From Marinobacter sp. AC-23 (GTDB lineage: Bacteria; Pseudomonadota; Gammaproteobacteria; Pseudomonadales; Oleiphilaceae): a stretch of DNA of 64,000 nucleotides. The translations under genes were made by a program, and so were the position numbers. The notes under the pieces were generated by a model that saw only the letters and a program-made list of their open reading frames with translations, made no database searches and was not told where the DNA came from. Of the stretch, positions 1 to 64,000 are shown one piece after another. The stretch covers positions 1-64,000 of the forward strand of contig NZ_MBPP01000001.1 of NCBI RefSeq assembly GCF_001858325.1, in the 5' to 3' direction. Each line of letters begins with the position of its first letter. The stretch's first letter is position 1.

Positions 1-2
1 AC

Positions 3-1466
3 GTGGATATCTCCGACAGCGCCGATGTGAATCAGGCTGAAGAAAAGAGAATACTGGGTGAGATTTTGACGAATTTGGCAGCCAGAGGCGCCACATTTCA
101 CCCGGTCGCACTCTTCGATTTGGCAGATGCTGGTTTTTTGAAGACTCTTGCTGAGAAGTCTCAGGGCAGTTTTAGAGTCGCGGACACCGCAGAATCTCTC
201 AATCTGGCTTTTTTGGACGCCTTGAATAGCGCGGCCCCCCAAGAACAGATTCCGATTGAGGGCAATGCCTTTACGGTTGATAGCGGAGTTAAGGAATTTA
301 CCGCACTGATTTTTCGCGACCAGATTAAAGCCGGCGAGACGGCAGAGCCGGCAGGTTTGCAACTGATCCGGCCTGATGGAGAAGCGCTTCTCCAGGCAGC
401 TCAACCCGGCAACGTTCGTTGGGCCAGGGAAGAAGCTTACGATCTGGTGACGATAACTGAGCCCCAAGCCGGCGAGTGGCGCTTAAAAGGTGAGTTGGGT
501 GAGGGCAGCCGCGTGACGGTTGTTAGTGACCTGCGAATGGTTGTTGGCCCCGTTCCCGCCACATTTACAGCCAAATCACCGGTTGAAGTTCGCGTAGCCT
601 TTTTTGAAAAAACAGAGAAAGTGGTAAACCCGGATTTCCTTGATGTAATAAGCGTAGAACTTAGCCTTACCTCAGAAAACGGCCATAGTGGCAAAAAGGC
701 CCTTTCGCCAGAGCAGCCGCCGGAAGATGGTGAGTACACAGACACTATCAACAAGCTGCCGGCTGAAGGGCTGTACCGGCTTGATATTGTCGCGGATGGC
801 AAAACCTTTGCTCGAAAATTCACCGCCACAACCGAGTTCATGGGGCCTGTGGGGCTGGCTGAATCGACGATAGAAGCGCCTATAGATATAAGCTTTGCCG
901 AGCAGGCAGAACAAACTCCTGCGGCAGAACCTGCTCCCCAGCCGGCAGCTGAACCAGAAGAAGAGCCTTCTAACGAAGAGGAGCCTTCAGCGATAAAACA
1001 ACCCTCAGCGATAAAAGAGCCCTCAGCAATAAAAGACCCCATAGCTGAAAAAGCACAAGAAGATGAGTCGGCATTGCCCATGCCAATCTGGATGATTGGA
1101 GCGGGTGGGGGTTTGCTCCTGGTTATTGCACTGATCATTTTCTTGTTGAGGCGCAAGCGCCGCAGCGAACAAGCTGAAGTCTCTACGGCTAGTGAAGAAA
1201 CCGAAAGCCTGGATGACTTGCAACAGGAAATGGCAGACATTGAGGCTGAAACTCCGATATTGATGCCAGAAGAGCCAGAAGAGCCAGAAGAGCCGGAAGA
1301 AAACATCCCCGAGCTCACTGAGCCGGCGCAAGATGATGAAGAAGAATTCGGCCTGGACGATTTCGATCTGTCCGAATTTGACGATTTACCCGAGTACGAT
1401 TCATCCGATACCCTCGATCCGGACACCAAACCGGGCGAAGAACCAGACGATGAGCAGAAAAAGTAA
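3..1466 (+). CDS. VWA-type membrane protein (TIGR03503-like), 5' truncated
   Basis: The protein enters the window already open, so the GTG at position 3 is probably internal and the N-terminal half is missing. The visible part begins in what looks like the end of a von Willebrand A-type domain, followed by beta-rich segments. One transmembrane helix lies near residues 360-382 and ends in an RRKRR stop-transfer cluster. The tail of about 100 residues is strongly acidic. Before the helix there is a Pro/Glu-rich linker with three tandem PSAIK hexapeptide units. The layout (large extracytoplasmic part, one helix, acidic cytoplasmic tail) resembles the TIGR03503 family of marine gammaproteobacteria. 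Only 9 bases separate it from the MoxR gene, so it is probably cotranscribed. Its function is unknown; a role with the MoxR/VWA pair is inference. Confidence 0.7.
   Translation: MDISDSADVNQAEEKRILGEILTNLAARGATFHPVALFDLADAGFLKTLAEKSQGSFRVADTAESLNLAFLDALNSAAPQEQIPIEGNAFTVDSGVKEFTALIFRDQIKAGETAEPAGLQLIRPDGEALLQAAQPGNVRWAREEAYDLVTITEPQAGEWRLKGELGEGSRVTVVSDLRMVVGPVPATFTAKSPVEVRVAFFEKTEKVVNPDFLDVISVELSLTSENGHSGKKALSPEQPPEDGEYTDTINKLPAEGLYRLDIVADGKTFARKFTATTEFMGPVGLAESTIEAPIDISFAEQAEQTPAAEPAPQPAAEPEEEPSNEEEPSAIKQPSAIKEPSAIKDPIAEKAQEDESALPMPIWMIGAGGGLLLVIALIIFLLRRKRRSEQAEVSTASEETESLDDLQQEMADIEAETPILMPEEPEEPEEPEENIPELTEPAQDDEEEFGLDDFDLSEFDDLPEYDSSDTLDPDTKPGEEPDDEQKK
981..1034 (+). repeat. 18-bp tandem repeat x3 encoding PSAIK units
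   Basis: Three consecutive 18-bp units (981-998, 999-1016, 1017-1034) differ at a few bases and encode EPSAIK, QPSAIK and EPSAIK, followed by a degenerate DPIAEK. The period is a multiple of three, so copy number can change without breaking the frame. The repeat lies in the linker just before the transmembrane helix of the surrounding gene. Confidence 0.85.
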
Positions 1467-1484
1467 CCAATAGGAATGACACAG

Positions 1485-2327
1485 ATGAAGTTTACCGGTA
1501 CCGATAATTATGTAGCCACCGATGACCTGCAAATGGCCGTAAATGCGGCCATTACGCTGCAACGCCCACTGCTGATCAAAGGCGAGCCCGGCACCGGCAA
1601 AACCTTGCTGGCAGAGGAAATGGCAAGCTCTTTGGGTATGCGGCTGATCCCCTGGCACATCAAATCGACCACCAAGGCTCAGCAAGGCTTGTATGAGTAC
1701 GATGCGGTCTCCCGTTTACGGGATTCTCAGTTGGGAGATGCGAAGGTAAATGACATCAGCAACTACATCGTTAAAGGTAAGCTCTGGGAAGCCTTTGAGG
1801 CCGATGACCAGGTTGTGTTGCTGATTGATGAAATCGACAAAGCCGATATCGAGTTCCCGAACGATCTGCTGCTTGAACTGGATCGCATGGAATTTTATGT
1901 GTACGAAACCCAGCAGTTCGTAAAAGCCGCTAAGCGGCCAATCGTGGTTATTACCAGTAACAACGAAAAAGAACTGCCAGACGCCTTCTTGCGTCGTTGC
2001 TTTTTCCACTACATCAACTTCCCGGACCGGAACACCATGCAGGACATCGTGGATGTTCATTTTCCGGGTCTTCAGCAGCAGGTTGTAAAGGATGCACTTG
2101 AGGTGTTCTTCGATGTGCGCAAGGTACCGGGCCTGAAGAAAAAGCCTTCCACCTCCGAACTGATCGACTGGCTGAAACTGCTCATGGCTGACGAGCTGTC
2201 CGCAAAAATGCTGCAAGAAAAAGACAGCAGCTCTGCGCTGCCGCCTCTGTATGGTGCCTTGGTGAAAAACGAGCAGGACGTACACCTGCTGCAAAAGCTG
2301 GCGTTTATGGCCCGCCGTCGCGGCTGA
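1485..2327 (+). CDS. MoxR-family AAA+ ATPase
   Basis: This is a cytoplasmic AAA+ ATPase of the MoxR group, whose members act as chaperones that remodel or insert cofactors into partner complexes together with a VWA protein. Visible motifs are Walker A GEPGTGKT (about residues 33-40 from this start), Walker B LLIDEIDKAD (Asp near residue 115), a sensor-1 TSNNEKELP segment and a downstream RR arginine-finger region. At 281 residues it has a normal length. An in-frame ATG at 1476 lies directly against the AGGA at 1472-1475, whereas the ATG at 1485 is 9 bases from it and gives the usual MKF start, so I prefer 1485. The CoxE-like VWA gene follows after 22 bases. Confidence 0.88.
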   Translation: MKFTGTDNYVATDDLQMAVNAAITLQRPLLIKGEPGTGKTLLAEEMASSLGMRLIPWHIKSTTKAQQGLYEYDAVSRLRDSQLGDAKVNDISNYIVKGKLWEAFEADDQVVLLIDEIDKADIEFPNDLLLELDRMEFYVYETQQFVKAAKRPIVVITSNNEKELPDAFLRRCFFHYINFPDRNTMQDIVDVHFPGLQQQVVKDALEVFFDVRKVPGLKKKPSTSELIDWLKLLMADELSAKMLQEKDSSSALPPLYGALVKNEQDVHLLQKLAFMARRRG

Positions 2328-2349
2328 ATTTCGGCAAGAGTGCAGTTTT

Positions 2350-3528
2350 ATGTTGATTGATTTCTTTCTCGAAGTGCGGCGGGCCAAGGTGCCTGCCAGC
2401 CTGCGTGAGTTCCTCGATCTGCTGGAGGCGCTGCAACAGCAGCTTGCCTTTGCGGATATGGAGGAGTTCTATTACTTGGCGCGCTTGTGTCTGGTGAAGG
2501 ACGAGCGCCACTTCGACAAGTTTGACCGGGCGTTCAAAGTCTATTTCGATGGGATCGAGCACCTGGATGAGTTGTTGGAAGCGCTGATTCCGGATGAGTG
2601 GCTTCGCGCTGAGTTTGAGAAGAATCTGAGCGACGAGGAAAAAGCCAAGATCGACTCGCTTGGCGGTCTGGAAGAACTGATTGAAACCTTCAAGAAGCGA
2701 ATGGAGGAGCAAAAGGAGCGTCACGCCGGCGGTAACAAGTGGATTGGAACCGGTGGTACGTCGCCCTTTGGCGCCGATGGTTACAACCCCGAAGGCTTTC
2801 GTATTGGTCAGAAAAAAGGACGTCACGGGCGAGCGATTAAAGTTTGGGAAAAACGTGAGTTCAAAGACCTGGATGACAGCGTCACTCTGGGGATACGCAA
2901 CATCAAAGTGGCCCTTCGGCGGCTGCGTAAGTTTGCTCGCCAGGGCGCCGCAGACAAATTGGATTTGGACGACACCATTCGATCCACGGCCCGTAATGCG
3001 GGTTACTTGGATCTGAAGATGGTGCCCGAGCGCCACAACGCGGCCAAAGTTCTGATCTTTTTCGATGTGGGTGGCTCCATGGATCCCCACGTGCGGGTGT
3101 GCGAAGAGCTGTTTTCAGCCGCGCGCATGGAATTTAAGCACATGGAGTACTTCTACTTTCATAACTTTGTGTATGAGAGCGTGTGGACTCAGAACATCCG
3201 GCGTATGAATGAGACGACCAGTACGTGGGACGTCCTCCATAAGTACCCATCAGACTACAAAGTGATCTTTGTGGGTGATGCCACTATGGCTCCCTATGAG
3301 ATCTCTCATCCGGGTGGTTCCATCGAACACTGGAATGAAGAGGCTGGTGCCACTTGGTTTCAGCGCATCAACGAGCACTTCCGTAAGGTGGTGTGGATCA
3401 ACCCGCTACCCAAGGATTATTGGGGAACGGGAGGCTCGCTGGGTATGACCAAGCAGCTTGTGAATAACCACATGTACCCGCTTACCGTGGAAGGCCTGGA
3501 ATCGGCCATGAAATATTTGAGCAAATAA
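2350..3528 (+). CDS. CoxE-like VWA domain protein, partner of MoxR ATPase
   Basis: This 392-residue cytoplasmic protein has a helical N-terminal half and a C-terminal von Willebrand A domain, the composition of the CoxE/YeiM-type partners of MoxR ATPases. The metal-ion (MIDAS) motif reads D-V-G-G-S-M starting at Asp239, so it is DxGxS rather than the canonical DxSxS. A second conserved acidic motif, FVGDATM, lies near residue 310. The gene follows the MoxR ATPase after 22 bases and ends in a terminator-like region, so these two, with the gene before them, look like one operon. By family analogy (RavA-ViaA, CoxD-CoxE) the pair probably matures or remodels a client complex. No client is evident in the window. 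Confidence 0.82.
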   Translation: MLIDFFLEVRRAKVPASLREFLDLLEALQQQLAFADMEEFYYLARLCLVKDERHFDKFDRAFKVYFDGIEHLDELLEALIPDEWLRAEFEKNLSDEEKAKIDSLGGLEELIETFKKRMEEQKERHAGGNKWIGTGGTSPFGADGYNPEGFRIGQKKGRHGRAIKVWEKREFKDLDDSVTLGIRNIKVALRRLRKFARQGAADKLDLDDTIRSTARNAGYLDLKMVPERHNAAKVLIFFDVGGSMDPHVRVCEELFSAARMEFKHMEYFYFHNFVYESVWTQNIRRMNETTSTWDVLHKYPSDYKVIFVGDATMAPYEISHPGGSIEHWNEEAGATWFQRINEHFRKVVWINPLPKDYWGTGGSLGMTKQLVNNHMYPLTVEGLESAMKYLSK

Positions 3529-3911
3529 AAAAGCCGATGCGGTTGAGACATCGGCAAAGCTCGGCATATCAAACGGGGGTGTATTAGATACATCCCCGTT
3601 TTTGTTTATAGCAAATACAAAGCCAAAACGAGAAATCCATATAAACACATATGGTTAGCGATATGTTATGGCGAGATCTTGTCTTCGTTACCTTGTGGTG
3701 ACGTCTCTTTGTGTCAAATAATCCGACGCTATTTTGTCTCTCCGGTGTGCTTTTGGCCTGGGCCCTGAGTTTCTGATTTGGTGATCTGGATACCGTTCTT
3801 CGCTGTTACCAAGTGTTACTCTTTCTGTCGGTTTGTTGCAGAGCCCTGTTGAGTTCACAGAGTCAGCGAGTTCAAGGCGGCACGTTCAGAGACGGCAGGA
3901 GCAGGAGGCTT
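3529..3911. other. Intergenic region between the MoxR/VWA and TPR/TonB operons
   Basis: There is no convincing gene in these 383 bases. The left end holds a 7-bp hairpin (GCCGATG 3533-3539 with CATCGGC 3549-3555) and then the strong terminator at 3571-3606. The remainder is AT-richer than the surrounding genes and probably contains the promoter of the TPR/TonB operon, but I cannot place -35/-10 boxes with confidence. An open frame running from 3813 into the next gene is most likely an N-terminal over-extension. Confidence 0.6.
3571..3606 (+). terminator. Rho-independent terminator after MoxR/VWA operon
   Basis: A 14-bp stem (3571-3584 with 3588-3601, one G-T mismatch or wobble) is closed by a 3-base TAG loop and followed by a T-rich tract (TTTTTGTTT). 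It ends the VWA gene transcript 43 bases after its stop codon and separates it from the next operon. Confidence 0.85.
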
Positions 3912-4469
3912 ATGTTTGGCCTAGATAAGACAAAAAGATGCCGGGGAAGGCAACGTAAAGGATTGGATGTTGCCCCAATTGCTGTGGCAGTTCTGATGAT
4001 GCTGGGCAGTGGCCTGGTTACCGCGCTCCCTCTCGATGACGAAATCGCTGAGCTGAAAGCCGAAATCTCCGCCCATGCCGGCGAGGTGTTTCAGCTTGAA
4101 CAACGGGTGCTTCACCCGGTTAATACGCGCCTGGCCGTTTTCCTGACACTTGCCAATCGAGACGGTCTCGATTTGGATTCAGTGGAATTGTTCGTTGATG
4201 GCGAGCCTGTCGCTTCCCACATGTATACCACTCGGGAGGCGGGCTCGTTGCAACAAGGTGGTGTTCAGCAGCTCTTTACCGGCAATCTGGCTAACGGCAC
4301 ACACGAACTGAAAGCGGTGATAACAGCGCGGGCGGCCAATGACCGCTTTGTGCGCAGGGAATCCACCCATCGCTTTCAGAAACGGCCCGGAGCTCTTCGT
4401 TTGCAGATGGCTCTGGACGCCAAAGCACCAGACTACGAACCCCGTGTTTCTTTTGTTGAGTGGAAGTAA
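3912..4469 (+). CDS. Exported protein of unknown function, first gene of TPR/TonB locus
   Basis: I do not recognise a characterised function. From the ATG at 3912 (AGGAG and AGGAGG sequences just upstream) the product is 185 residues. It has a basic N-terminus, a hydrophobic stretch VAVLMMLGSGLVTALP acting as a signal peptide or anchor, then a short acidic helical segment (DDEIAELKAEISAHAGEV). The rest is a beta-rich domain containing an LFVDGEPV motif that looks Ig-like. There is no helix-turn-helix, so an AraC-regulator label for this type of protein would be wrong. It opens a six-gene co-directional run, with a 6-base gap to the next gene, and is probably a periplasmic subunit of the same envelope assembly (inference). 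Confidence 0.65.
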   Translation: MFGLDKTKRCRGRQRKGLDVAPIAVAVLMMLGSGLVTALPLDDEIAELKAEISAHAGEVFQLEQRVLHPVNTRLAVFLTLANRDGLDLDSVELFVDGEPVASHMYTTREAGSLQQGGVQQLFTGNLANGTHELKAVITARAANDRFVRRESTHRFQKRPGALRLQMALDAKAPDYEPRVSFVEWK

Positions 4470-4475
4470 TCAGTC

Positions 4476-5880
4476 ATGAGGCTGACCATGCTTAACAATG
4501 CAGGAGTTCGCACGATTATGGTTGCCCTTTCGTGCCTGTGTGGCTTGGTGGCAGCTTCGGCTTATGCCGAGCAGCCCCGACAACAGCAACTTTATGACGA
4601 TGCTGAACTTGCTCGTACCCGTGGGTCTTCAGAAGAAGCGGGCAAAATACTTGCAGGCATGAACGAGGGGTATTGGTCGGCCGTAGGTTACCTTAACCTT
4701 TCCGGCGACTATGCCCGCAATGACTTGAATCCTTCACGGGCACTTGTCGCTCTGCGAGTGGCGCTGGCTATGGCTGATAAGGATGCTGACGCTGAGCGCA
4801 AAGCCGCGTTGCGCAGCCGGATTCTATTGCGTGCCGGCTATCTGGCGTATAAAAGCTCAGAGTATGAAAAGGCCTTGGGGTTCTTTGAAAAAATACCACT
4901 CGATAGCCACAAAACCCCTCAGGCACTCTACTTCCATGGCTTGGTCTTGGCAGAGCAGGGTAACCACCGTGCGGCCATGCAAAGCTGGCACAGAGCAAAA
5001 AAATACCCCTTGCGTACCTGGCGTTGCAGATGCCTGGATTGCCATGGGGCGGGGCTACGATCTTTCTGGTTATCTGGGGCAGGCGGGCGAGGCCTATCTG
5101 GCAGCTAATGCGGCCTATGAAGGTGAACGGGTTACTCTGCGCAAACTGGCTGGCCAGATTGAGGAGGAGGGTGCCTACAAGGCGCTTGTTCTGAATGCCC
5201 GCGGTTCAGTGTCGGGTGAAGCTGGCTTGGCTGGTGCGAAAGTGCAGTGGTTTCTTGCGGACAGCCGAACACTTGCTCAACCACGCATGGCCTATCTGCT
5301 CAGTTTTATGGAGCAACCCGTTGCTCAGCAGGCGGTAGACCGGGTTGTGGGCTTGGCGCAAATAATGGCCGATCTGGAGCGCAAGGCCTGGGATCTTGAT
5401 GTTTTTAGCACGGCTATTGCAGGCCAGCTTGGGTCGCCAAGTTATTCCAATAAGGCTTCAGAAGCCCTGATAGACGAAAACGCGAAACTAACAGAGCGTT
5501 TGAGTGTTCTGTTAGAGCGTGTAGGCGGCGCACAGTTAACCCCAGATCAACGTCTTCTGTTCACAATACTGCAAACAACTCTTTCAGATTCGGGCCAGCA
5601 ACTCCAAAAGCTTCCCGCCAGCTCAGCTAACCGATCATCCAATCTCAAGACGCTGCTCACTGAAGCCCGAAAGCTGCGCAATCAATCGCTCGCATACCGT
5701 GAGTCTGTGCTGTCTCTGCGAGTTCAGGCCGAAGCCCTACTTGATCACCAGGCACTGGAGTTTGTTTCAGCTCAGGACAAAAAGATGGTGTTTGCGCTGG
5801 ATAAAACCGAGCAACAGATTGCCCACCTTTATGAGTATCTGGCGTTGAAGGAACTGGATTCCGGGGAGCAGGCACAATGA
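4476..5880 (+). CDS. Exported TPR-like protein (composite, one frameshift)
   Basis: The reading frame breaks at a run of seven A residues (4997-5003). Removing one A joins two open frames into one protein of about 467 residues, with ...SWHRAKNTP leading into VPGVADAWIAMGRGYDL. The N-terminus carries a signal peptide ending ASAYA/EQ. The first half is built of helical hairpins typical of tetratricopeptide repeats (for example LLRAGYLAYKSSEYEKALGFFEKI), and the second half is mostly helical. It starts 6 bases after the previous gene and its stop overlaps the start of the next large TPR gene (ATGA), so translation is probably coupled. It is likely a periplasmic scaffold protein; I know no assigned function. 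Confidence 0.7.
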
Positions 5881-8696
5881 GAGGTTTGCGCATTGTTGTA
5901 TTGCCGCTGTGTTTGGCCTTTGGCGTAGCTCATGCGCAGGAGTCGTTTCGTGTAGAGCTGGGGAAGGATGGCGAGACCATTGCCGATATGCGCCCGGTGT
6001 TCCTGAAGTTCGAGACCCGACCGCTGCCGGCTATTTCGCCAGCGGAAGTGGCCAGGCGTTATCAGCGGTTATTCAATACAACTGATGAACCTGCTGTCCG
6101 TGTGGATGCCCTGAATCGACTCACGAATATCCGCGACCGGTCTGGTGAAGATATAGGGTTTACGCCGGCGCAAGAAGCTGAGGTATATCAGCAGGCGATT
6201 GAAAGCTATGAGTCCATTCTGGAGCGTGGTGCGTTTGGCGGGCGCCTGGATGAGCTTTTGTACCAAATGGCTAAAGCACACGCCTTAACAGGCCAGAACC
6301 ATGCCTCGGTAAAACGCTTGCAGCAACTCGTTGGTTTGTATCCGGATTCACCTTTAGTTCCGGAAGCCCGGTTTCGGATTGCAGAATCAGCGTTCGTAGC
6401 CGGTAATTATGTGGAAGCCGAGGCTGGGTACCGGGAGCTTGTTGATAGTAGCAGTGATGCTGGTGACCTGAAAAACAAAGCCCGCTACATGCTCGGCTGG
6501 TCCCTGTTCAAACAGGGCCCTCATGCCTGGGAGCGCGCGGGGCGTAGATTTGTTGCGGTGTTGGATGAGTCTTTGCCAAGCATTGAAAGCCTTGGGCAGG
6601 TCCCTGAGTCCAGCGTAGACAGCGTGGATGACACCCTGCGGGTTCTGGCATTGATGGCCAGCCGCCGCAACGGCGCAGACACACTGATGGGGTGGTTGCA
6701 GCCTGAAGCGCTGCGGCCCTGGACACCGCTGGTGTTTGACCGGCTTGCAGATTTGTACGCAGTACAAGGCAATGCAGATGCCAGCGTGGCGACCAATCGG
6801 GCCTTCGTAACGACTTTCCCCGGGCATTCTCAGCGGGCGGGCTTTATGGCGCAGGTTGTGGATGTCTGGAACAGGGCCGGCGAGCCGGAACAGGCCCGAG
6901 CGGCGATGGCTGATTTCATCGCTCTGTTTGATGAGCAGGGTGATTATGCAGCTCTGGAGCCGGAGCATCGACAAAAATGGCGTAAGTTCACGCGCTTTCT
7001 TGCGGATTATCACTACGCGCAAGGCGGCTCGGGAGAGCGCGATGTCGCCACTGACTATGGCGCTGCAGGCATGTATTACGAAGCGCTGGCTCGCCGTAGC
7101 GACCACGCAGGAGAGCTTTTCCGGTTGGCAGGCGATGCGCGACTGCAGGCTGGGCAATACACATCGGCGCTTCAAGACTTTCGTTTGGCGGCGTATGAGG
7201 CACAAGGTTACGAGCCGGGTGTTGATGCCGGCTGGGCGGCGGTTGTTCTGGTGCGCGAAGGCATGACCGGAGAGAGGGTCTCTGCGGGATTTGAACCGGA
7301 TCTCGCGGATTTGACGGCTGAAGCCGATCGGTTTACCGAACGCTACGGCTCTGATGGCCGGGTCCCAGGTCTGTTGGCGGATGTGGCAACTCGCTGGCTT
7401 GAGGCCGGAAACAACGACCAGGCGCTGCGTTACGCCAAGCAAGCTGTCACTCACCAACAGGCGATGCCCGAAACACGTTACGCCGGTTGGGTAGTTACGG
7501 CTCAGGTGCGACAGCACACTGAAGAGCACAGCCTTGCCGAAAGAGCCTGGCGAGAAGCCTTAACGCTGGCCTCCAAAGACGCTGCGAGCAGCGAAATGAA
7601 AGCGGACGTTGCAGGCCTCAATGAACAGCTGGCAATAGCCATCTATCGACAGGGTGAGCAGGCCGCGGCGTCCGGGAAGGCAACGATAGCTGTGGCACAT
7701 TTCCAGAGAGTTGAAGCGGTACTGCCTGGCTCGGAAACCGCTATCAAGGGTCGTTTTGATGCGGCAAATACCTTGCTCAAAGCATCGGAATGGCAGCCGG
7801 CAATCAACGAGCTTAATCGCTTTCGCACAGATTACCCAGCGCACGTGCTTGCTGCCGGAATCAGTGAAAAACTGGTGTTGGCGTATACCACATCAAGTCA
7901 GCCGTTACGTGCAGCCAATGAGCTGATGGATATGGCCGATACCCGCTCCAAAGAGGCGGCGCAAGCGCCAGGCGATGAATGGAGCTACCGACTAAGGGCT
8001 GCTGAGCTGTTCCACAATGCCGAGGCTCAAGGCCAGCGCAATGCGATCTATGAGAACTACCTTTCAGCTAGCCCTGTTGCTGCAGATGCGGATGAGCATA
8101 TCCGGCTACAAACCATGCGCTTTAGGTTGATAGAAGCGGGAGGTCAGTCAGCAAGACGGCGCGAGGAAATGGTATCGGCAGAACTGCAAAGCAGCTGGCA
8201 TTCGGAACAAACCTTGCGTTGGGCAGCTCGTGGGGCGCTGACAATGGGGGCTGAAGCAGCCGCACAGTTCGCCGGTATTGAGCTGGGCACTCCGCTTGAG
8301 ACATCGTTGGATCAAAAGCAGCGCGCCATGGAAAGGGCACAGACATATTTCGATAATGCTGAATCTTTGGGAGGAGCTAACGTATTACCCGAGTGTTTAT
8401 TCCGGCGCGCAGAGCTTCACCGAATTATGGCCAAAGACCTTATGGCATCCGCAGCGCCCGACGGGCTCAACGAGTTGGAGCAGATGCAATACCGGATGCT
8501 ACTTGAGGAAGAGGCTTATCCATTTGAAGAGCGTGCTATTTCTTTGCATTCGGAAAACCACCAGCGACTTACCGCTGATGGTTTTAATAGCTGGATAGAA
8601 AAAAGCCTGACCGTTTTAGCTGAACTGCACCCGGGCCGTTACGACCGGTCGTTACGTTGGATGAGCGGCACAGCGGAGGGCAATGATGGTGCGTGA
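5877..8696 (+). CDS. Large periplasmic tetratricopeptide-repeat protein
   Basis: This 939-residue protein has a clear signal peptide (MRGLRIVV... cleaved near AHA/QES). Almost its entire length consists of helical repeat units, many with TPR spacing such as LYQMAKAHALTGQNHASVKRL, ARFRIAESAFVAGNYVEAEAGYREL and YRLAG-type pairs. No enzyme motif is visible. It overlaps the gene before it by 4 bases and the lipoprotein after it by 14 bases, showing tight operon packing. Proteins of this kind act as assembly or docking platforms. With the TonB-like gene downstream it recalls the TPR periplasmic proteins of the myxobacterial Agl-Glt envelope complexes; this comparison rests on architecture only, not sequence identity. 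Confidence 0.8.
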   Translation: MRGLRIVVLPLCLAFGVAHAQESFRVELGKDGETIADMRPVFLKFETRPLPAISPAEVARRYQRLFNTTDEPAVRVDALNRLTNIRDRSGEDIGFTPAQEAEVYQQAIESYESILERGAFGGRLDELLYQMAKAHALTGQNHASVKRLQQLVGLYPDSPLVPEARFRIAESAFVAGNYVEAEAGYRELVDSSSDAGDLKNKARYMLGWSLFKQGPHAWERAGRRFVAVLDESLPSIESLGQVPESSVDSVDDTLRVLALMASRRNGADTLMGWLQPEALRPWTPLVFDRLADLYAVQGNADASVATNRAFVTTFPGHSQRAGFMAQVVDVWNRAGEPEQARAAMADFIALFDEQGDYAALEPEHRQKWRKFTRFLADYHYAQGGSGERDVATDYGAAGMYYEALARRSDHAGELFRLAGDARLQAGQYTSALQDFRLAAYEAQGYEPGVDAGWAAVVLVREGMTGERVSAGFEPDLADLTAEADRFTERYGSDGRVPGLLADVATRWLEAGNNDQALRYAKQAVTHQQAMPETRYAGWVVTAQVRQHTEEHSLAERAWREALTLASKDAASSEMKADVAGLNEQLAIAIYRQGEQAAASGKATIAVAHFQRVEAVLPGSETAIKGRFDAANTLLKASEWQPAINELNRFRTDYPAHVLAAGISEKLVLAYTTSSQPLRAANELMDMADTRSKEAAQAPGDEWSYRLRAAELFHNAEAQGQRNAIYENYLSASPVAADADEHIRLQTMRFRLIEAGGQSARRREEMVSAELQSSWHSEQTLRWAARGALTMGAEAAAQFAGIELGTPLETSLDQKQRAMERAQTYFDNAESLGGANVLPECLFRRAELHRIMAKDLMASAAPDGLNELEQMQYRMLLEEEAYPFEERAISLHSENHQRLTADGFNSWIEKSLTVLAELHPGRYDRSLRWMSGTAEGNDGA

Positions 8697-9210
8697 ACAA
8701 AATGTCGTGTACTTGCCACAAATAAGGGCATGGCTGCGTTTTGGTTGTCTAATGGCAACCGTTCTATTGTTTGGCTGCGCAGGTCAGACGATGGATAGCT
8801 CTCAACCTGAGTCTTTAAAGTCGACCCAGGTTGAGCCTGACCCGCAGCAAGCGCTTGTGCATGCGCAGGAGGGCACCAAGGCGTATGAGCGGGGAGATAT
8901 TCCAGCGGCTATCAATGCCTGGCAACTGGCTGTTGAGTTGAACCCGAATGATGCGGTTACTCACAATAATCTGGCCCTATTGTTAAAACAGAAACATCGT
9001 TTTAAAGACGCCGCTGCAATGCTGGAAGCGGGCCTTGAGCATTCGCCAGAGGTTGCGGAGTTGCACTACAATCTTGCGGTTATTTCCGAGCTGTACTTGC
9101 TTGATTTGAGCAGAGCGCTTGCCTATTACCAAAGGTATCAAGCCCTGACTGCCAATGAGGATAAGAAGGTAACGGGATGGATTGCAGATTTGGAAAGGAG
9201 GTTGAACTAG
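8683..9210 (+). CDS. TPR lipoprotein
   Basis: This is a 175-residue lipoprotein: after a basic N-terminus and hydrophobic stretch the lipobox LFGC is visible around residue 32, followed by a Gln/Ser-rich tether. The body holds about three TPR units (AYERGDIPAAINAWQLAVELNPND, then HNNLALLLKQ and LHYNLAVISE pairs). A GGAGGG sequence lies just upstream of the ATG. It overlaps the large TPR gene and is followed immediately by the next gene with no gap. Lipidation implies membrane anchoring, probably in the outer membrane. It resembles PilF/PilW- or GltE-type small TPR lipoproteins in design, but no pilus biogenesis genes lie beside it. Confidence 0.78.
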   Translation: MMVREQNVVYLPQIRAWLRFGCLMATVLLFGCAGQTMDSSQPESLKSTQVEPDPQQALVHAQEGTKAYERGDIPAAINAWQLAVELNPNDAVTHNNLALLLKQKHRFKDAAAMLEAGLEHSPEVAELHYNLAVISELYLLDLSRALAYYQRYQALTANEDKKVTGWIADLERRLN

Positions 9211-9563
9211 ATGATGAGAACAGCTCCTTTTATGCACTGTTTGCTTCTGCTTCTGCTTCTGCTACTCGCGCCTATTGTGTGTAACGCTGAAGGTGGAGCC
9301 CAAACCGACAAGCCGGTTCGTTTGAGTATCGAAGGTATCTCCGCCAGCGTGGGCGAAGATGAACCACGAGTGCTGACGATTTTGCTTGGCGTGCGCCCAC
9401 GTTACCGCGTCGGCCAAGAGCGGAACTGGAGAGCTCTGCTCCCGAACTTGTGCAGCCGTTGGATCCCTTGGCACTTGAACGCCACCGGGAGTTCCGTCGC
9501 GACTTAGGCGTTGCAAACTCCGGTGTTGAGCGTTCTGTTGGGCGGGCCGGAGGGCAGCAATGA
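9211..9563 (+). CDS. Small exported protein (composite, one frameshift)
   Basis: The frame begins with a leucine-rich signal peptide (CLLLLLLLLLAPIVCNAEG) and continues in one frame to about position 9384. Restoring a missing C in TTGCTTGG (near 9385) continues it as ILPWRAPTLPRRPRAELES... up to the TGA at 9561-9563, giving about 118 residues. That stop overlaps the next gene's ATG (9560), as elsewhere in this operon, which supports the corrected reading. The mature protein is rich in Arg, Pro and Glu with a helical C-terminus. I recognise no family function; its position suggests a periplasmic partner of the TonB-like protein. Confidence 0.6.
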
Positions 9564-10597
9564 CGGGTATGAACGCTATGCCTGCCAGCTCCGAATTCAG
9601 CCTCACAAACCCGCTCGTGCGAGCGGGCTTATCTTCACTGTCGTGGAGCCGGGAGGAGGGCGAGCGCCTGCGCCTGGCGGTTATTACTGCGGTAGCCCTT
9701 GTGTTTTTTGTTCCACTTGCCCTGTTGATTCCTATGCTTGACGTTCCAGCCCCTGAGCGCCAAAAGGCAGAAGCATTGCCACCGCAGCTGGCCAAGCTGA
9801 TTGTGAAACCAAAGGTGATTGAAAAACCAAAAGTGATTGAAAAGCCCAAGCCCGTTGAAAAACCAATCCCGGAACCTGTTGAGGAAACGGCACCGCCTGC
9901 GCCAAAACCCACTCCCCAGGCTATTAAGCCAGAACCCGTGCCAGCCCCGGTGACGCCCGCGCCAAAGCCAGCTAGCCAGAGCGTTGAGCAAGCGCGGGAG
10001 AAAGCGTCTCGCTCGGGGCTTTTAGCGATGAAGGAGCGCTTGGCCTCCATGCGCCAGACCTCGCCCAAGGTTGCTCCTGCTATTCAGGCGAACACTGGTG
10101 ATAGATCTGACGCCGAAAGTGGCGTTAAAGCCCAGGCCAAAACCACCGGAGATGCGTTGCAGGGCAGTGGTGGTGTAAAGGATGTGCAGTCTACCAGCCA
10201 GGCGAATGTTGACGTTGCGGGGCACGAGGTGAGACAGGTAGACGCGCCGCAGGAGGCGGAGCCAGCTGTGGCGAGCTCAGCTACGTCGAACCAGAAACCC
10301 TCGGTGGGTGAGCGCGCCATGAGCAATATCCGACAGGTGTTTGATTCGAGTAAAACGGCGCTCTACTCACTCTACCAGCGAGAGCTACGAAAAGACCCAA
10401 CCCTGGCGGGTAAGGTATTGCTGGAGCTGGTTATTGAGCCAGATGGGTCTGTCTCAGCATGCAAAGTGGTCAGTTCCGAGCTTGAGAGCCCGGCACTGGA
10501 GCAGAAAATCGCTATGCGGGTTCGGCTTTTCAACTTTGGGGCTGCGAGCGTTGAAGCTAGAAAGGTAAGGTTCCCTATAGATTTCCTTCCCGGCTAA
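9560..10597 (+). CDS. TonB/AgmX-PglI-type energy transducer
   Basis: This 345-residue inner-membrane protein has a cytoplasmic N-terminus, one transmembrane helix near residues 33-56 (LRLAVITAVALVFFVPLALL) and a long Pro/Lys-rich spacer with KPKVIEKPKVIEKPK-type repeats. A C-terminal domain of about 85 residues contains LRKDPTLAGKVLLELVIEPDGSV. That C-terminal pattern (basic-P-x-L-x-G-x-V, then xPDGxV) is the one seen in TonB family and AgmX/PglI C-terminal domains. Such proteins span the periplasm and pass proton-motive force to outer-membrane partners when driven by ExbB/ExbD. No ExbB/ExbD gene lies here. It closes the TPR operon and converges on the MaoC gene. Confidence 0.75.
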   Translation: MTGMNAMPASSEFSLTNPLVRAGLSSLSWSREEGERLRLAVITAVALVFFVPLALLIPMLDVPAPERQKAEALPPQLAKLIVKPKVIEKPKVIEKPKPVEKPIPEPVEETAPPAPKPTPQAIKPEPVPAPVTPAPKPASQSVEQAREKASRSGLLAMKERLASMRQTSPKVAPAIQANTGDRSDAESGVKAQAKTTGDALQGSGGVKDVQSTSQANVDVAGHEVRQVDAPQEAEPAVASSATSNQKPSVGERAMSNIRQVFDSSKTALYSLYQRELRKDPTLAGKVLLELVIEPDGSVSACKVVSSELESPALEQKIAMRVRLFNFGAASVEARKVRFPIDFLPG

Positions 10598-10614
10598 GTG
10601 AGCTTCAGTGGTTG

Positions 10615-11106
10615 TCAGTCGCAGCCTTCAATCGTGATTTTGGGAAGCGTGGGTTTATAGAGGATAACCTTCTCCGTGGGGGCTATAACCTTAGCTTCGC
10701 CCGTGACAACCTTCTGATTGTTTTGGTTGGTTACAACACACTGGAATATCACTCGGTTTTTTGGCTCTTTGCGCAAAACCGTAAGGCTAACCGTGAGTGT
10801 GTCATCCAGCTTTACCGGGCGTTTGAACGAAAGGCTCTGATCCAGATATATAGTGCCCGGGCCGGGCATAACGGTGGCCAGTGCAGCTGAGATCAACGAC
10901 CCGCTCCACATTCCGTGGGCAATGCGTTCACCGAACATCGAACTTGCAGCAAATTCCGGATCCAGGTGTACCGGATTAACGTCTCCAGACACAGCGGCAA
11001 AAAGCACTAACTCGTTTTCCGAGAGGGATCGAGTAAACGTGGCGGTGTCACCCTCGTGAAGTTCGTCATAGGTGAGATTTTCAAGAGTATCAAGGGTGTC
11101 GCTCAT
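10615..11106 (-). CDS. MaoC-like (R)-specific enoyl-CoA hydratase
   Basis: This is a hot-dog-fold hydratase of the MaoC/PhaJ type, adding water to trans-2-enoyl-CoA to give (R)-3-hydroxyacyl-CoA. The signature SGDVNPVHLD...FGERIAHGM is complete, with the Asp and His expected at the active site. From the ATG complementary to 11104-11106 it has 163 residues, the usual length; a longer frame to 11244 adds an unlikely basic tail. It diverges from the acyl-CoA ligase gene, and the two probably act on the same acyl-CoA pool. (R)-3-hydroxyacyl-CoA can feed polyhydroxyalkanoate or 3-hydroxy fatty acid synthesis, but no pha genes are in view. Confidence 0.82.
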   Translation of the reverse strand: MSDTLDTLENLTYDELHEGDTATFTRSLSENELVLFAAVSGDVNPVHLDPEFAASSMFGERIAHGMWSGSLISAALATVMPGPGTIYLDQSLSFKRPVKLDDTLTVSLTVLRKEPKNRVIFQCVVTNQNNQKVVTGEAKVIAPTEKVILYKPTLPKITIEGCD

Positions 11107-11291
11107 CAGGTGCTCCGTGCGCAGGGTGTGTAAGTAATGACGTTTCTGGTTACGCTCTGAAACTACCTCATCGTTAACAAAACTGCTATTCTCTCCCAAC
11201 TTTTTGAGCCTGATACTTATGTCGCGTTGATTTTTATCCTGCACGGCATTCGTAAATCATTATAAAGAAAAGCGCCAGACAGGAGATGGTG

Positions 11292-12968
11292 ATGGACTTT
11301 GAAACGTTCTATCAAGACAAATACCCCGCCAGTGTTCCCCGTGAAGTTGATCTGAACAAGTACAGCAGTATGGTGGACGTGTTTGAGCAGGCGGTTAAAA
11401 AATACCCAGACCGCCCCGCCTTCAGTGCTGTTGGTGCCACTCTCACGTATCGTGAACTAGACACCCAAACCCGCAATTTTGCGGCTTGGTTGCAAAACAA
11501 GACGGACCTTAAGCCGGGTGACCGCATTGCTGTGCAAATGCCCAACCTGACCCAGTATCCGGTTGTGGTATTTGGTGCCATGCGTGCCGGCCTGATTGTG
11601 GTGAACACCAACCCGTTGTACACCACCCGCGAGATGGAGCATCAATTTAACGATTCTGGTGCCAAAGCTTTGGTTGTGCTGGCGAACATGGCGGAAAACG
11701 CTGAAAAGGTTTTGCCCCACACCAGCATTGAGCACGTCATTGTGACTGAAATTGCCGACATGCACTCGCCCATCAAGCGCACGCTGATGAACGCGGTGGT
11801 TAAGCATGTTAAAAAGATGGTGCCACCGTTCAGCATTCCACAGGCCCACAAATTGCCTGCAGTGCTTAGTGCCGGTGCCCGGGGAAAATTCACGCCGGTA
11901 GAATGTAAGCGCGATGATATCGCTGTGCTTCAGTACACTGGCGGCACAACCGGTGTTGCCAAGGGTGCCATGCTTACCCACGGCAATCTGGTTGCGAACC
12001 TGCTGCAGGTTCGCCCGATGATGGAAGACACCGTAGTAGAAGGTCAGGAAGTGGTGATTGCGCCTCTACCCCTGTACCACATTTATTCGTTCACGCTTAA
12101 TTGCGGCATTATGCTGGAAGCTGGCGGCCACAACGTTCTTATCCCAAACCCGCGAGATATTCCGGGCTTTGTGAAAGAGCTGCAGAACCACAAGTTCACA
12201 GCCTTTCTGGGTTTGAACACGCTGTTCGTTGCACTGTGTAATAACGAAGATTTCAAGAAGCTCGACTTCAGTCATCTTAAGCTAACGTCATCCGGTGGCA
12301 TGGCACTTACCACTGATACCGCCAAGATGTGGGAGCGTATAACCGGCTGTGCAATTTCTGAAGGTTACGGCATGACTGAAACCTCACCGGTGGTCACCTT
12401 TAACCCCCGCAGTGCGATTCAGCTGGGCACGATTGGTTTGCCAGTGCCGTCTACGAAGGTGAAAACCATCGATGACGACGGTAACGAAACACCGCTGGGT
12501 GAAGCGGGCGAACTTTGCGTGAAAGGCCCACAGGTTATGCGTGGCTACTGGCAGCGCCCGGAAGACACTCAGAAGTCATTCACTGAGGACGGCTATATCC
12601 AGACCGGTGACATTGCGGTGATCCAGGAAGACGGGTTTATCCGCATTGTGGATCGTAAGAAGGATATGATCATCGTTTCCGGGTTTAACGTGTATCCCAA
12701 CGAGATCGAAGATGTGGTATCCAGCCACCCGAAAGTGGTTGAGTGCGCGGCAGTGGGTATTCCGGATGCTAAAAGCGGCGAAGCCGTGAAAGTGTACCTT
12801 GTCGCCACGGCCGAAGGTGTCACCGAAAACGAACTTAAAGAGTTCTGTCGCGAGCGCCTGACCGCCTACAAAGTGCCTCGTTACTTTGAGTTCCGCGATG
12901 AGCTGCCGAAAACCAACGTGGGTAAAATCCTGCGCCGTGAGCTGCGCGACGAACCAGGTAACAAGTAA
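11292..12968 (+). CDS. fadD: Long-chain fatty acid-CoA ligase
   Basis: This AMP-forming acyl-CoA synthetase activates fatty acids with ATP and CoA. The P-loop-like motif YTGGTTGVAKGAMLTH, the adenylate motif EGYGMTETSPV, the TGD motif (QTGDIAVIQEDG) and the C-terminal lysine motif PKTNVGKILRREL are all present. With 558 residues it matches FadD. The ATG at 11292 is 6 bases after AGGAG (11281-11285), while the ATG at 11286 touches it, so I take 11292. The gene is divergent from the MaoC hydratase and is followed 5 bases later by hrpA. Gammaproteobacteria often carry several FadD paralogues, so fadD1 or fadD2 cannot be decided. Confidence 0.9.
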   Translation: MDFETFYQDKYPASVPREVDLNKYSSMVDVFEQAVKKYPDRPAFSAVGATLTYRELDTQTRNFAAWLQNKTDLKPGDRIAVQMPNLTQYPVVVFGAMRAGLIVVNTNPLYTTREMEHQFNDSGAKALVVLANMAENAEKVLPHTSIEHVIVTEIADMHSPIKRTLMNAVVKHVKKMVPPFSIPQAHKLPAVLSAGARGKFTPVECKRDDIAVLQYTGGTTGVAKGAMLTHGNLVANLLQVRPMMEDTVVEGQEVVIAPLPLYHIYSFTLNCGIMLEAGGHNVLIPNPRDIPGFVKELQNHKFTAFLGLNTLFVALCNNEDFKKLDFSHLKLTSSGGMALTTDTAKMWERITGCAISEGYGMTETSPVVTFNPRSAIQLGTIGLPVPSTKVKTIDDDGNETPLGEAGELCVKGPQVMRGYWQRPEDTQKSFTEDGYIQTGDIAVIQEDGFIRIVDRKKDMIIVSGFNVYPNEIEDVVSSHPKVVECAAVGIPDAKSGEAVKVYLVATAEGVTENELKEFCRERLTAYKVPRYFEFRDELPKTNVGKILRRELRDEPGNK

Positions 12969-12973
12969 TTACG

Positions 12974-15900
12974 GTGACTTTGCAATCCGACTCCCAGTTT
13001 TCAGCTAGCGCTCCAATCAAGGCGATAATGGAGCAGCTGGATGCCTGCAACCAGCAGGAAGCTGCCCGCATCGTTAAGCTGGTGGCGAGAACTAAGGGAA
13101 AGCCTGGCCAGAAAAGTCTGGAAAAAATGGCCAACTGGCTAGAGCGTGGCCTGGAAAAAGTGCGAAAGCGCCAGGCCTTGCACAAGCCAGCAAGCTTTCC
13201 TGCAGGGTTGCCGGTTTCTGATCGTGTGGATGACATCCGCGAAGCGATCGAAAACCATCAGGTTGTGATTATTGCCGGCGAGACCGGCTCGGGTAAAACC
13301 ACCCAAATCCCCAAAATCTGCATGAACAGTGGTCGCGGCATACGCGGCCTTATTGGCCATACTCAGCCAAGACGTATCGCTGCCCGCAGCGTGGCGGCCC
13401 GTATCGCAGACGAGCTGGGCGAGCAGGTTGGCCAGCAGATTGGCTACCAGGTACGCTTTAGCGATAACACCTCGGAACAGTCCCGGGTCAAGGTGATGAC
13501 CGACGGGATTTTGCTTGCGGAAGTCCAGAACGATCGTTTTCTTGATCGCTACGACACACTGATTATTGATGAGGCTCACGAGCGCAGTCTGAACATCGAT
13601 TTTCTGCTAGGTTACCTGAAGCAGCTGCTGCCCAAGCGTCCTGACCTTAAAGTTATCATCACCTCTGCCACCATTGAGTTGGACAGATTCAGCGAGTTTT
13701 TCGACAAAGCCCCTGTATTGGAAGTTAGTGGCCGTACCTTCCCGGTAGACATTCGCTATCGCCCATTGGCAGGCGATGAGGATGATCGCGACCAGGGTTG
13801 GAACGACGGCGTTCTGGCCGTCATGGATGAAATTGAACAGCACGAGCGCAGCGAAAAGTTACCCCCTGGTGATGTGCTTATATTCCTGCCAGGTGAGCGT
13901 GAAATCCGTAACTTGAGCAAAATGCTGCGCCACGCGGAACTAAGACACACAGAAGTGCTTCCACTGTATTCCCGGCTGAGCAACCAGGAACAAAACCGGG
14001 TATTTCAGAGCCACAGTGGCCGCAGGATTGTGCTTTCTACCAACGTGGCGGAAACCTCACTTACGGTGCCGGGCATTCGTTACGTTATTGATGCCGGTGT
14101 TGCGCGGCTTAGCCGGTACAGTGTTCGGTCCAAAATTCAGCGCCTCCCCATTGAGCCAGTATCCCAAGCCAGCGCAAACCAGCGGGCAGGGCGTTGCGGC
14201 CGGGTTGCGCCGGGCATTTGTTTTCGCCTGTACGACGAAGCCGATTTTCTTAACCGCCCTGAGTACACAGATCCGGAAATACTGCGCACCAATCTGGCCG
14301 CCGTCATTCTGCAGATGGCTACCTCTGGCCTTGGCGAGATCCGGCATTTTCCGTTTTTGGAAGCGCCAGACAAACGCCTGATTAACGATGGTTACAAGCT
14401 GCTGGAAGAACTGAGTGCAGTGGACGGTAAGCGCCGGGTAACACAGCTTGGGCGCACCATGGCTAAGCTGCCGCTAGATCCGCGTCTCGCTCGCATGTTG
14501 GTGACGGCCGCAGACCACAGCAGCTTGGCGGAGACGCTGGTGGTTATTGCGGGGTTAACCGTTCAAGACCCCAGAGAGCGTCCTCAAGATAAACAGCAGG
14601 CAGCAGATCAGGCCCATGCGCCGTTCAACGACAAGGAATCGGATTTTGTCACCCTGCTTAATATCTGGAACTTCTACGAAGAACAGCGCCAGGAGTTGAC
14701 CCAGAACCAACTTAAAAAGGTGTGCCAAAAGAGCTTTCTGAGCTGGATGCGTATGCGTGAATGGCGCGACATTCACCGCCAACTTACGCTGATTTGTCGC
14801 GATCAGAAGCTGCAGTTCAATAAAGAGGCTGCAACCTACGATGCCATGCACAAGGCTATTCTGGCCGGGCTTTTAGGGCAGGTGGCGGTTAAGGTTGAAA
14901 AGAAGGAATACCTGGCCACCCGTAATCGTAAGGTGATGATCTTCCCCGGCTCGAAAGTATCCAAAACTGGGCCAAAGTGGATTGTTGCCACAGAAATTGT
15001 TGAGACCAGCCGAGTGTTTGCGCGCATGGTCGCCTCCATTCAGCCCGAATGGATAGAGCCCCTGGCCGGGCATGTGGTGAAGCATCACTACTTTGAACCC
15101 CACTGGGAGCAAAAGCGTGCCCAGGTTATGGGGTATGAAAAAATCACCCTGTACGGCCTAGATGTGGTGCCTAAGCGGTCTATTGCGTTCAGTAAAATAG
15201 ACCCGGTCGAATGCCATAACCTGTTTATACGCCATGCTCTGGTAGACGGTGACTACCGCTCAAAGGCGCCGTTTATAAGCCGCAACCGCGAGATGCTGGC
15301 AAGTGTAGAAGACCTGGAAAAGAAGACCCGTCGCCGGGATCTTCTGGTAGACGATGAAGTGCTCGTGGGCTTTTACGATGAGCGCGTACCAGCAGAGATT
15401 GTCAGCGGCCGGCACTTTGAAAGCTGGTGGAAAAGCCTATCGGCTGAAGAACTGCGTAATCTTGAGCTTACTGAGGCAGATGTGCTTCAGCGACCGGTTG
15501 ACGCCCAAGCTGCGGATTTGTACCCGGACTTTCTGGAGTGGGAGGGGGTTCGTTACCCGCTCAGCTATGAGTTTGAACCCACAAGTGAGCGTGATGGCGT
15601 GACGCTTCAGGTTCCGCTGATGGCACTCAGGCAAATTCCATCCCGGCGTTTGGAGTGGCTGGTGCCTGGGCTGCTGCGTGAAAAATGTGTGGCATTGGTT
15701 AAAGGCCTACCGAAATCGTTGCGGCGTAATTTTGTGCCGGTGCCTGATTTTGTGGATGCGGCAATTGCGAATCTTCAGCCTTCCAACGAGCCTTTGGCCC
15801 TGCAGTTAGCTGACCAGTTGCGCCGTATGACGGGGGTGCGTATAGATCCCGAGGCCTGGCCCAGAGATGAGTTGCCACGCCACCTGAGAATGAACCTGAG

Positions 15901-16888
15901 AGTGCTCGGTGATAACGGTAAAGTGATTGCCGAAAGCCGGGAAACGGGCCAGCTTCAGGATCAGCTTGAAGGGCGAGCCGAGGCAGCTCTTGCCTCCGCA
16001 ACTAGCGAGAGCCCGAATGAGCCGCCCGCAAGCGAATACACCGAATGGGAGTTCGGCACGCTGCCAAGGCAGGTTCAAACTGAAAAGGGCGGCATGCAAA
16101 TAACAGTTTACCCGGCTCTTGAGGATATGGGTAAACGGGTAAAGCAGATCCGTTGCCTGGATCGCCTTACAGCAGAAGACACAACCCGCAAGGGGGTTGC
16201 GCGGCTTGTGCTGAATCGGTTTGGCAACACCCTGGAGGATCTGGAGCGAAAACTCCCACGCTTCAAACATTCCGCCCTGATGTTTGCCCCCATAGGCCAG
16301 GCCAAAGTGCTTTTGGACGATCTGCTTTTGGCCGCGGCCATGGAACACTTTTTACACGACCACATGCCCGAGACCCGCGAAGCGTTTGATGCATTGTTCG
16401 ATCGCCATCGGGGAGACTTTATTCCCGCGCTTGAGCAGGCAGATGAGCGCCTTTACCAAGCCATGACGGGTTACCAGAAAGTCGCGAAAAAGCTTAAAGG
16501 AAAGATTAATCTTGCCCTTGCCAACAGTATGGCCGACTTGAAGTTTCAGCTGCAAAATCTTGTTTACCCGGGATTTCTTGTTACAACGCAGTCCCAATGG
16601 TTGGCAGAATTTGGCCGCTATTTTGAGGCGGCGCTGGTAAGGCTCGAAAAAATGCCAAGAGAAATGGGCCGAGAACGGGAGTTTCTGCACGCTATGGAAC
16701 CGCTGTGGGCTCGCTACGCCAGCAAGCGGGAGGAGCAGCAAAAGCAGGGTGTTCGAGACCCTGAACTTGTGCTTTATCGATGGATGCTGGAGGAGTTCCG
16801 GGTATCGTTTTTTGCTCAGCAACTAGGCACAGCCGTGACCGTATCTGCAAAGCGTCTCGATAAACAGTGGGAACTTATCCGGGTCTGA
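12974..16888 (+). CDS. hrpA: ATP-dependent RNA helicase HrpA
   Basis: This 1304-residue DEAH-box RNA helicase has the full length of HrpA. Walker A GETGSGKT starts near residue 102, the DEAH box is at residues 199-202, the SAT motif follows (TSATIELDRFS), and motif VI is QRAGRCGR. The long C-terminal part matches the HrpA-specific extension with its OB-like region. HrpA acts in the cytoplasm on stalled or colliding ribosomes and in mRNA processing. The start is a GTG 5 bases after fadD with only a weak ribosome-binding site, so translation may be coupled to fadD. Confidence 0.93.
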   Translation: MTLQSDSQFSASAPIKAIMEQLDACNQQEAARIVKLVARTKGKPGQKSLEKMANWLERGLEKVRKRQALHKPASFPAGLPVSDRVDDIREAIENHQVVIIAGETGSGKTTQIPKICMNSGRGIRGLIGHTQPRRIAARSVAARIADELGEQVGQQIGYQVRFSDNTSEQSRVKVMTDGILLAEVQNDRFLDRYDTLIIDEAHERSLNIDFLLGYLKQLLPKRPDLKVIITSATIELDRFSEFFDKAPVLEVSGRTFPVDIRYRPLAGDEDDRDQGWNDGVLAVMDEIEQHERSEKLPPGDVLIFLPGEREIRNLSKMLRHAELRHTEVLPLYSRLSNQEQNRVFQSHSGRRIVLSTNVAETSLTVPGIRYVIDAGVARLSRYSVRSKIQRLPIEPVSQASANQRAGRCGRVAPGICFRLYDEADFLNRPEYTDPEILRTNLAAVILQMATSGLGEIRHFPFLEAPDKRLINDGYKLLEELSAVDGKRRVTQLGRTMAKLPLDPRLARMLVTAADHSSLAETLVVIAGLTVQDPRERPQDKQQAADQAHAPFNDKESDFVTLLNIWNFYEEQRQELTQNQLKKVCQKSFLSWMRMREWRDIHRQLTLICRDQKLQFNKEAATYDAMHKAILAGLLGQVAVKVEKKEYLATRNRKVMIFPGSKVSKTGPKWIVATEIVETSRVFARMVASIQPEWIEPLAGHVVKHHYFEPHWEQKRAQVMGYEKITLYGLDVVPKRSIAFSKIDPVECHNLFIRHALVDGDYRSKAPFISRNREMLASVEDLEKKTRRRDLLVDDEVLVGFYDERVPAEIVSGRHFESWWKSLSAEELRNLELTEADVLQRPVDAQAADLYPDFLEWEGVRYPLSYEFEPTSERDGVTLQVPLMALRQIPSRRLEWLVPGLLREKCVALVKGLPKSLRRNFVPVPDFVDAAIANLQPSNEPLALQLADQLRRMTGVRIDPEAWPRDELPRHLRMNLRVLGDNGKVIAESRETGQLQDQLEGRAEAALASATSESPNEPPASEYTEWEFGTLPRQVQTEKGGMQITVYPALEDMGKRVKQIRCLDRLTAEDTTRKGVARLVLNRFGNTLEDLERKLPRFKHSALMFAPIGQAKVLLDDLLLAAAMEHFLHDHMPETREAFDALFDRHRGDFIPALEQADERLYQAMTGYQKVAKKLKGKINLALANSMADLKFQLQNLVYPGFLVTTQSQWLAEFGRYFEAALVRLEKMPREMGREREFLHAMEPLWARYASKREEQQKQGVRDPELVLYRWMLEEFRVSFFAQQLGTAVTVSAKRLDKQWELIRV

Positions 16889-17031
16889 TGGCTTGAGGCG
16901 ATGAATCTGGATTGGAGCCTCGCCCGTAATATGGGATTGTGCGGGGCGGGCAAAGCTTCCGGACTGTGTTAGTATTTCTCAAAGATCTATTTTCTGTCCT
17001 TCTGTTTCCTTATTCATGACGTGGGGTTAGC

Positions 17032-18153
17032 GTGATTAAAGCCGTCATTAGCGGAACCGGCCTGTATACACCGCCGGAGACCATTGATAACGATGAACTG
17101 GTGGAAGCTTTTAATCAGTTTGTTGAGATGTACAACTCAGAACATACGGATGCTATTGAGCGCGGTGAACTGGACGCTCTGAATCCGTCGTCTTCGGCGT
17201 TTATAGAGAAAGCATCAGGCATCAAGCGCCGACACGTGATCAATAAGTCGGGCATTGTTGATCCCAAGCGTATGGCACCGTACATTCCTGAGCGCGGTAA
17301 CGATGAACCGTCCGTTCAGTGTGATATGGCTGTTGTGGCCTGCAACGAAGCACTGAAACAAGCTGGCAAGACCGTAAGCGATGTAGATGCGGTGATTGTT
17401 GCATGTTCAAACCTGCAACGCGCCTACCCAGCGGTTTCGATTGAAGTTCAATCGGCCTTGGGCATTGCGGGCTTTGCCTACGATATGAACGTGGCGTGCA
17501 GCTCTGCCACCTTTGGCCTGCAAGCGGCGGTTAATTCGGTAGAGAATGGTTCTGCCCGCGCTGTGTTGGTGGTTAGCCCGGAAATTTGTTCCGGGCACTT
17601 AAATTTCCGTGATCGTGACAGCCACTTTATTTTTGGTGATGCCTGCACCGCCATTTTGGTGGAGCGTGAGGAAAATACTCAGCCAGGGCAGGGGTTCGAG
17701 ATTTTGGGTACCCGTTTGAGAACGACTTTCTCCAACAATATCCGGAATAATTTTGGCTTTCTGAATCGGGCTGACGAGTCGGGTATTGCCAAACCGGATA
17801 AGCTATTTATCCAGCAGGGTCGTAAGGTATTCAAAGAGGTTTCACCGCTGGTTGCAGAAACCATCCAGAATCACCTTCAGAGCCTCTCATTGGTACCGGA
17901 AGATTTGCGCAGAATGTGGTTGCATCAGGCTAACTTGAACATGAACCAGCTTATTGCCCGCAGGGTACTTGGCCGGGACGCAAGTGAAGATGAGGCGCCG
18001 GTGATTCTTGATGAATACGCCAATACCAGCTCCGCAGGCTCCATTATTGCGTTCCATAAACACAAAGACGACCTCCAAGCCGGCGATACAGGTGTTATCT
18101 GCTCATTCGGCGCGGGTTACTCCATTGGCAGTGTTGTTGTACGTCGTCGCTGA
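17032..18153 (+). CDS. Beta-ketoacyl-ACP synthase III-like enzyme
   Basis: This is a thiolase-fold condensing enzyme of the FabH group. The catalytic triad is visible as Cys156 (NVACSSATFG), His298 (LHQANLNMN) and Asn331 (YANTSSAG). At 373 residues it is longer than housekeeping FabH (about 320) and contains an N-terminal insertion. This length and layout match the Pseudomonas aeruginosa PA3286 type, reported to take octanoyl-CoA from beta-oxidation into fatty acid synthesis. Substrate preference here is inferred. The start is GTG at 17032 after GGGG. It precedes mlaA by 24 bases, and both may share a transcript in envelope lipid metabolism. Confidence 0.85.
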   Translation: MIKAVISGTGLYTPPETIDNDELVEAFNQFVEMYNSEHTDAIERGELDALNPSSSAFIEKASGIKRRHVINKSGIVDPKRMAPYIPERGNDEPSVQCDMAVVACNEALKQAGKTVSDVDAVIVACSNLQRAYPAVSIEVQSALGIAGFAYDMNVACSSATFGLQAAVNSVENGSARAVLVVSPEICSGHLNFRDRDSHFIFGDACTAILVEREENTQPGQGFEILGTRLRTTFSNNIRNNFGFLNRADESGIAKPDKLFIQQGRKVFKEVSPLVAETIQNHLQSLSLVPEDLRRMWLHQANLNMNQLIARRVLGRDASEDEAPVILDEYANTSSAGSIIAFHKHKDDLQAGDTGVICSFGAGYSIGSVVVRRR

Positions 18154-18177
18154 TAACTAACTACCCAAGAGTTGAGT

Positions 18178-18965
18178 ATGACAAAATTTTCACCCCGGGG
18201 CTGGTTGCCTGCCGTGCTGCCTGTCGCTGTGTTGGCGATTCTTTTGTCAGCAGGTTCGGCCACGGCCCAGAATGTTCAGGAACCTCCTCCTGAGGCTCGA
18301 CGCCCACAAATCCCCAAGATCCCTATGAAAACTGGAACCGCAAGGTATATACCTTCAATGACACAGTGGATCGTTGGGCGCTCAGGCCCGTGGCAAAAAC
18401 CTACCGAACGTTTATGCCAGATTTTGCCGATCGTGCCATTACCAACTTTTTCAACAACCTGTCGGAAATCCGAAACTTCACGAACAGTATTTTTCAGCTG
18501 AAGGGCGAATCCGCAGTTGTTGCAGTTGGCCGGTTTACCTATAACACGGTGTTTGGTCTTGGTGGTCTGATTGATGTTGCAACGGCTTTTGATTTGCCAG
18601 AAAGACCAGAAGATTTTGGCCAAACACTAGGATATTGGGGCGCTGGATCCGGCCCCTATCTGATGTTGCCATTTCTTGGGCCTTCCAGCCCGCGGCGATT
18701 AGGTGGGTTGGGTATGGACGGCTTTGTATTGCCATCGCTCTGGGACAACGTAGAAAGCCCCGAAAACTACTATGCACGGGGCCTTCAAATTGTAGACAAA
18801 CGGGCAGATCTGATCCCGGCAGAAGGGTTCATTTCAGGCGACGTTTATATATTTGTTCGTAACGCTTTTATGCAGCGCAGGGAGTTTTTGATCAACGACG
18901 GCAAGGTAACCCGAGACCCGTTCGCCAGTGATGACGATGAAGATTTGATGCTGGACGATTTTTGA
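18178..18965 (+). CDS. mlaA: MlaA/VacJ phospholipid-retrieval protein (composite, one frameshift)
   Basis: MlaA works in the outer membrane and removes surface-exposed phospholipids for return by the Mla pathway. The sequence breaks at CCC (18303-18305). Adding one C joins EARR to PTNPQDPYENWNRKVYTFND, and the rest runs in a single frame through typical MlaA segments (NFFNNLSEIRNF, GYWGAGSGPYLMLPFLGPS, ENYYARGLQIVDKRADL). The composite has about 262 residues. Unlike most relatives, the signal peptide (AGSATA/QNV) contains no cysteine, so no lipobox is seen. A patatin-like phospholipase gene follows after 29 bases. The start is ATG 18178 rather than the upstream TTG. Confidence 0.83.
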
Positions 18966-18994
18966 TCCCGACGGCCGGTTTAGGGAGATAGACG

Positions 18995-20443
18995 GTGTTC
19001 AAAGATCCAAAAATTAATAAGTTCCGCAAAATGCTGGCCGAAGCACCAAACTATGAGGTGTGGAAGGCTGCCGCCCTGGAGTTGGATTTTCTGGAAGGCA
19101 ATGCTGAGTGGAAAGAGGATTTTGCCTCAGAGCATTACAATTATGAGCTGCTCTACGACCGCTTAAGTAATATCAAACAGTATCGCCAGCAGAATGACTT
19201 TGAGCGTCTCAAGCGCGCGCTACGTGAGGGCCTTCATCACGATCTTGGCAACATGGGTAACCCGGCTCTTTATACTCATTCCCGGGTGGGTACCAAGCAT
19301 CTTGTAGAAGAATACATTGCGCAAGCCTGCGAAGCCCTGGATTTTCTGTGCGACCATCCAGTGCCGGGCTTTCCAGTTGCTGACAAGCTCCAGTTTTTCC
19401 GCGATACCCTCACCAGTTATGGTCGACCGACCCTTCTGTTGAGTGGCGGGGCCAGCCTCGGCATGTTTCACTTCGGGGTTATCAAAGCACTTTGGGACAG
19501 AGGGCTGCTGCCTCAGGTTGTGACCGGATCAAGCGTAGGTGCCATTATTGCCGGCATGCTGGGCGTACACACCGACGCCGAAATCCCCGAGATGCTGGTT
19601 CCGGAAAACCACGAGCTGAAGGCCTGGAAATGGCGTGGCCTGCTCAGCGCCATGCGTGGCGACGGTTTGATGGATCAAGAGCAGCTACGCACTTGCCTGA
19701 GAGCTAACATTGGTGAGTACACGTTTGAAGAGGCGTACCAGCGCACGGGTCGCTCGATCAATATGAGCGTGTCGCCGGTTCAGGCGAATCAGAAGGCCCG
19801 GTTGTTATCGGGTTATACCTCACCCTACTTAATGGTTTGGAGTGCAGCTCTTGCCAGCGCAGCCGTGCCAGGCATTTTTCCGCCGGTTACCCTGATGAAA
19901 AAAGATATTCACGGGCAGGCCCTGCCATATATGCCCAGGCTTAAATTTGTGGATGGCTCAGTAGTCAGCGACCTGCCCATCGAACGACTCATGCACCTTT
20001 ACGATGTGAACTTCACCATCGTCAGCCAAGCAAACCCACATGTTGTGCCGTTTTTGAACGCCCGTGGCCAGGATGAGAAGCTCTCTATGGCCAGCCTGCC
20101 CTGGCACCTGATGAAATCAGAAATGCAGTTTCACGGGCAGGGGGTGTTCGACTACCTCCGTAAACGGGCTCACCCTGAACTGCTCCGGCAGGTCTCTGGC
20201 CATATGTACACCATCATGGCGCAGAGGTACTCCGGAGACGTAACGATTGCGCCTACCTATACTTTCAAGGACTATCGGCGAATGCTTGCCGACCCTAAAC
20301 CCGAATTTGTGCGTGAAATGATTCTGGCGGGAGAGCGCGCAACCTGGCCCAAGATCTCCATGATTCGTTCTCATGCGCGCATCTCCAAAACCCTGGAGCG
20401 TTGCGTGCGACGCCTGAAACAGAAAAACACTTTGAGTAATTGA
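18995..20443 (+). CDS. Patatin-like phospholipase with DUF3336 domain
   Basis: This 482-residue protein has an N-terminal DUF3336 helical domain (about residues 10-140) followed by a patatin lipase domain. The catalytic dyad is visible: Ser180 in GSSVG and Asp320 in the DGS motif, with the glycine-rich oxyanion segment SGGASLG just before. This domain pair is found in triacylglycerol lipases and lysophospholipases of bacteria and fungi. There is no signal peptide, so it is probably cytoplasmic or peripheral on the membrane. The start is GTG 18995 preceded by GGGAG. It follows mlaA closely, suggesting a linked role in phospholipid turnover (inference). Confidence 0.87.
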   Translation: MFKDPKINKFRKMLAEAPNYEVWKAAALELDFLEGNAEWKEDFASEHYNYELLYDRLSNIKQYRQQNDFERLKRALREGLHHDLGNMGNPALYTHSRVGTKHLVEEYIAQACEALDFLCDHPVPGFPVADKLQFFRDTLTSYGRPTLLLSGGASLGMFHFGVIKALWDRGLLPQVVTGSSVGAIIAGMLGVHTDAEIPEMLVPENHELKAWKWRGLLSAMRGDGLMDQEQLRTCLRANIGEYTFEEAYQRTGRSINMSVSPVQANQKARLLSGYTSPYLMVWSAALASAAVPGIFPPVTLMKKDIHGQALPYMPRLKFVDGSVVSDLPIERLMHLYDVNFTIVSQANPHVVPFLNARGQDEKLSMASLPWHLMKSEMQFHGQGVFDYLRKRAHPELLRQVSGHMYTIMAQRYSGDVTIAPTYTFKDYRRMLADPKPEFVREMILAGERATWPKISMIRSHARISKTLERCVRRLKQKNTLSN

Positions 20444-20453
20444 CTGGACGACC

Positions 20454-22172
20454 ATGTATTACGACTTCTTCGGCTTCAGAGAACCGCCGTTCTCTATTGC
20501 GCCTGACCCCCGCTACCTTTATTTGAGCGAGCGTCACAAAGAGGCGCTCGCTCATCTTATGTATGGCGTGCAAGGCCAGGGCGGCTTTATCGTTATCACC
20601 GGCGAGGTTGGTACCGGTAAAACCACTGTAAGCCGATGCTTTATTGAGAATGCTCCGGCCCATGTGGACATTGCGCTTATTCTGAATCCTCGGCTTTCCG
20701 CCCGGGAGCTGCTTTCTGCTATTTGCGATGAACTGGAAATAGCGCATCCCGCTGGCGCCACCATTAAACAAATGGTCGACCTGATTAATCGAGATCTGCT
20801 TAAAGCCCACGGGGCGGGGCGGCACAAGGTTTTGATGATAGACGAAGCGCAAAACCTCTCTGCGGATGTGCTCGAGCAGCTGCGCTTGCTGACCAATCTT
20901 GAGACCGCAGAAAAGAAGTTGCTGCAGATTGTGTTGCTGGGCCAGCCAGAGCTGCAGCAGATTCTCGCGCTCCCGAAGTTGCGCCAGCTCAATCAACGGG
21001 TAACCGCCCGCTATCACCTGGATGCTATAAACCGCAGCGAATTACCTGCCTACCTCAGTTATCGGCTCGGCGTTGCAGGTATGCGCGGCGATGTGTTCTC
21101 GCCGGCTGCCGTACGAAAACTTTACCGTTCAAGCAATGGCATACCTCGGCTGATTAACTTGATCAGCGACCGTGCGCTACTGGGCGCCTATGCAGAAGGC
21201 GAGCACGAAGTTACATCTGGGCATATCGCGAAGGCTGCGAAGGAAGTCTCGGGTAGCAATAACCTTGGGCCGAAGTCTTCCGGGGCCAGGGGCAAACTCG
21301 ATGTCCCCGGCATGTTGGTACTTGCGGCCTCATTTTTGCTGGCCATCGTGAGCACCTTTTGGGTGTACCAACAGTGGACTGGGTCAAAAACCGTCGCTGA
21401 AGTGAATGCCGCGCCTGTTGAGCACGTCAGCACTATAGGTACTATACAGCGTGAAAACGAGCCAAAAGAGCAAAAACCGTTGGCTGTGCCGCAGCCTGAG
21501 TCGCAGGCTCAAGGCCTCGAAAATGACCGTGCAGAAAGTCCCGCTTTTAGCTTGCAAGAGCAAGCCCTGAATCTACCGGATGCGTTCCGTGAGTTGTTTG
21601 GCCTGTGGGGTGTTGAATACAACTCGCAGGAGTCGCCGATTGCCTGTGACTTCGCCCGTGCATCTGGTCTTGGCTGCCTCGAGCGACAGGGTAACCGCAG
21701 TAGCCTCGCGTTTCTCGACCGGCCTGCCATGTTGATGCTTCAAAGCGCTAACGGTAAACGTGGTTACGTTGTGCTGCGCCACCTCGAAGGCGACGTTGCC
21801 GAGATTGTCCTGCCTGCAGGGCCAGTTCGAGTGTCTTTTGCCAGCCTGGAGCCGTTCTGGTTTGGTGAGTACCGAGTGCTTTGGCAGCGCCCGGATTACA
21901 CCAGCAACAGTCCCCAAGCCAACGATGCTGCAAGTGAAGAGTTGTGGATAGGAGCCCGTATGATGGAGCTTGCAGATGCCCACGGCGATTCCAACGCCGA
22001 CAACGCAAGAATCAAGCGCCTGTCCGCCGAAGAGCAGGTGCGTTGGTACCAGTCCTTAAGAGGGCTTACGGAAGATGGTATTGCAGGTGCCATGACGGTT
22101 ATCCAGATCAATAACGACCTGAATGCAGATGTGCCCAGGCTGAAGAACAACCAGCGCGCAGGGAAGGGGTAA
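20454..22172 (+). CDS. exeA: ExeA/GspA-type AAA ATPase with peptidoglycan-binding domain
   Basis: This is a 572-residue inner-membrane ATPase. The N-terminal AAA domain has Walker A GEVGTGKT (residues 50-57) and Walker B MIDEAQNL. One transmembrane helix follows near residues 285-305 (MLVLAASFLLAIVSTFWVY), then a periplasmic part ending in a peptidoglycan-binding type 1 domain (LRGLTEDGIAGAMT). In Aeromonas, ExeA together with ExeB opens or remodels peptidoglycan so the type II secretion secretin can assemble. The GspB gene follows after 3 bases, forming the usual pair. No other type II secretion gene is in the window, so the core machine must be elsewhere or the pair serves another complex. 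Confidence 0.88.
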   Translation: MYYDFFGFREPPFSIAPDPRYLYLSERHKEALAHLMYGVQGQGGFIVITGEVGTGKTTVSRCFIENAPAHVDIALILNPRLSARELLSAICDELEIAHPAGATIKQMVDLINRDLLKAHGAGRHKVLMIDEAQNLSADVLEQLRLLTNLETAEKKLLQIVLLGQPELQQILALPKLRQLNQRVTARYHLDAINRSELPAYLSYRLGVAGMRGDVFSPAAVRKLYRSSNGIPRLINLISDRALLGAYAEGEHEVTSGHIAKAAKEVSGSNNLGPKSSGARGKLDVPGMLVLAASFLLAIVSTFWVYQQWTGSKTVAEVNAAPVEHVSTIGTIQRENEPKEQKPLAVPQPESQAQGLENDRAESPAFSLQEQALNLPDAFRELFGLWGVEYNSQESPIACDFARASGLGCLERQGNRSSLAFLDRPAMLMLQSANGKRGYVVLRHLEGDVAEIVLPAGPVRVSFASLEPFWFGEYRVLWQRPDYTSNSPQANDAASEELWIGARMMELADAHGDSNADNARIKRLSAEEQVRWYQSLRGLTEDGIAGAMTVIQINNDLNADVPRLKNNQRAGKG

Positions 22173-22175
22173 GTC

Positions 22176-22883
22176 ATGTCCTACATTCTTGATGCACTCA
22201 GGAAATCGGAAACTGAGCGCCGCCAGGGCAAAGTTCCAGATCTTGGGCAGCAGGTGCAACTGATACACCGCCCCAAAAAACGGCGGTCCTCTCCGGTGGT
22301 ATGGGTGGCTTTGGCGTTACTGGTGAATGCTGGAGTGTTGGCGGTTGTGTTCTGGCCTGAACCCCAAACTGAACTGCCGGTGGCGAACGCCGCGCCAACG
22401 GCCGATGCCGAATTGGAGAAACTTGCAAAGCCGGAAACAACGGAAGTGCTTGCTGAAGAGCCCACACCCGCAGTTGCGAAAGCTCCTCCGGAAACTGAAA
22501 CAACGGTTGCCCCACAGACAAAGCCAATACCAGAAACCGTGCGCGAACGGCCAACTATCATCACGCCGTCTGTACGCCAGGAGCGCCTTGGGCAAGCGTT
22601 GCCTCAGAACGGGACCAGAGCCAGCGCTGGAGCAAGAGTGCCGCACCTGGTTGAGTTGCCCCTTTCATTCCAAAAGAGTATTCCGGACCTGATGTTCAAC
22701 AGCCATATTTATTCTACCGACCCCTATGCCAGCCGGGTGATGATCAATGGGCACTATCTGCGCCGAGGGGAATCCTTCGCTGGTATCACTGTAGAAGAGA
22801 TCAATGAAAATGGCGTTGTGCTTAGCAAGCAGGGCAGAGATTTTCGAGTGGGTGTTGTGCGCGATTGGGTGAGCCCGAACTGA
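22176..22883 (+). CDS. gspB: GspB-type secretion accessory protein
   Basis: This 235-residue bitopic inner-membrane protein is the partner of ExeA. The N-terminus has the typical MSYILDALRKSETERR motif, followed by a transmembrane helix near residues 46-64 (VVWVALALLVNAGVLAVVFW), a Pro/Glu-rich spacer and a C-terminal GspB domain (SIPDLMFNSHIYSTDP...RRGESF). It is thought to guide secretin insertion into the outer membrane. Its TGA overlaps the dinG start (TGATG at 22881-22885), so dinG translation is probably coupled to it. Confidence 0.87.
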   Translation: MSYILDALRKSETERRQGKVPDLGQQVQLIHRPKKRRSSPVVWVALALLVNAGVLAVVFWPEPQTELPVANAAPTADAELEKLAKPETTEVLAEEPTPAVAKAPPETETTVAPQTKPIPETVRERPTIITPSVRQERLGQALPQNGTRASAGARVPHLVELPLSFQKSIPDLMFNSHIYSTDPYASRVMINGHYLRRGESFAGITVEEINENGVVLSKQGRDFRVGVVRDWVSPN

Positions 22884-25030
22884 TGGCGTTATCTGACGAA
22901 ATCAAACAGGAAATCCAGCAAAGTTACCGTGAGGTTCTGGCCGGCAAAGACGTGCGTGCCCGCTATGGTCAACGCCTGATGATTGCTGAGATTGCCCGCT
23001 ACATGGGCGACATAACCGAAAACGACGGCCAGCGCACATCGCCGCCGGCCGCCTGTGTGGTTGAAGCTGGCACAGGTACAGGTAAAACCCTGGCCTATTT
23101 GATTGCAGCTATTCCCGTGGCCAGGGCCCTGGGCAAAACACTGGTGATATCCACGGCGACGGTGGCGCTGCAGGACCAGATTGTTCTAAAAGATCTTCCG
23201 GATCTGAAAAAACACAGCAAGATGAATTTTTCCTGGACCCTGGCCAAAGGCCGCGGCCGTTACCTTTGCATGTCTCGCCTGGAGAGCCGGCTGCACGATG
23301 AAGGCAACGGTGACAGCGATACCATGCCGCTGTTCTTGCTGGATAGCCCTGGCACAGAGGAGCCTGGCACCCGGGCATTCTTTGAGGAAATGCTGGCAAG
23401 CTACGGCTCCCGCAAGTGGGATGGCGACAGAGATCATTGGCCGGAGCAAATTCCAGATGATGTGTGGCGCCAGGTAACAACCGATCATCGCCAGTGTACC
23501 AACCGACACTGCAGCTACTTCGACAGCTGCGCCTTTTTTGATGCCCGCAAGGACCTGGACGAAGTGGACATTGTGGTGGCGAATCACGACCTCGTTCTTG
23601 CTGATCTGGCTTTGGGCGGTGGTGCCATTCTACCGGAGCCTGAGAACGCCTTATTTATTTTCGACGAAGCCCATCACCTTCCAGACAAAGCGCTGAACCA
23701 CTTTGCGGCGTCAGTACCTCTGAACTCGACCCGGCAATGGCTTAAGCAGTTGTCTCAAGCGCTTGCCAAAATGCAGCCCTATTTGGCAGCGGGTACCCAG
23801 GGTGCAAAAACGATTGATCGCATAAGTGGTGCGTCTCGAGATGTGGATCTGGTGCTGTCTCGAGTGTATGAAGAAGCCGAGCACAACACCGGATGGGAGT
23901 TCAACGACGAGCGCCGTTCGGCCCAATGGCGCTACCCGGAGGGCGAGTTACCAGAAGCATTAGCCGAGCTAGCTTCCGAAAGCCGGATTGCCACCGCGAA
24001 CCTCGTGCGGCACCTTGGCGCATTGGCAGATGAGCTGCAGGGGGCTTTCGACGAACGCAAACAACACGAGATTGATCGGGATACCGCAGAAGCCTGGTAT
24101 CCAGTGATTGGTGCGTTCCACAGCCGCTCAGAAGATCAGTTGCGGCTCTGGACAGCCTGGACCGAGCAGGTTGATGGCCCGAACAAAGGCAAAAGCCCCC
24201 CGCCGGCGCGCTGGAGTGTGCGGCAGCGCTGGGATCATGCGGAAGACATCGCACTGTTCAGCTCGCCCGTGCTGGCAGACAATCTTTTGTACTCACGGCT
24301 TTGGTCGCGGGCCTACGGTGCGGTTCTCACCAGTGCCACTCTGACTGCGCTGGGTACCTTCGATCGCCTCCAATCCCGGGCAGGCTTACCCGCCGCCAGC
24401 CGTTTACTGGTGGTTCCGAGTTCCTTCCGTTACGGCGAAATGGCGACAGTAGAAGTGCCTGCGATGGCCTGTATGCCCAGCGACGACGGTTTTGCAGATG
24501 AGTTAATCAAACGCTTGCCGGGAGTTTGGGCTGGTGAGACCGCCACGCTTGTGCTGTTCACTTCCCGGAGGCAGATGCACCAGGTGCGGGATGCGCTGGC
24601 GCCGGACCACCCGGATTTGATCATTACGCAGGATGATATGTCCCGGGGTGAGGTTTTGCGACAGCACCGAAGCCGGATTGACGAAGGGCGAGCGAGCGTT
24701 CTGTTTGGTGTAGCCAGTTTTGCTGAAGGCATAGATTTGCCCGGTAAGTATTTGCACCATGTGGTTATTACACGGTTACCTTTTTCGGTGCCCGACGACC
24801 CTATTGAGGCGAGCCTTGCAGAGTGGGTAACTCAGCGTGGTGGTAATCCATTTATGGAAATTACGGTTCCGGGCGCTTCTATCAAGTTGGTACAGGCTGT
24901 GGGGCGTTTGCTGCGAACCGAGGAAGATACTGGCAGGGTGACTATTCTTGATCGCCGTATTGTGTCGCGGCGTTATGGTCAATTGCTGCTGGATGCACTA
25001 CCACCGTTCCGGCGCATTATTGAAAGGTAA
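22883..25030 (+). CDS. dinG: ATP-dependent DNA helicase DinG
   Basis: This 715-residue superfamily 2, XPD-like 5'-3' DNA helicase has Walker A AGTGTGKT (residues 62-69), a DEAH box (FDEAHHLPDKAL) and motif VI VQAVGRLLRT. It carries the cysteines of an iron-sulfur cluster, one in the RYLCMSR segment and three in QCTNRHCSYFDSC. DinG resolves R-loops and other structures during replication and repair. A longer frame begins at 22865, but the ATG at 22883 overlapping the gspB stop fits the family N-terminus (MALSDEIKQEI). In many genomes dinG is SOS-induced; I do not see a LexA box directly upstream because the gene is embedded behind gspB. Confidence 0.92.
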   Translation: MALSDEIKQEIQQSYREVLAGKDVRARYGQRLMIAEIARYMGDITENDGQRTSPPAACVVEAGTGTGKTLAYLIAAIPVARALGKTLVISTATVALQDQIVLKDLPDLKKHSKMNFSWTLAKGRGRYLCMSRLESRLHDEGNGDSDTMPLFLLDSPGTEEPGTRAFFEEMLASYGSRKWDGDRDHWPEQIPDDVWRQVTTDHRQCTNRHCSYFDSCAFFDARKDLDEVDIVVANHDLVLADLALGGGAILPEPENALFIFDEAHHLPDKALNHFAASVPLNSTRQWLKQLSQALAKMQPYLAAGTQGAKTIDRISGASRDVDLVLSRVYEEAEHNTGWEFNDERRSAQWRYPEGELPEALAELASESRIATANLVRHLGALADELQGAFDERKQHEIDRDTAEAWYPVIGAFHSRSEDQLRLWTAWTEQVDGPNKGKSPPPARWSVRQRWDHAEDIALFSSPVLADNLLYSRLWSRAYGAVLTSATLTALGTFDRLQSRAGLPAASRLLVVPSSFRYGEMATVEVPAMACMPSDDGFADELIKRLPGVWAGETATLVLFTSRRQMHQVRDALAPDHPDLIITQDDMSRGEVLRQHRSRIDEGRASVLFGVASFAEGIDLPGKYLHHVVITRLPFSVPDDPIEASLAEWVTQRGGNPFMEITVPGASIKLVQAVGRLLRTEEDTGRVTILDRRIVSRRYGQLLLDALPPFRRIIER

Positions 25031-25051
25031 AAGGCGAGAGGTAAAAAAAGA

Positions 25052-25069
25052 GCCAGCCCGAAGGCTGGC
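25052..25069. terminator. Bidirectional terminator between dinG and LuxR gene
   Basis: A perfect 7-bp stem GCCAGCC/GGCTGGC (25052-25058, 25063-25069) is closed by a CGAA tetraloop. The left flank is a run of seven A, so on the minus strand the hairpin is followed by seven T, a proper terminator for the LuxR-type gene. On the plus strand it is followed by TTATAT, a weaker tail for dinG. The remaining bases up to 25282 show no gene. Confidence 0.75.
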
Positions 25070-25282
25070 TTATATCAAGGGGTCCTACGATAAACCCGGG
25101 CGTTGAAACAACGCAATGCAAGAAGTCTGAAGGCCTGAAGTTCCAGAATTCATGGTGAGGGCTTGCCCTACCGTGGAATCAATAATAGGGGAGTAGGGGG
25201 CGTAGCCGAATCGTCCAAAGGGCGTAGCGCAGGTAAAAAGTTCTCGCCGAACGTGATGTGCGTCCCAAAAAGACAGCGAAAC

Positions 25283-28032
25283 CTACTGCGTGAGAATCCT
25301 CAGCTCCCGTGCCCGGGCAAGGGCTTCCGTTCGCCGGCCAACCCCAAGCTTGCCATAGATATTGCGTATGTGGGCTTTCACCGTTGTTGGCGCTACTCCC
25401 ATCTTCACAGCAATGTCTTTGTTTGCATGCCCCGCGTGGATCAGTTCCAGCACTTCCAGCTCCCGTTGGCTAAGAGGCTCTGCAAGGTTATTCTCTGGGC
25501 TAACCGGTACAGATTCCCTTTCTTTACGCAACTCTGCAGCTGGGGCTTTTTCGCCCTGAAACATGGTTTGGCTCTGCAACAGGGCCTTCAGGTTTCGCTG
25601 CCAGCTTCGTTCGCTTTGCAAGGTGGGCAATCCAAGTAACAGGTTTTGTAGGCAGAGGCTCTCTTCCACAAACAAACGCATAAACCCTGCTTCTGCGGCC
25701 ACACTCAAAGCACGCTCAAGTCGCTCTCGGCATTCGTTGTCCTTTCCCTGCAGCGCAAGCGCTTCACCGCATACCAACAGTGTTTCCACTAGGTGTCGGT
25801 TGTGTTCGTTTTGTTCTGTTTCGGCCATAAGCGCTTCAAGAAGGCCCAGGGCCTGCTCAGGCTTGTTCTCCGCAACCAGCAGGCGGGCATAGCAGATGCT
25901 GTTCTGCTCCCGGCTTAAGGGGTTGGTAACGGTTTGGCTGTTCAGTGATTCCAGGCTTTGACGGGCTTGTGCTACCTGACCCACCGCCAGATAACACCGT
26001 GCCAAAAACGCTGCACTGGCTGGCGGTTCGAAAACAATATGCTCCCTGCGCTTACGGCCAACTTGTTCTGCATCTTCCAAAGCGCTTATGGCTGTTTGAA
26101 AGTGGCCACCGCTAAAAGCCAGATGCCCCCGAACATGTTGAATGACCACATGCTGCCCCGGTTCTGTGCCCTGATCTACATGCTCCAGCAAAGGTGCAAG
26201 GTGAGCGGCTGCATCCTGTAATTGATTACGTTCCCGGTGAATTTCGGTGAGAGCGGCGTTGAGCAGCATGAGATCAGCCGGGGCTGGCTGGGATCCGAGT
26301 AATGCTGATCAACCCAGCGACGCACCTCGGTGCAGGTTTCCAGTGCGAGATCCATGTCGCCGCGGTTGTATTGTATCCAGGCCAGCAAACCGCCGCTGGA
26401 AAGAACCGTGGTGGGCTTTCTTTCGACCTGCCCGTAATGGACCGCAGACTTCAGCGCATCTTCAGCACCTGTGAGGTCTCCTTTACCGTAATCGTCCAGC
26501 CCCAGGCCGTAATAGGTCACTGACTTTAATGGGATTCGGGTGTGGTCTATATCCGCAAGCACCTGGCGGGTGAGGTCACTGGCACTTTTATCATCGCTGC
26601 GCGACCGGGCCAGGTAGGAGCGTATAAGCGATATTTCGCTCTGCAGGCCCAGCGCACCCTCTGCATCCGGGGCGGAATCTGCAACGCGGCGGTCGAGTAA
26701 ATCCTCAACGTTGGTCAGTAATGGCTCAAGATGATCAAATCGATTGGCAAAAAACCGGCTCCATACGCGCAGCATCTGCAGTTGTGCGCTTTCGTCTATC
26801 TGCTCCGTTGGCAGCGCCTCAATCCACGCTAAAACGGGTAGATGGTAACCGCCATGAATCAGGTTGTTGCCGTGGGTTGCCAGAACATCAGCCAACCATG
26901 GCCAATCTTGCTTTTGCACAATCTGAGTAATCGCCTCCTGAACCTGGCCGTGGTCTAAAAGCCATTCTGCCGTTCGGTGCCAGAGCAGGTGGGCGCGCTC
27001 AGGATCGACGTGGCGAATCCGCTGCAGCAAGGCATCGCGAAATAAATCGTGATAGCGGAACCATTCATTGTGAGTATCCAGAGGAATTAAAAACAGGTTC
27101 TGGGAAAGCAGGGTTTCCAGTTTTTCCTGGCTGTCGTCCGTGTTGCGAATGGTGTTGCACATAGAAGCACACAGCCTTGGACAGCAGGCAGTATCCAGCA
27201 GGAAGTCGACAATAGCGCTCGGCTGCTTATCCAGCACCTCGCTGAGCACATAATCGCTAATGTGCCGTTCATCTATGCTAAGCGAGGCCTGTGGCGTATC
27301 TGAGCCAGAGGTACGCTGGTCTTGATCCAGGCCGCTGTTACTCCCTGACAGCGCGGAGAGTTGCATGGCCGCCACCCAGCCTTCTGTTCGGTGACAAATG
27401 GCCTGTACTTCCTGCTCCGAAATGGTAAGCCCCATGGTGCTGTGAAAAAACTCACGACACTCGTCCTCGGAAAATGCCAGTAATGCAGGGTGGATCTCCT
27501 GCAGCCAGCGGCGCACGCGCCAGCGGGCAAGCGGCAAGGGAGGTTCGGTGCGGGAGACCAGGGTAACCGTGATACCTGCAGGAAGGTAATCCACAAAGTA
27601 CCCGAACTGGCGCTGAATCTGGTCGTTGGCAGCAAATTGAAAGTCGTCCAACACCAAAGCCCATGGCCCCCCGTCGGATGCAAGAGTATTGATCAGTGCG
27701 GTGATCGCGCTGTTAAGGTGGTCATCTGTATTGCCCGCGAGGCTTTTGTAGCAGCCTTCAAGCCCGGTTAGACCTGCATGCTCAAACGCACCGGCAACAT
27801 ACTGCCAGAAACGCTGGGGTTCATCATCGTGCTCATCCAGGGATAGCCAGGCAATAGGGCCAGTTGTGCGGGCGCACCATTGGCTTACCAGAGTTGTTTT
27901 GCCAAACCCTGCCGGAGCTATCACAAGGTTCAGGCGCTTAGGGTGCCCAGGCACCAGAAGCGTGCTAAGGCGTTCACGCCGAACCGCTCGCGGGTCAGAG
28001 GCAGGCCTGAGGAACTTGGTGGTTAAAAGCAT
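25283..28032 (-). CDS. MalT-like LuxR-family ATP-dependent regulator (composite, one frameshift)
   Basis: This is a large signal-transduction regulator of about 917 residues. The N-terminal NTPase part has the P-loop APAGFGKTTL near residues 39-48 and a LVLDDF Walker B. A long TPR-like helical sensor region follows, and the C-terminus is a LuxR-type helix-turn-helix (LSQRELEVLELIHAGHANKDIA...). The frame is broken at GGGG (26280-26283 on the plus strand). Adding one base joins DPSQP to PADLMLLNAALTEI, the continuation in the other frame. Such regulators bind an inducer and ATP, then oligomerise on promoters. The inducer and target genes are unknown; cysB is divergent but not an expected target. 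Confidence 0.82.
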
Positions 28033-28219
28033 TGATGTCCTGAATGCCGGGTAAATGATGATCTCGGATTGTGTGCTTTGTCTCGTTCAAGTCAAGGGCC
28101 AGAGAAACAAACATCTGCGTCATATAAGCTGCGCAAATGCCATTTTGGTCTAAACTGAGTCAGAGAGCTTATCTATACTAATAAAGAATGAAAAACAGAC
28201 GTGTTATGCGTATTCTTGA

Positions 28220-29266
<1,047 letters not shown>

Positions 29267-29292
29267 GCGGTCGGTTTATTAGATAGGTAATC

Positions 29293-29313
29293 CCCGCCAG
29301 TTTTACTGGCGGG
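29293..29313. terminator. Hairpin between convergent cysB and cysH
   Basis: A perfect 9-bp stem CCCGCCAGT/ACTGGCGGG (29293-29301, 29305-29313) encloses a TTT loop. It lies 27 bases after the cysB stop and includes the cysH stop codon, which reads through bases 29303-29305 on the minus strand. Neither side has a long T tract, so termination strength is uncertain. It probably serves as a shared 3'-end structure for both transcripts. Confidence 0.6.
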
Positions 29314-30025
29314 CGATAAGGTTACCCGCGTGCAGGCCACACTCTTTTTGTGTGGCTTCTTCCCACCACCAGCGACCTTCGCGCTCGTGTTGCCCAGGCA
29401 GTATCGCGCGAGTGCATGGCTGGCAACCAATACTGACAAACCCCTTTTCGTGAAGCTTGTTGTAGGGGGCTTCTGTCATACGGATATAATCCCACACTTC
29501 TTTTGATGTCCAGTTGGCCAATGGGTTGAACTTGACCAGTGTTTTACCTGGGCCAGAGAAGGTTGCGTCTTCTTGGGCAACCGGAACCTCATTGCGGGTG
29601 CCCGGGCTTTGATCCTTGCGTTGCCCCGTAATCCAGGCGTCCACATCTGCGAGCTTGCGCTTGAGCGGGTTTACCTTGCGAATACCGCAGCATTCGCTGT
29701 GGCCGTCTTCGTAAAAGCTGAACAATCCCTTTTTGTTAACCAGTTCCTGAACTTCTTTTGTGTCCGGAAACAGCACCTCTATGTTAATTCCGTAGTGCTT
29801 GCGCACGCGTTCGATAAAATCGTAGGTTTCCGGGTGCAGGCGCCCGGTATCGAGTGTGAACACCTGCAGATTGTCGGTTAGTTTGTGGGCCATTTCGATG
29901 AGCACCACGTCTTCGGCACCACTGAAAGAAATAGCGATGTTGTCATAACGTTTGAAGGCAGCCTTCAGAATCGCTCTTGGGCTTTCGCCGGCCAGCTCGC
30001 CCTGTAGCTCGTGGATATTGCTCAT
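29303..30025 (-). CDS. cysH: Adenylyl-sulfate (APS/PAPS) reductase CysH
   Basis: This cytoplasmic enzyme reduces activated sulfate to sulfite with thioredoxin. The substrate loop [10 protein letters not shown] is at residues 32-41. The cysteine pairs C112-C113 (ECCGIRK) and C201/C204 (GCQPC) are the ligands of a [4Fe-4S] cluster. The catalytic Cys229 is in ECGLH. Presence of both cysteine pairs marks the assimilatory iron-sulfur type that uses APS, rather than the cluster-free PAPS enzyme of enteric bacteria. At 240 residues it is complete. It converges on cysB and is divergent from thrH, and is expected to be CysB-controlled. Confidence 0.92.
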
Positions 30026-30268
30026 AAAATGTCAGTACCTAATGCGGATTTTGGTGAAGGTTAGCATTAAACGACTAATTCCATAAAGGAATGACAATCT
30101 ATATGGTTATATCTCGATGTTTTCTTAGAGGCATAAAAACTCGCAGTTTTGTTGCAATGTACAATGCATTCTTCGCCGGTTTTTCTTATGATACCGCGTC
30201 AATAATCGGGGAGCGGGCCATGCTCTCATTTAACACTTCTCACTTAGAGCACCAATCAGGAGATCACT

Positions 30269-30886
30269 GTGGAACTGGCATGTCTTGATCTTGAAGGCGT
30301 ATTGATCCCGGAAATCTGGATCGCGTTTGCAGAAAAAACCGGTATTGAAGAACTCAAGGCGACTACCCGCGACATTCCTGATTACGATGTTCTGATGACG
30401 CAACGGCTAAAGTTGTTGGATCAGCACGGATACGGCCTGCCACAGATTCAGGAAGTGATCGGTGAGCTAGATCCGCTGCCGGGCGCACGGGAGTTTCTGG
30501 ATTGGCTGCGTGAGCGGTTTCAGGTGGTTATTCTCTCTGACACCTTCTACGAATTCGCCATGCCGCTGATGAAAAAGCTGGGATACCCCGCGTTGCTGTG
30601 CCATAAGTTGGAAGTGGCAGAGAACGGCCAGATTACCGACTACCTGCTGCGCCAACGCGACCCTAAGCGCCAGTCGGTACGTGCCTTCCAGCTTTTGAAC
30701 TATCGCGTTATTGCAGCCGGCGACTCCTATAACGACACCACCATGCTCGGGCAAGCGGAAGCTGGCATTCTGTTCCATGCGCCCAAGAATGTGATCGATG
30801 AATTCCCTCAGTACCCGGCTGTGCAGGAGTTTGAGGATTTGAAGCAGGAGTTCCTGAAGGCGAGTGCCGTTCACAGCACCGGCTAA
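30269..30886 (+). CDS. thrH: Phosphoserine/homoserine phosphotransferase ThrH
   Basis: This 205-residue HAD-superfamily enzyme removes phosphate from phosphoserine and can transfer it to homoserine. Motif I is DLEGVLIPEIW with the D-x-E form typical of ThrH, motif II is LSDTFYEF, and the metal-binding motif is GDSYNDTTML. The start is a GTG preceded by AGGAG. The cysB-cysH-thrH-pabB order matches Pseudomonas, where thrH was described. Its stop overlaps the convergent pabB stop by 4 bases. Confidence 0.92.
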   Translation: MELACLDLEGVLIPEIWIAFAEKTGIEELKATTRDIPDYDVLMTQRLKLLDQHGYGLPQIQEVIGELDPLPGAREFLDWLRERFQVVILSDTFYEFAMPLMKKLGYPALLCHKLEVAENGQITDYLLRQRDPKRQSVRAFQLLNYRVIAAGDSYNDTTMLGQAEAGILFHAPKNVIDEFPQYPAVQEFEDLKQEFLKASAVHSTG

Positions 30887-32268
30887 TCGTTCCAGTTCAG
30901 ATGTTCCAGGAAATCCATCAGCGGTTTTACTTTGGTGAGGGTTTCCTGGTATTCGCTTTCCGGATCTGAATCGGCAACGATGCCGCCGCCGCCCCAGCAG
31001 CGAATGGTTCCTTGTTCTTCGGTCATATCCTCAGCCCCTTCACTCTCACACAGCATGGTGCGGATAGCGATATTACTATCCAATGTGCCATCCAGCCCGC
31101 GATAAAACACTGAGCCGCAGTAGGGGCCACGCCAGTGAGGCTCCAGTTCCCGAATAATCTCCATGGCGCGGATTTTTGGCGCACCGGTTATCGAGCCGCC
31201 AGGAAAAGCATCGAACAGTACCTGCATGGGTGAAGCGCCTTCTGCCAATTTGGCGCGAATGTGGCTAACCAAGTGGTGCACATTCCGGTACGACTCAAGT
31301 GCAAACAGGCTGTCTACGGTTACCGACCCTGGCGCTGCGTGAACGCTCAGATCATTGCGCAGCAAGTCTACAATCATCAGGTTTTCAGCACGGTCTTTCT
31401 CTGACGCTTCCAGCTCTGCAGCATAGGCCGCATCTTCTGAAGGCGTCTTTCCCCTTGGCCGAGTGCCTTTAATGGGGCTGGTTTTAACGGTACGGCCACG
31501 GATCTCCAGGAAGCGCTCGGGGGAAATAGATAGCACTGCACCCGCCCCGGCTTGAATAAAAGCGCTGTAAGGCGTTGGGTTAGCTTCTGCCAACGCCTGA
31601 AATGCGAGCCACGGGTCTCCTGCATAGTTACCCCGGAATTCCTGGGAAAGGTTGGCCTGGTAACAGTCGCCGGCGTTGATGTAGCGCTGAACCGCGTCTA
31701 CACCGGCCATAAACTCCTTGGCGGGCTGTCGTGCCTTGAAGGGGGAGACCATGTGCCAGCTGGCTGTTTTTCGGGCTGGCGTGGTGGAGCGCCAGGACTG
31801 CAGAATTTTGCGTGTCTGTTCCGGGCATTCAGGGTGAACCCAAAGGTGGTAAGTATTGGTCACCCGGTTGTGGCTGGCGGCCCACAGATAGAAGCCTGTA
31901 AAGAGTAGAGGCGTCGCTGGCACTGGGCAGAGTGCTGAAAGGCGCTTTTCTTTCATGTACCCGAATTCGTAACTAAGAAAACCAATCCACCCGCCGGTTA
32001 GAAAGCCCTGCGATTCCTGCATCGGAACTTCGTAGCGTTGAACCAGGGTTTCCATCTCTGCAGCCAGCTTGCTCGTGTTCAGAGCACCAACATCCCCTGA
32101 ATCAACACGCTTTGTTGCAATCGCACAGGCCGTAAACCCGCTGAACGAACCTCGGCCAGCGCCAGCTCCGACACTTCCGAGGTAGGCAAAGTCCTGCTCG
32201 TTAGCGGCGTGGCTGAGCAGCCGTGCATAGTCTTCGGGGCTAATCAGGGAGGAAACAGGAACTGGCAA
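30883..32268 (-). CDS. pabB: Aminodeoxychorismate synthase component I
   Basis: PabB converts chorismate and ammonia to 4-amino-4-deoxychorismate for folate synthesis, with PabA supplying ammonia. The 461-residue protein carries the chorismate-binding core with PIKGTRPRG, whose lysine forms the covalent intermediate in PabB, and the conserved GGSITGAPKIRAMEII. Lys in PIKGT separates it from TrpE, which has Ala there. It is transcribed toward thrH and overlaps it by 4 bases at the 3' end. An upstream divergent gene encodes an unrelated exported protein. Confidence 0.9.
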   Translation of the reverse strand: MPVPVSSLISPEDYARLLSHAANEQDFAYLGSVGAGAGRGSFSGFTACAIATKRVDSGDVGALNTSKLAAEMETLVQRYEVPMQESQGFLTGGWIGFLSYEFGYMKEKRLSALCPVPATPLLFTGFYLWAASHNRVTNTYHLWVHPECPEQTRKILQSWRSTTPARKTASWHMVSPFKARQPAKEFMAGVDAVQRYINAGDCYQANLSQEFRGNYAGDPWLAFQALAEANPTPYSAFIQAGAGAVLSISPERFLEIRGRTVKTSPIKGTRPRGKTPSEDAAYAAELEASEKDRAENLMIVDLLRNDLSVHAAPGSVTVDSLFALESYRNVHHLVSHIRAKLAEGASPMQVLFDAFPGGSITGAPKIRAMEIIRELEPHWRGPYCGSVFYRGLDGTLDSNIAIRTMLCESEGAEDMTEEQGTIRCWGGGGIVADSDPESEYQETLTKVKPLMDFLEHLNWND

Positions 32269-32454
32269 ATTAACTCCGGTTAATTAGTAGAATGATACTC
32301 AGGCCACAAAACGGGCATTGTCGGATCCAGAGGGCCGCTGGTCTAATGAAAACACTGAGAAACGACAGTTGGCAGCCCAGAATCGGAACATCGCATTCTA
32401 GCCGAGTTGGCCAGCCTTAGCGTAGCCATTAACGCAAATACAACAGGAACAAGA

Positions 32455-33051
32455 ATGATGCCTTATCTTGGAAAACCGCTGCTAAAAGCTCTTTTGCTGA
32501 TTTCGTTTTTTGTTGCCCCCGTGGCAAGTGCAGAGGAAGCACCTTCTGGTGAATTATCTAGCGAGCGGGAAATGGCGATTAAAAAAGAGCTGTCTAAATA
32601 CGCAGTCCTCGGTCAGCAGCAAATACTTTATCTGACCAAGCAGGCGACTGATGAGTATTCCGGCACTCTGACAGATTCAAAACCTAATATGCCTTCTGCA
32701 TGGATGCTGCTTGAGGATGGCACTACCATCAAGCGCATTAATCTGGATGAACAGGCGGCGGGTGCACCTGCGCAGATTCGGATTCTCATGTATCGCGCAG
32801 CGTTAAAGTCTGTCGCCCGCAGGGGGAAAATACATGCGGCTGTGATCCTGTATACCGGAAAACTAAGCGAAGGCAGCGACGATGAGGCGCTTGTGGTTGA
32901 ATTCGAACATCGCTTGGGCATTTCCGGAACCAAGGTTGTTCCTTATCAAGTAGAAAACGACAAAGTGGCGTACGCCGATCCGGTGGCCAACGAAAAGCCT
33001 TTTCAAATTTTTTACGACAGCAAACCTGACGTTGAAGGCGGCACCCAATAA
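32455..33051 (+). CDS. Exported protein of unknown function
   Basis: I do not recognise this family. From the ATG at 32455 (AGGAAC lies just upstream) it encodes 198 residues. It has a signal peptide (LLKALLLISFFVAPVASA/EE), an acidic helical start, then a mixed alpha/beta region. The longer frame from 32407 adds residues before the signal peptide and is less likely. There is no lipobox and no transmembrane segment beyond the signal, so a soluble periplasmic protein is likely. It is followed by 173 bases and then the DUF6160-like gene; whether they share a transcript is unclear. Confidence 0.65.
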   Translation: MMPYLGKPLLKALLLISFFVAPVASAEEAPSGELSSEREMAIKKELSKYAVLGQQQILYLTKQATDEYSGTLTDSKPNMPSAWMLLEDGTTIKRINLDEQAAGAPAQIRILMYRAALKSVARRGKIHAAVILYTGKLSEGSDDEALVVEFEHRLGISGTKVVPYQVENDKVAYADPVANEKPFQIFYDSKPDVEGGTQ

Positions 33052-33150
33052 TTTGAGACGCAGTCGCTCTTTGTTACGTGTTGTAAGTTTTGGGTTAAGA
33101 ACTGTGAATGCAGTCACGGACTAGGACTGTAAAACAATCTTAAATGGATT

Positions 33151-33171
33151 TGTGGAGCGACGAACTCCACA
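33151..33171 (+). promoter_or_regulatory. 5'-leader hairpin of the DUF6160-like gene
   Basis: A perfect 7-bp stem TGTGGAG/CTCCACA (33151-33157, 33165-33171) with a 7-base loop lies about 54 bases before the ATG. It is followed by an A-rich, unstructured stretch and a strong Shine-Dalgarno, not by a T tract. This suggests a leader structure that stabilises the mRNA or regulates it, rather than a terminator. The role is inferred. Confidence 0.4.
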
Positions 33172-33212
33172 CCCAAAACTAAAAAGCTCAGACAACAACA
33201 AAATGAGTTTAT

Positions 33213-33218
33213 AAGGAG
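33213..33218 (+). promoter_or_regulatory. Strong Shine-Dalgarno (AAGGAG)
   Basis: AAGGAG is placed 6 bases before the ATG at 33225, in an A-rich leader. It is among the best ribosome-binding sites in the window and fixes the start of the exported DUF6160-like protein, implying efficient translation. Confidence 0.8.
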
Positions 33219-33224
33219 ATAAAA

Positions 33225-34109
33225 ATGAAAGGCCTGAAAAAAATTGCTCTGGTAACAGCTATCGCTGCTGCACCTTTTGCAGCCCACGCAGAAATGCAAG
33301 CTATGAACGACACCGCAATGGGCGATGTAACCGGTCAGGCCGGTGTCACCATTGAACTGGAAACCAAGGTTAGCATCGGTCAGTTCAAGTACACGGATGA
33401 AGGCTCCTTCGCGGTTAACGACATCGTTCTTGGCGGTGCTGGTGTGACTGCTGACGGCGCAACTGCCGGTTATAACGATCTGTTGGATCAGCTGAAAATT
33501 GATATCGACGTTGCTGACGATGGCGACGCAGTCATTCATGTCGGTTCGCTACAAACGGATCCTGCGACTGGTGCACCTGTTCCTATTGACTGGGGTATGA
33601 CTGTTGGCTCTATGGAGCTGCTAGCCGGTGGAACTGGTACAGATAGCACAACACTGATCTCCAACTTGAGCGGTTACGGCAACCTGGCTCAACTGGACAT
33701 CCGGGTTGATACGGCTACTGATCAGTTGAATCTTGTGGCGGCATTTGATGTTCAAGATATGGACTTCGATGTTGACTTCCTGGGTGTTGGCATTCGTGAT
33801 CTGAAGATCACAGGCGCAGGGTCCGAAGCTAACGACATAGCCTTCTATGCAGCTAATGGTATTGATCTGTCTACCATGAGCCCGCTGGAGCAAGGAATCT
33901 TTACTCAGTATGCTAATGTGAATCTGGACATCTACAAAGGCTCTGGCCTGGGTGCATCCACTGCAACTGACGTTCTGCGCATCGACGTAAACAACGTCTT
34001 CATGGATATGTCCATCGGCGCAGTTGAAATCGGTGGCACGTCCATCGGTTCATTGGCCATCGACAACCTGGCTGTAACCGACACTAAGCTGGCTGTATAC
34101 GGTCACTAA
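33225..34109 (+). CDS. DUF6160/FilA-like exported protein
   Basis: This 294-residue protein has a signal peptide (MKGLKKIALVTAIAAAPFAAHA) and then the motif MQAMNDTAMGDVTGQAGVTIELE. That early MxxMGDVTGQAG signature resembles DUF6160 and the FilA-type proteins linked to surface or pilus structures. The mature part is acidic, rich in Asp, Gly, Thr and Ala, low in Lys and Arg, and shows alternating beta-strand patterning that suggests a beta-helix or outer-surface protein. It has its own leader hairpin, a strong ribosome-binding site and a strong terminator, so it is probably a highly expressed single gene. Its molecular function is not known to me. Confidence 0.72.
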   Translation: MKGLKKIALVTAIAAAPFAAHAEMQAMNDTAMGDVTGQAGVTIELETKVSIGQFKYTDEGSFAVNDIVLGGAGVTADGATAGYNDLLDQLKIDIDVADDGDAVIHVGSLQTDPATGAPVPIDWGMTVGSMELLAGGTGTDSTTLISNLSGYGNLAQLDIRVDTATDQLNLVAAFDVQDMDFDVDFLGVGIRDLKITGAGSEANDIAFYAANGIDLSTMSPLEQGIFTQYANVNLDIYKGSGLGASTATDVLRIDVNNVFMDMSIGAVEIGGTSIGSLAIDNLAVTDTKLAVYGH

Positions 34110-34137
34110 TCTGATCTGAGCACCAGTCCTGGTGAAG

Positions 34138-34166
34138 CGCCCCGCAGTGCGGGGCGTTTTTTGTTT
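34138..34166 (+). terminator. Rho-independent terminator after DUF6160-like gene
   Basis: An 8-bp GC stem CGCCCCGC/GCGGGGCG (34138-34145, 34149-34156) with an AGT loop is followed by TTTTTTGTTT. It is a textbook terminator 28 bases after the stop codon. Confidence 0.92.
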
Positions 34167-34245
34167 ATGGGCAAGCAATAAAAAACGACAGCTTAATAAT
34201 AAAAGCTGCCGTTTAGTGTGATACTTAGGGTGTGTTAAACGTTAC

Positions 34246-34923
34246 CTACTGATCAGGCACCGCAATAGAAAGATCAAACCCACCACCCGGTCGTGGGGTG
34301 AGGGTAATCGGACCTTCATTAATCCCCTGTGGAATCTGAATCTGATCTATGCCCGGCGGGTTGCCAATGGAGAAGTTCAGGTTTTGCCCATCGAAACCAA
34401 TACCCAGCTGATCGTTAAGGAATGACTGGGTAAATGGTTCATCCGGAATCTGCATCTGCTGCCCGAAAACCAGCGGCGGAATGTTCGGGGTGAACTCTGC
34501 GGGTGGCTGAGCTCTGGCCAACTCTTCCTGGGGAAGAAGTAATGCCCGGCGAAGAAACTCTTCCTCAGCATTTGCAAGAGCGTCAGATTTGCCTTCGTCC
34601 GTAAATCGCTGCAGTGCTTCGCGGTAGGCTTCTTCTTCCGCTTCGGTGATAACGGGCTCGCCCGGCGAAATGGTCAGGGCACGGATAATGCGCTGACGGT
34701 CGGCTTCCGATTTGCGGCCCTCTCTGGGTACCACAATAACCGCTGAATCTTTCACGTAGGTTTCGACCATCTCATCGGAGGTCATCGCCTGAACGCCTGC
34801 AGTCGCCGGCATTGATGCCGCTGCCGCAAGCGTTGCTGTAATAGCGGCAGCCAATAGGGTCGTGCTTTTGGTAGAGTCAGCCCGGCCGGGGTTATGCCCG
34901 GTTGGCGGGGTTGGGTGATTCAT
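34246..34923 (-). CDS. Exported protein of unknown function
   Basis: This 225-residue protein has a long twin-charged N-terminus, a hydrophobic Ala-rich stretch (TTLLAAAITATLAAAASMPATA) and then VQAMTSDEMVETYVKDSAVIVVP. A Glu-rich helical segment follows (about residues 90-125), and the C-terminus is rich in Pro, Ile and Gln without helical pattern (for example IDQIQIPQGINEG). No known domain is recognised. The post-signal segment is loosely similar in layout to the start of the DUF6160-like neighbour, which it faces tail to tail. It is divergent from the DUF58 gene. A secreted or surface protein specific to this lineage is the most I can say. Confidence 0.6.
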   Translation of the reverse strand: MNHPTPPTGHNPGRADSTKSTTLLAAAITATLAAAASMPATAGVQAMTSDEMVETYVKDSAVIVVPREGRKSEADRQRIIRALTISPGEPVITEAEEEAYREALQRFTDEGKSDALANAEEEFLRRALLLPQEELARAQPPAEFTPNIPPLVFGQQMQIPDEPFTQSFLNDQLGIGFDGQNLNFSIGNPPGIDQIQIPQGINEGPITLTPRPGGGFDLSIAVPDQ

Positions 34924-35170
34924 AATCTGGCCTCTTGCTGCGATAAACCCAGGTACGAGGCGTGTCTGAGGTTACAGCAATCAGTACGCTTCTCACTTAG
35001 TGGGAGTATTCGGGTTGTCCGACAGTTTTTCAAGCCTGTGACCGTTAGTTTGTGATCAGAATCTTCGATTTGTCGTACTGTTACAAAAAGCCTGATGAAG
35101 AGGGGGTACCATAGCGGTGAGCATTAGGTGCGTTGATCATTTTAATAAATGAACCGGCCTTAGGGGCATA

Positions 35171-36220
35171 ATGAGTAGACTAATCCGTAGCCGTTTTCCG
35201 AACTGGATTAACAACTGGATCAACCGCCGAATTCCGCGGGCCGATGTGCAGGTGCTCACCCAGCGAAACCTTTTCATTTTGCCCACCGCTGCGGGTGTGG
35301 TGTTTGGCCTGTTGTTGCTAATTATGCTGCTTACCGGCATTAACTATCAGAATAGTCTGATTTACCTGGTCACCTTTCTACTTGGCGCAGTGTTTGTGGG
35401 TGCCATGCACCAGACTCACCGCAACCTCTCAGGCCTGGAGTTAACTCTGGTTCAGGCTGGCGAGGGGTTTGCCGGCGACGACGTTATTTTCCGCCTGCGA
35501 GTAGCGGCCGGCAAGGATGACGCCATAGCCCTGACCCTTTCAGGAGATGAGAGAGAGGTGCCCGTGGCCCATGTGCCGGCTGGCCAGTCAGCAGATGTCT
35601 CCTTGCCCGTACCTTCTGTATTTCGGGGATATCTGCGGCCGGATCGCATACGTATTGAAACCCGATTTCCCTTTGGTTTGCTCAAGGCCTGGACTTGGAT
35701 GAGGCCGGTTGCCTCCGCCGTAGTGTTTCCCCGGCCAATCGTCGCGCCGGAGGCAATCAGCGCGGTAGACGATGGGGAACAAACGGCCAGTTCTCGCTCA
35801 CCAGAGGGGAACGATCACGCGGAACTTCGTCCCTGGCGTGATGGGGATATGAGCCAGCGAGTTATGTGGAAACGTTTTGCTCGCAGCGGCCAGATGGTGG
35901 TGGCCGATTGGGAGGCAGATAAGGGCAGCCCGCACTGGCTGGATTTTAATGCCTTTGCCGGTACCGATCATGAATTGCGACTTGGGTATCTGTCCTGGCT
36001 TGTTCTTGAGCGCAGCAAGAGTGGGGCGCGATTTGGTTTGAATCTCCCCGGGCAGGTGATAGACCCTGATAGTGGCCCGGCCCACGCAACCCGCTGCCTG
36101 AGGGCGCTAGCGGTATGGGGTGAGGAAAAACCACGGGATACTTCCGCAGCACAGCACGGCTCCCGTAAGCGCGCGGATATCCACAAGCCTGAGGAAGCCA
36201 CGTTGGGGGCGCAGTTATGA
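35171..36220 (+). CDS. DUF58 domain membrane protein
   Basis: This 349-residue protein has two adjacent transmembrane helices near residues 38-80 (LPTAAGVVFGLLLLIMLLTG and NSLIYLVTFLLGAVFVGAM) and a C-terminal DUF58 segment. The conserved motif LRPWRDGDMSQRVMWKRFARS lies around residues 218-238. DUF58 proteins are usually encoded with a MoxR ATPase and a transglutaminase-like membrane protein. Here the transglutaminase gene follows with a 4-base overlap, but the MoxR partner is not adjacent; the MoxR gene near 1.5 kb has its own VWA partner. Confidence 0.87.
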   Translation: MSRLIRSRFPNWINNWINRRIPRADVQVLTQRNLFILPTAAGVVFGLLLLIMLLTGINYQNSLIYLVTFLLGAVFVGAMHQTHRNLSGLELTLVQAGEGFAGDDVIFRLRVAAGKDDAIALTLSGDEREVPVAHVPAGQSADVSLPVPSVFRGYLRPDRIRIETRFPFGLLKAWTWMRPVASAVVFPRPIVAPEAISAVDDGEQTASSRSPEGNDHAELRPWRDGDMSQRVMWKRFARSGQMVVADWEADKGSPHWLDFNAFAGTDHELRLGYLSWLVLERSKSGARFGLNLPGQVIDPDSGPAHATRCLRALAVWGEEKPRDTSAAQHGSRKRADIHKPEEATLGAQL

Positions 36221-38331
36221 GTTTTTTGAGCCGCTCCAATGATGAGGCTGACAATCAAAGCAAAAGCTTACCTTCCCGCGCATTGCTCTGGCTGATTGCC
36301 AGCTTTGCGCTACTGATGACTCCTCAACTTGATCGCCTACCTTTATGGCTTATTTTTACCTGCGTTGCATTAGCAGGCTGGCGCTGGCTTGCGCAGCAGG
36401 GCCGTGTTCGCCTGCCCGGGCGCTGGTTGCGTACTGGGATCATGTTGGTGTTGGTGGCCGTGTATCTGGTTCGGGTGCAGGGCAGTTTTACGGTGGATAC
36501 GGCCGCTTCGTTCTTCGTGCTGACAGTAGGGCTGAAGTGGCTCGAAACCCGCACAGCTCGCGACTTCTATGTGCTGTTTTATATTCTGGTGTACTTGGCC
36601 ACGGTTAATTTTTTGTTTCATCAGGAAATTCACTGGGCGTTGGTTAACATGAGTGCCATCGCCTTATTGCTCATCGGGCTGCAGGTACTAAACGCTCCAG
36701 AGCTTCCCGGCGGAATGAAGGCGGGTTGGCGCAGGCTAGGCGTCATGCTCCTGAAGGTGCTGCCGGTGGTCGTGCTTTTGTTCGTGTTTTTCCCTCGCAT
36801 GGAGCCCTTGTGGAGCGTGCCTTTGGTGTCTGGTCAGGCGCGCACGGGTATAAGTGACACCATGCGCCCCGGTGATATATCCAGCTTGGCGCAAAGTAGT
36901 GAGCGGGCCTTCCGTGTGACCTTTGGTGGCCCCATGCCGGCGTACCGGAACAGATATTGGCGCGGGTTGATACTGGATACCCTTGATGATGGAACCTGGC
37001 GCCAGGGCACAAACGCCCCCTTTCGTTCACCCGGGCGGGTGAATATTGATGGCGGCGTTGGTGAACTGCAGCCTCGTGAGTACGATGTGCTGATGGAGCC
37101 CACAGACCAGCGCTGGGCGTTTGCCCTCGAAGGCTCCGTGGCGGTGTCAGATAATGTAATAAAAGAGTCAGACGATCTGTTCCGCTTCCGGCGGCCGGCT
37201 GATAGCTCGATCCGCTACAGGTTGGCGCGCGGGGGCGCAGCTGCACCTGCTAACGCCACTCTGGGACCTGGAGAAGCTGATCGTTATCTGCAGCTACCAC
37301 CTACAGGAAACCGAAAGGCGCGCGCGTTAGCAGCTGATTTGAAACGCTCAAACAACGATATAGGCGTGATCCGCACGCTGTTAAATCGTTTTCGGGAGCA
37401 GCCCTACTACTACACGTTGCGGCCGCCAAAAATGCCAAACGATGGCATAGATAGCCTGCTTTTTGATGAAAAGCGTGGGTTCTGCGCGCACTATGCCGGT
37501 GCGACAACGTTTGTACTTCGCGCAGCTGGAATACCCGCTCGGGTTGTGGTGGGGTACCAGGGTGGTGAAAGCGGTGCAGGCGACGAATACCTTATTGTGC
37601 GCCAGTATGATGCCCACGCCTGGGTTGAGGCATGGATTGAAGGGAGGGGCTGGATTCGCGTTGATCCGACCGCTGCTATTGCACCCGACAGGATTGAATC
37701 GGGCTTGCGGGATGCGGTGGCCGATGAAGGCTCGTTCCTGGAAAACAGCTGGGGCTCTGCCCAGAAATACGGGGACGTGGCGATCATCCAATGGGCAAGT
37801 TTGCAACTTGATCGTATCAACTATCAATGGCAGCGGTGGGTTGTTGGGTACCAAGGTCAAAGTCAGCTGAATCTGATGTCTCGCTTGCCTGGTGGGTTTG
37901 GTATGCGGGAGCTGGGTTATTTTACCGCAGGCATTGTTGGCGCCGCGCTGCTGATTGCTGGTCTGTTCTCGGCTTTGCAAATGCGCTGGGGTTTAAGCCG
38001 GGGTCGCTACCAACGCGTGCTGGGTGCTTGGTATCAACTATGTGTACGAGCGGGTGTGCCGGTAAGGCACGGCGAAACTCCGGCAGCGCTTGCCGCGAGG
38101 CTGGCGGTTGCCGAACCAGTAGTGGCGGATTCAGCCCGGCTTTTTGCCCGCATGATCAACAGCCATTACTATAGGCCTCAAACGACACCGCAATCCCCAC
38201 AGGATGATGCCGAAGATTTGAAGCGCTTGCGCAGGTTGCTGGTTACCATGAAGCGACAATTGCACAGAGCACGCAAAAAGCGGCCCGGAATGCTCCGGCC
38301 CAACCCATATTCAGGAAAGCACAGTGACTGA
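36217..38331 (+). CDS. tgpA: Transglutaminase-like membrane protein TgpA
   Basis: This 704-residue inner-membrane protein has about six N-terminal helices (DUF3488), a periplasmic transglutaminase-fold domain and one further helix (GYFTAGIVGAALLIAGLFSAL) before a cytoplasmic C-terminal tail. The catalytic triad is visible as Cys423 (RGFCAHYAG), His467 (DAHAWVEAW) and Asp483 (RVDPTAAI). P. aeruginosa TgpA (PA2873) has the same architecture and is reported essential for growth. It overlaps the DUF58 gene by 4 bases and holB by 8 bases, so all three are likely translationally coupled. Confidence 0.88.
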   Translation: MSFLSRSNDEADNQSKSLPSRALLWLIASFALLMTPQLDRLPLWLIFTCVALAGWRWLAQQGRVRLPGRWLRTGIMLVLVAVYLVRVQGSFTVDTAASFFVLTVGLKWLETRTARDFYVLFYILVYLATVNFLFHQEIHWALVNMSAIALLLIGLQVLNAPELPGGMKAGWRRLGVMLLKVLPVVVLLFVFFPRMEPLWSVPLVSGQARTGISDTMRPGDISSLAQSSERAFRVTFGGPMPAYRNRYWRGLILDTLDDGTWRQGTNAPFRSPGRVNIDGGVGELQPREYDVLMEPTDQRWAFALEGSVAVSDNVIKESDDLFRFRRPADSSIRYRLARGGAAAPANATLGPGEADRYLQLPPTGNRKARALAADLKRSNNDIGVIRTLLNRFREQPYYYTLRPPKMPNDGIDSLLFDEKRGFCAHYAGATTFVLRAAGIPARVVVGYQGGESGAGDEYLIVRQYDAHAWVEAWIEGRGWIRVDPTAAIAPDRIESGLRDAVADEGSFLENSWGSAQKYGDVAIIQWASLQLDRINYQWQRWVVGYQGQSQLNLMSRLPGGFGMRELGYFTAGIVGAALLIAGLFSALQMRWGLSRGRYQRVLGAWYQLCVRAGVPVRHGETPAALAARLAVAEPVVADSARLFARMINSHYYRPQTTPQSPQDDAEDLKRLRRLLVTMKRQLHRARKKRPGMLRPNPYSGKHSD

Positions 38332-39355
38332 TATTGCCCTAGAAATGCCCTGGCTTCAGAAATCCTGGCAGGTTATCCAGCATCGCCTTGCTGAAGGCCG
38401 GCTTCCTCATGCGCTGTTGGTTACGGGTGAGTGTGGCGTAGGCAAGCGAGCTTGGGCAGATGCGGTTTCAGGCCTGTTGTTATGTGCCGCGCCAGTTAAT
38501 ATGCAAGCCGGGGCACCGGTTGCCTGCGGCAAGTGTCGCCAATGCAAGCTGCTTGCGGCATCCAGCCACCCGGATGTTCGCGTGTATGCCCCAGAAAAGT
38601 CCCGAATGATCAAAGTAGACCAGATACGGTCGCTTTCGACCTTTGCGGTGTCGTCGCCCCAAGTGGCAGGCCGAAAGATTGCGGTTATTGATCGTGCAGA
38701 CCAGCTCAATATTAACTCGGCCAACGCTCTGCTGAAAACACTTGAAGAGCCGGTATCAGATTTTGTACTCCTATTGCTGCAGGAAAGTGGTCGGCCAGTA
38801 TTGCCAACGATTCGGTCTCGGTGCCAGGTGTTGTCTATACCTGTTCCTTCAACGGAGCAGGCCAATCAATGGCTGGCAAGCAAGGTAGCCAATCTTGAGA
38901 GCGATAAGCAGCCCTCGGCAGAGCTTATGGCCAAGTCACTTGTGTTGGCAGGCAATGCCCCACGCCTGGCGCTTGAGTACGCCACGGGTGAGTTCCCGGC
39001 ATTGCGGGATGAGGCGTTCGATAAATTTCGACAATTCATGAAGGGGCAAGTTGCGGTCGCTGAAGCGGCAAAAGCCTTCAAGGCATTGGGGCTGGAAGAT
39101 ATGCTCTGGCTATTTGAGGGTTGGGCCGCGGATTTGGCGAGGCTGAGTGCCGGGGGCAAAGCAAACGACCCTGAAGCTGGCGAAATGCTTGGGTTTTTGG
39201 CAGGGATCAATCCTGCGTGGCGCGCCCATGAGCTGTTGGACAGGGTTCGGGATGGCCGCGCGGCTGGTGTGTATAACGCCAACCCGGAGCTGGAGGCTAG
39301 CCGTTTGCTTTTAGCTTGGCGTGACTTGATGCCCACGAAGCGCCGGGCGTCCTAA
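38324..39355 (+). CDS. holB: DNA polymerase III delta' subunit
   Basis: HolB is the clamp-loader subunit that helps load the sliding clamp on DNA. The 343-residue protein carries a P-loop-like GECGVGKRAWA, the zinc-binding cysteines (CGKCRQC preceded by LLCAAP) and the NALLKTLEEP motif with the SRCQ sensor. The start is GTG, with AGGAAAG about 7 bases upstream, inside the end of tgpA. The usual neighbour tmk is absent; tgpA sits in that place. pilZ follows, as in Pseudomonas (tmk-holB-pilZ). Confidence 0.9.
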   Translation: MTDIALEMPWLQKSWQVIQHRLAEGRLPHALLVTGECGVGKRAWADAVSGLLLCAAPVNMQAGAPVACGKCRQCKLLAASSHPDVRVYAPEKSRMIKVDQIRSLSTFAVSSPQVAGRKIAVIDRADQLNINSANALLKTLEEPVSDFVLLLLQESGRPVLPTIRSRCQVLSIPVPSTEQANQWLASKVANLESDKQPSAELMAKSLVLAGNAPRLALEYATGEFPALRDEAFDKFRQFMKGQVAVAEAAKAFKALGLEDMLWLFEGWAADLARLSAGGKANDPEAGEMLGFLAGINPAWRAHELLDRVRDGRAAGVYNANPELEASRLLLAWRDLMPTKRRAS

Positions 39356-39459
39356 ATGCGCTTTTGCGCGACACAACTGCTATGATTTGAACATACTAGG
39401 AATTAATTCCTACAGGTTTTGTTCAACTATAAAACAATCAATTTTAGAAGGTGTCACAT

Positions 39460-39810
39460 ATGGGGCCCGGATTTGGTGCGCGCAGCGGCATTCTTACCCT
39501 GACAATCAAAGATAAAGCGGTTTTGTACGCCGCTTACATGCCATACATTCGCCAGGGTGGTCTGTTTATACCAACCCAGAAGCAGTACCAGCTCGGTGAT
39601 GAGGTTTTTTTGCTGTTAAACCTCATGGATGAGCCAGAAAAGCTCCCCGTTGCGGGCAAGGTTATCTGGATCACCCCCAAGGGTGCCCAAGGCAACCGTG
39701 CGGCAGGCATTGGTGTGCAGTTTAGTGGCGATGACGAAAGTGCCAGAACCAAGATTGAAGCCTACCTTGCCGGCTCTCTGAGTTCGGATCGCCCGACTCA
39801 TACAATGTGA
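39460..39810 (+). CDS. pilZ: Type IV pilus PilZ-domain protein
   Basis: This 116-residue protein is the type IV pilus assembly PilZ. It has the fold MGPGFGARSGILTLTIKDKAVLYAAYMPYI (split here between the N-terminal strand and helix) and the NRAAGIGVQF strand near the C-terminus. True PilZ of this class binds PilB/FimX and usually lacks the RxxxR c-di-GMP loop, and I see no such loop here. AGAAGG lies 8 bases before the ATG at 39460; an upstream GTG at 39451 would overlap that site. It follows holB, as in Pseudomonas, and complements fimV further right. Confidence 0.85.
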   Translation: MGPGFGARSGILTLTIKDKAVLYAAYMPYIRQGGLFIPTQKQYQLGDEVFLLLNLMDEPEKLPVAGKVIWITPKGAQGNRAAGIGVQFSGDDESARTKIEAYLAGSLSSDRPTHTM

Positions 39811-39824
39811 GGTTCACGTCAAAT

Positions 39825-40750
39825 ATGCATGATCTTGCTATACCGCCAAACATCCGTGGCAACAGCACCGGATTGCGGGAGGCGCAGTGGCCATTGCAGC
39901 ACATTACTCTGGCCGGCTTGAGCTGGTTGGTTGAGGGTGCCTCACAAACTGCGAACCCGTCTGTCATCATGCTTCATGGCTGGCTTGATAACAGTCTTAC
40001 TTTCTCAAAAATTGCACCTGAGCTGGCGCAGATATCACCGTTACACGCAGTGGATATGGCAGGTCACGGGCATTCTGGACATCGCCCACCGGGGCAAAGC
40101 TACCAGCTGATGGATTACGTTGCCGACATAGCGGAGCTGATTGAAAAGCACATTTGTGGCCCGGAGCAGGGCGCGAAAGTGGATATTGTCGGGCATTCTC
40201 TGGGCGGTATTGTCGGTTCGCTATATGCCGCTGCTTTCCCGGAGCGTGTGCGCAAACTTGTGATGATCGATAGTTTGGGAGCACTCAGCCGTCCTATTGA
40301 TGACACGATTCCCCAACTTCGCAGATCCATTAACAAGCGAATTGCCGGCTCCGGTCGCTCGGCTGTTTATCCTGATATGGCCGCTGCGGCAAAAGTTCGC
40401 GAAGGCGGGATCAGCCCCCTTAGCCACGAGGCGGCGCTTGCACTGATTCCCCGCAACCTGAAGCCCGAGGCGACGGTTACAGCTGGCGTACCGACGCCCG
40501 TTTGCGACACCCATCATCACTGATGATGACCGAAGACCAAGTGATGGCTTCTCTCAAGGCAATTCAAGCACCTACTTTGTTTGTGAGCGCAAAAGAAGGC
40601 CTGTTGGCTAACCGGAAGGGGCTGGATGATCGGTTGAATGCGATCCCGAATATGCAAAGAGTAGAGGTGCTCGGTGGGCATCACTGTCATCTCGATGGAG
40701 ACACCCGCCCAGTTGCCGATGTTGTCAAAAATTTCCTTAAAAAAGAGTGA
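39825..40750 (+). CDS. Alpha/beta hydrolase (composite, one frameshift)
   Basis: This is an alpha/beta-fold hydrolase of about 308 residues. The nucleophile elbow GHSLGG and the oxyanion HGWLDN motif are clear in the first frame, and the catalytic His lies in the second frame (GGHHCHLDGD). Restoring one G at GAGGCGAC (40469-40470) joins LKPEG to DGYSWRTDARLRHPSSLMMTED, which fits alpha/beta hydrolase cap sequences. An ATG at 39825 (MHDLAIPP) is preferred to the GTG at 39807, which overlaps the pilZ stop. The substrate is unknown; esterase or lipase activity is probable. The next gene starts 5 bases later. Confidence 0.75.
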
Positions 40751-40754
40751 TACC

Positions 40755-41657
40755 TTGCCCAAGCCTTTTGTATTTCGCTTGCTTGCCGCCGCGCTGTTTT
40801 TGGTCAGCTCAGGCGCTGCCGTTGCAGCGCTGCCAGAATCTATGCCTAAGGCATTTGCCCAATCAACCCTTGAGGTGACAACTGCCATCGAATCATCTGG
40901 CCACCTTGTTCTTTTTAGCCCGGTGCGGGAAGTTAATAACGAGATACGCTCAGACTCCATGGCGCGCTTGCCGGTTTCCGGTGAAGGGCGGCTTTATCAA
41001 ATTGCCCGGGATGCTAACCGCCGGGAGGCTCGGGAGCACTATCGAGGGCTGCTCCGTGAACGTGGCGCCCAGATTTTGTTTGAGTGCTCGGGCGTTCGCT
41101 GTGGGCGAAGCAACGTGTGGGCAAACCAGATATTCAATCAAGCGGTTCTATACGGACGCGATGCGACCCAGGACTATCTGGTGGCCGGCGTAGTGGCAGA
41201 TGATGGCAGCCGCTGGCTCACGTCTGTGTACACGGTTACCCGGGGCAACCTGAGGCAGTACGTGTGGGTGGAGCATTTTAAGGTAGCACCCGGCGTTGCC
41301 GTTCCCGGGCTTGGAGCGGTAAATAGCCGAGTTGTGGGGCCTGTGGTTGTGCCCTGGACAGGGGGTGTTACTTACAGGTTTGACTGGCAGGCCGCGGATC
41401 GCCGGAAAGTTAATGAGCTTGCCCGAGGTGAGGGTGCAAAGGTGATTCTTGTGGGCTACTCCGAGCTTGGTGCTACTGAATCATTTGAGGATTCTATGAG
41501 GCGTGCACGCGAAGCCACCGAGTCCCTTGCTGAGGTGTTGACCAAAACCGGTGTTTCTCGGCAGCAGCAAGAGCTACTGGTTGTTGGGCCATCGGTGGTT
41601 GTCAATGATCTGACTCGCCAGGGTGATCGGGTTGAAGTGATGGTAATAACGAGATAG
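40755..41657 (+). CDS. DUF4892 exported protein
   Basis: This gene encodes an exported protein of about 300 residues from a TTG start at 40755 that directly precedes a signal peptide (FVFRLLAAALFLVSSGAAVA/AL). An open frame from a GTG at 40674 would overlap the hydrolase by 77 bases and put the signal peptide internally, so I reject it. The mature part contains the DUF4892-like stretch ECSGVRCGRSNVWANQIF with two cysteines, and a C-terminal OmpA-like helix/strand pattern (LAEVLTKTGVSRQQ...VVNDLTRQGDRVEV). It lies between an alpha/beta hydrolase and a patatin, suggesting an envelope lipid context (inference). Confidence 0.72.
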   Translation: MPKPFVFRLLAAALFLVSSGAAVAALPESMPKAFAQSTLEVTTAIESSGHLVLFSPVREVNNEIRSDSMARLPVSGEGRLYQIARDANRREAREHYRGLLRERGAQILFECSGVRCGRSNVWANQIFNQAVLYGRDATQDYLVAGVVADDGSRWLTSVYTVTRGNLRQYVWVEHFKVAPGVAVPGLGAVNSRVVGPVVVPWTGGVTYRFDWQAADRRKVNELARGEGAKVILVGYSELGATESFEDSMRRAREATESLAEVLTKTGVSRQQQELLVVGPSVVVNDLTRQGDRVEVMVITR

Positions 41658-41690
41658 CTATAACGAGGCAGTTATTAAAGAGGTAGTACA

Positions 41691-42830
41691 GTGCCAGACA
41701 ATGATGTGTCCAAGGTTTTGGATAGTTCTGACATATCGACCACCGAGTCGCATGCCAGTAGCGATAAAAAAGTCCCAGAGGCTAGGCGCCAAACAGTTGC
41801 CCTTACATTAGGTAGTGGTGGCGCTCGGGGTTATGCCCATATAGGTGCGATCGAGATCCTGGATGAGCGTGGCTATAACATTATTGCCATTTCTGGCTGT
41901 TCCATGGGCTCGCTTGTTGGGGGAATGTACGCTGCCGGTAAAATGCAGGACTACAAAGACTGGGTAACCGGACTGGGTCAGTTTGATGTGCTCAAACTGC
42001 TGGATTTAACCTTCAATTCCGTTGGGGCTATCCGAGGCGAAAAAATCTTTTCAATCGTTCGGGAAATGCTGGGTGATATCCGCATCGAGAACTTACCACT
42101 GCACTACACCGCCGTAGCTACCGATTTGTTGGCTCACAAGGAAGTCTGGTTTCAGGAAGGCCCGTTGGACCGCGCAATCCGCGCATCCGTTGCCATTCCT
42201 AGCGTGGTAACGCCCTTGGTTCTTGGAGGCCGGGTGCTGGTAGACGGGGCTTTGCTAAATCCGCTGCCCATTATTCCCACTATATCGGCCCATGCGGATC
42301 TGGTGGTAGCGGTGAATCTCAGCGGTGAGGATGACCGACGCCAGAGGATACCAGATGCAGCTTTTTCCAGCGCCGGCGAAGGAGACGACACGGATGTGTG
42401 GATGGATGCCCTCCGCGATAAAGCATCTCGTTGGTTCGACTGGGATACACTGAAGTCTTTGGGGGCAAAACGAGCCGTCGAGGGTGAGAGTCCGGAAGAG
42501 AGAATTTCAAAAGAGGTTCAGAAAAAAGAACATCATAAGCACAGCGATAAAAAAGTGCAGGAAGACCACGAGACCATTGACTGGGATAAGCTGGGAATCG
42601 GCAAGTTTGATGTTATGAACCTGACCATTGAAACCATGCAGAGCGCTCTTGTGCAGTACAAGATCGCTGGTTATCCGCCGGACTTGTTGGTGAATATTCC
42701 CAAAAACGTGTGCCGGAGCTATGACTACCACAAGGCACCCGAATTGATTCAGCTGGGTCGCGAGCGTATGGCGGCCGCTTTGGATCGTTTTGAGGAAAGC
42801 CGGAACAGCTCCGGGCCCTTGGCTATCTGA
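41691..42830 (+). CDS. Patatin-like phospholipase (RssA-type)
   Basis: This 379-residue protein has a patatin lipase domain with the oxyanion loop GSGGARG, nucleophile Ser71 in GCSMG and dyad Asp185 in DGA. The N-terminal 35 residues are hydrophilic and probably disordered. The C-terminal third contains a charged insertion ([18 protein letters not shown]) and then a helical end. There is no signal peptide. The start is GTG at 41691. It likely hydrolyses phospholipids at the inner face of the membrane. It is the second patatin of the window and differs from the DUF3336 one in domain layout. Confidence 0.85.
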
Positions 42831-42924
42831 GCCGCTTCGGCCAGGTTTAAACCGATGGCTGCAGCAAAGTCCTGAAACAGCGTATAATCCCGCGCTGAAT
42901 CCGAATTTACAGGAAGCCGCGTTT

Positions 42925-43827
42925 GTGACCAGTCCGATTGAAGATCTTCACACCGTTCGCGATTACCTTCGTTACGCGTCATCGCAGTTTGCCGCTTCGC
43001 CGGTTTTTTTCGGCCATGGCACGGATAACGTGTGGGATGAGGCGGTGCACCTGGTGATGCGCAGCCTTCACCTTCCCCTGGAAGATAACACCCTGTTTCT
43101 GGATGCGCGGCTGACCCGAGAAGAGCGGCAGCTCCTTCTTGAGCGCATCAGGCGTCGTATTGATGAGCGTGTTCCTTTGGCCTATCTCCTGGGTGAAGCT
43201 TGGTTTATGGGCATGCCATTCCATGTGGATGAGCGGGTTTTAGTGCCGCGCTCGCCTATTGGAGAGCTGATTGAAAACGGGTTTCAGCCTTGGCTGGGTG
43301 ATAAACCGGTTGAGCGGATTCTTGATCTTTGCACCGGGAGCGGTTGTATTGGCATAGGCGCGGCGTTTGTGTTTGAGGATGCCAGCGTGGACTTGTCTGA
43401 TATATCAGCAGATGCCTTGGCCGTTGCCGGGTCAAACATAGATCTCCACGAGCTCCAGGGTAGAGTATGCACCGTGCAATCGGACGTGTTCGCCAACATC
43501 AGCGGGCAATACGATATCATTGTCAGCAACCCGCCTTATGTCGACGCGGAAGATCTTGCAGGCATGCCAGATGAGTTTCACCATGAGCCCGCGCTGGGTT
43601 TAGCGGCCGGTGACGACGGTTTGGACATTGCGCACCGGATTATCGCCGGGGCGGTGGAGCACCTTACGCCGGGTGGCTTGCTAGTGGTCGAGGTGGGGAA
43701 TAGCTGGGTGGCTTTGGATGAAGCTTACCCGGAGCTCCCATTTACCTGGTTGGAGTTCAGCAATGGCGGTGACGGTGTTTTTGCCATTACTGAGCAGGAT
43801 CTTCGCACGTGGCAGAACAAACGCTAA
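42925..43827 (+). CDS. prmB: 50S ribosomal protein L3 glutamine methyltransferase
   Basis: PrmB methylates a glutamine of ribosomal protein L3 with S-adenosylmethionine. The NPPY catalytic motif is in [10 protein letters not shown] and the SAM-binding glycine motif is [12 protein letters not shown]. From the GTG at 42925, with AGGAAG 8 bases upstream, the protein has 300 residues, close to the family length. A longer frame from 42790 overlaps the patatin gene and adds 45 unlikely residues. It precedes aroC, as in Pseudomonas and enteric bacteria. Confidence 0.92.
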
Positions 43828-43864
43828 ACTAATTTCTTACAAAACCCTAACAAGATATTGAATT

Positions 43865-44959
43865 ATGTCAGGAAACTCTTTCGGAAAACTGTTTACCGTT
43901 ACCACCTTTGGTGAAAGCCATGGCGCTGCGCTGGGCTGCATTATTGATGGGTGCCCGCCCGGGTTAGAGCTCTCAGAAGCTGATATGCAGGCAGATCTGG
44001 ATCGCCGTAAACCGGGCACCTCCCGGCACACGACCCAGCGCCGTGAGGCAGATGAGGTGCGGATTCTGTCAGGGGTTTTTGAGGGTAAAACCACGGGTAC
44101 GCCGATTGGGCTGATTATCGAGAACACGGATCAGCGTTCAAAGGATTACTCCAAGATTTCAGAGCAGTTCCGCCCCGCCCACGCCGATTACACATACATG
44201 CATAAGTATGGTGTGCGCGATTATCGTGGTGGTGGCCGTTCTTCTGCACGTGAGACGGCTATGCGAGTAGCGGCTGGTGCGGTGGCCCGGAAGTTTCTGC
44301 AGCAGCGCCTGGGTATTCGTATCCGCGGATATTTGTCGGAGCTGGGCCCGGTGCGTGCGGAAAAACTGGACTGGGAGCAGGTTCATCAGAACCCGTTTTT
44401 CTGCCCCGACGCCGATAAGGTTCCAGAGATGGAGGCTTATATGGATGCGCTGCGTAAAGAAGGAGAGTCTATTGGGGCACGCATCAATGTTGTGGCTGAA
44501 GGCGTGCCGCCTGGGCTAGGTGAGCCGGTTTTCGATCGCCTGGATGCAGACTTGGCTCATGCGTTGATGAGTATCAATGCGGTGAAGGGTGTTGAGATTG
44601 GTGCGGGCTTTGGGTGCATTACCCAAAAGGGCACTCAGCATCGGGATGAGATGACGCCTGAAGGCTTTTTATCGAATCATGCTGGCGGCGTGCTAGGGGG
44701 TATTTCATCTGGGCAGCCGCTGCTTGCGAGTATTGCTTTGAAGCCGACGTCGAGTTTGCGTTTGCCGGGTCGCAGTATTGATGTGCATGGCAATCCGGTG
44801 GAGGTTATTACCACTGGGCGGCACGACCCTTGTGTAGGAATTCGCGCAACGCCAATTGCAGAGGCCATGATGGCCATTGTTCTGATGGATCATTATTTGC
44901 GCCATCGTGGTCAGAATGGGGATGTTTCTGTTTCAACGCCTGTTCTTGGGCAGCTATAG
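43865..44959 (+). CDS. aroC: Chorismate synthase
   Basis: AroC makes chorismate from 5-enolpyruvylshikimate-3-phosphate, using reduced FMN. The 364-residue protein has the family signatures [18 protein letters not shown], the RxxxE-type block ([20 protein letters not shown]) and [17 protein letters not shown]. It supplies chorismate to pabB and the trp genes in the same window. It starts 37 bases after prmB and ends just before an inverted-repeat element. Confidence 0.95.
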
Positions 44960-44981
44960 GCCTGGTTGTTTGGGTGCAGAC

Positions 44982-45093
44982 GCTTGCTGCTGGCCCGGTC
45001 ATTCAAAAAAACGCCCGTGAATACTTCCCTGTAGGGCTCGATCGCGCCATCCTTGGCGCTCAACGTTTTTGAATGACCGGGCCAGCAGCAAGC
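44982..45093. repeat. 112-bp palindromic element with 28-bp inverted arms
   Basis: The arms 44982-45009 and 45066-45093 are perfect 28-bp inverted repeats, running from GCTTGCTGCTGG inward to CATTCAAAAA on the left. The core of 56 bases holds further small hairpins, clearest GCGCCA/TGGCGC (45044-45049, 45054-45059). The element sits between convergent genes (aroC and a LysR regulator), so its transcript could act as a bidirectional terminator. The size, branched structure and intergenic location fit a dispersed REP- or MITE-like repeat. There is no second copy that I can see in the window, and no flanking target-site duplication is obvious. Confidence 0.8.
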
Positions 45094-45118
45094 TAGCTAG
45101 CTTTGTTTATTGGCCTCA

Positions 45119-46032
45119 CTACTCGGCTTCAGCGGGGTGCTCCGCTTCTTCTTCTTGAACAATCCTTAAAAGCGCTTTTGCCGCATTACCTGGTTGCCGG
45201 CCGGTGAGGCCGATCCCGCCGAGGACCCTCGTAACCGGATGCCCCGTTTCAGCTTCTGTCGCTAATACCCCTTTAAGTACTTTCAGGCTTCCATCCACCA
45301 TGCGCAGTGGCAAGACACTCCAGCCGAGGCCAACGTTGGTCATCATTTTCAGGGTTTCCAAGTAGTTGGTGGGCATTTGTGGGTGCAAGGGTAGGTTCGC
45401 CTCCAGAAATAGCCGGCTTACTACGCGATAGGTTGAGGTGGATGTGTCGGGTAGAAGGGCCGGGTGTTTTGCCAAGTCGGCGAGCTTTGGTTTTTTCAAC
45501 GAAGCCAGAGGGTGGTCGGCGCGACCACAAATGCCATAGGGTCGGGCCATTGTGCATATACGTGAAAGTTTGGAAGCATGCTGTCGCTTAGGGTGACGAA
45601 TGCCAGTTCTGCGTTGCGTTTGCGCATTTGCTCGTAGGCGGCATCGGATTCCATGAATTGCAGGTTTATGGTTACCTGAGGGTGTTCACGCTTGAATCGG
45701 CGCAGCCATTTGGGCAGGTGGTGAAGGCCAATGTGGTGGCTGGCAATGATGTGTAGCTCGCCTTCTATGAGGTTTGAATCCGGCGAAAGCGCAATGCGAG
45801 CGTTGTGGATTTCGTCGAGAATCTTGCGGGCATGGGGTAGCAGTCTGTTGCCGGAGTCGGTTAGGCGGATTTGCCGGTGGCTGCGGTCGATCAGCGTTGT
45901 CCCGAGTTGGTTTTCCAGGGCTGCAAGGCGTTTGCTGATTGCAGGCTGGGTTAGGTGTAGCTGTTCAGCGGCTTCTGAAAAAGAGCCTTGGTCGACAACG
46001 GTGAGGAAAGCCTTAAGGGAATTTGAGTCCAA
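45119..46032 (-). CDS. LysR-family regulator divergent from leuC (composite, one frameshift)
   Basis: This is a transcription regulator of about 305 residues. The N-terminal LysR helix-turn-helix (MDSNSLKAFLTVVDQGSFSEAAEQLHLTQ, split at the recognition helix QPAISKRL) and the start of the sensor domain are in one frame. The rest continues in another frame after one missing base at 45518-45519 (plus strand). Restoring it reads VVAPDHPLASLKKPKLADL. It is divergent from leuC with 167 bases between them, the same placement as the LysR gene next to leuC in P. aeruginosa. It may regulate leuCD, but the effector is unknown. Confidence 0.82.
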
Positions 46033-46199
46033 GATGAGTCTTCCTGTTCGGTTCTATCAGGAAAGGCTATCGTATAACCGTTTGGAATGCGATGAATGAA
46101 AAACATGAATTGCGGTTATCTGTGGCCCAGCGGTATCATAGACATTAAACGGCAGTAGAGAGCTTCAAAAAAGCGACCTCCAGAGAGTGAGAGAGAATC

Positions 46200-47618
46200 A
46201 TGGCGGGCAAGACCTTATACGACAAGTTGTGGGACGATCATTTGGTAAAGCAGCGGGACGATGGTTCTGCGCTGATTTACATCGATCGTCAATTATTGCA
46301 CGAAGTAACCTCGCCTCAAGCTTTTGAGGGGCTGCGCTTGGCCAACCGTAAGCCTTGGCGCATCGATGCCAACCTGGCCACGCCAGATCACAATGTTCCC
46401 ACAACTGATCGCGCGAAAGGCATTGAGGGCATTGTTGATCCGGTTTCCCGTATTCAGGTCGAAACTCTGGGCAAGAACTGCGACGAGTTCGGCATTCTTG
46501 AATTCAAGATTATGGATAAGCGCCAGGGTATTGTGCATGTGATCGGGCCAGAGCAGGGCGCAACCCTGCCGGGCATGACCATTGTTTGCGGTGACTCTCA
46601 TACGTCTACTCACGGTGCGTTTGGCTGTCTTGCCCACGGTATAGGTACGTCTGAAGTTGAGCATGTGCTGGCTACCCAGTGCCTGGTTCAGCAAAAGATG
46701 AAGAACATGCTGGTTAAAGTGGACGGCCAGCTTGGCAAGGGTGTTACCGGCAAAGATGTGGTACTGGCGATCATTGCAAAAATCGGTACTGCCGGCGGTA
46801 CTGGCCACGCCATCGAGTTTGGTGGTGAGGCTATTCAGAACCTCAGCATGGAAGGACGAATGACCATTTGTAACATGGCCATTGAAGCCGGTGCGCGTGT
46901 GGGAATGGTTGCTGTTGATGGCACCACAATCGAATACGTGAAAGGCCGGCCCTTCTCGCCCAAGGGCGAATCCTGGGACGCTGCCGTTAAATACTGGCGC
47001 ACGCTGCACAGCGATCTGGATGCGGTATTTGATAAAACTGTTGAGCTAGACGCCGCAGATATTCTGCCGCAGGTTAGCTGGGGCACTTCGCCGGAAATGG
47101 TTGTTGGCATTAACGGCCACGTGCCGGATCCCGCGAAAGAAGAAGATCCGATCAAGCGCGAAGGCATTGAGCGGGCCCTGAAATATATGGGCTTGCAGCC
47201 AAACCAGGCCATTACAGACATCAAGCTGGACAGGGTGTTTATTGGCTCCTGCACCAACAGCCGTATTGAAGATCTGCGGGAAGCGGCCGTTGTGGTTAAG
47301 GGGCGCAAAGTTGCAGACAGTCTCATGCAGGCCATGGTTGTGCCGGGTTCCGGTTTGGTTAAAGCACAGGCAGAAGCGGAAGGGCTTGACCAGATTTTCA
47401 TTGAAGCAGGCCTTGAGTGGCGTGATCCCGGTTGCTCTATGTGCCTGGCCATGAACGCAGATAAGCTGGGGCAGGGCGAGCACTGTGCCTCTACCTCTAA
47501 CCGTAACTTTGAGGGCCGGCAAGGCTTTGGTGGACGTACTCACTTAGTGAGCCCCGCCATGGCAGCCGCCGCCGCAATAGCCGGCCATTTTGTTGATGTT
47601 CGCGAACTGCTGAACTGA
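46200..47618 (+). CDS. leuC: 3-isopropylmalate dehydratase large subunit
   Basis: LeuC with LeuD isomerises 2-isopropylmalate to 3-isopropylmalate in leucine synthesis. The 472-residue protein has the cluster cysteines in [10 protein letters not shown] and GCSMC and the substrate motif [12 protein letters not shown], all of which mark a [4Fe-4S] aconitase-type enzyme. It starts 167 bases from the divergent LysR gene with GAGAGAG upstream, and leuD follows 21 bases later, so leuCD are cotranscribed. Confidence 0.95.
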
Positions 47619-47639
47619 GCCACAGGAGAGAACTGAACC

Positions 47640-48287
47640 ATGCGCGCATTTACGCAACACCAGGGCCTTGTGGCCCCCATGGACCGTTCCAATGTGGATA
47701 CGGACATGATTATTCCCAAGCAGTTTTTGAAGTCCATCAAGCGTACGGGCTTTGGCCCGAATCTGTTTGATGAGCTGCGCTACCTTGATGAAGGCCAGCC
47801 GGACCAAGACAGCTCCCAGCGCCCGTTGAACCCGGATTTTGTGCTTAACCAGCCACGTTATAAAAACGCCAGTGTACTCTTGGCCCGTAGTAACTTTGGC
47901 TGTGGCTCTAGCCGCGAACACGCGCCCTGGGCTCTTGATGATTACGGCTTCAGGGTGATTATTGCGCCCAGCTTTGCTGATATTTTCTACAATAACTGCT
48001 TTAAGAATGGGTTGTTACCTATTGTTCTTGAAGCAAATATTATGGAGAAGCTGTTTCAGGAAGCTGAGGCTGCGGAAGGCTATGAGCTGACGGTAGACTT
48101 GCAAGCGAAAACCGTGATTACACCGTCTGGTGAGTCTTTCAGTTTCGACGTGGATGATTTCCGTCGTCACTGCTTGCTCAATGGTCTCGATGACATTGGC
48201 GTTACCCTTGAAGACGCTGAACGCATCAAATCCTACGAAGATCAGCGCCGAGAAACGGCACCTTGGTTGTTTGGTGCTGGGCAATAA
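47640..48287 (+). CDS. leuD: 3-isopropylmalate dehydratase small subunit
   Basis: LeuD is the swivel-domain partner of LeuC. The 215-residue protein has the typical N-terminus with [14 protein letters not shown] and the [14 protein letters not shown] block that contacts the substrate. It is preceded by CAGGAGAG and follows leuC after 21 bases. leuB follows after 125 bases containing a 7-bp GC hairpin (48371-48387) without a T tract. Confidence 0.95.
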
Positions 48288-48412
48288 GCTTGCCTTTAGC
48301 ACATCGCTGTACAGGTGATATCTAGTTTAAGCCGGATGTGCTTTGCGCTATCTGGCAACCATTAACTTGTCGGGCCTGTGAGGCCCGGCATTCAGAGATT
48401 TGGAAGTTCATT

Positions 48413-49486
48413 ATGTCCAGAACTGTACTTCTTCTGCCGGGTGACGGCATAGGCCCGGAAATCGTTGCGGAAGCTGAAAAAATCCTGCACGCCATTAATG
48501 AAAAATTTGACCTGAAACTCACCTTCGAGTCGGGCTTGGTGGGCGGTGCCGCACTGGACGAAACAGATAATCCGTTACCGGATGAGACGCTAGAAAAAGC
48601 ACGCAAAGCCGATGCTATTTTACTGGGGGCTGTAGGTGGTCCAAAGTGGGACGGCCTGCCCATGGCAAAGCGGCCTGAGAAGGGGCTCCTTGGCCTGCGT
48701 TCAAATCTGAAACTGTTCGCTAACCTGCGCCCTGCTATTCTTTACCCGCAATTGGCGTCGGCATCGTCCCTCAAGCCCGAGGTGGTTTCGGGTCTTGATA
48801 TTATGATTGTGCGCGAGCTTACCGGGGGGATTTACTTCGGTCAGCCACGGGGTGTTCGTGAGCTGGAAAGTGGCGAGCGTCAGGGCTACAACACCTACGC
48901 TTATACAGAGTCTGAAATTCGCCGCATTGGCCGTGTTGCGTTCGAAGCCGCGCAGCAGCGCAGCAAAAAATTGTGCTCGGTGGATAAGGCCAACGTGCTG
49001 GAAGTAACCGTTTTGTGGCGGGAAATCATGAACGAGCTACAGAGCGAATACCCGGACGTAGAGTTGTCTCATATGTACGTTGATAATGCCGCGATGCAGC
49101 TGGTTCGCGCGCCCAAGCAGTTCGACGTGATTGTGACTGGCAACATGTTTGGTGATATTCTATCGGACGAAGCGGCCATGCTTACTGGTTCAATTGGTAT
49201 GTTGCCATCGGCTTCGTTGAACTCTGAAAAGCAGGGCATGTATGAGCCCTGCCATGGTTCAGCGCCCGATATAGCCGGTAAAGGTATTGCCAATCCGCTG
49301 GCTACGATCATCAGCGCCGCAATGATGTTGCGGTACAGCCTTGATGAAGAAAAGGCGGCTGCGGCCATTGAAGCGGCAGTAAATAAAGTATTGGATCAGG
49401 GCCTCCGTACGGCCGATATTATGTCGGAAAACGGTACCCGGGTTTCGACCCGTGAAATGGGTGATGCGGTACTGGCTGCTCTGTAA
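48413..49486 (+). CDS. leuB: 3-isopropylmalate dehydrogenase
   Basis: LeuB oxidises and decarboxylates 3-isopropylmalate with NAD. From ATG 48413 it has 357 residues and the family motifs [22 protein letters not shown], the [10 protein letters not shown] substrate loop and the [18 protein letters not shown] region. An open frame from 48338 adds 25 residues across the upstream hairpin and is not credible. It completes the leuCDB set; leuA is not in the window. Confidence 0.95.
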
Positions 49487-49597
49487 TTTACGACAATACC
49501 TGATAGCAACACGACGCGGTTGCTGCGGATCATTCATCCTGTCCCTGCCAGCGATAAAGGCTGAGGGCGGGCATAAATTGAGGTTCAAGGGTCGCAC

Positions 49598-50713
49598 ATG
49601 AAGCGAGTTGGACTTGTAGGTTGGCGTGGCATGGTGGGCTCAGTGCTCATGCAGCGCATGCGCGAAGAAAATGATTTTAGCGATATCGATCCGGTATTTT
49701 TCTCCACGTCGCAGACTGGTCAGCCAGCGCCTGATGTGGGCAAAGAGGGGGTTCCTCCCTTACAGGATGCCTTTGATATTGAAACCCTTAAAACCCTGGA
49801 TGTGGTGCTGACGTGTCAGGGCGGCGATTACACCAATGCGGTTTATCAAAAGCTGCGCGATGCAGGCTGGAAGGGTTACTGGATTGATGCGGCCTCTGCA
49901 CTGCGGATGGCGGATCACTCGGTTATTGTTCTGGATCCGGTTAACCGCAACGTGATCGACGCAGCTTTGGAAAGCGGCGTGAAAGACTATGTAGGTGGTA
50001 ACTGCACAGTTAGCCTGATGATGCTCGCCCTTGGTGGTCTGCTGGAACAGGACCTGATCGAGTGGGTGTCTCCCATGACCTACCAGGCCGCATCTGGCTC
50101 CGGCGCTCAGAATATGCGCGAACTGCTTAACCAGATGGGTGAGCTTAACCGCAGCGTTGGGGAGGAGCTGGAAAGCCCGTCTTCTGCGATTCTGGAGATT
50201 GACCGCAAAGTAACCGAAACCATGCGTTCCGGCGAGTTTCCTACCGAGCACTTCCAGGTGCCTCTGGCAGGCAGCCTTATCCCGTTTATCGACAAGCAAC
50301 TTGATAACGGCATGAGCAAGGAAGAGTGGAAGGCTGGGGTAGAGACCAACAAAATTCTTGGTCGCTCGGACAACCCGATTCCTATTGATGGCCTTTGTGT
50401 GCGAATTGGTGCCATGCGCTCCCACAGCCAGGCGCTGACCATCAAGCTGAAGAAAGATCTGTCGGTCGCGGAAATAGAGTCCATTCTGGCGAAAGCCAAC
50501 GATTGGGTTAAGGTTATCCCTAATGATCGTGATGCGAGCATTGCGGAACTGACCCCTGCCAAGGTAACTGGCACGTTGAGTGTGCCTATCGGACGCATCC
50601 GTAAACTGGCCATGGGGCCGGAGTATATTTCTGCGTTTACTGTAGGCGATCAACTGCTGTGGGGGGCCGCTGAGCCCTTGCGCCGCATGTTACGAATCTT
50701 GCAGGAGCGTTAA
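49598..50713 (+). CDS. asd: Aspartate-semialdehyde dehydrogenase
   Basis: Asd reduces aspartyl phosphate to aspartate semialdehyde, a branch point to lysine, diaminopimelate, methionine and threonine. The 371-residue protein has the NADP motif [13 protein letters not shown], catalytic Cys136 in GGNCTVS and the ASGSGAQNM loop, matching the gammaproteobacterial form. It lies between leuB and fimV, as in Pseudomonas, and is followed by a strong terminator, so it ends its own transcript. Confidence 0.95.
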
Positions 50714-51025
50714 GAAATGTTACACAGAGGCAATTAATGCCAACTGTGTCCGGTTTCAGGAAACCGGTTAGGGGGCGGAGGCTGATTTCAGGCTCCGCCC
50801 CTGTTATTTTCAGGGGCACTAGGGAGTTCCGTGCAACTGATAAATAAATGGTGCAAGGATTGCAGCTGATTGATTGATAAAAGAGGCTTTATCAACAATA
50901 CTTGCCGGGCTGAAAGTTAAATACGCGACATATTAATCCAGAATAATCCAGACGGAAGTCACCCCACCTCGTCCGATTCTGTTAAAAAAACAGTCGCGGA
51001 TAACGGAGACTGGAAAGGAAAAAGC
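50714..51025. other. Intergenic region between asd and fimV
   Basis: These 312 bases contain no gene. They hold a perfect 8-bp hairpin CCGGTTTC/GAAACCGG (50750-50757, 50760-50767) without a T tract, then the asd terminator at 50772-50810. About 200 bases of lower GC content follow and presumably carry the fimV promoter. I cannot assign promoter boxes with confidence. AAAGGA lies about 8 bases before the fimV ATG. Confidence 0.6.
50772..50810 (+). terminator. Rho-independent terminator after asd
   Basis: A 9-bp GC stem GGGGCGGAG/CTCCGCCCC (50772-50780, 50793-50801) with a 12-base loop is followed by TGTTATTTT. It ends the asd transcript about 60 bases after the stop codon. Confidence 0.85.
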
Positions 51026-54000
51026 ATGAAGGTACGCAAGCTTGCGGTTGCACTGGCGTTGGCGGGAGGGCTCGGTTCGGGCGTCGCTCAAGCCTCGGGC
51101 TGGGTGAAATTGAACTTCAGTCCTATCTGAATGAACCGATGGACGCCGAAATTGTTCTGCCACAAAGCCAGGGTGTTGATCCCGGCGACGTGTTTGTGAA
51201 CATAGCCCCAGAAAGGGCTTACCAGCGACTGGGCTTGGAGCGGAACCAATTTCTTGGAAAGCTTCGTTTCGACGTAACGACCCGCGCCAATGGCAGCCTG
51301 GTGGTGAATGTCTCCTCACGTGAACCTCTGAGAGAGCCGTACCTCAACTTTCTACTGGAACTCACCTGGCCAAGTGGTCGGTTGATGCGCGAATACGCTG
51401 TTCTTGTAGATCCACCGGTTTACGCCGAAGAATCTGGTGTTTCCGAATCGGTACGGGCGCCATCTAATGCGCAATCTCGCCCCGCACCTTCCGCTCGCAG
51501 CTCTGAGTCGGTTCGCCGCCAGGCACAGGTAGAACAGTCCAGCGGAAGTGGTTACAGGTCAGATACTTTCGGCCCTACAGGCCCCTCTGACACTCTTTGG
51601 ACCATTGCCTCCGCGGTTCGCCCAGATAACAGCCTCTCTATGCAGCAAGTCATGCTGGCACTGCAGGATCTGAATCCGGACGCATTTATCGGTAGCAACA
51701 TCAATCGGCTAAAGCGTGGCCAGGTTTTGCGTGTTCCCACCGCGAACCAGATCCGCCGCCGCAGTCCCGCTGAGGCAATCCAAATAGTTGCGCAGCAGAA
51801 TCAGGAATTCCAGAAGCCGAAACGCACTGTTGATGCCACACCAGCACAGCAGCCTGAGGGTGGCGGTGCAGGAGAGGTTGCAGCTAGCGGTGATGAGCTA
51901 AAGCTCCTGGTTGCAGATGACAAAGGTGGCCGGAGTGAAACCGAGGGTGGTTCGGCAGGTGGTGATAGCCAGCTTGCAGGCGGCGTAGATGCCGGTGCAG
52001 CCGTGGCCATGGAGGAGCTCGAAAGCGCCCGCCGCGAAAACGACGAACTCAATAGCCGGGTTGACGATCTGCAGGATCAGGTAAAGACGCTGCAGCGTTT
52101 AATCGAGCTCAAGAACAACCAGCTAGCAGAGGTTCAACAAGGCGCTGCTGTGAGTGATGCCGCAGCCCAAGATGCTCCGATGCTGACGCCGATGGTGCCG
52201 TGACGGACCAAGCTGAAACGGTTGCCGATGCCACGGAGCAGGGTGTTGAGGCAAGTCAGACGGAAGTTTCTGGCGTGGCGGCTACCGCGGATGACGCCGC
52301 CTCTGCCGACATAGGCGCCTCTGAGGCACCTTCAGAATCAGAGCAAGAAGCGTATCCAGCGAGACTGAAGTTGCCGAGGCGGAAGTTGCGTCTGACGCAC
52401 AACCGGTTGCTGATGATGCTGGTACTGATCAGGATGGTGACGTTGCACGCAGCGATGTAGCTTCGGTTGCAGGCGATCAAACAAAGCAGCCAGCGCAAGC
52501 CGAAGTTCCTGAGGCCAAGGCTCAGCCGAAGCCAGAGCCTGTCGTCGACAAAGGCTTTCCGGGTAACGTCATTGATGCGATTACCGGCAATACCATGTAT
52601 CAGATTGCGCTAGGTGGCGGCCTGATTCTTCTTCTGTTGCTTCTACTGCTGCTTGCGCGGCGCAGTGCAAACCGCGAAAAAGCATTTTATGAGCAACTGA
52701 ATAGCGATACTGATGGGCCAGACGATAGCTTTGACCTAAGCCTTGACGATGACGAGCCGGAGCAAAGTCAAGCCGGCGACGCGCTTGAAGAAGCTGGTGC
52801 CTATGTTGCTTATGGTCGTTACGATCAAGCTGGTGAGGTTTTGGAGACTGCTATTTCCCGTGAGCCCAGCCGCACAGACTTGCGCCTGAAGCTCCTTGGG
52901 GTCTATGCAGATAATCAGGACCGTCAGTCGTTTGAGAAGCAGTTTGGCGAAGTTGAGGCCCTAGACGACGATGAAGCGATTGCCCAGGCAAATGAGCTTC
53001 GTTCCCGGCTTGAAGAAGCTGAATCAATGCCTAGCATTGATGATCTCGAATCACAGCTTCGCTCCGGGTCGTTTGTCGATGAATCAGAGGCTTCCAATGA
53101 ATTTGAGGCTGACGAACCAGAGCAAAGAGACAGCGAGTTCAGTGAAATCGATTCTGCTTTTGCCAATTTCGATCTTGATGCCTCCGATGACGTAGAACGG
53201 TCTACTGACACTGACACCGATGAAGAGGAAGCGAAAGACGGGGATGATGGCCTGATCGAATACGATCTGTCAGGCTTGAACTACCGGAAGCTGAAGCTAA
53301 AGGTGAAGTGCCAGAAGATGTTGCCGAAGAGGAGAGTGATTTCTCTTCCTTGGAAATAGATCTGGATGAGCCAGAGGCTGATGAACCCCTTGAGGACTCA
53401 CTTGACGATTCGCTGAAGTTTGGTATGGACAACGAAAGCACGGGGATTGATTCTCTCGACGAGTCTTTCCTGGACGAGCTGGATGCTGAGCTGGATAAGG
53501 TTGCGGGTGAAGACGAGGAGCTTGGTGGTTCCGAAATGGAAGAGTCTACGCTTGACGATTTGGAGCTTGATGTATCCGATGAGGATCTCGCCCTTATGGA
53601 GGAGTTCTCGGATTCTGCAGATTCCGCCAATGCTGTTTTTGAAGGCGACGAGTTGTCTCTGGACGATGAGCTGGAACTTGAAGATAGCCTCCGTGAAGAC
53701 GACCTGAACGATGACGATCTCGAAGGTATAGAATCCCTTGGGGATTTAACTGAAGAGTCGGATGATGCCCTTGTAGATGAAGAGCTTCCGGTTGCCTCTG
53801 ATGAAGTTCGGGATGAAGCTCCGAAATCACCCGTTCCCAATCTCGATGAAGACGATCTGGGTGACGACGATGATTTCGATTTTCTCGCCGGAACTGACGA
53901 AGCCGCAACCAAGCTTGACTTGGCAAGGGCTTACATCGAGATGGGTGACAGTGACGGTGCCCGTGACATTCTTGAAGAGGTCGCTCTCGAAGGAGATGGC

Positions 54001-54045
54001 GAGCAGAAATCTGAAGCTCAGGATCTGCTTAAAAATCTGTCCTGA
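51026..54045 (+). CDS. fimV: Pilus assembly/polarity hub protein FimV (composite, four frameshifts)
   Basis: FimV is a peptidoglycan-linked inner-membrane hub needed for type IV pili and pole organisation. Four single-base losses break it near 51093, 52200, 52352 and 53278; restoring one C or G at each gives a continuous frame of about 1007 residues. The order is signal peptide (ending VAQA), a FimV N-terminal domain starting LGLGEIELQSYLNEPMDAEI, a LysM motif (SDTLWTIAS...LKRGQVLRVP), a coiled coil (ESARRENDELNSRVDDL), and one transmembrane helix (LGGGLILLLLLLLLLARR). A very acidic cytoplasmic part follows, ending in the conserved FimV C-terminal domain (KLDLARAYIEMGDSDGAR). With pilZ it points to type IV pili. 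Confidence 0.88.
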
Positions 54046-54073
54046 TCCGTTATAATCGGATTATCGAGGTAGC

Positions 54074-54125
54074 AAACGCCGGCCGCCGGGGATTATCCCG
54101 GCACTCAGCCGGCGTTTTGTTTTTA
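54074..54125 (+). terminator. Rho-independent terminator after fimV
   Basis: A compound hairpin has an outer stem AAACGCCGG/CCGGCGTTT (54074-54082, 54109-54117) and an inner stem GCCGGG/CCCGGC (54085-54090, 54097-54102). It is followed by TTTGTTTTT. It separates fimV from truA, which must therefore use its own promoter or rely on readthrough. Confidence 0.88.
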
Positions 54126-54151
54126 CAGCAACATACTTTTCGGGTTCACAC

Positions 54152-55063
54152 TTGTTTCTCTACCCTCAGGAACTCACAGCGGATAACGCCATCGGCGGTG
54201 GGCGAGTTGCTCTCGCTTTCGAATACGACGGTCGCAGCTTTCATGGCTGGCAGTTGCAGAAGTCCGGAGTTCGTTCGGTAGAGGCAGAGCTGGCGAAAGC
54301 CGTAGCGAAAGTTGCAAACCATCCAGTAGATCTGGTTTGTGCCGGTCGCACCGATGCTCGGGTGCACGCAAGTTACCAGGTCGCACACTTTGAGACGCCT
54401 TCCATTCGTAGCCTTCGTTCATGGGTTATGGGCATCAACACCGCATTGCCGTTTGACATTGCCGTACACTGGGCAGGAAACGGCAGTGATGATTTTCATG
54501 CCAGGTTTTCTGCAATTTACCGGCGTTATCGCTACGTTATCTATAATAGCCCTGTAAGGCCCGGCATACAGCGCGGGCAGGTAAGCTGGATCTTTCGCGA
54601 GCTGGACGCAGAGCGTATGCACGAAGCAGCTCAGGCGCTTGTTGGTGAGCATGACTTTTCGTCATTTCGCGCTGCTGGGTGCCAATCCCGAACACCGGTT
54701 CGTTTTCTTGAGCAGATAAACGTAACCCGAAAAGGCCACTTCGTCGTAATTGATGTGCAGGCTAACGCTTTTTTGCACCACATGGTTCGAAATATTGCCG
54801 GGGCCCTCATGGCTGTAGGCACTGGAAGTAAGTCGTTATCATGGATTCATGACATACTGCTAGCCAAAGATCGAACGCTAGCCGGAGTGACCGCGCCGCC
54901 CCATGGCTTGTATTTGGTCGATGTGGGGTATCCGGAAGGTTTTCCTTTGCCAGCAGCTGAATGTGGCCCGGCCTTTTTAAGACCCTGGTTCAACAAAGCC
55001 GAAAACAGTCCGGTGTATCCAACGCATATTCATCTGAAGCAAAAACCGGTACAAGCGCCATGA
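54152..55063 (+). CDS. truA: tRNA pseudouridine(38-40) synthase
   Basis: TruA modifies uridines 38-40 in tRNA anticodon stems. The protein has the family blocks [15 protein letters not shown] and [10 protein letters not shown], and the catalytic Asp in [11 protein letters not shown]. That last motif is normally GRTDAGVHA, so an Arg replaces a Gly next to the active site. The start is unclear: the TTG at 54152 is the only usable codon in frame, without a good ribosome-binding site. The 303 residues are somewhat longer than in E. coli. The stop overlaps trpF (ATGA at 55060-55063). Confidence 0.88.
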
Positions 55064-55677
55064 GTACACGCGTCAAAATCTGTGGCTTAACCCGTATTGG
55101 GGATGTTGGAGCTGCCGTTGATGCGGGGGCCGATGCCCTGGGGTTTGTGTTTTATGACCCCAGCCCCCGCGCCGTTACCATTGAACAGGCCAAGGTTCTT
55201 GCCCGGAACGTGCCTGCGTTTGTTTCTGTTGTTGGGCTGTTTGTGAATCCGTCTGAAGCGTTCGTCAGAGAGGTTCTTGATAGGGTTCCACTGGATTTGC
55301 TTCAGTTTCACGGCGATGAAACCGCAGAGTTCTGCAACCGGTTTGGCCGGCGCTGGATAAAGGCTGTGAGGGTTCGCGAAGCCGGGCAGATTGAACGGGC
55401 TATGCGCGAATACCGTCAAGCCTCTGGGCTTTTAATAGATGCTTGGGATCCTGACCGTTACGGAGGCACCGGACACTCATTCAACTGGGATTTGATTCCT
55501 TCAGAGCGCCCGCTGCCCCTTATATTGGCCGGTGGTTTGTCATCTGCTAATGTGGCCGACGCTGTTGAAAAGGTGAAGCCCTGGGCTGTTGATGTTAGCG
55601 GTGGTGTTGAAAAAGCTAAAGGCATCAAAGACATCGAAAAAATTTCTGACTTTGTTAAAGAGGCTCACCGTGCCTAA
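55060..55677 (+). CDS. trpF: Phosphoribosylanthranilate isomerase
   Basis: TrpF isomerises phosphoribosylanthranilate in tryptophan synthesis. The 205-residue barrel has the KICGLTR start, the [14 protein letters not shown] block, the LLQFHGDE strand and the [10 protein letters not shown] and VDVSGGVE phosphate-binding ends. The ATG at 55060 overlaps the truA stop, so translation is coupled. The frame extends upstream to 54961, but that part is inside truA. The last codons of trpF form the first unit of a 22-bp triplication leading into trpB. Confidence 0.93.
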
Positions 55678-55724
55678 TAGAGAGGCTCACCGTGTCTAAT
55701 AGAGAGGTTGACCGTGTCTGAAAA
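55659..55724 (+). repeat. 22-bp tandem triplication over trpF end and trpB start
   Basis: Three consecutive 22-bp units (55659-55680, 55681-55702, 55703-55724) share the pattern AGAGGCTCACCGTG(C/T)CTAATAG, and the third is diverged (AGAGGTTGACCGTGTCTGAAAA). Each contains an AGAGG ribosome-binding-like box and a GTG 6-7 bases later. The first unit is the trpF tail and the third is the real trpB start (GTG 55714). The GTGs of units 1 and 2 open nine-codon mini-frames (MPNREAHRV and MSNREVDRV) that stop at once, because 22 is not a multiple of three. Confidence 0.85.
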
Positions 55725-56934
55725 ACTGACTGAAGAAATGCTGGCTGCATTGCCAGATACGCGGGGGCATTTTGGCGCCTTTGGCGGACGATTCGTTTCC
55801 GAGACGTTGATGGATTCCCTGATGACTCTCGAAAAAGAATACCTTCGGCTAAAAAAGGATCCTGAGTTCCAGGCCACCTTCGACAAAGATCTTGCAGATT
55901 ATGTCGGCCGCCCCAGTCCGCTGTATTTTGCTGAGCGACTGACCCGGGAAACCGGCGGAGCCCAAATCTGGCTGAAGCGCGAAGATCTTAATCACACCGG
56001 TGCACACAAGATAAACAACACCATTGGCCAAGCCCTGTTGGCTAGCTTTTTAGGTAAGAAGCGGATCATCGCTGAAACCGGCGCCGGACAGCATGGTGTT
56101 GCTACCGCAACGGTGTGTGCGCGCTTGGGGCTTGAGTGCCACGTTTTTATGGGAGCTGAAGACGTACAGCGCCAATCCCTGAACGTTTATCGCATGAAGC
56201 TTCTTGGTGCCCAGGTGCACCCGGTAGAAAGCGGAAGCCGCACGCTTAAAGACGCCATGAACGACGCCATGCGTGACTGGGTCACTTATGTTGAAGAGAC
56301 CTTCTACATTATCGGCACGGTTGCGGGCCCGCATCCGTACCCGCTGCTGGTTCGCGATTTTCAGTCAGTCATCGGTCGTGAAACTCGCCGTCAGTCGTTG
56401 GAGAAAACCGGGAAGTTACCAGACGCCCTGGTTGCTTGTGTAGGCGGAGGATCCAACGCTATTGGTATGTTTTATCCGTTTCTGACCGACGAATCCGTAC
56501 AACTTTACGGTGTGGAAGCCGGTGGGCTTGGTATCGAAACGGGGCAGCATGCGGCGCCTTTGTGTGCTGGCCGCCCGGGGGTGCTTCATGGTAACCGCAC
56601 GTATTTGATGGAAGATGAAAACGGCCAGATTTCAAGCACTCACTCGGTCAGTGCAGGTCTGGATTATCCCGGTGTAGGGCCAGAGCACAGTTGGTTAAAA
56701 GATATCGGGCGGGCTAACTATGTGTCGGTAACCGACGATGAGGCGCTAAAAGCGTTTCGCATGCTCACCTTGGTTGAAGGTATCATGCCTGCACTGGAAA
56801 CTGCCCACGCGGTCGCTTACGCCGTAAAGCTTGCAGCCACGATGGATAAAGATCAGATGGTCGTCATCAACATATCTGGTCGCGGCGATAAAGACATTCA
56901 TACCGTTGCACAGTTAGATGGTATTGAAATCTGA
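55714..56934 (+). CDS. trpB: Tryptophan synthase beta chain
   Basis: TrpB joins indole and serine to make tryptophan with pyridoxal phosphate. The 406-residue protein has the Lys99 PLP site in [10 protein letters not shown], the phosphate loop [12 protein letters not shown] and the [16 protein letters not shown] region. The start is taken as GTG 55714, six bases after AGAGAGG; the TTG at 55708 touches that box. trpA follows after 19 bases. In P. aeruginosa trpBA is elsewhere under TrpI, but here it is placed between trpF and accD. Confidence 0.95.
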
Positions 56935-56953
56935 ATAACTGACAGGAGCAGGC

Positions 56954-57766
56954 ATGAGCCGAATTGAAGGGGTTCTTCAGACCCTCAAAGGACAAGGCCG
57001 AAAGGCACTTATTCCCTTTATTACCGCCGGTGATCCTCACCCAGATGAGACCGTGGGGCTAATGCACACTATGGTCGATGCCGGGGTTGATATCATCGAG
57101 CTGGGCGTGCCGTTCTCTGATCCCATGGCCGATGGCCCGGTGATTCAGTTGGCCTGTGAGAGGGCACTCAAGCACGGCACGTCGTTGCGCCGGGTTCTGG
57201 CGATGGTAAGCAAGTTCAGAGAAACCAATAACACAACACCAGTGGTTTTGATGGGCTATCTTAATCCTATTGAAGCCATGGGCTACGAAACCTTTGCAGA
57301 TGCTGCAGTAGCAGCGGGAGTCGATGGTGTTCTTACGGTGGATCTACCGCCGGAAGAGGCCGATGAGGTCGCGCCGCTGTTCTCCGAGAAAGGGCTGGAT
57401 CCCATTTTCTTGCTGGCGCCAACCACTACCGATGAGAGAATTCGTGCAATTGCCGATCACTCTTCGGGATATGTGTACTATGTTTCATTTAACGGCGTGA
57501 CCGGAGCTGCCAAAATAAACGTGGATGAAGTAGCCGCCAAAGTGGCGCATATCCATGAGTTGACGGCATTGCCCGTTGGCGTTGGCTTTGGTATTCGCGA
57601 TGCAGAAACAGCCGCAGCCGTGGGACGGGTATCCGATGGTGTAATTGTTGGCAGCGTGTTAGTCGATACAATAGCCAAAAATCAGGCAGATATCGAAGAG
57701 CTTAAACGGGCACTGACGGATCTGCTTAACCCGATGCGTGAAGCACTGGACAGCCTGGCTTCCTGA
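56954..57766 (+). CDS. trpA: Tryptophan synthase alpha chain
   Basis: TrpA splits indole-3-glycerol phosphate and passes indole to TrpB through a tunnel. The 270-residue barrel has the signature [17 protein letters not shown] with the catalytic Glu and Asp, [12 protein letters not shown], and the phosphate-binding [10 protein letters not shown] and [22 protein letters not shown] lies just before the ATG. It is separated from trpB by 19 bases and from accD by 45 bases. Confidence 0.95.
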
Positions 57767-57811
57767 CCCGAAAGGTAGAGGCAGACTGGAATCAAAGGAC
57801 AGGATAAAACC

Positions 57812-58737
57812 ATGAGTAACTGGCTGGACAAGATAATGCCGGGCAAAATTCGCTCGGAATCCAATCGCAGAACAGGCGTACCTGAAGGGCTTTGGAAAAA
57901 GTGTCCTAAGTGTGGCGCCTTTCTCTACAAGCCGGAATTGGAGAGAAACCTGGATGTTTGCCCCAAATGCAATCATCACCTGAGGGTTGCTGCCCGTCGC
58001 CGTCTCGACATTTTTCTTGATGAAGAGGGGCGGGAAGAAATCGGCGAAAACCTGGAGCTTGGGACAGACTGAAGTTCAAGGACACCAAGCGCTACAAAGA
58101 TCGTCTTGCCCAGGCTCAGAAAACCACGGGGGAGAAAGATGCCCTTATTGCCAAGAAAGGCAAAACGTTGGGTGTTCCGCTGGTGGCCTGCTCCTTTGAG
58201 TTTGGGTTTATGGGTGGCTCCATGGGACAGGTTGTTGGAGAAAAGTTTGTGCAGGCGGCCAATGTTGCACTTGCAGAGCGTATTCCTCTGGTCTGTTTTT
58301 CCGCCAGTGGTGGCGCCAGGATGCAAGAAGCCATTCTCTCGCTTATGCAGATGTCCAAAACCGCGGCTGTGCTTGAGCGCATGAAGCAGGAAGGCATACC
58401 TTACATCTCGGTGATGACGGATCCGGTATTTGGCGGAGTATCTGCGAGTCTTGCAATGCTTGGGGATCTCAATATTGCCGAACCGAATGCCCTGATTGGC
58501 TTTGCGGGCCCGCGAGTAATTGAACAAACGGTTCGCGAAAAATTACCCGAAGGTTTCCAGCGTAGCGAGTTTTTGCTGGAGCACGGGGCAATCGACATGA
58601 TTCTTCATCGCCATCAGATGCGCGAACGTATTGCGCACGTGCTGGCCAAGTTCGCCGGGCAGGAACGGCCGGGAACAGACGAGCCTATTGAATTTGAGAT
58701 AACGGAAAAACCAGACGTTGATGTCCCAGCTGAGTAA
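57812..58737 (+). CDS. accD: Acetyl-CoA carboxylase carboxyltransferase beta subunit (composite, one frameshift)
   Basis: AccD with AccA transfers carboxyl from biotin to acetyl-CoA, the first step of fatty acid synthesis. The N-terminal zinc finger (CPKCGAF...CPKCNHH) is intact in the first frame and the carboxyltransferase core ([34 protein letters not shown]) in the second. The break lies at 58058-58069, where ENLELGTD would lead into [13 protein letters not shown]. One base is missing at least; a loss of four bases, as from GACCGAC to GAC, would give the expected TDRLKF. The enzyme is essential, so an error in this sequence is likelier than a real break. Confidence 0.88.
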
Positions 58738-60020
58738 ATCGAAATCACAGCCCCCAAACGCACCGGGGGCTGGTGCTACTCTTCAGCAGTGGTTGTCGTG
58801 GCTGGAATCTATCCACCCTACCGAAATTGATCTTGGGCTTGACCGGGTTCTTGTGGTGTTACGCCGCCTGTTCCGGAAAAAGCCAGCGGCACGGGTGATT
58901 ACAGTTGCCGGAACCAACGGCAAGGGCAGCACCGTTGCCACCCTCGAGGCTCTTTTGCAGGCCTCGGGTCGGCGTACCGGCGCCTATACCTCACCGCACC
59001 TTCAGAACTACAACGAACGCATCCGGATTGACGGCAAAGATGTTGACGACGCGACCCTGATATCGGCGTTCGAAAAGGTTGAGTCAGCTCGTGGCTCTGT
59101 CACGCTTACCTACTTTGAGTTTGGCACTCTTGCGGCGTTTGTTGCGCTTGGCGAGTCTGGTGTGCAGGACTGGATTCTTGAAGTGGGCCTTGGTGGCCGG
59201 CTAGATGCAGTAAACGTAATAGATGCGGATCTTGCGATTATCACCTCTGTGGATATTGATCACGTGGCGTTTCTAGGTGACAACCGTGAAGTCATTGGAT
59301 TTGAAAAGGCTGGTATTCTTCGGCCGGGTATACCGGCGATTGTCGCCGATATAGATCCGCCAAGCTCCGTTCTGCAACAGGCAGCTGCTCAGAAGGTGGC
59401 GCTGGTCAGAGCAGGGCAGGATTACACCATTCGTGAAACGCTAGCAGGCAATGGCGAAGCCTCTGCACTCTGCATTACCAGGGCCATGCCATCAGCTACC
59501 CACTGGGCCGTTGCCGGTCCAAAGTGCGGCCGCTGCGGTTATGGCAATGCGGACACTTGATCCGGATATGAGCATATCTGTTCTGGAAAATACTCTGGTT
59601 CAAGTAAGTGTACCGGGGCGGTTTGAGCGCCTCGAGCGGAACCCCGATCTGTATGTGGATGTGGGTCATAACCCCCATGCTGCCAATTGGCTATCCGCAC
59701 GACTTAAAGTGCTGAAAGTTGGTGGCCGGAAGATTCATGCCGTTTACGCAGCACTTATGGATAAGGATGTGGAAGGCGTGGCCCAGGCTATGGCTTCCGT
59801 TGTAGATTCCTGGCATTTGGCCGGGCTTGATGTGCCGCGAGGTTTGGGCGCAGAAACATTGAGAGCAAAACTTGCACCTTGTAATCTGGAGCAGGTGAGC
59901 GTTCATGATTCTGTAGCTAATGCTGTCGCGGCAGCGAAAGCCGGTGCTGCCTCTAATGACATTCTTATTGTATTTGGCTCATTTTTCACTGTTGCGGAAG
60001 CGCGCAGGCTGTTTTTTTAA
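58721..60020 (+). CDS. folC: Folylpolyglutamate/dihydrofolate synthase (composite, two frameshifts)
   Basis: FolC adds glutamate to dihydropteroate and folates. The P-loop [11 protein letters not shown] and the [14 protein letters not shown] motif are in the first frame, and the C-terminal [10 protein letters not shown] motif in the last. Between them a short piece is readable only in the third frame ([12 protein letters not shown]), so two one-base losses are needed, near 59449-59453 and in GGG at 59505-59507. After both corrections [16 protein letters not shown] joins normally and the protein has about 433 residues. The ATG at 58721 overlaps the end of accD, as in Pseudomonas. Confidence 0.87.
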
Positions 60021-60129
60021 GCTCGAAGACCCCGTCTTAAACTTTGTCCATAGCCCGCTTCAGGGCTTTGAGTTATTGCGAGTGGGCGGTTAGTATGTCG
60101 CAAGAAAAATGAATGGGGAGCCAAGTAAC

Positions 60130-60798
60130 GTGGATGGACTGAAACAGAGAATAATTGGAGCGCTGGTGCTGGTTTCGCTGGCTGTTATCTTTGTTCCTAT
60201 GGTCTTCGATGAGCCTCACTCAGAGCGCACCTCCACGTCTATCAACATTCCCGAAGAGCCACCTTTCCCGGAAGTTGAAGCGCCGGAGTCGGATATAGCA
60301 CCGACACCTCCGTACCAGCAAGACCAAGCGTCGAATTCAAATTCAGCCAGCCAGGATTTCCGTATTCTCGAGAACGATGAGCCGGCAGCTCAGCCGGTTC
60401 AGCAAACGCGCAACAATACCACCCCTGATGTGGCCGACACTGTTGCCTCTCAACCGGCACCCCCCCAGCCTGAACCCTCGCAACCCAAGCCCGTTCAACA
60501 AACGACAGAGTCTCCGAAGAGTGCTGAACAAGCAAATGCCGAGTTTACACGGTCTTTGGAAGGTGCCTGGGTTGTGCAGTTGGGCAGCTTTGGCAATGGC
60601 GACAATGCTCGGCGCCTGCGGGATAAGGTTCGTGAGAAAGGTTACAGCTCCCATCTTCAGGAAGTCGTTCGTGGGGATAACACCCTTACGCGAGTTTTCA
60701 GCGGCCCTTTCGCTGAGAAATCCAAAGCAGAAGCTGCAAAGCGCACACTTGATAAAGCGTTCAGCCTGAACAGTCTGGTCACTTCTGGCGACAAATAA
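60130..60798 (+). CDS. dedD: SPOR-domain protein DedD
   Basis: DedD is a bitopic cell-division protein whose SPOR domain binds denuded septal peptidoglycan. A transmembrane helix near residues 7-25 (IIGALVLVSLAVIFVPMVF) is followed by a Pro/Gln/Ser-rich linker and a C-terminal SPOR domain (WVVQLGSFGNGDNARRLRDKV). I take GTG 60130, 9 bases after GGGGAG, giving 222 residues and the usual DGLKQR start; an ATG at 60109 adds seven residues and has a poorer site. folC, dedD, cvpA and purF keep the common gammaproteobacterial order. Confidence 0.88.
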   Translation: MDGLKQRIIGALVLVSLAVIFVPMVFDEPHSERTSTSINIPEEPPFPEVEAPESDIAPTPPYQQDQASNSNSASQDFRILENDEPAAQPVQQTRNNTTPDVADTVASQPAPPQPEPSQPKPVQQTTESPKSAEQANAEFTRSLEGAWVVQLGSFGNGDNARRLRDKVREKGYSSHLQEVVRGDNTLTRVFSGPFAEKSKAEAAKRTLDKAFSLNSLVTSGDK

Positions 60799-60830
60799 CG
60801 CTTTTAATCTGCTTTATATCACTCAGGCGG

Positions 60831-60859
60831 TTTGGCGCGCCCGGGTTTCCTGATAGAAT
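60831..60859 (+). promoter_or_regulatory. Possible sigma-70 promoter for cvpA-purF
   Basis: TTTGGC (60831-60836) and TAGAAT (60854-60859) are spaced by 17 bases, ending 30 bases before the cvpA ATG. The -10 box matches five of six consensus bases, while the -35 box is weak. I see no clear PurR operator. Confidence 0.35.
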
Positions 60860-60889
60860 TCGCGCTTCCTTTTCTCCACCGGGATTTCC

Positions 60890-61426
60890 ATGGACGCGCT
60901 GATCTGGATTGACTGGGTCATCATTGCCCTCATTACAGTTTCCACTCTCATCAGCCTGAAACGGGGTTTCGTAAAAGAAGCACTGTCTCTGGTTACTTGG
61001 ATTGGCGCATTCATACTTGCCCGAACCTTTCACCCCCAGATGCAGGCTCTGCTCGAGAACACGGTTGAAACACCGCTTGTACGATTGATAGCAGCGTTTG
61101 CCATTCTCTTTTTCGGAACACTCATCGTTGGCGCGATCATTAACAACATGATTGGCCATCTGGTTCGCGCCACCGGGCTTTCAGCCACCGACCGAGTGCT
61201 GGGCATGGGGTTTGGGATGCTGCGTGGCATTGTTGTGGTTATTGTCGCGATTGCGTTTATCCGTTACACGCCTCTGGCCCAGGATACCTGGTGGCGGACG
61301 TCGGTGATGATTGACCGCTTAGCGGTGGTTGAAGACTGGTCCAGGCGAACATTCGGTGATGAGTTCGCCCGCTTTCTAGAGACGGATTCTCAAAAGGCCG
61401 TGGAACCCACGTCCGCATCTCGCTAA
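60890..61426 (+). CDS. cvpA: Colicin V production-family membrane protein
   Basis: CvpA is a small inner-membrane protein of 178 residues with four predicted helices (for example WVIIALITVSTLISL, LVTWIGAFILA, LIAAFAILFFGTLIVGAI and GIVVVIVAIAFI) and a hydrophilic C-terminus. Its name comes from colicin V export, but in most bacteria it is a general envelope-homeostasis factor. It is paired with purF as in E. coli and Pseudomonas (33 bases apart). Confidence 0.92.
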   Translation: MDALIWIDWVIIALITVSTLISLKRGFVKEALSLVTWIGAFILARTFHPQMQALLENTVETPLVRLIAAFAILFFGTLIVGAIINNMIGHLVRATGLSATDRVLGMGFGMLRGIVVVIVAIAFIRYTPLAQDTWWRTSVMIDRLAVVEDWSRRTFGDEFARFLETDSQKAVEPTSASR

Positions 61427-61459
61427 CATTCATATTAACGCCCGGAGATTACCTAATCC

Positions 61460-62985
61460 ATGTGTGGCATTGTCGGCATCGTCAGTACTTCCAACGTCAA
61501 TCAGTCGCTTTATGATGCGCTGACTGTACTTCAGCACCGAGGCCAGGACGCGGCGGGCATTGTTACCTTTCAGGATGAACGTTTTTATCTGCGCAAAGAC
61601 AACGGTCTGGTTCGGGATGTTTTTCACACGCGTCATATGCACCGGTTGGTGGGCAACGTAGGCATAGGTCATGTGCGTTACCCAACCGCAGGAAGTGCCA
61701 GCTCTGCAGAGTCGCAGCCTTTCTATGTGAACAGCCCGTACGGCATTACTCTGGCCCACAACGGAAACCTGACCAACGTCGACGAACTGAGCCGCGATCT
61801 GTTCCGTACCGACCTGCGCCATATCAACACCAACTCGGATTCGGAAGTACTACTGAACGTGTTTGCCCACGAACTGCAAAAGTTGGGCAAGCTTGACCCT
61901 ACAAAGGATGATATTTTTTCAGCTGTAAGCGCTGTTCATCAACGTTGTGCCGGTGCCTATGCGGTTATCGCCATGATTACGGGGCATGGCATTGTTGGTT
62001 TCCGCGATCCTAACGGCATCCGCCCAGTATGTTACGGTGAACGGACCGATGAGTCTGGCCGTAAGGAATACATGATTGCGTCCGAGAGCGTTGCCTGAGT
62101 GCTGCTGGTTACACGTTGGTGCGGGACATTGCCCCCGGGGAAGCCGTTTATATTGAAACCGACGGCACACTGTATACCCAGCAGTGTGCTCATAATCCTC
62201 GCCTTTACCCTTGTATTTTCGAGCATGTCTATTTTGCGCGTCCAGACTCCATCATGGATGGAGTCTCCGTGTATAAGGCTCGTTTGCGCATGGGTGAAAC
62301 CCTGGCAGATAAAGTGCTGCGTGAGCGCCCGGATCACGATATTGATGTTGTTATGCCTATTCCCGATACCAGCCGGACATCTGCCATGCAAATGGCCCAC
62401 CGGTTAGGCCTGAAATTCCGCGAAGGCTTCATCAAAAACCGTTATATAGGCCGGACGTTCATCATGCCGGGCCAGACTATGCGCAAAAAGTCTGTGCGCC
62501 AAAAACTGAACCCTATCGATCTTGAATTCCGGGGTAAAAACGTAATGCTGGTGGACGATTCCATTGTTCGCGGCACCACCTGCAAGGAAATTGTGCAGAT
62601 GGCCCGTGATGCGGGTGCCAGGAGGGTTTACTTTGCGTCGGCAGCGCCACCGGTGCGCTATCCCAATGTTTATGGCATTGATATGCCATCGGCCAAAGAG
62701 TTGATTGCCCACGATAAAACCGTTGATGAAATCCGCGACTTGATCGGGGCGGACTGGCTGCTGTATCAAGATCTTGAAGATCTTGTGACGTGTGTCAGCG
62801 ATGTGAATGACAGCATTGATGGCTGGGAGTGTTCGGTGTTTACGGGGGAATATGTGACCGGTGATATTGACGCTGCGTACCTCAATCGCATCGATGAAGC
62901 ACGTAATGATGTTACTCGCTCGGGAGGCGCCGATGCGACCTCGGGCGACAATGGCATCATTGACCTCCACAACGACGAAGACTGA
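61460..62985 (+). CDS. purF: Amidophosphoribosyltransferase (composite, one frameshift)
   Basis: PurF makes phosphoribosylamine from PRPP and glutamine, the first step of purine synthesis. The glutaminase nucleophile is Cys2 (MCGIVGIVS) and the PRPP loop is [13 protein letters not shown]. The first frame ends at a TGA directly after ASESVA. Adding one C in CC (62094-62095) reads [21 protein letters not shown] and continues to the end, about 508 residues, the normal length. No selenocysteine signal is expected in this family. metZ follows after 26 bases, as in Pseudomonas. Confidence 0.9.
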
Positions 62986-63011
62986 TTACCGAGCCTTATC
63001 AGGAGACGCTC

Positions 63012-64000
<989 letters not shown>

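Follow-up and report, generated by a model that had tools for sequence, protein, structure and literature searches.

Variable-number tandem repeats (VNTRs) can form by slipped-strand mispairing. Termination-reinitiation at overlapping gene pairs, as described in PMC6728339 and PMC10666635, involves, like the locus analyzed here, an overlap between stop and start and a Shine-Dalgarno core located inside the upstream gene; −8 nt is given in the latter as one of the three commonest spacings of such pairs. In E. coli gene pairs studied by Huber and colleagues, a 38-nt gap lowered reinitiation by 80-100% (PMC10666635), and a study cited in PMC12548453 found that coupling weakens as the overlap grows from 4 nt upwards and is gone at 25 nt. 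Reinitiation over long gaps has also been reported, in studies cited in these two papers (PMC10666635, PMC12548453), and published results on long-gap scanning by post-termination ribosomes conflict according to PMC10666635. The nearest natural analogue of the present locus is the mycobacterial interspersed repetitive unit (MIRU), which resembles it, in the description given in PMC12548453, as a short repeat located at a start codon, with a small ORF coupled to the gene and a presence that is likely cheap for expression. Bicistronic design leaders and uORFs are comparable in that they supply a start codon with ribosomes from a short ORF that terminates there (PMC12548453).

The window (the whole stretch of 64,000 nucleotides from Marinobacter sp. 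AC-23 analyzed in this work) carries trpF and trpB in the order truA-trpF-trpB-trpA, truA and trpA being the names that we assume for the flanking genes. Its trpF-trpB junction is made of three head-to-tail 22-bp units, each of them a copy of the trpF-stop/trpB-start junction, with the following features:

55656..55721, + strand: array of three 22-bp units (repeat finding; TRF score 101, best shuffle 62)
55656..55677, + strand: unit 1, with the trpF end, a GAGGC Shine-Dalgarno-like core and a GTG at 55670
55678..55699, + strand: unit 2, with a GAGGC core and a GTG at 55692
55700..55721, + strand: unit 3 (terminal), with a GAGGT core and a GTG at 55714 that is the trpB start
55060..55677, + strand: trpF, phosphoribosylanthranilate isomerase (NCBIfam NF002298, 277.7 bits for a cut-off of 215; translation)
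55714..56934, + strand: trpB, tryptophan synthase beta, GTG start (TIGR00263, 633.6 bits for a cut-off of 392.45)
55670..55699, + strand: minicistron 1, VPNREAHRV, nine codons and TAA (reading frame; predicted only)
55692..55721, + strand: minicistron 2, VSNREVDRV, nine codons and TGA (reading frame; predicted only)

The units are spaced by 22 and 22 nt, and copies 2 and 3 share 91% and 77% identity with copy 1. TRF finds 2.8 copies with 92% matches, and the score of the array is the highest of the 11 rows obtained for the window and exceeds the best one reached in 40 dinucleotide-preserving shuffles of it, so that the head-to-tail repetition typical of a VNTR is beyond chance. The trpF stop (TAA, 55675-55677) lies within unit 1. 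An 8-nt overlap joins the trpF stop to the start of minicistron 1, the stop of minicistron 1 to the start in unit 2, and the stop of minicistron 2 to the trpB start; relative to the latter, the two minicistrons end 14 nt before and 8 nt past, respectively. Since a period of 22 equals 1 modulo 3, the frame that a unit opens runs into a stop in the following unit, 8 nt beyond the GTG of the latter. The sequence-only reading had described three tandem copies before trpB, the first being the end of trpF and the third the true trpB start, with upstream GTGs opening nine-codon frames that stop in the next copy, and all of this holds; the span that it gave (55659-55724) has the right length, but is displaced by 3 bp. 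The three-copy count of the window genome rests on one assembly. It can be added that the window has a G at position −4 of the trpB start (55708-55716), where 108 of the 115 junctions of the genus have C and two have G. This G gives rise to a TTG in the trpB frame, two codons upstream of the GTG, and it is at this TTG that the ORF list begins trpB.

Some other observations concern the remainder of the window. The genes that we take to be accD (57812-58737) and folC (58718-60020) are each split over two frames, and each is a single open frame in G109 and G094; small differences in length from both relatives point to base-level errors in the window assembly. A gene that is presumably FimV-like (52595-54045) appears as two overlapping ORFs and forms one open frame in G109 (1006 codons) and G094 (1140 codons). 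Further short tandem repeats, mostly of 18-bp period and possibly coding, are found at 981-1053 and 9794-9871 (TRF scores 49-88).

A readable trpF-trpB junction was obtained for 115 of the 124 genomes of the genus; those left out are G021, G067, G096, G049 and G073 (trpB of ~65% identity, trpF absent from the retrieved region), G076 (53%), G111 (contig cut), G074 (weak match) and G064 (no match). The first five of them (loci L197-L201) have this ~65% trpB as their sole one, and no neighbouring trpF was found; several other members of the genus possess a second trpB, of ~51-54% identity. The junction is single-copy with overlapping genes in 109 genomes, the trpF stop lying past the trpB start by 20 nt in 103 of them, 8 nt in five and 11 nt in one. 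The usual condition is thus a conserved trpF/trpB overlap with the ribosome-binding core inside trpF, and the spacing proper to termination-reinitiation (an overlap or at most ~10 nt) is found both in these 109 junctions and in the 8-nt steps of the window. The six remaining genomes carry 22-bp arrays, with two units in G109, three in the window genome (G000) and G094, four in G084 and G053, and five in G052. Copy number thus ranges from one to five units over 115 junctions, at one locus and between species (one genome per species), as in VNTRs. The array of G109 lies in a single-contig assembly.

The array is also confined to this junction. Its motif, searched with at most three mismatches, occurs in six of the 124 genomes, which are the six array carriers, and solely between trpF and trpB. 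Within 372 kb around these loci, seven repeats reach a TRF score of at least 50 and five of them are the trpF-trpB array, the two-unit array of G109 scoring below 50. An exact gapped pattern of the array matched no site outside Marinobacter among 390 genomes of the order (16 of this genus) and 369 of the class; it matched G000 and G084 in the order set and G000 alone in the class set, and as it demands the 22-nt spacing, GTG and TAA, it would miss other junction repeats or decayed arrays such as that of G052. Likewise, no repeat of the trpF-trpB junction was found in the 43 non-Marinobacter loci among 80 TrpB loci, where two TRF repeats scored at least 50, both located elsewhere. Downstream of trpB, a Thalassolituus bin (L072:2898-2962) contains 4.6 tandem copies of a 14-bp unit, with a TRF score of 102.

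The terminal unit and the upstream ones differ strongly in their conservation. All 115 start-bearing units have an invariant GAGGT at −10 to −6 and an invariant GTG, whereas GTG is kept in nine and GAGGT in only one of the 15 upstream units. At position −6, C is found in 14 of these 15 units versus T in the 115 start-bearing ones. The predicted pairing with the 16S tail ranges from −7.6 to −9.0 kcal/mol for terminal units and from −1.0 to −7.1 for upstream ones, the terminal unit being the strongest except for a tie at −7.7 in unit 3 of G084; single-copy junctions pair at −6.8 to −9.8 kcal/mol, a range in which unit 2 of G094 falls. The 22-nt spacing of the cores is kept in all six arrays (TRF allows 1% of indels in that of G052). 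In the five-unit array of G052, all four upstream GTGs are gone and the remaining TTG frame ends 33 nt before trpB. This upstream decay is what would be expected if the upstream copies had been freed from selection, but selection for weak decoys would fit too, and the C at −6 could reflect repeated selection against decoys. Opening the terminal start would cost 6.1-11.1 kcal/mol in arrays versus a mean of 7.1 (4.1-10.8) in the 109 single-copy junctions; an effect of the array on trpB is therefore possible. Furthermore, the trpB start codon is GTG in all 115 junctions and never ATG, which suggests a constraint, imposed either by the trpF frame that overlaps it or by a need for weak initiation.

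Overall, the array is real, variable and older than previously supposed. We consider it somewhat probable that it is a VNTR derived from a duplicated trpF-trpB junction, mostly tolerated and able to relay ribosomes; the anatomy of the array, its variation in copy number between species, its distribution over clades, the invariance of the terminal unit and the decay of the upstream ones are observed, and the slippage mechanism, the single origin, the hand-over of ribosomes and the near-neutrality are parts of this explanation that we infer. The overlapping trpF-stop/trpB-start junction would have been duplicated in an ancestor of the part of the genus concerned, and the copy number would later have expanded and contracted by slippage-type events. 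Each 22-bp unit would provide a ribosome-binding core, a GTG and a stop in the incoming frame, so that a ribosome finishing trpF could step through the nine-codon frames to trpB by termination-reinitiation, and the last unit would still offer trpB an intact start of its own. Selection would hold this last unit and the upstream ones would drift, with weakened Shine-Dalgarno cores. The array would be tolerated because the last copy is intact and because a period of 1 modulo 3 makes each copy a stop-then-start module.

The distances involved show what such a relay might bring. The gaps between trpF and trpB in the six arrays are 14, 36, 36, 58, 58 and 80 nt. Given the cost of a 38-nt gap in E. 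coli, coupling over gaps of 14-80 nt should fall if the small frames were not used, and the minicistrons would keep it. The frames chain trpF to trpB through GTGs in G000, G109 and G094, and they do so in G084 and G053 if a TTG located at the trpF stop is used, the first link of these two arrays having a predicted pairing of −0.7 (TTG) or −1.7 to −2.7 (GTG 14 nt downstream). Successive frames overlap by 8 or 20 nt, like trpF and trpB in single-copy genomes, except at the TTG used in G084 and G053, where the overlap is 4 nt. On paper, a complete hand-over is thus possible in five of the six arrays, with a very weak first link in G084 and G053, and the relay is broken in G052, whose last frame stops short of trpB. 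However, if long-gap reinitiation operates, the minicistrons would be unnecessary. Moreover, the overlap of 20 nt is close to the 25 nt at which coupling was found to be absent, so that translation of trpB may depend only weakly on trpF in single-copy genomes too. As TrpF does not take part in the TrpA-TrpB complex, a loose trpF-trpB coupling may be tolerable.

The arrays may derive from one duplication or from several. The carriers sit in three separated lineages, and the least number of changes for array presence is three on each of the trpB, rpoB+secA+gyrB and trpF trees, the starred branches forcing two, three and one of them, respectively. G052 groups with the single-copy G121, G060 and G114, and G053, G084 and G094 form one clade, on both the trpB and rpoB+secA+gyrB trees; G000 and G109 are sisters on the trpB tree and unresolved with the single-copy G103 on the concatenation. 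The trpB tree includes 42 rows (only TrpB of at least 90.9% identity, plus the array carriers), and the concatenated one 20 of the 124 genomes (rpoB is missing in G103 and G006 and partial in G086; secA is partial in G000). Separate duplications of a slippage-prone junction, in two or three lineages, would account for these three changes, forced in full on the rpoB+secA+gyrB tree, and for the place of G052 among single-copy sisters. They would also agree with the self-similarity of the 109 single-copy junctions, in which the 22-nt lag ranks third of 29 lags (8.27 of 16), so that the junction itself may favour a 22-nt period. Although we give this alternative some weight, it is not likely, since the C at −6, seen in 14 upstream units and in none of the start-bearing ones, and the identity of units 1 of G000 and G094 (22/22 bases) would be hard to obtain three times. 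These same two features argue for a common origin and favour one old multi-unit array, later contracted and expanded, over a recent event, but with three changes on the trees, one origin would need several contractions or transfer. The proposal of a recent slip-strand duplication is thus supported as to the tandem duplication (109 of 115 junctions are single-copy and six have two to five copies) and not supported as to its recency, in view of the separated lineages and of the two shared features. Regarding transfer, G052 is slightly nearer to other carriers than to its own sisters, both in trpF 75-450 nt upstream (76.3-78.1% with the G094 group, 73.3-75.5% with its sisters) and over the initial 75 nt of trpB (94.7% with G000, 90.7% with G121). 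A short-tract exchange between carriers is possible, but these flank identities are ambiguous, and horizontal transfer was not retained as an explanation. A candidate contraction scar, G at −12 in five of 10 single-copy members of the clade versus 12 of 99 others (Fisher p 0.008), was also set aside because close sisters account for three of the five and this G is present elsewhere as well.

Other alternatives to a tolerated array concern its function or its reality. Copy number could be a selected dial, serial losses at reinitiation or added ribosome-loading sites setting TrpB relative to TrpF; the two to five copies differing between species, the constant spacing of the cores, the lower strength of the upstream cores relative to the last core (in all six arrays, with the one tie in G084) and the absence of the motif from any other site in 124 genomes would agree with such a role. 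We regard it as unlikely, however, since only nine of the 15 upstream units keep GTG and one keeps GAGGT, the relay of G052 is broken and 109 of 115 relatives manage without any array. In a stricter form, the array would be a natural tandem minicistron relay within an operon, whose copy number is an evolvable rheostat of TrpB versus TrpF and whose upstream cores are kept weak by selection in comparison with the terminal core, which seems to us quite unlikely. It is very improbable that the array serves for binding, as iteron-like sites in DNA or as an RNA element, instead of acting in translation: the units are regular and 22 bp corresponds to about two helical turns, but what is repeated is the junction conserved in single-copy genomes, and no Rfam match was found in 54900-57000. 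Moreover, no promoter-like site was found in 55060-56940 and the predicted RNA fold of the array region is not better than those of shuffled sequences (z 0.86). Finally, the interruption of accD, folC and apparently fimV by length differences with two relatives indicates that base-level errors probably exist in the window assembly, and an artefact of assembly or sequencing could be suspected; it is scarcely credible, as the three units differ from one another, the array occupies 66 bp within a 557-kb contig and five other genomes carry arrays of the same 22-bp period.

With one to five stop/start modules placed between trpF and trpB, these genomes form a natural series in which the single-copy state survives in close relatives. 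This series allows testing of reinitiation against the number of hand-overs, and of long-gap scanning by post-termination ribosomes, with G052 and its lost upstream GTGs as a natural negative control. In the literature, searched largely without subscription papers, no report of a trpF-trpB array or of a tandemly repeated start site was found.

The array shares with slipped-strand VNTRs its head-to-tail copies and a copy number that differs between relatives, but its unit is a start/stop junction. It would function as a chain of termination-reinitiation junctions, and differs from the known pairs of this type in that, in Marinobacter, the junction itself is repeated, with at least one minicistron between the genes and a coupling that is putative. 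Bicistronic design leaders and uORFs are engineered or single, whereas the trpF-trpB array is natural, located in an operon and tandem. According to PMC12548453, MIRUs appear to be mobile and insert at start codons with a −4 spacing. In contrast, the trpF-trpB unit is a local copy of one junction: it is not dispersed at several genomic sites, being found in six of 124 genomes and at this junction alone, and its small ORFs show overlaps of 8 or 20 nt instead of the −4 nt spacing. The array would work like a MIRU, but is not a member of this family.
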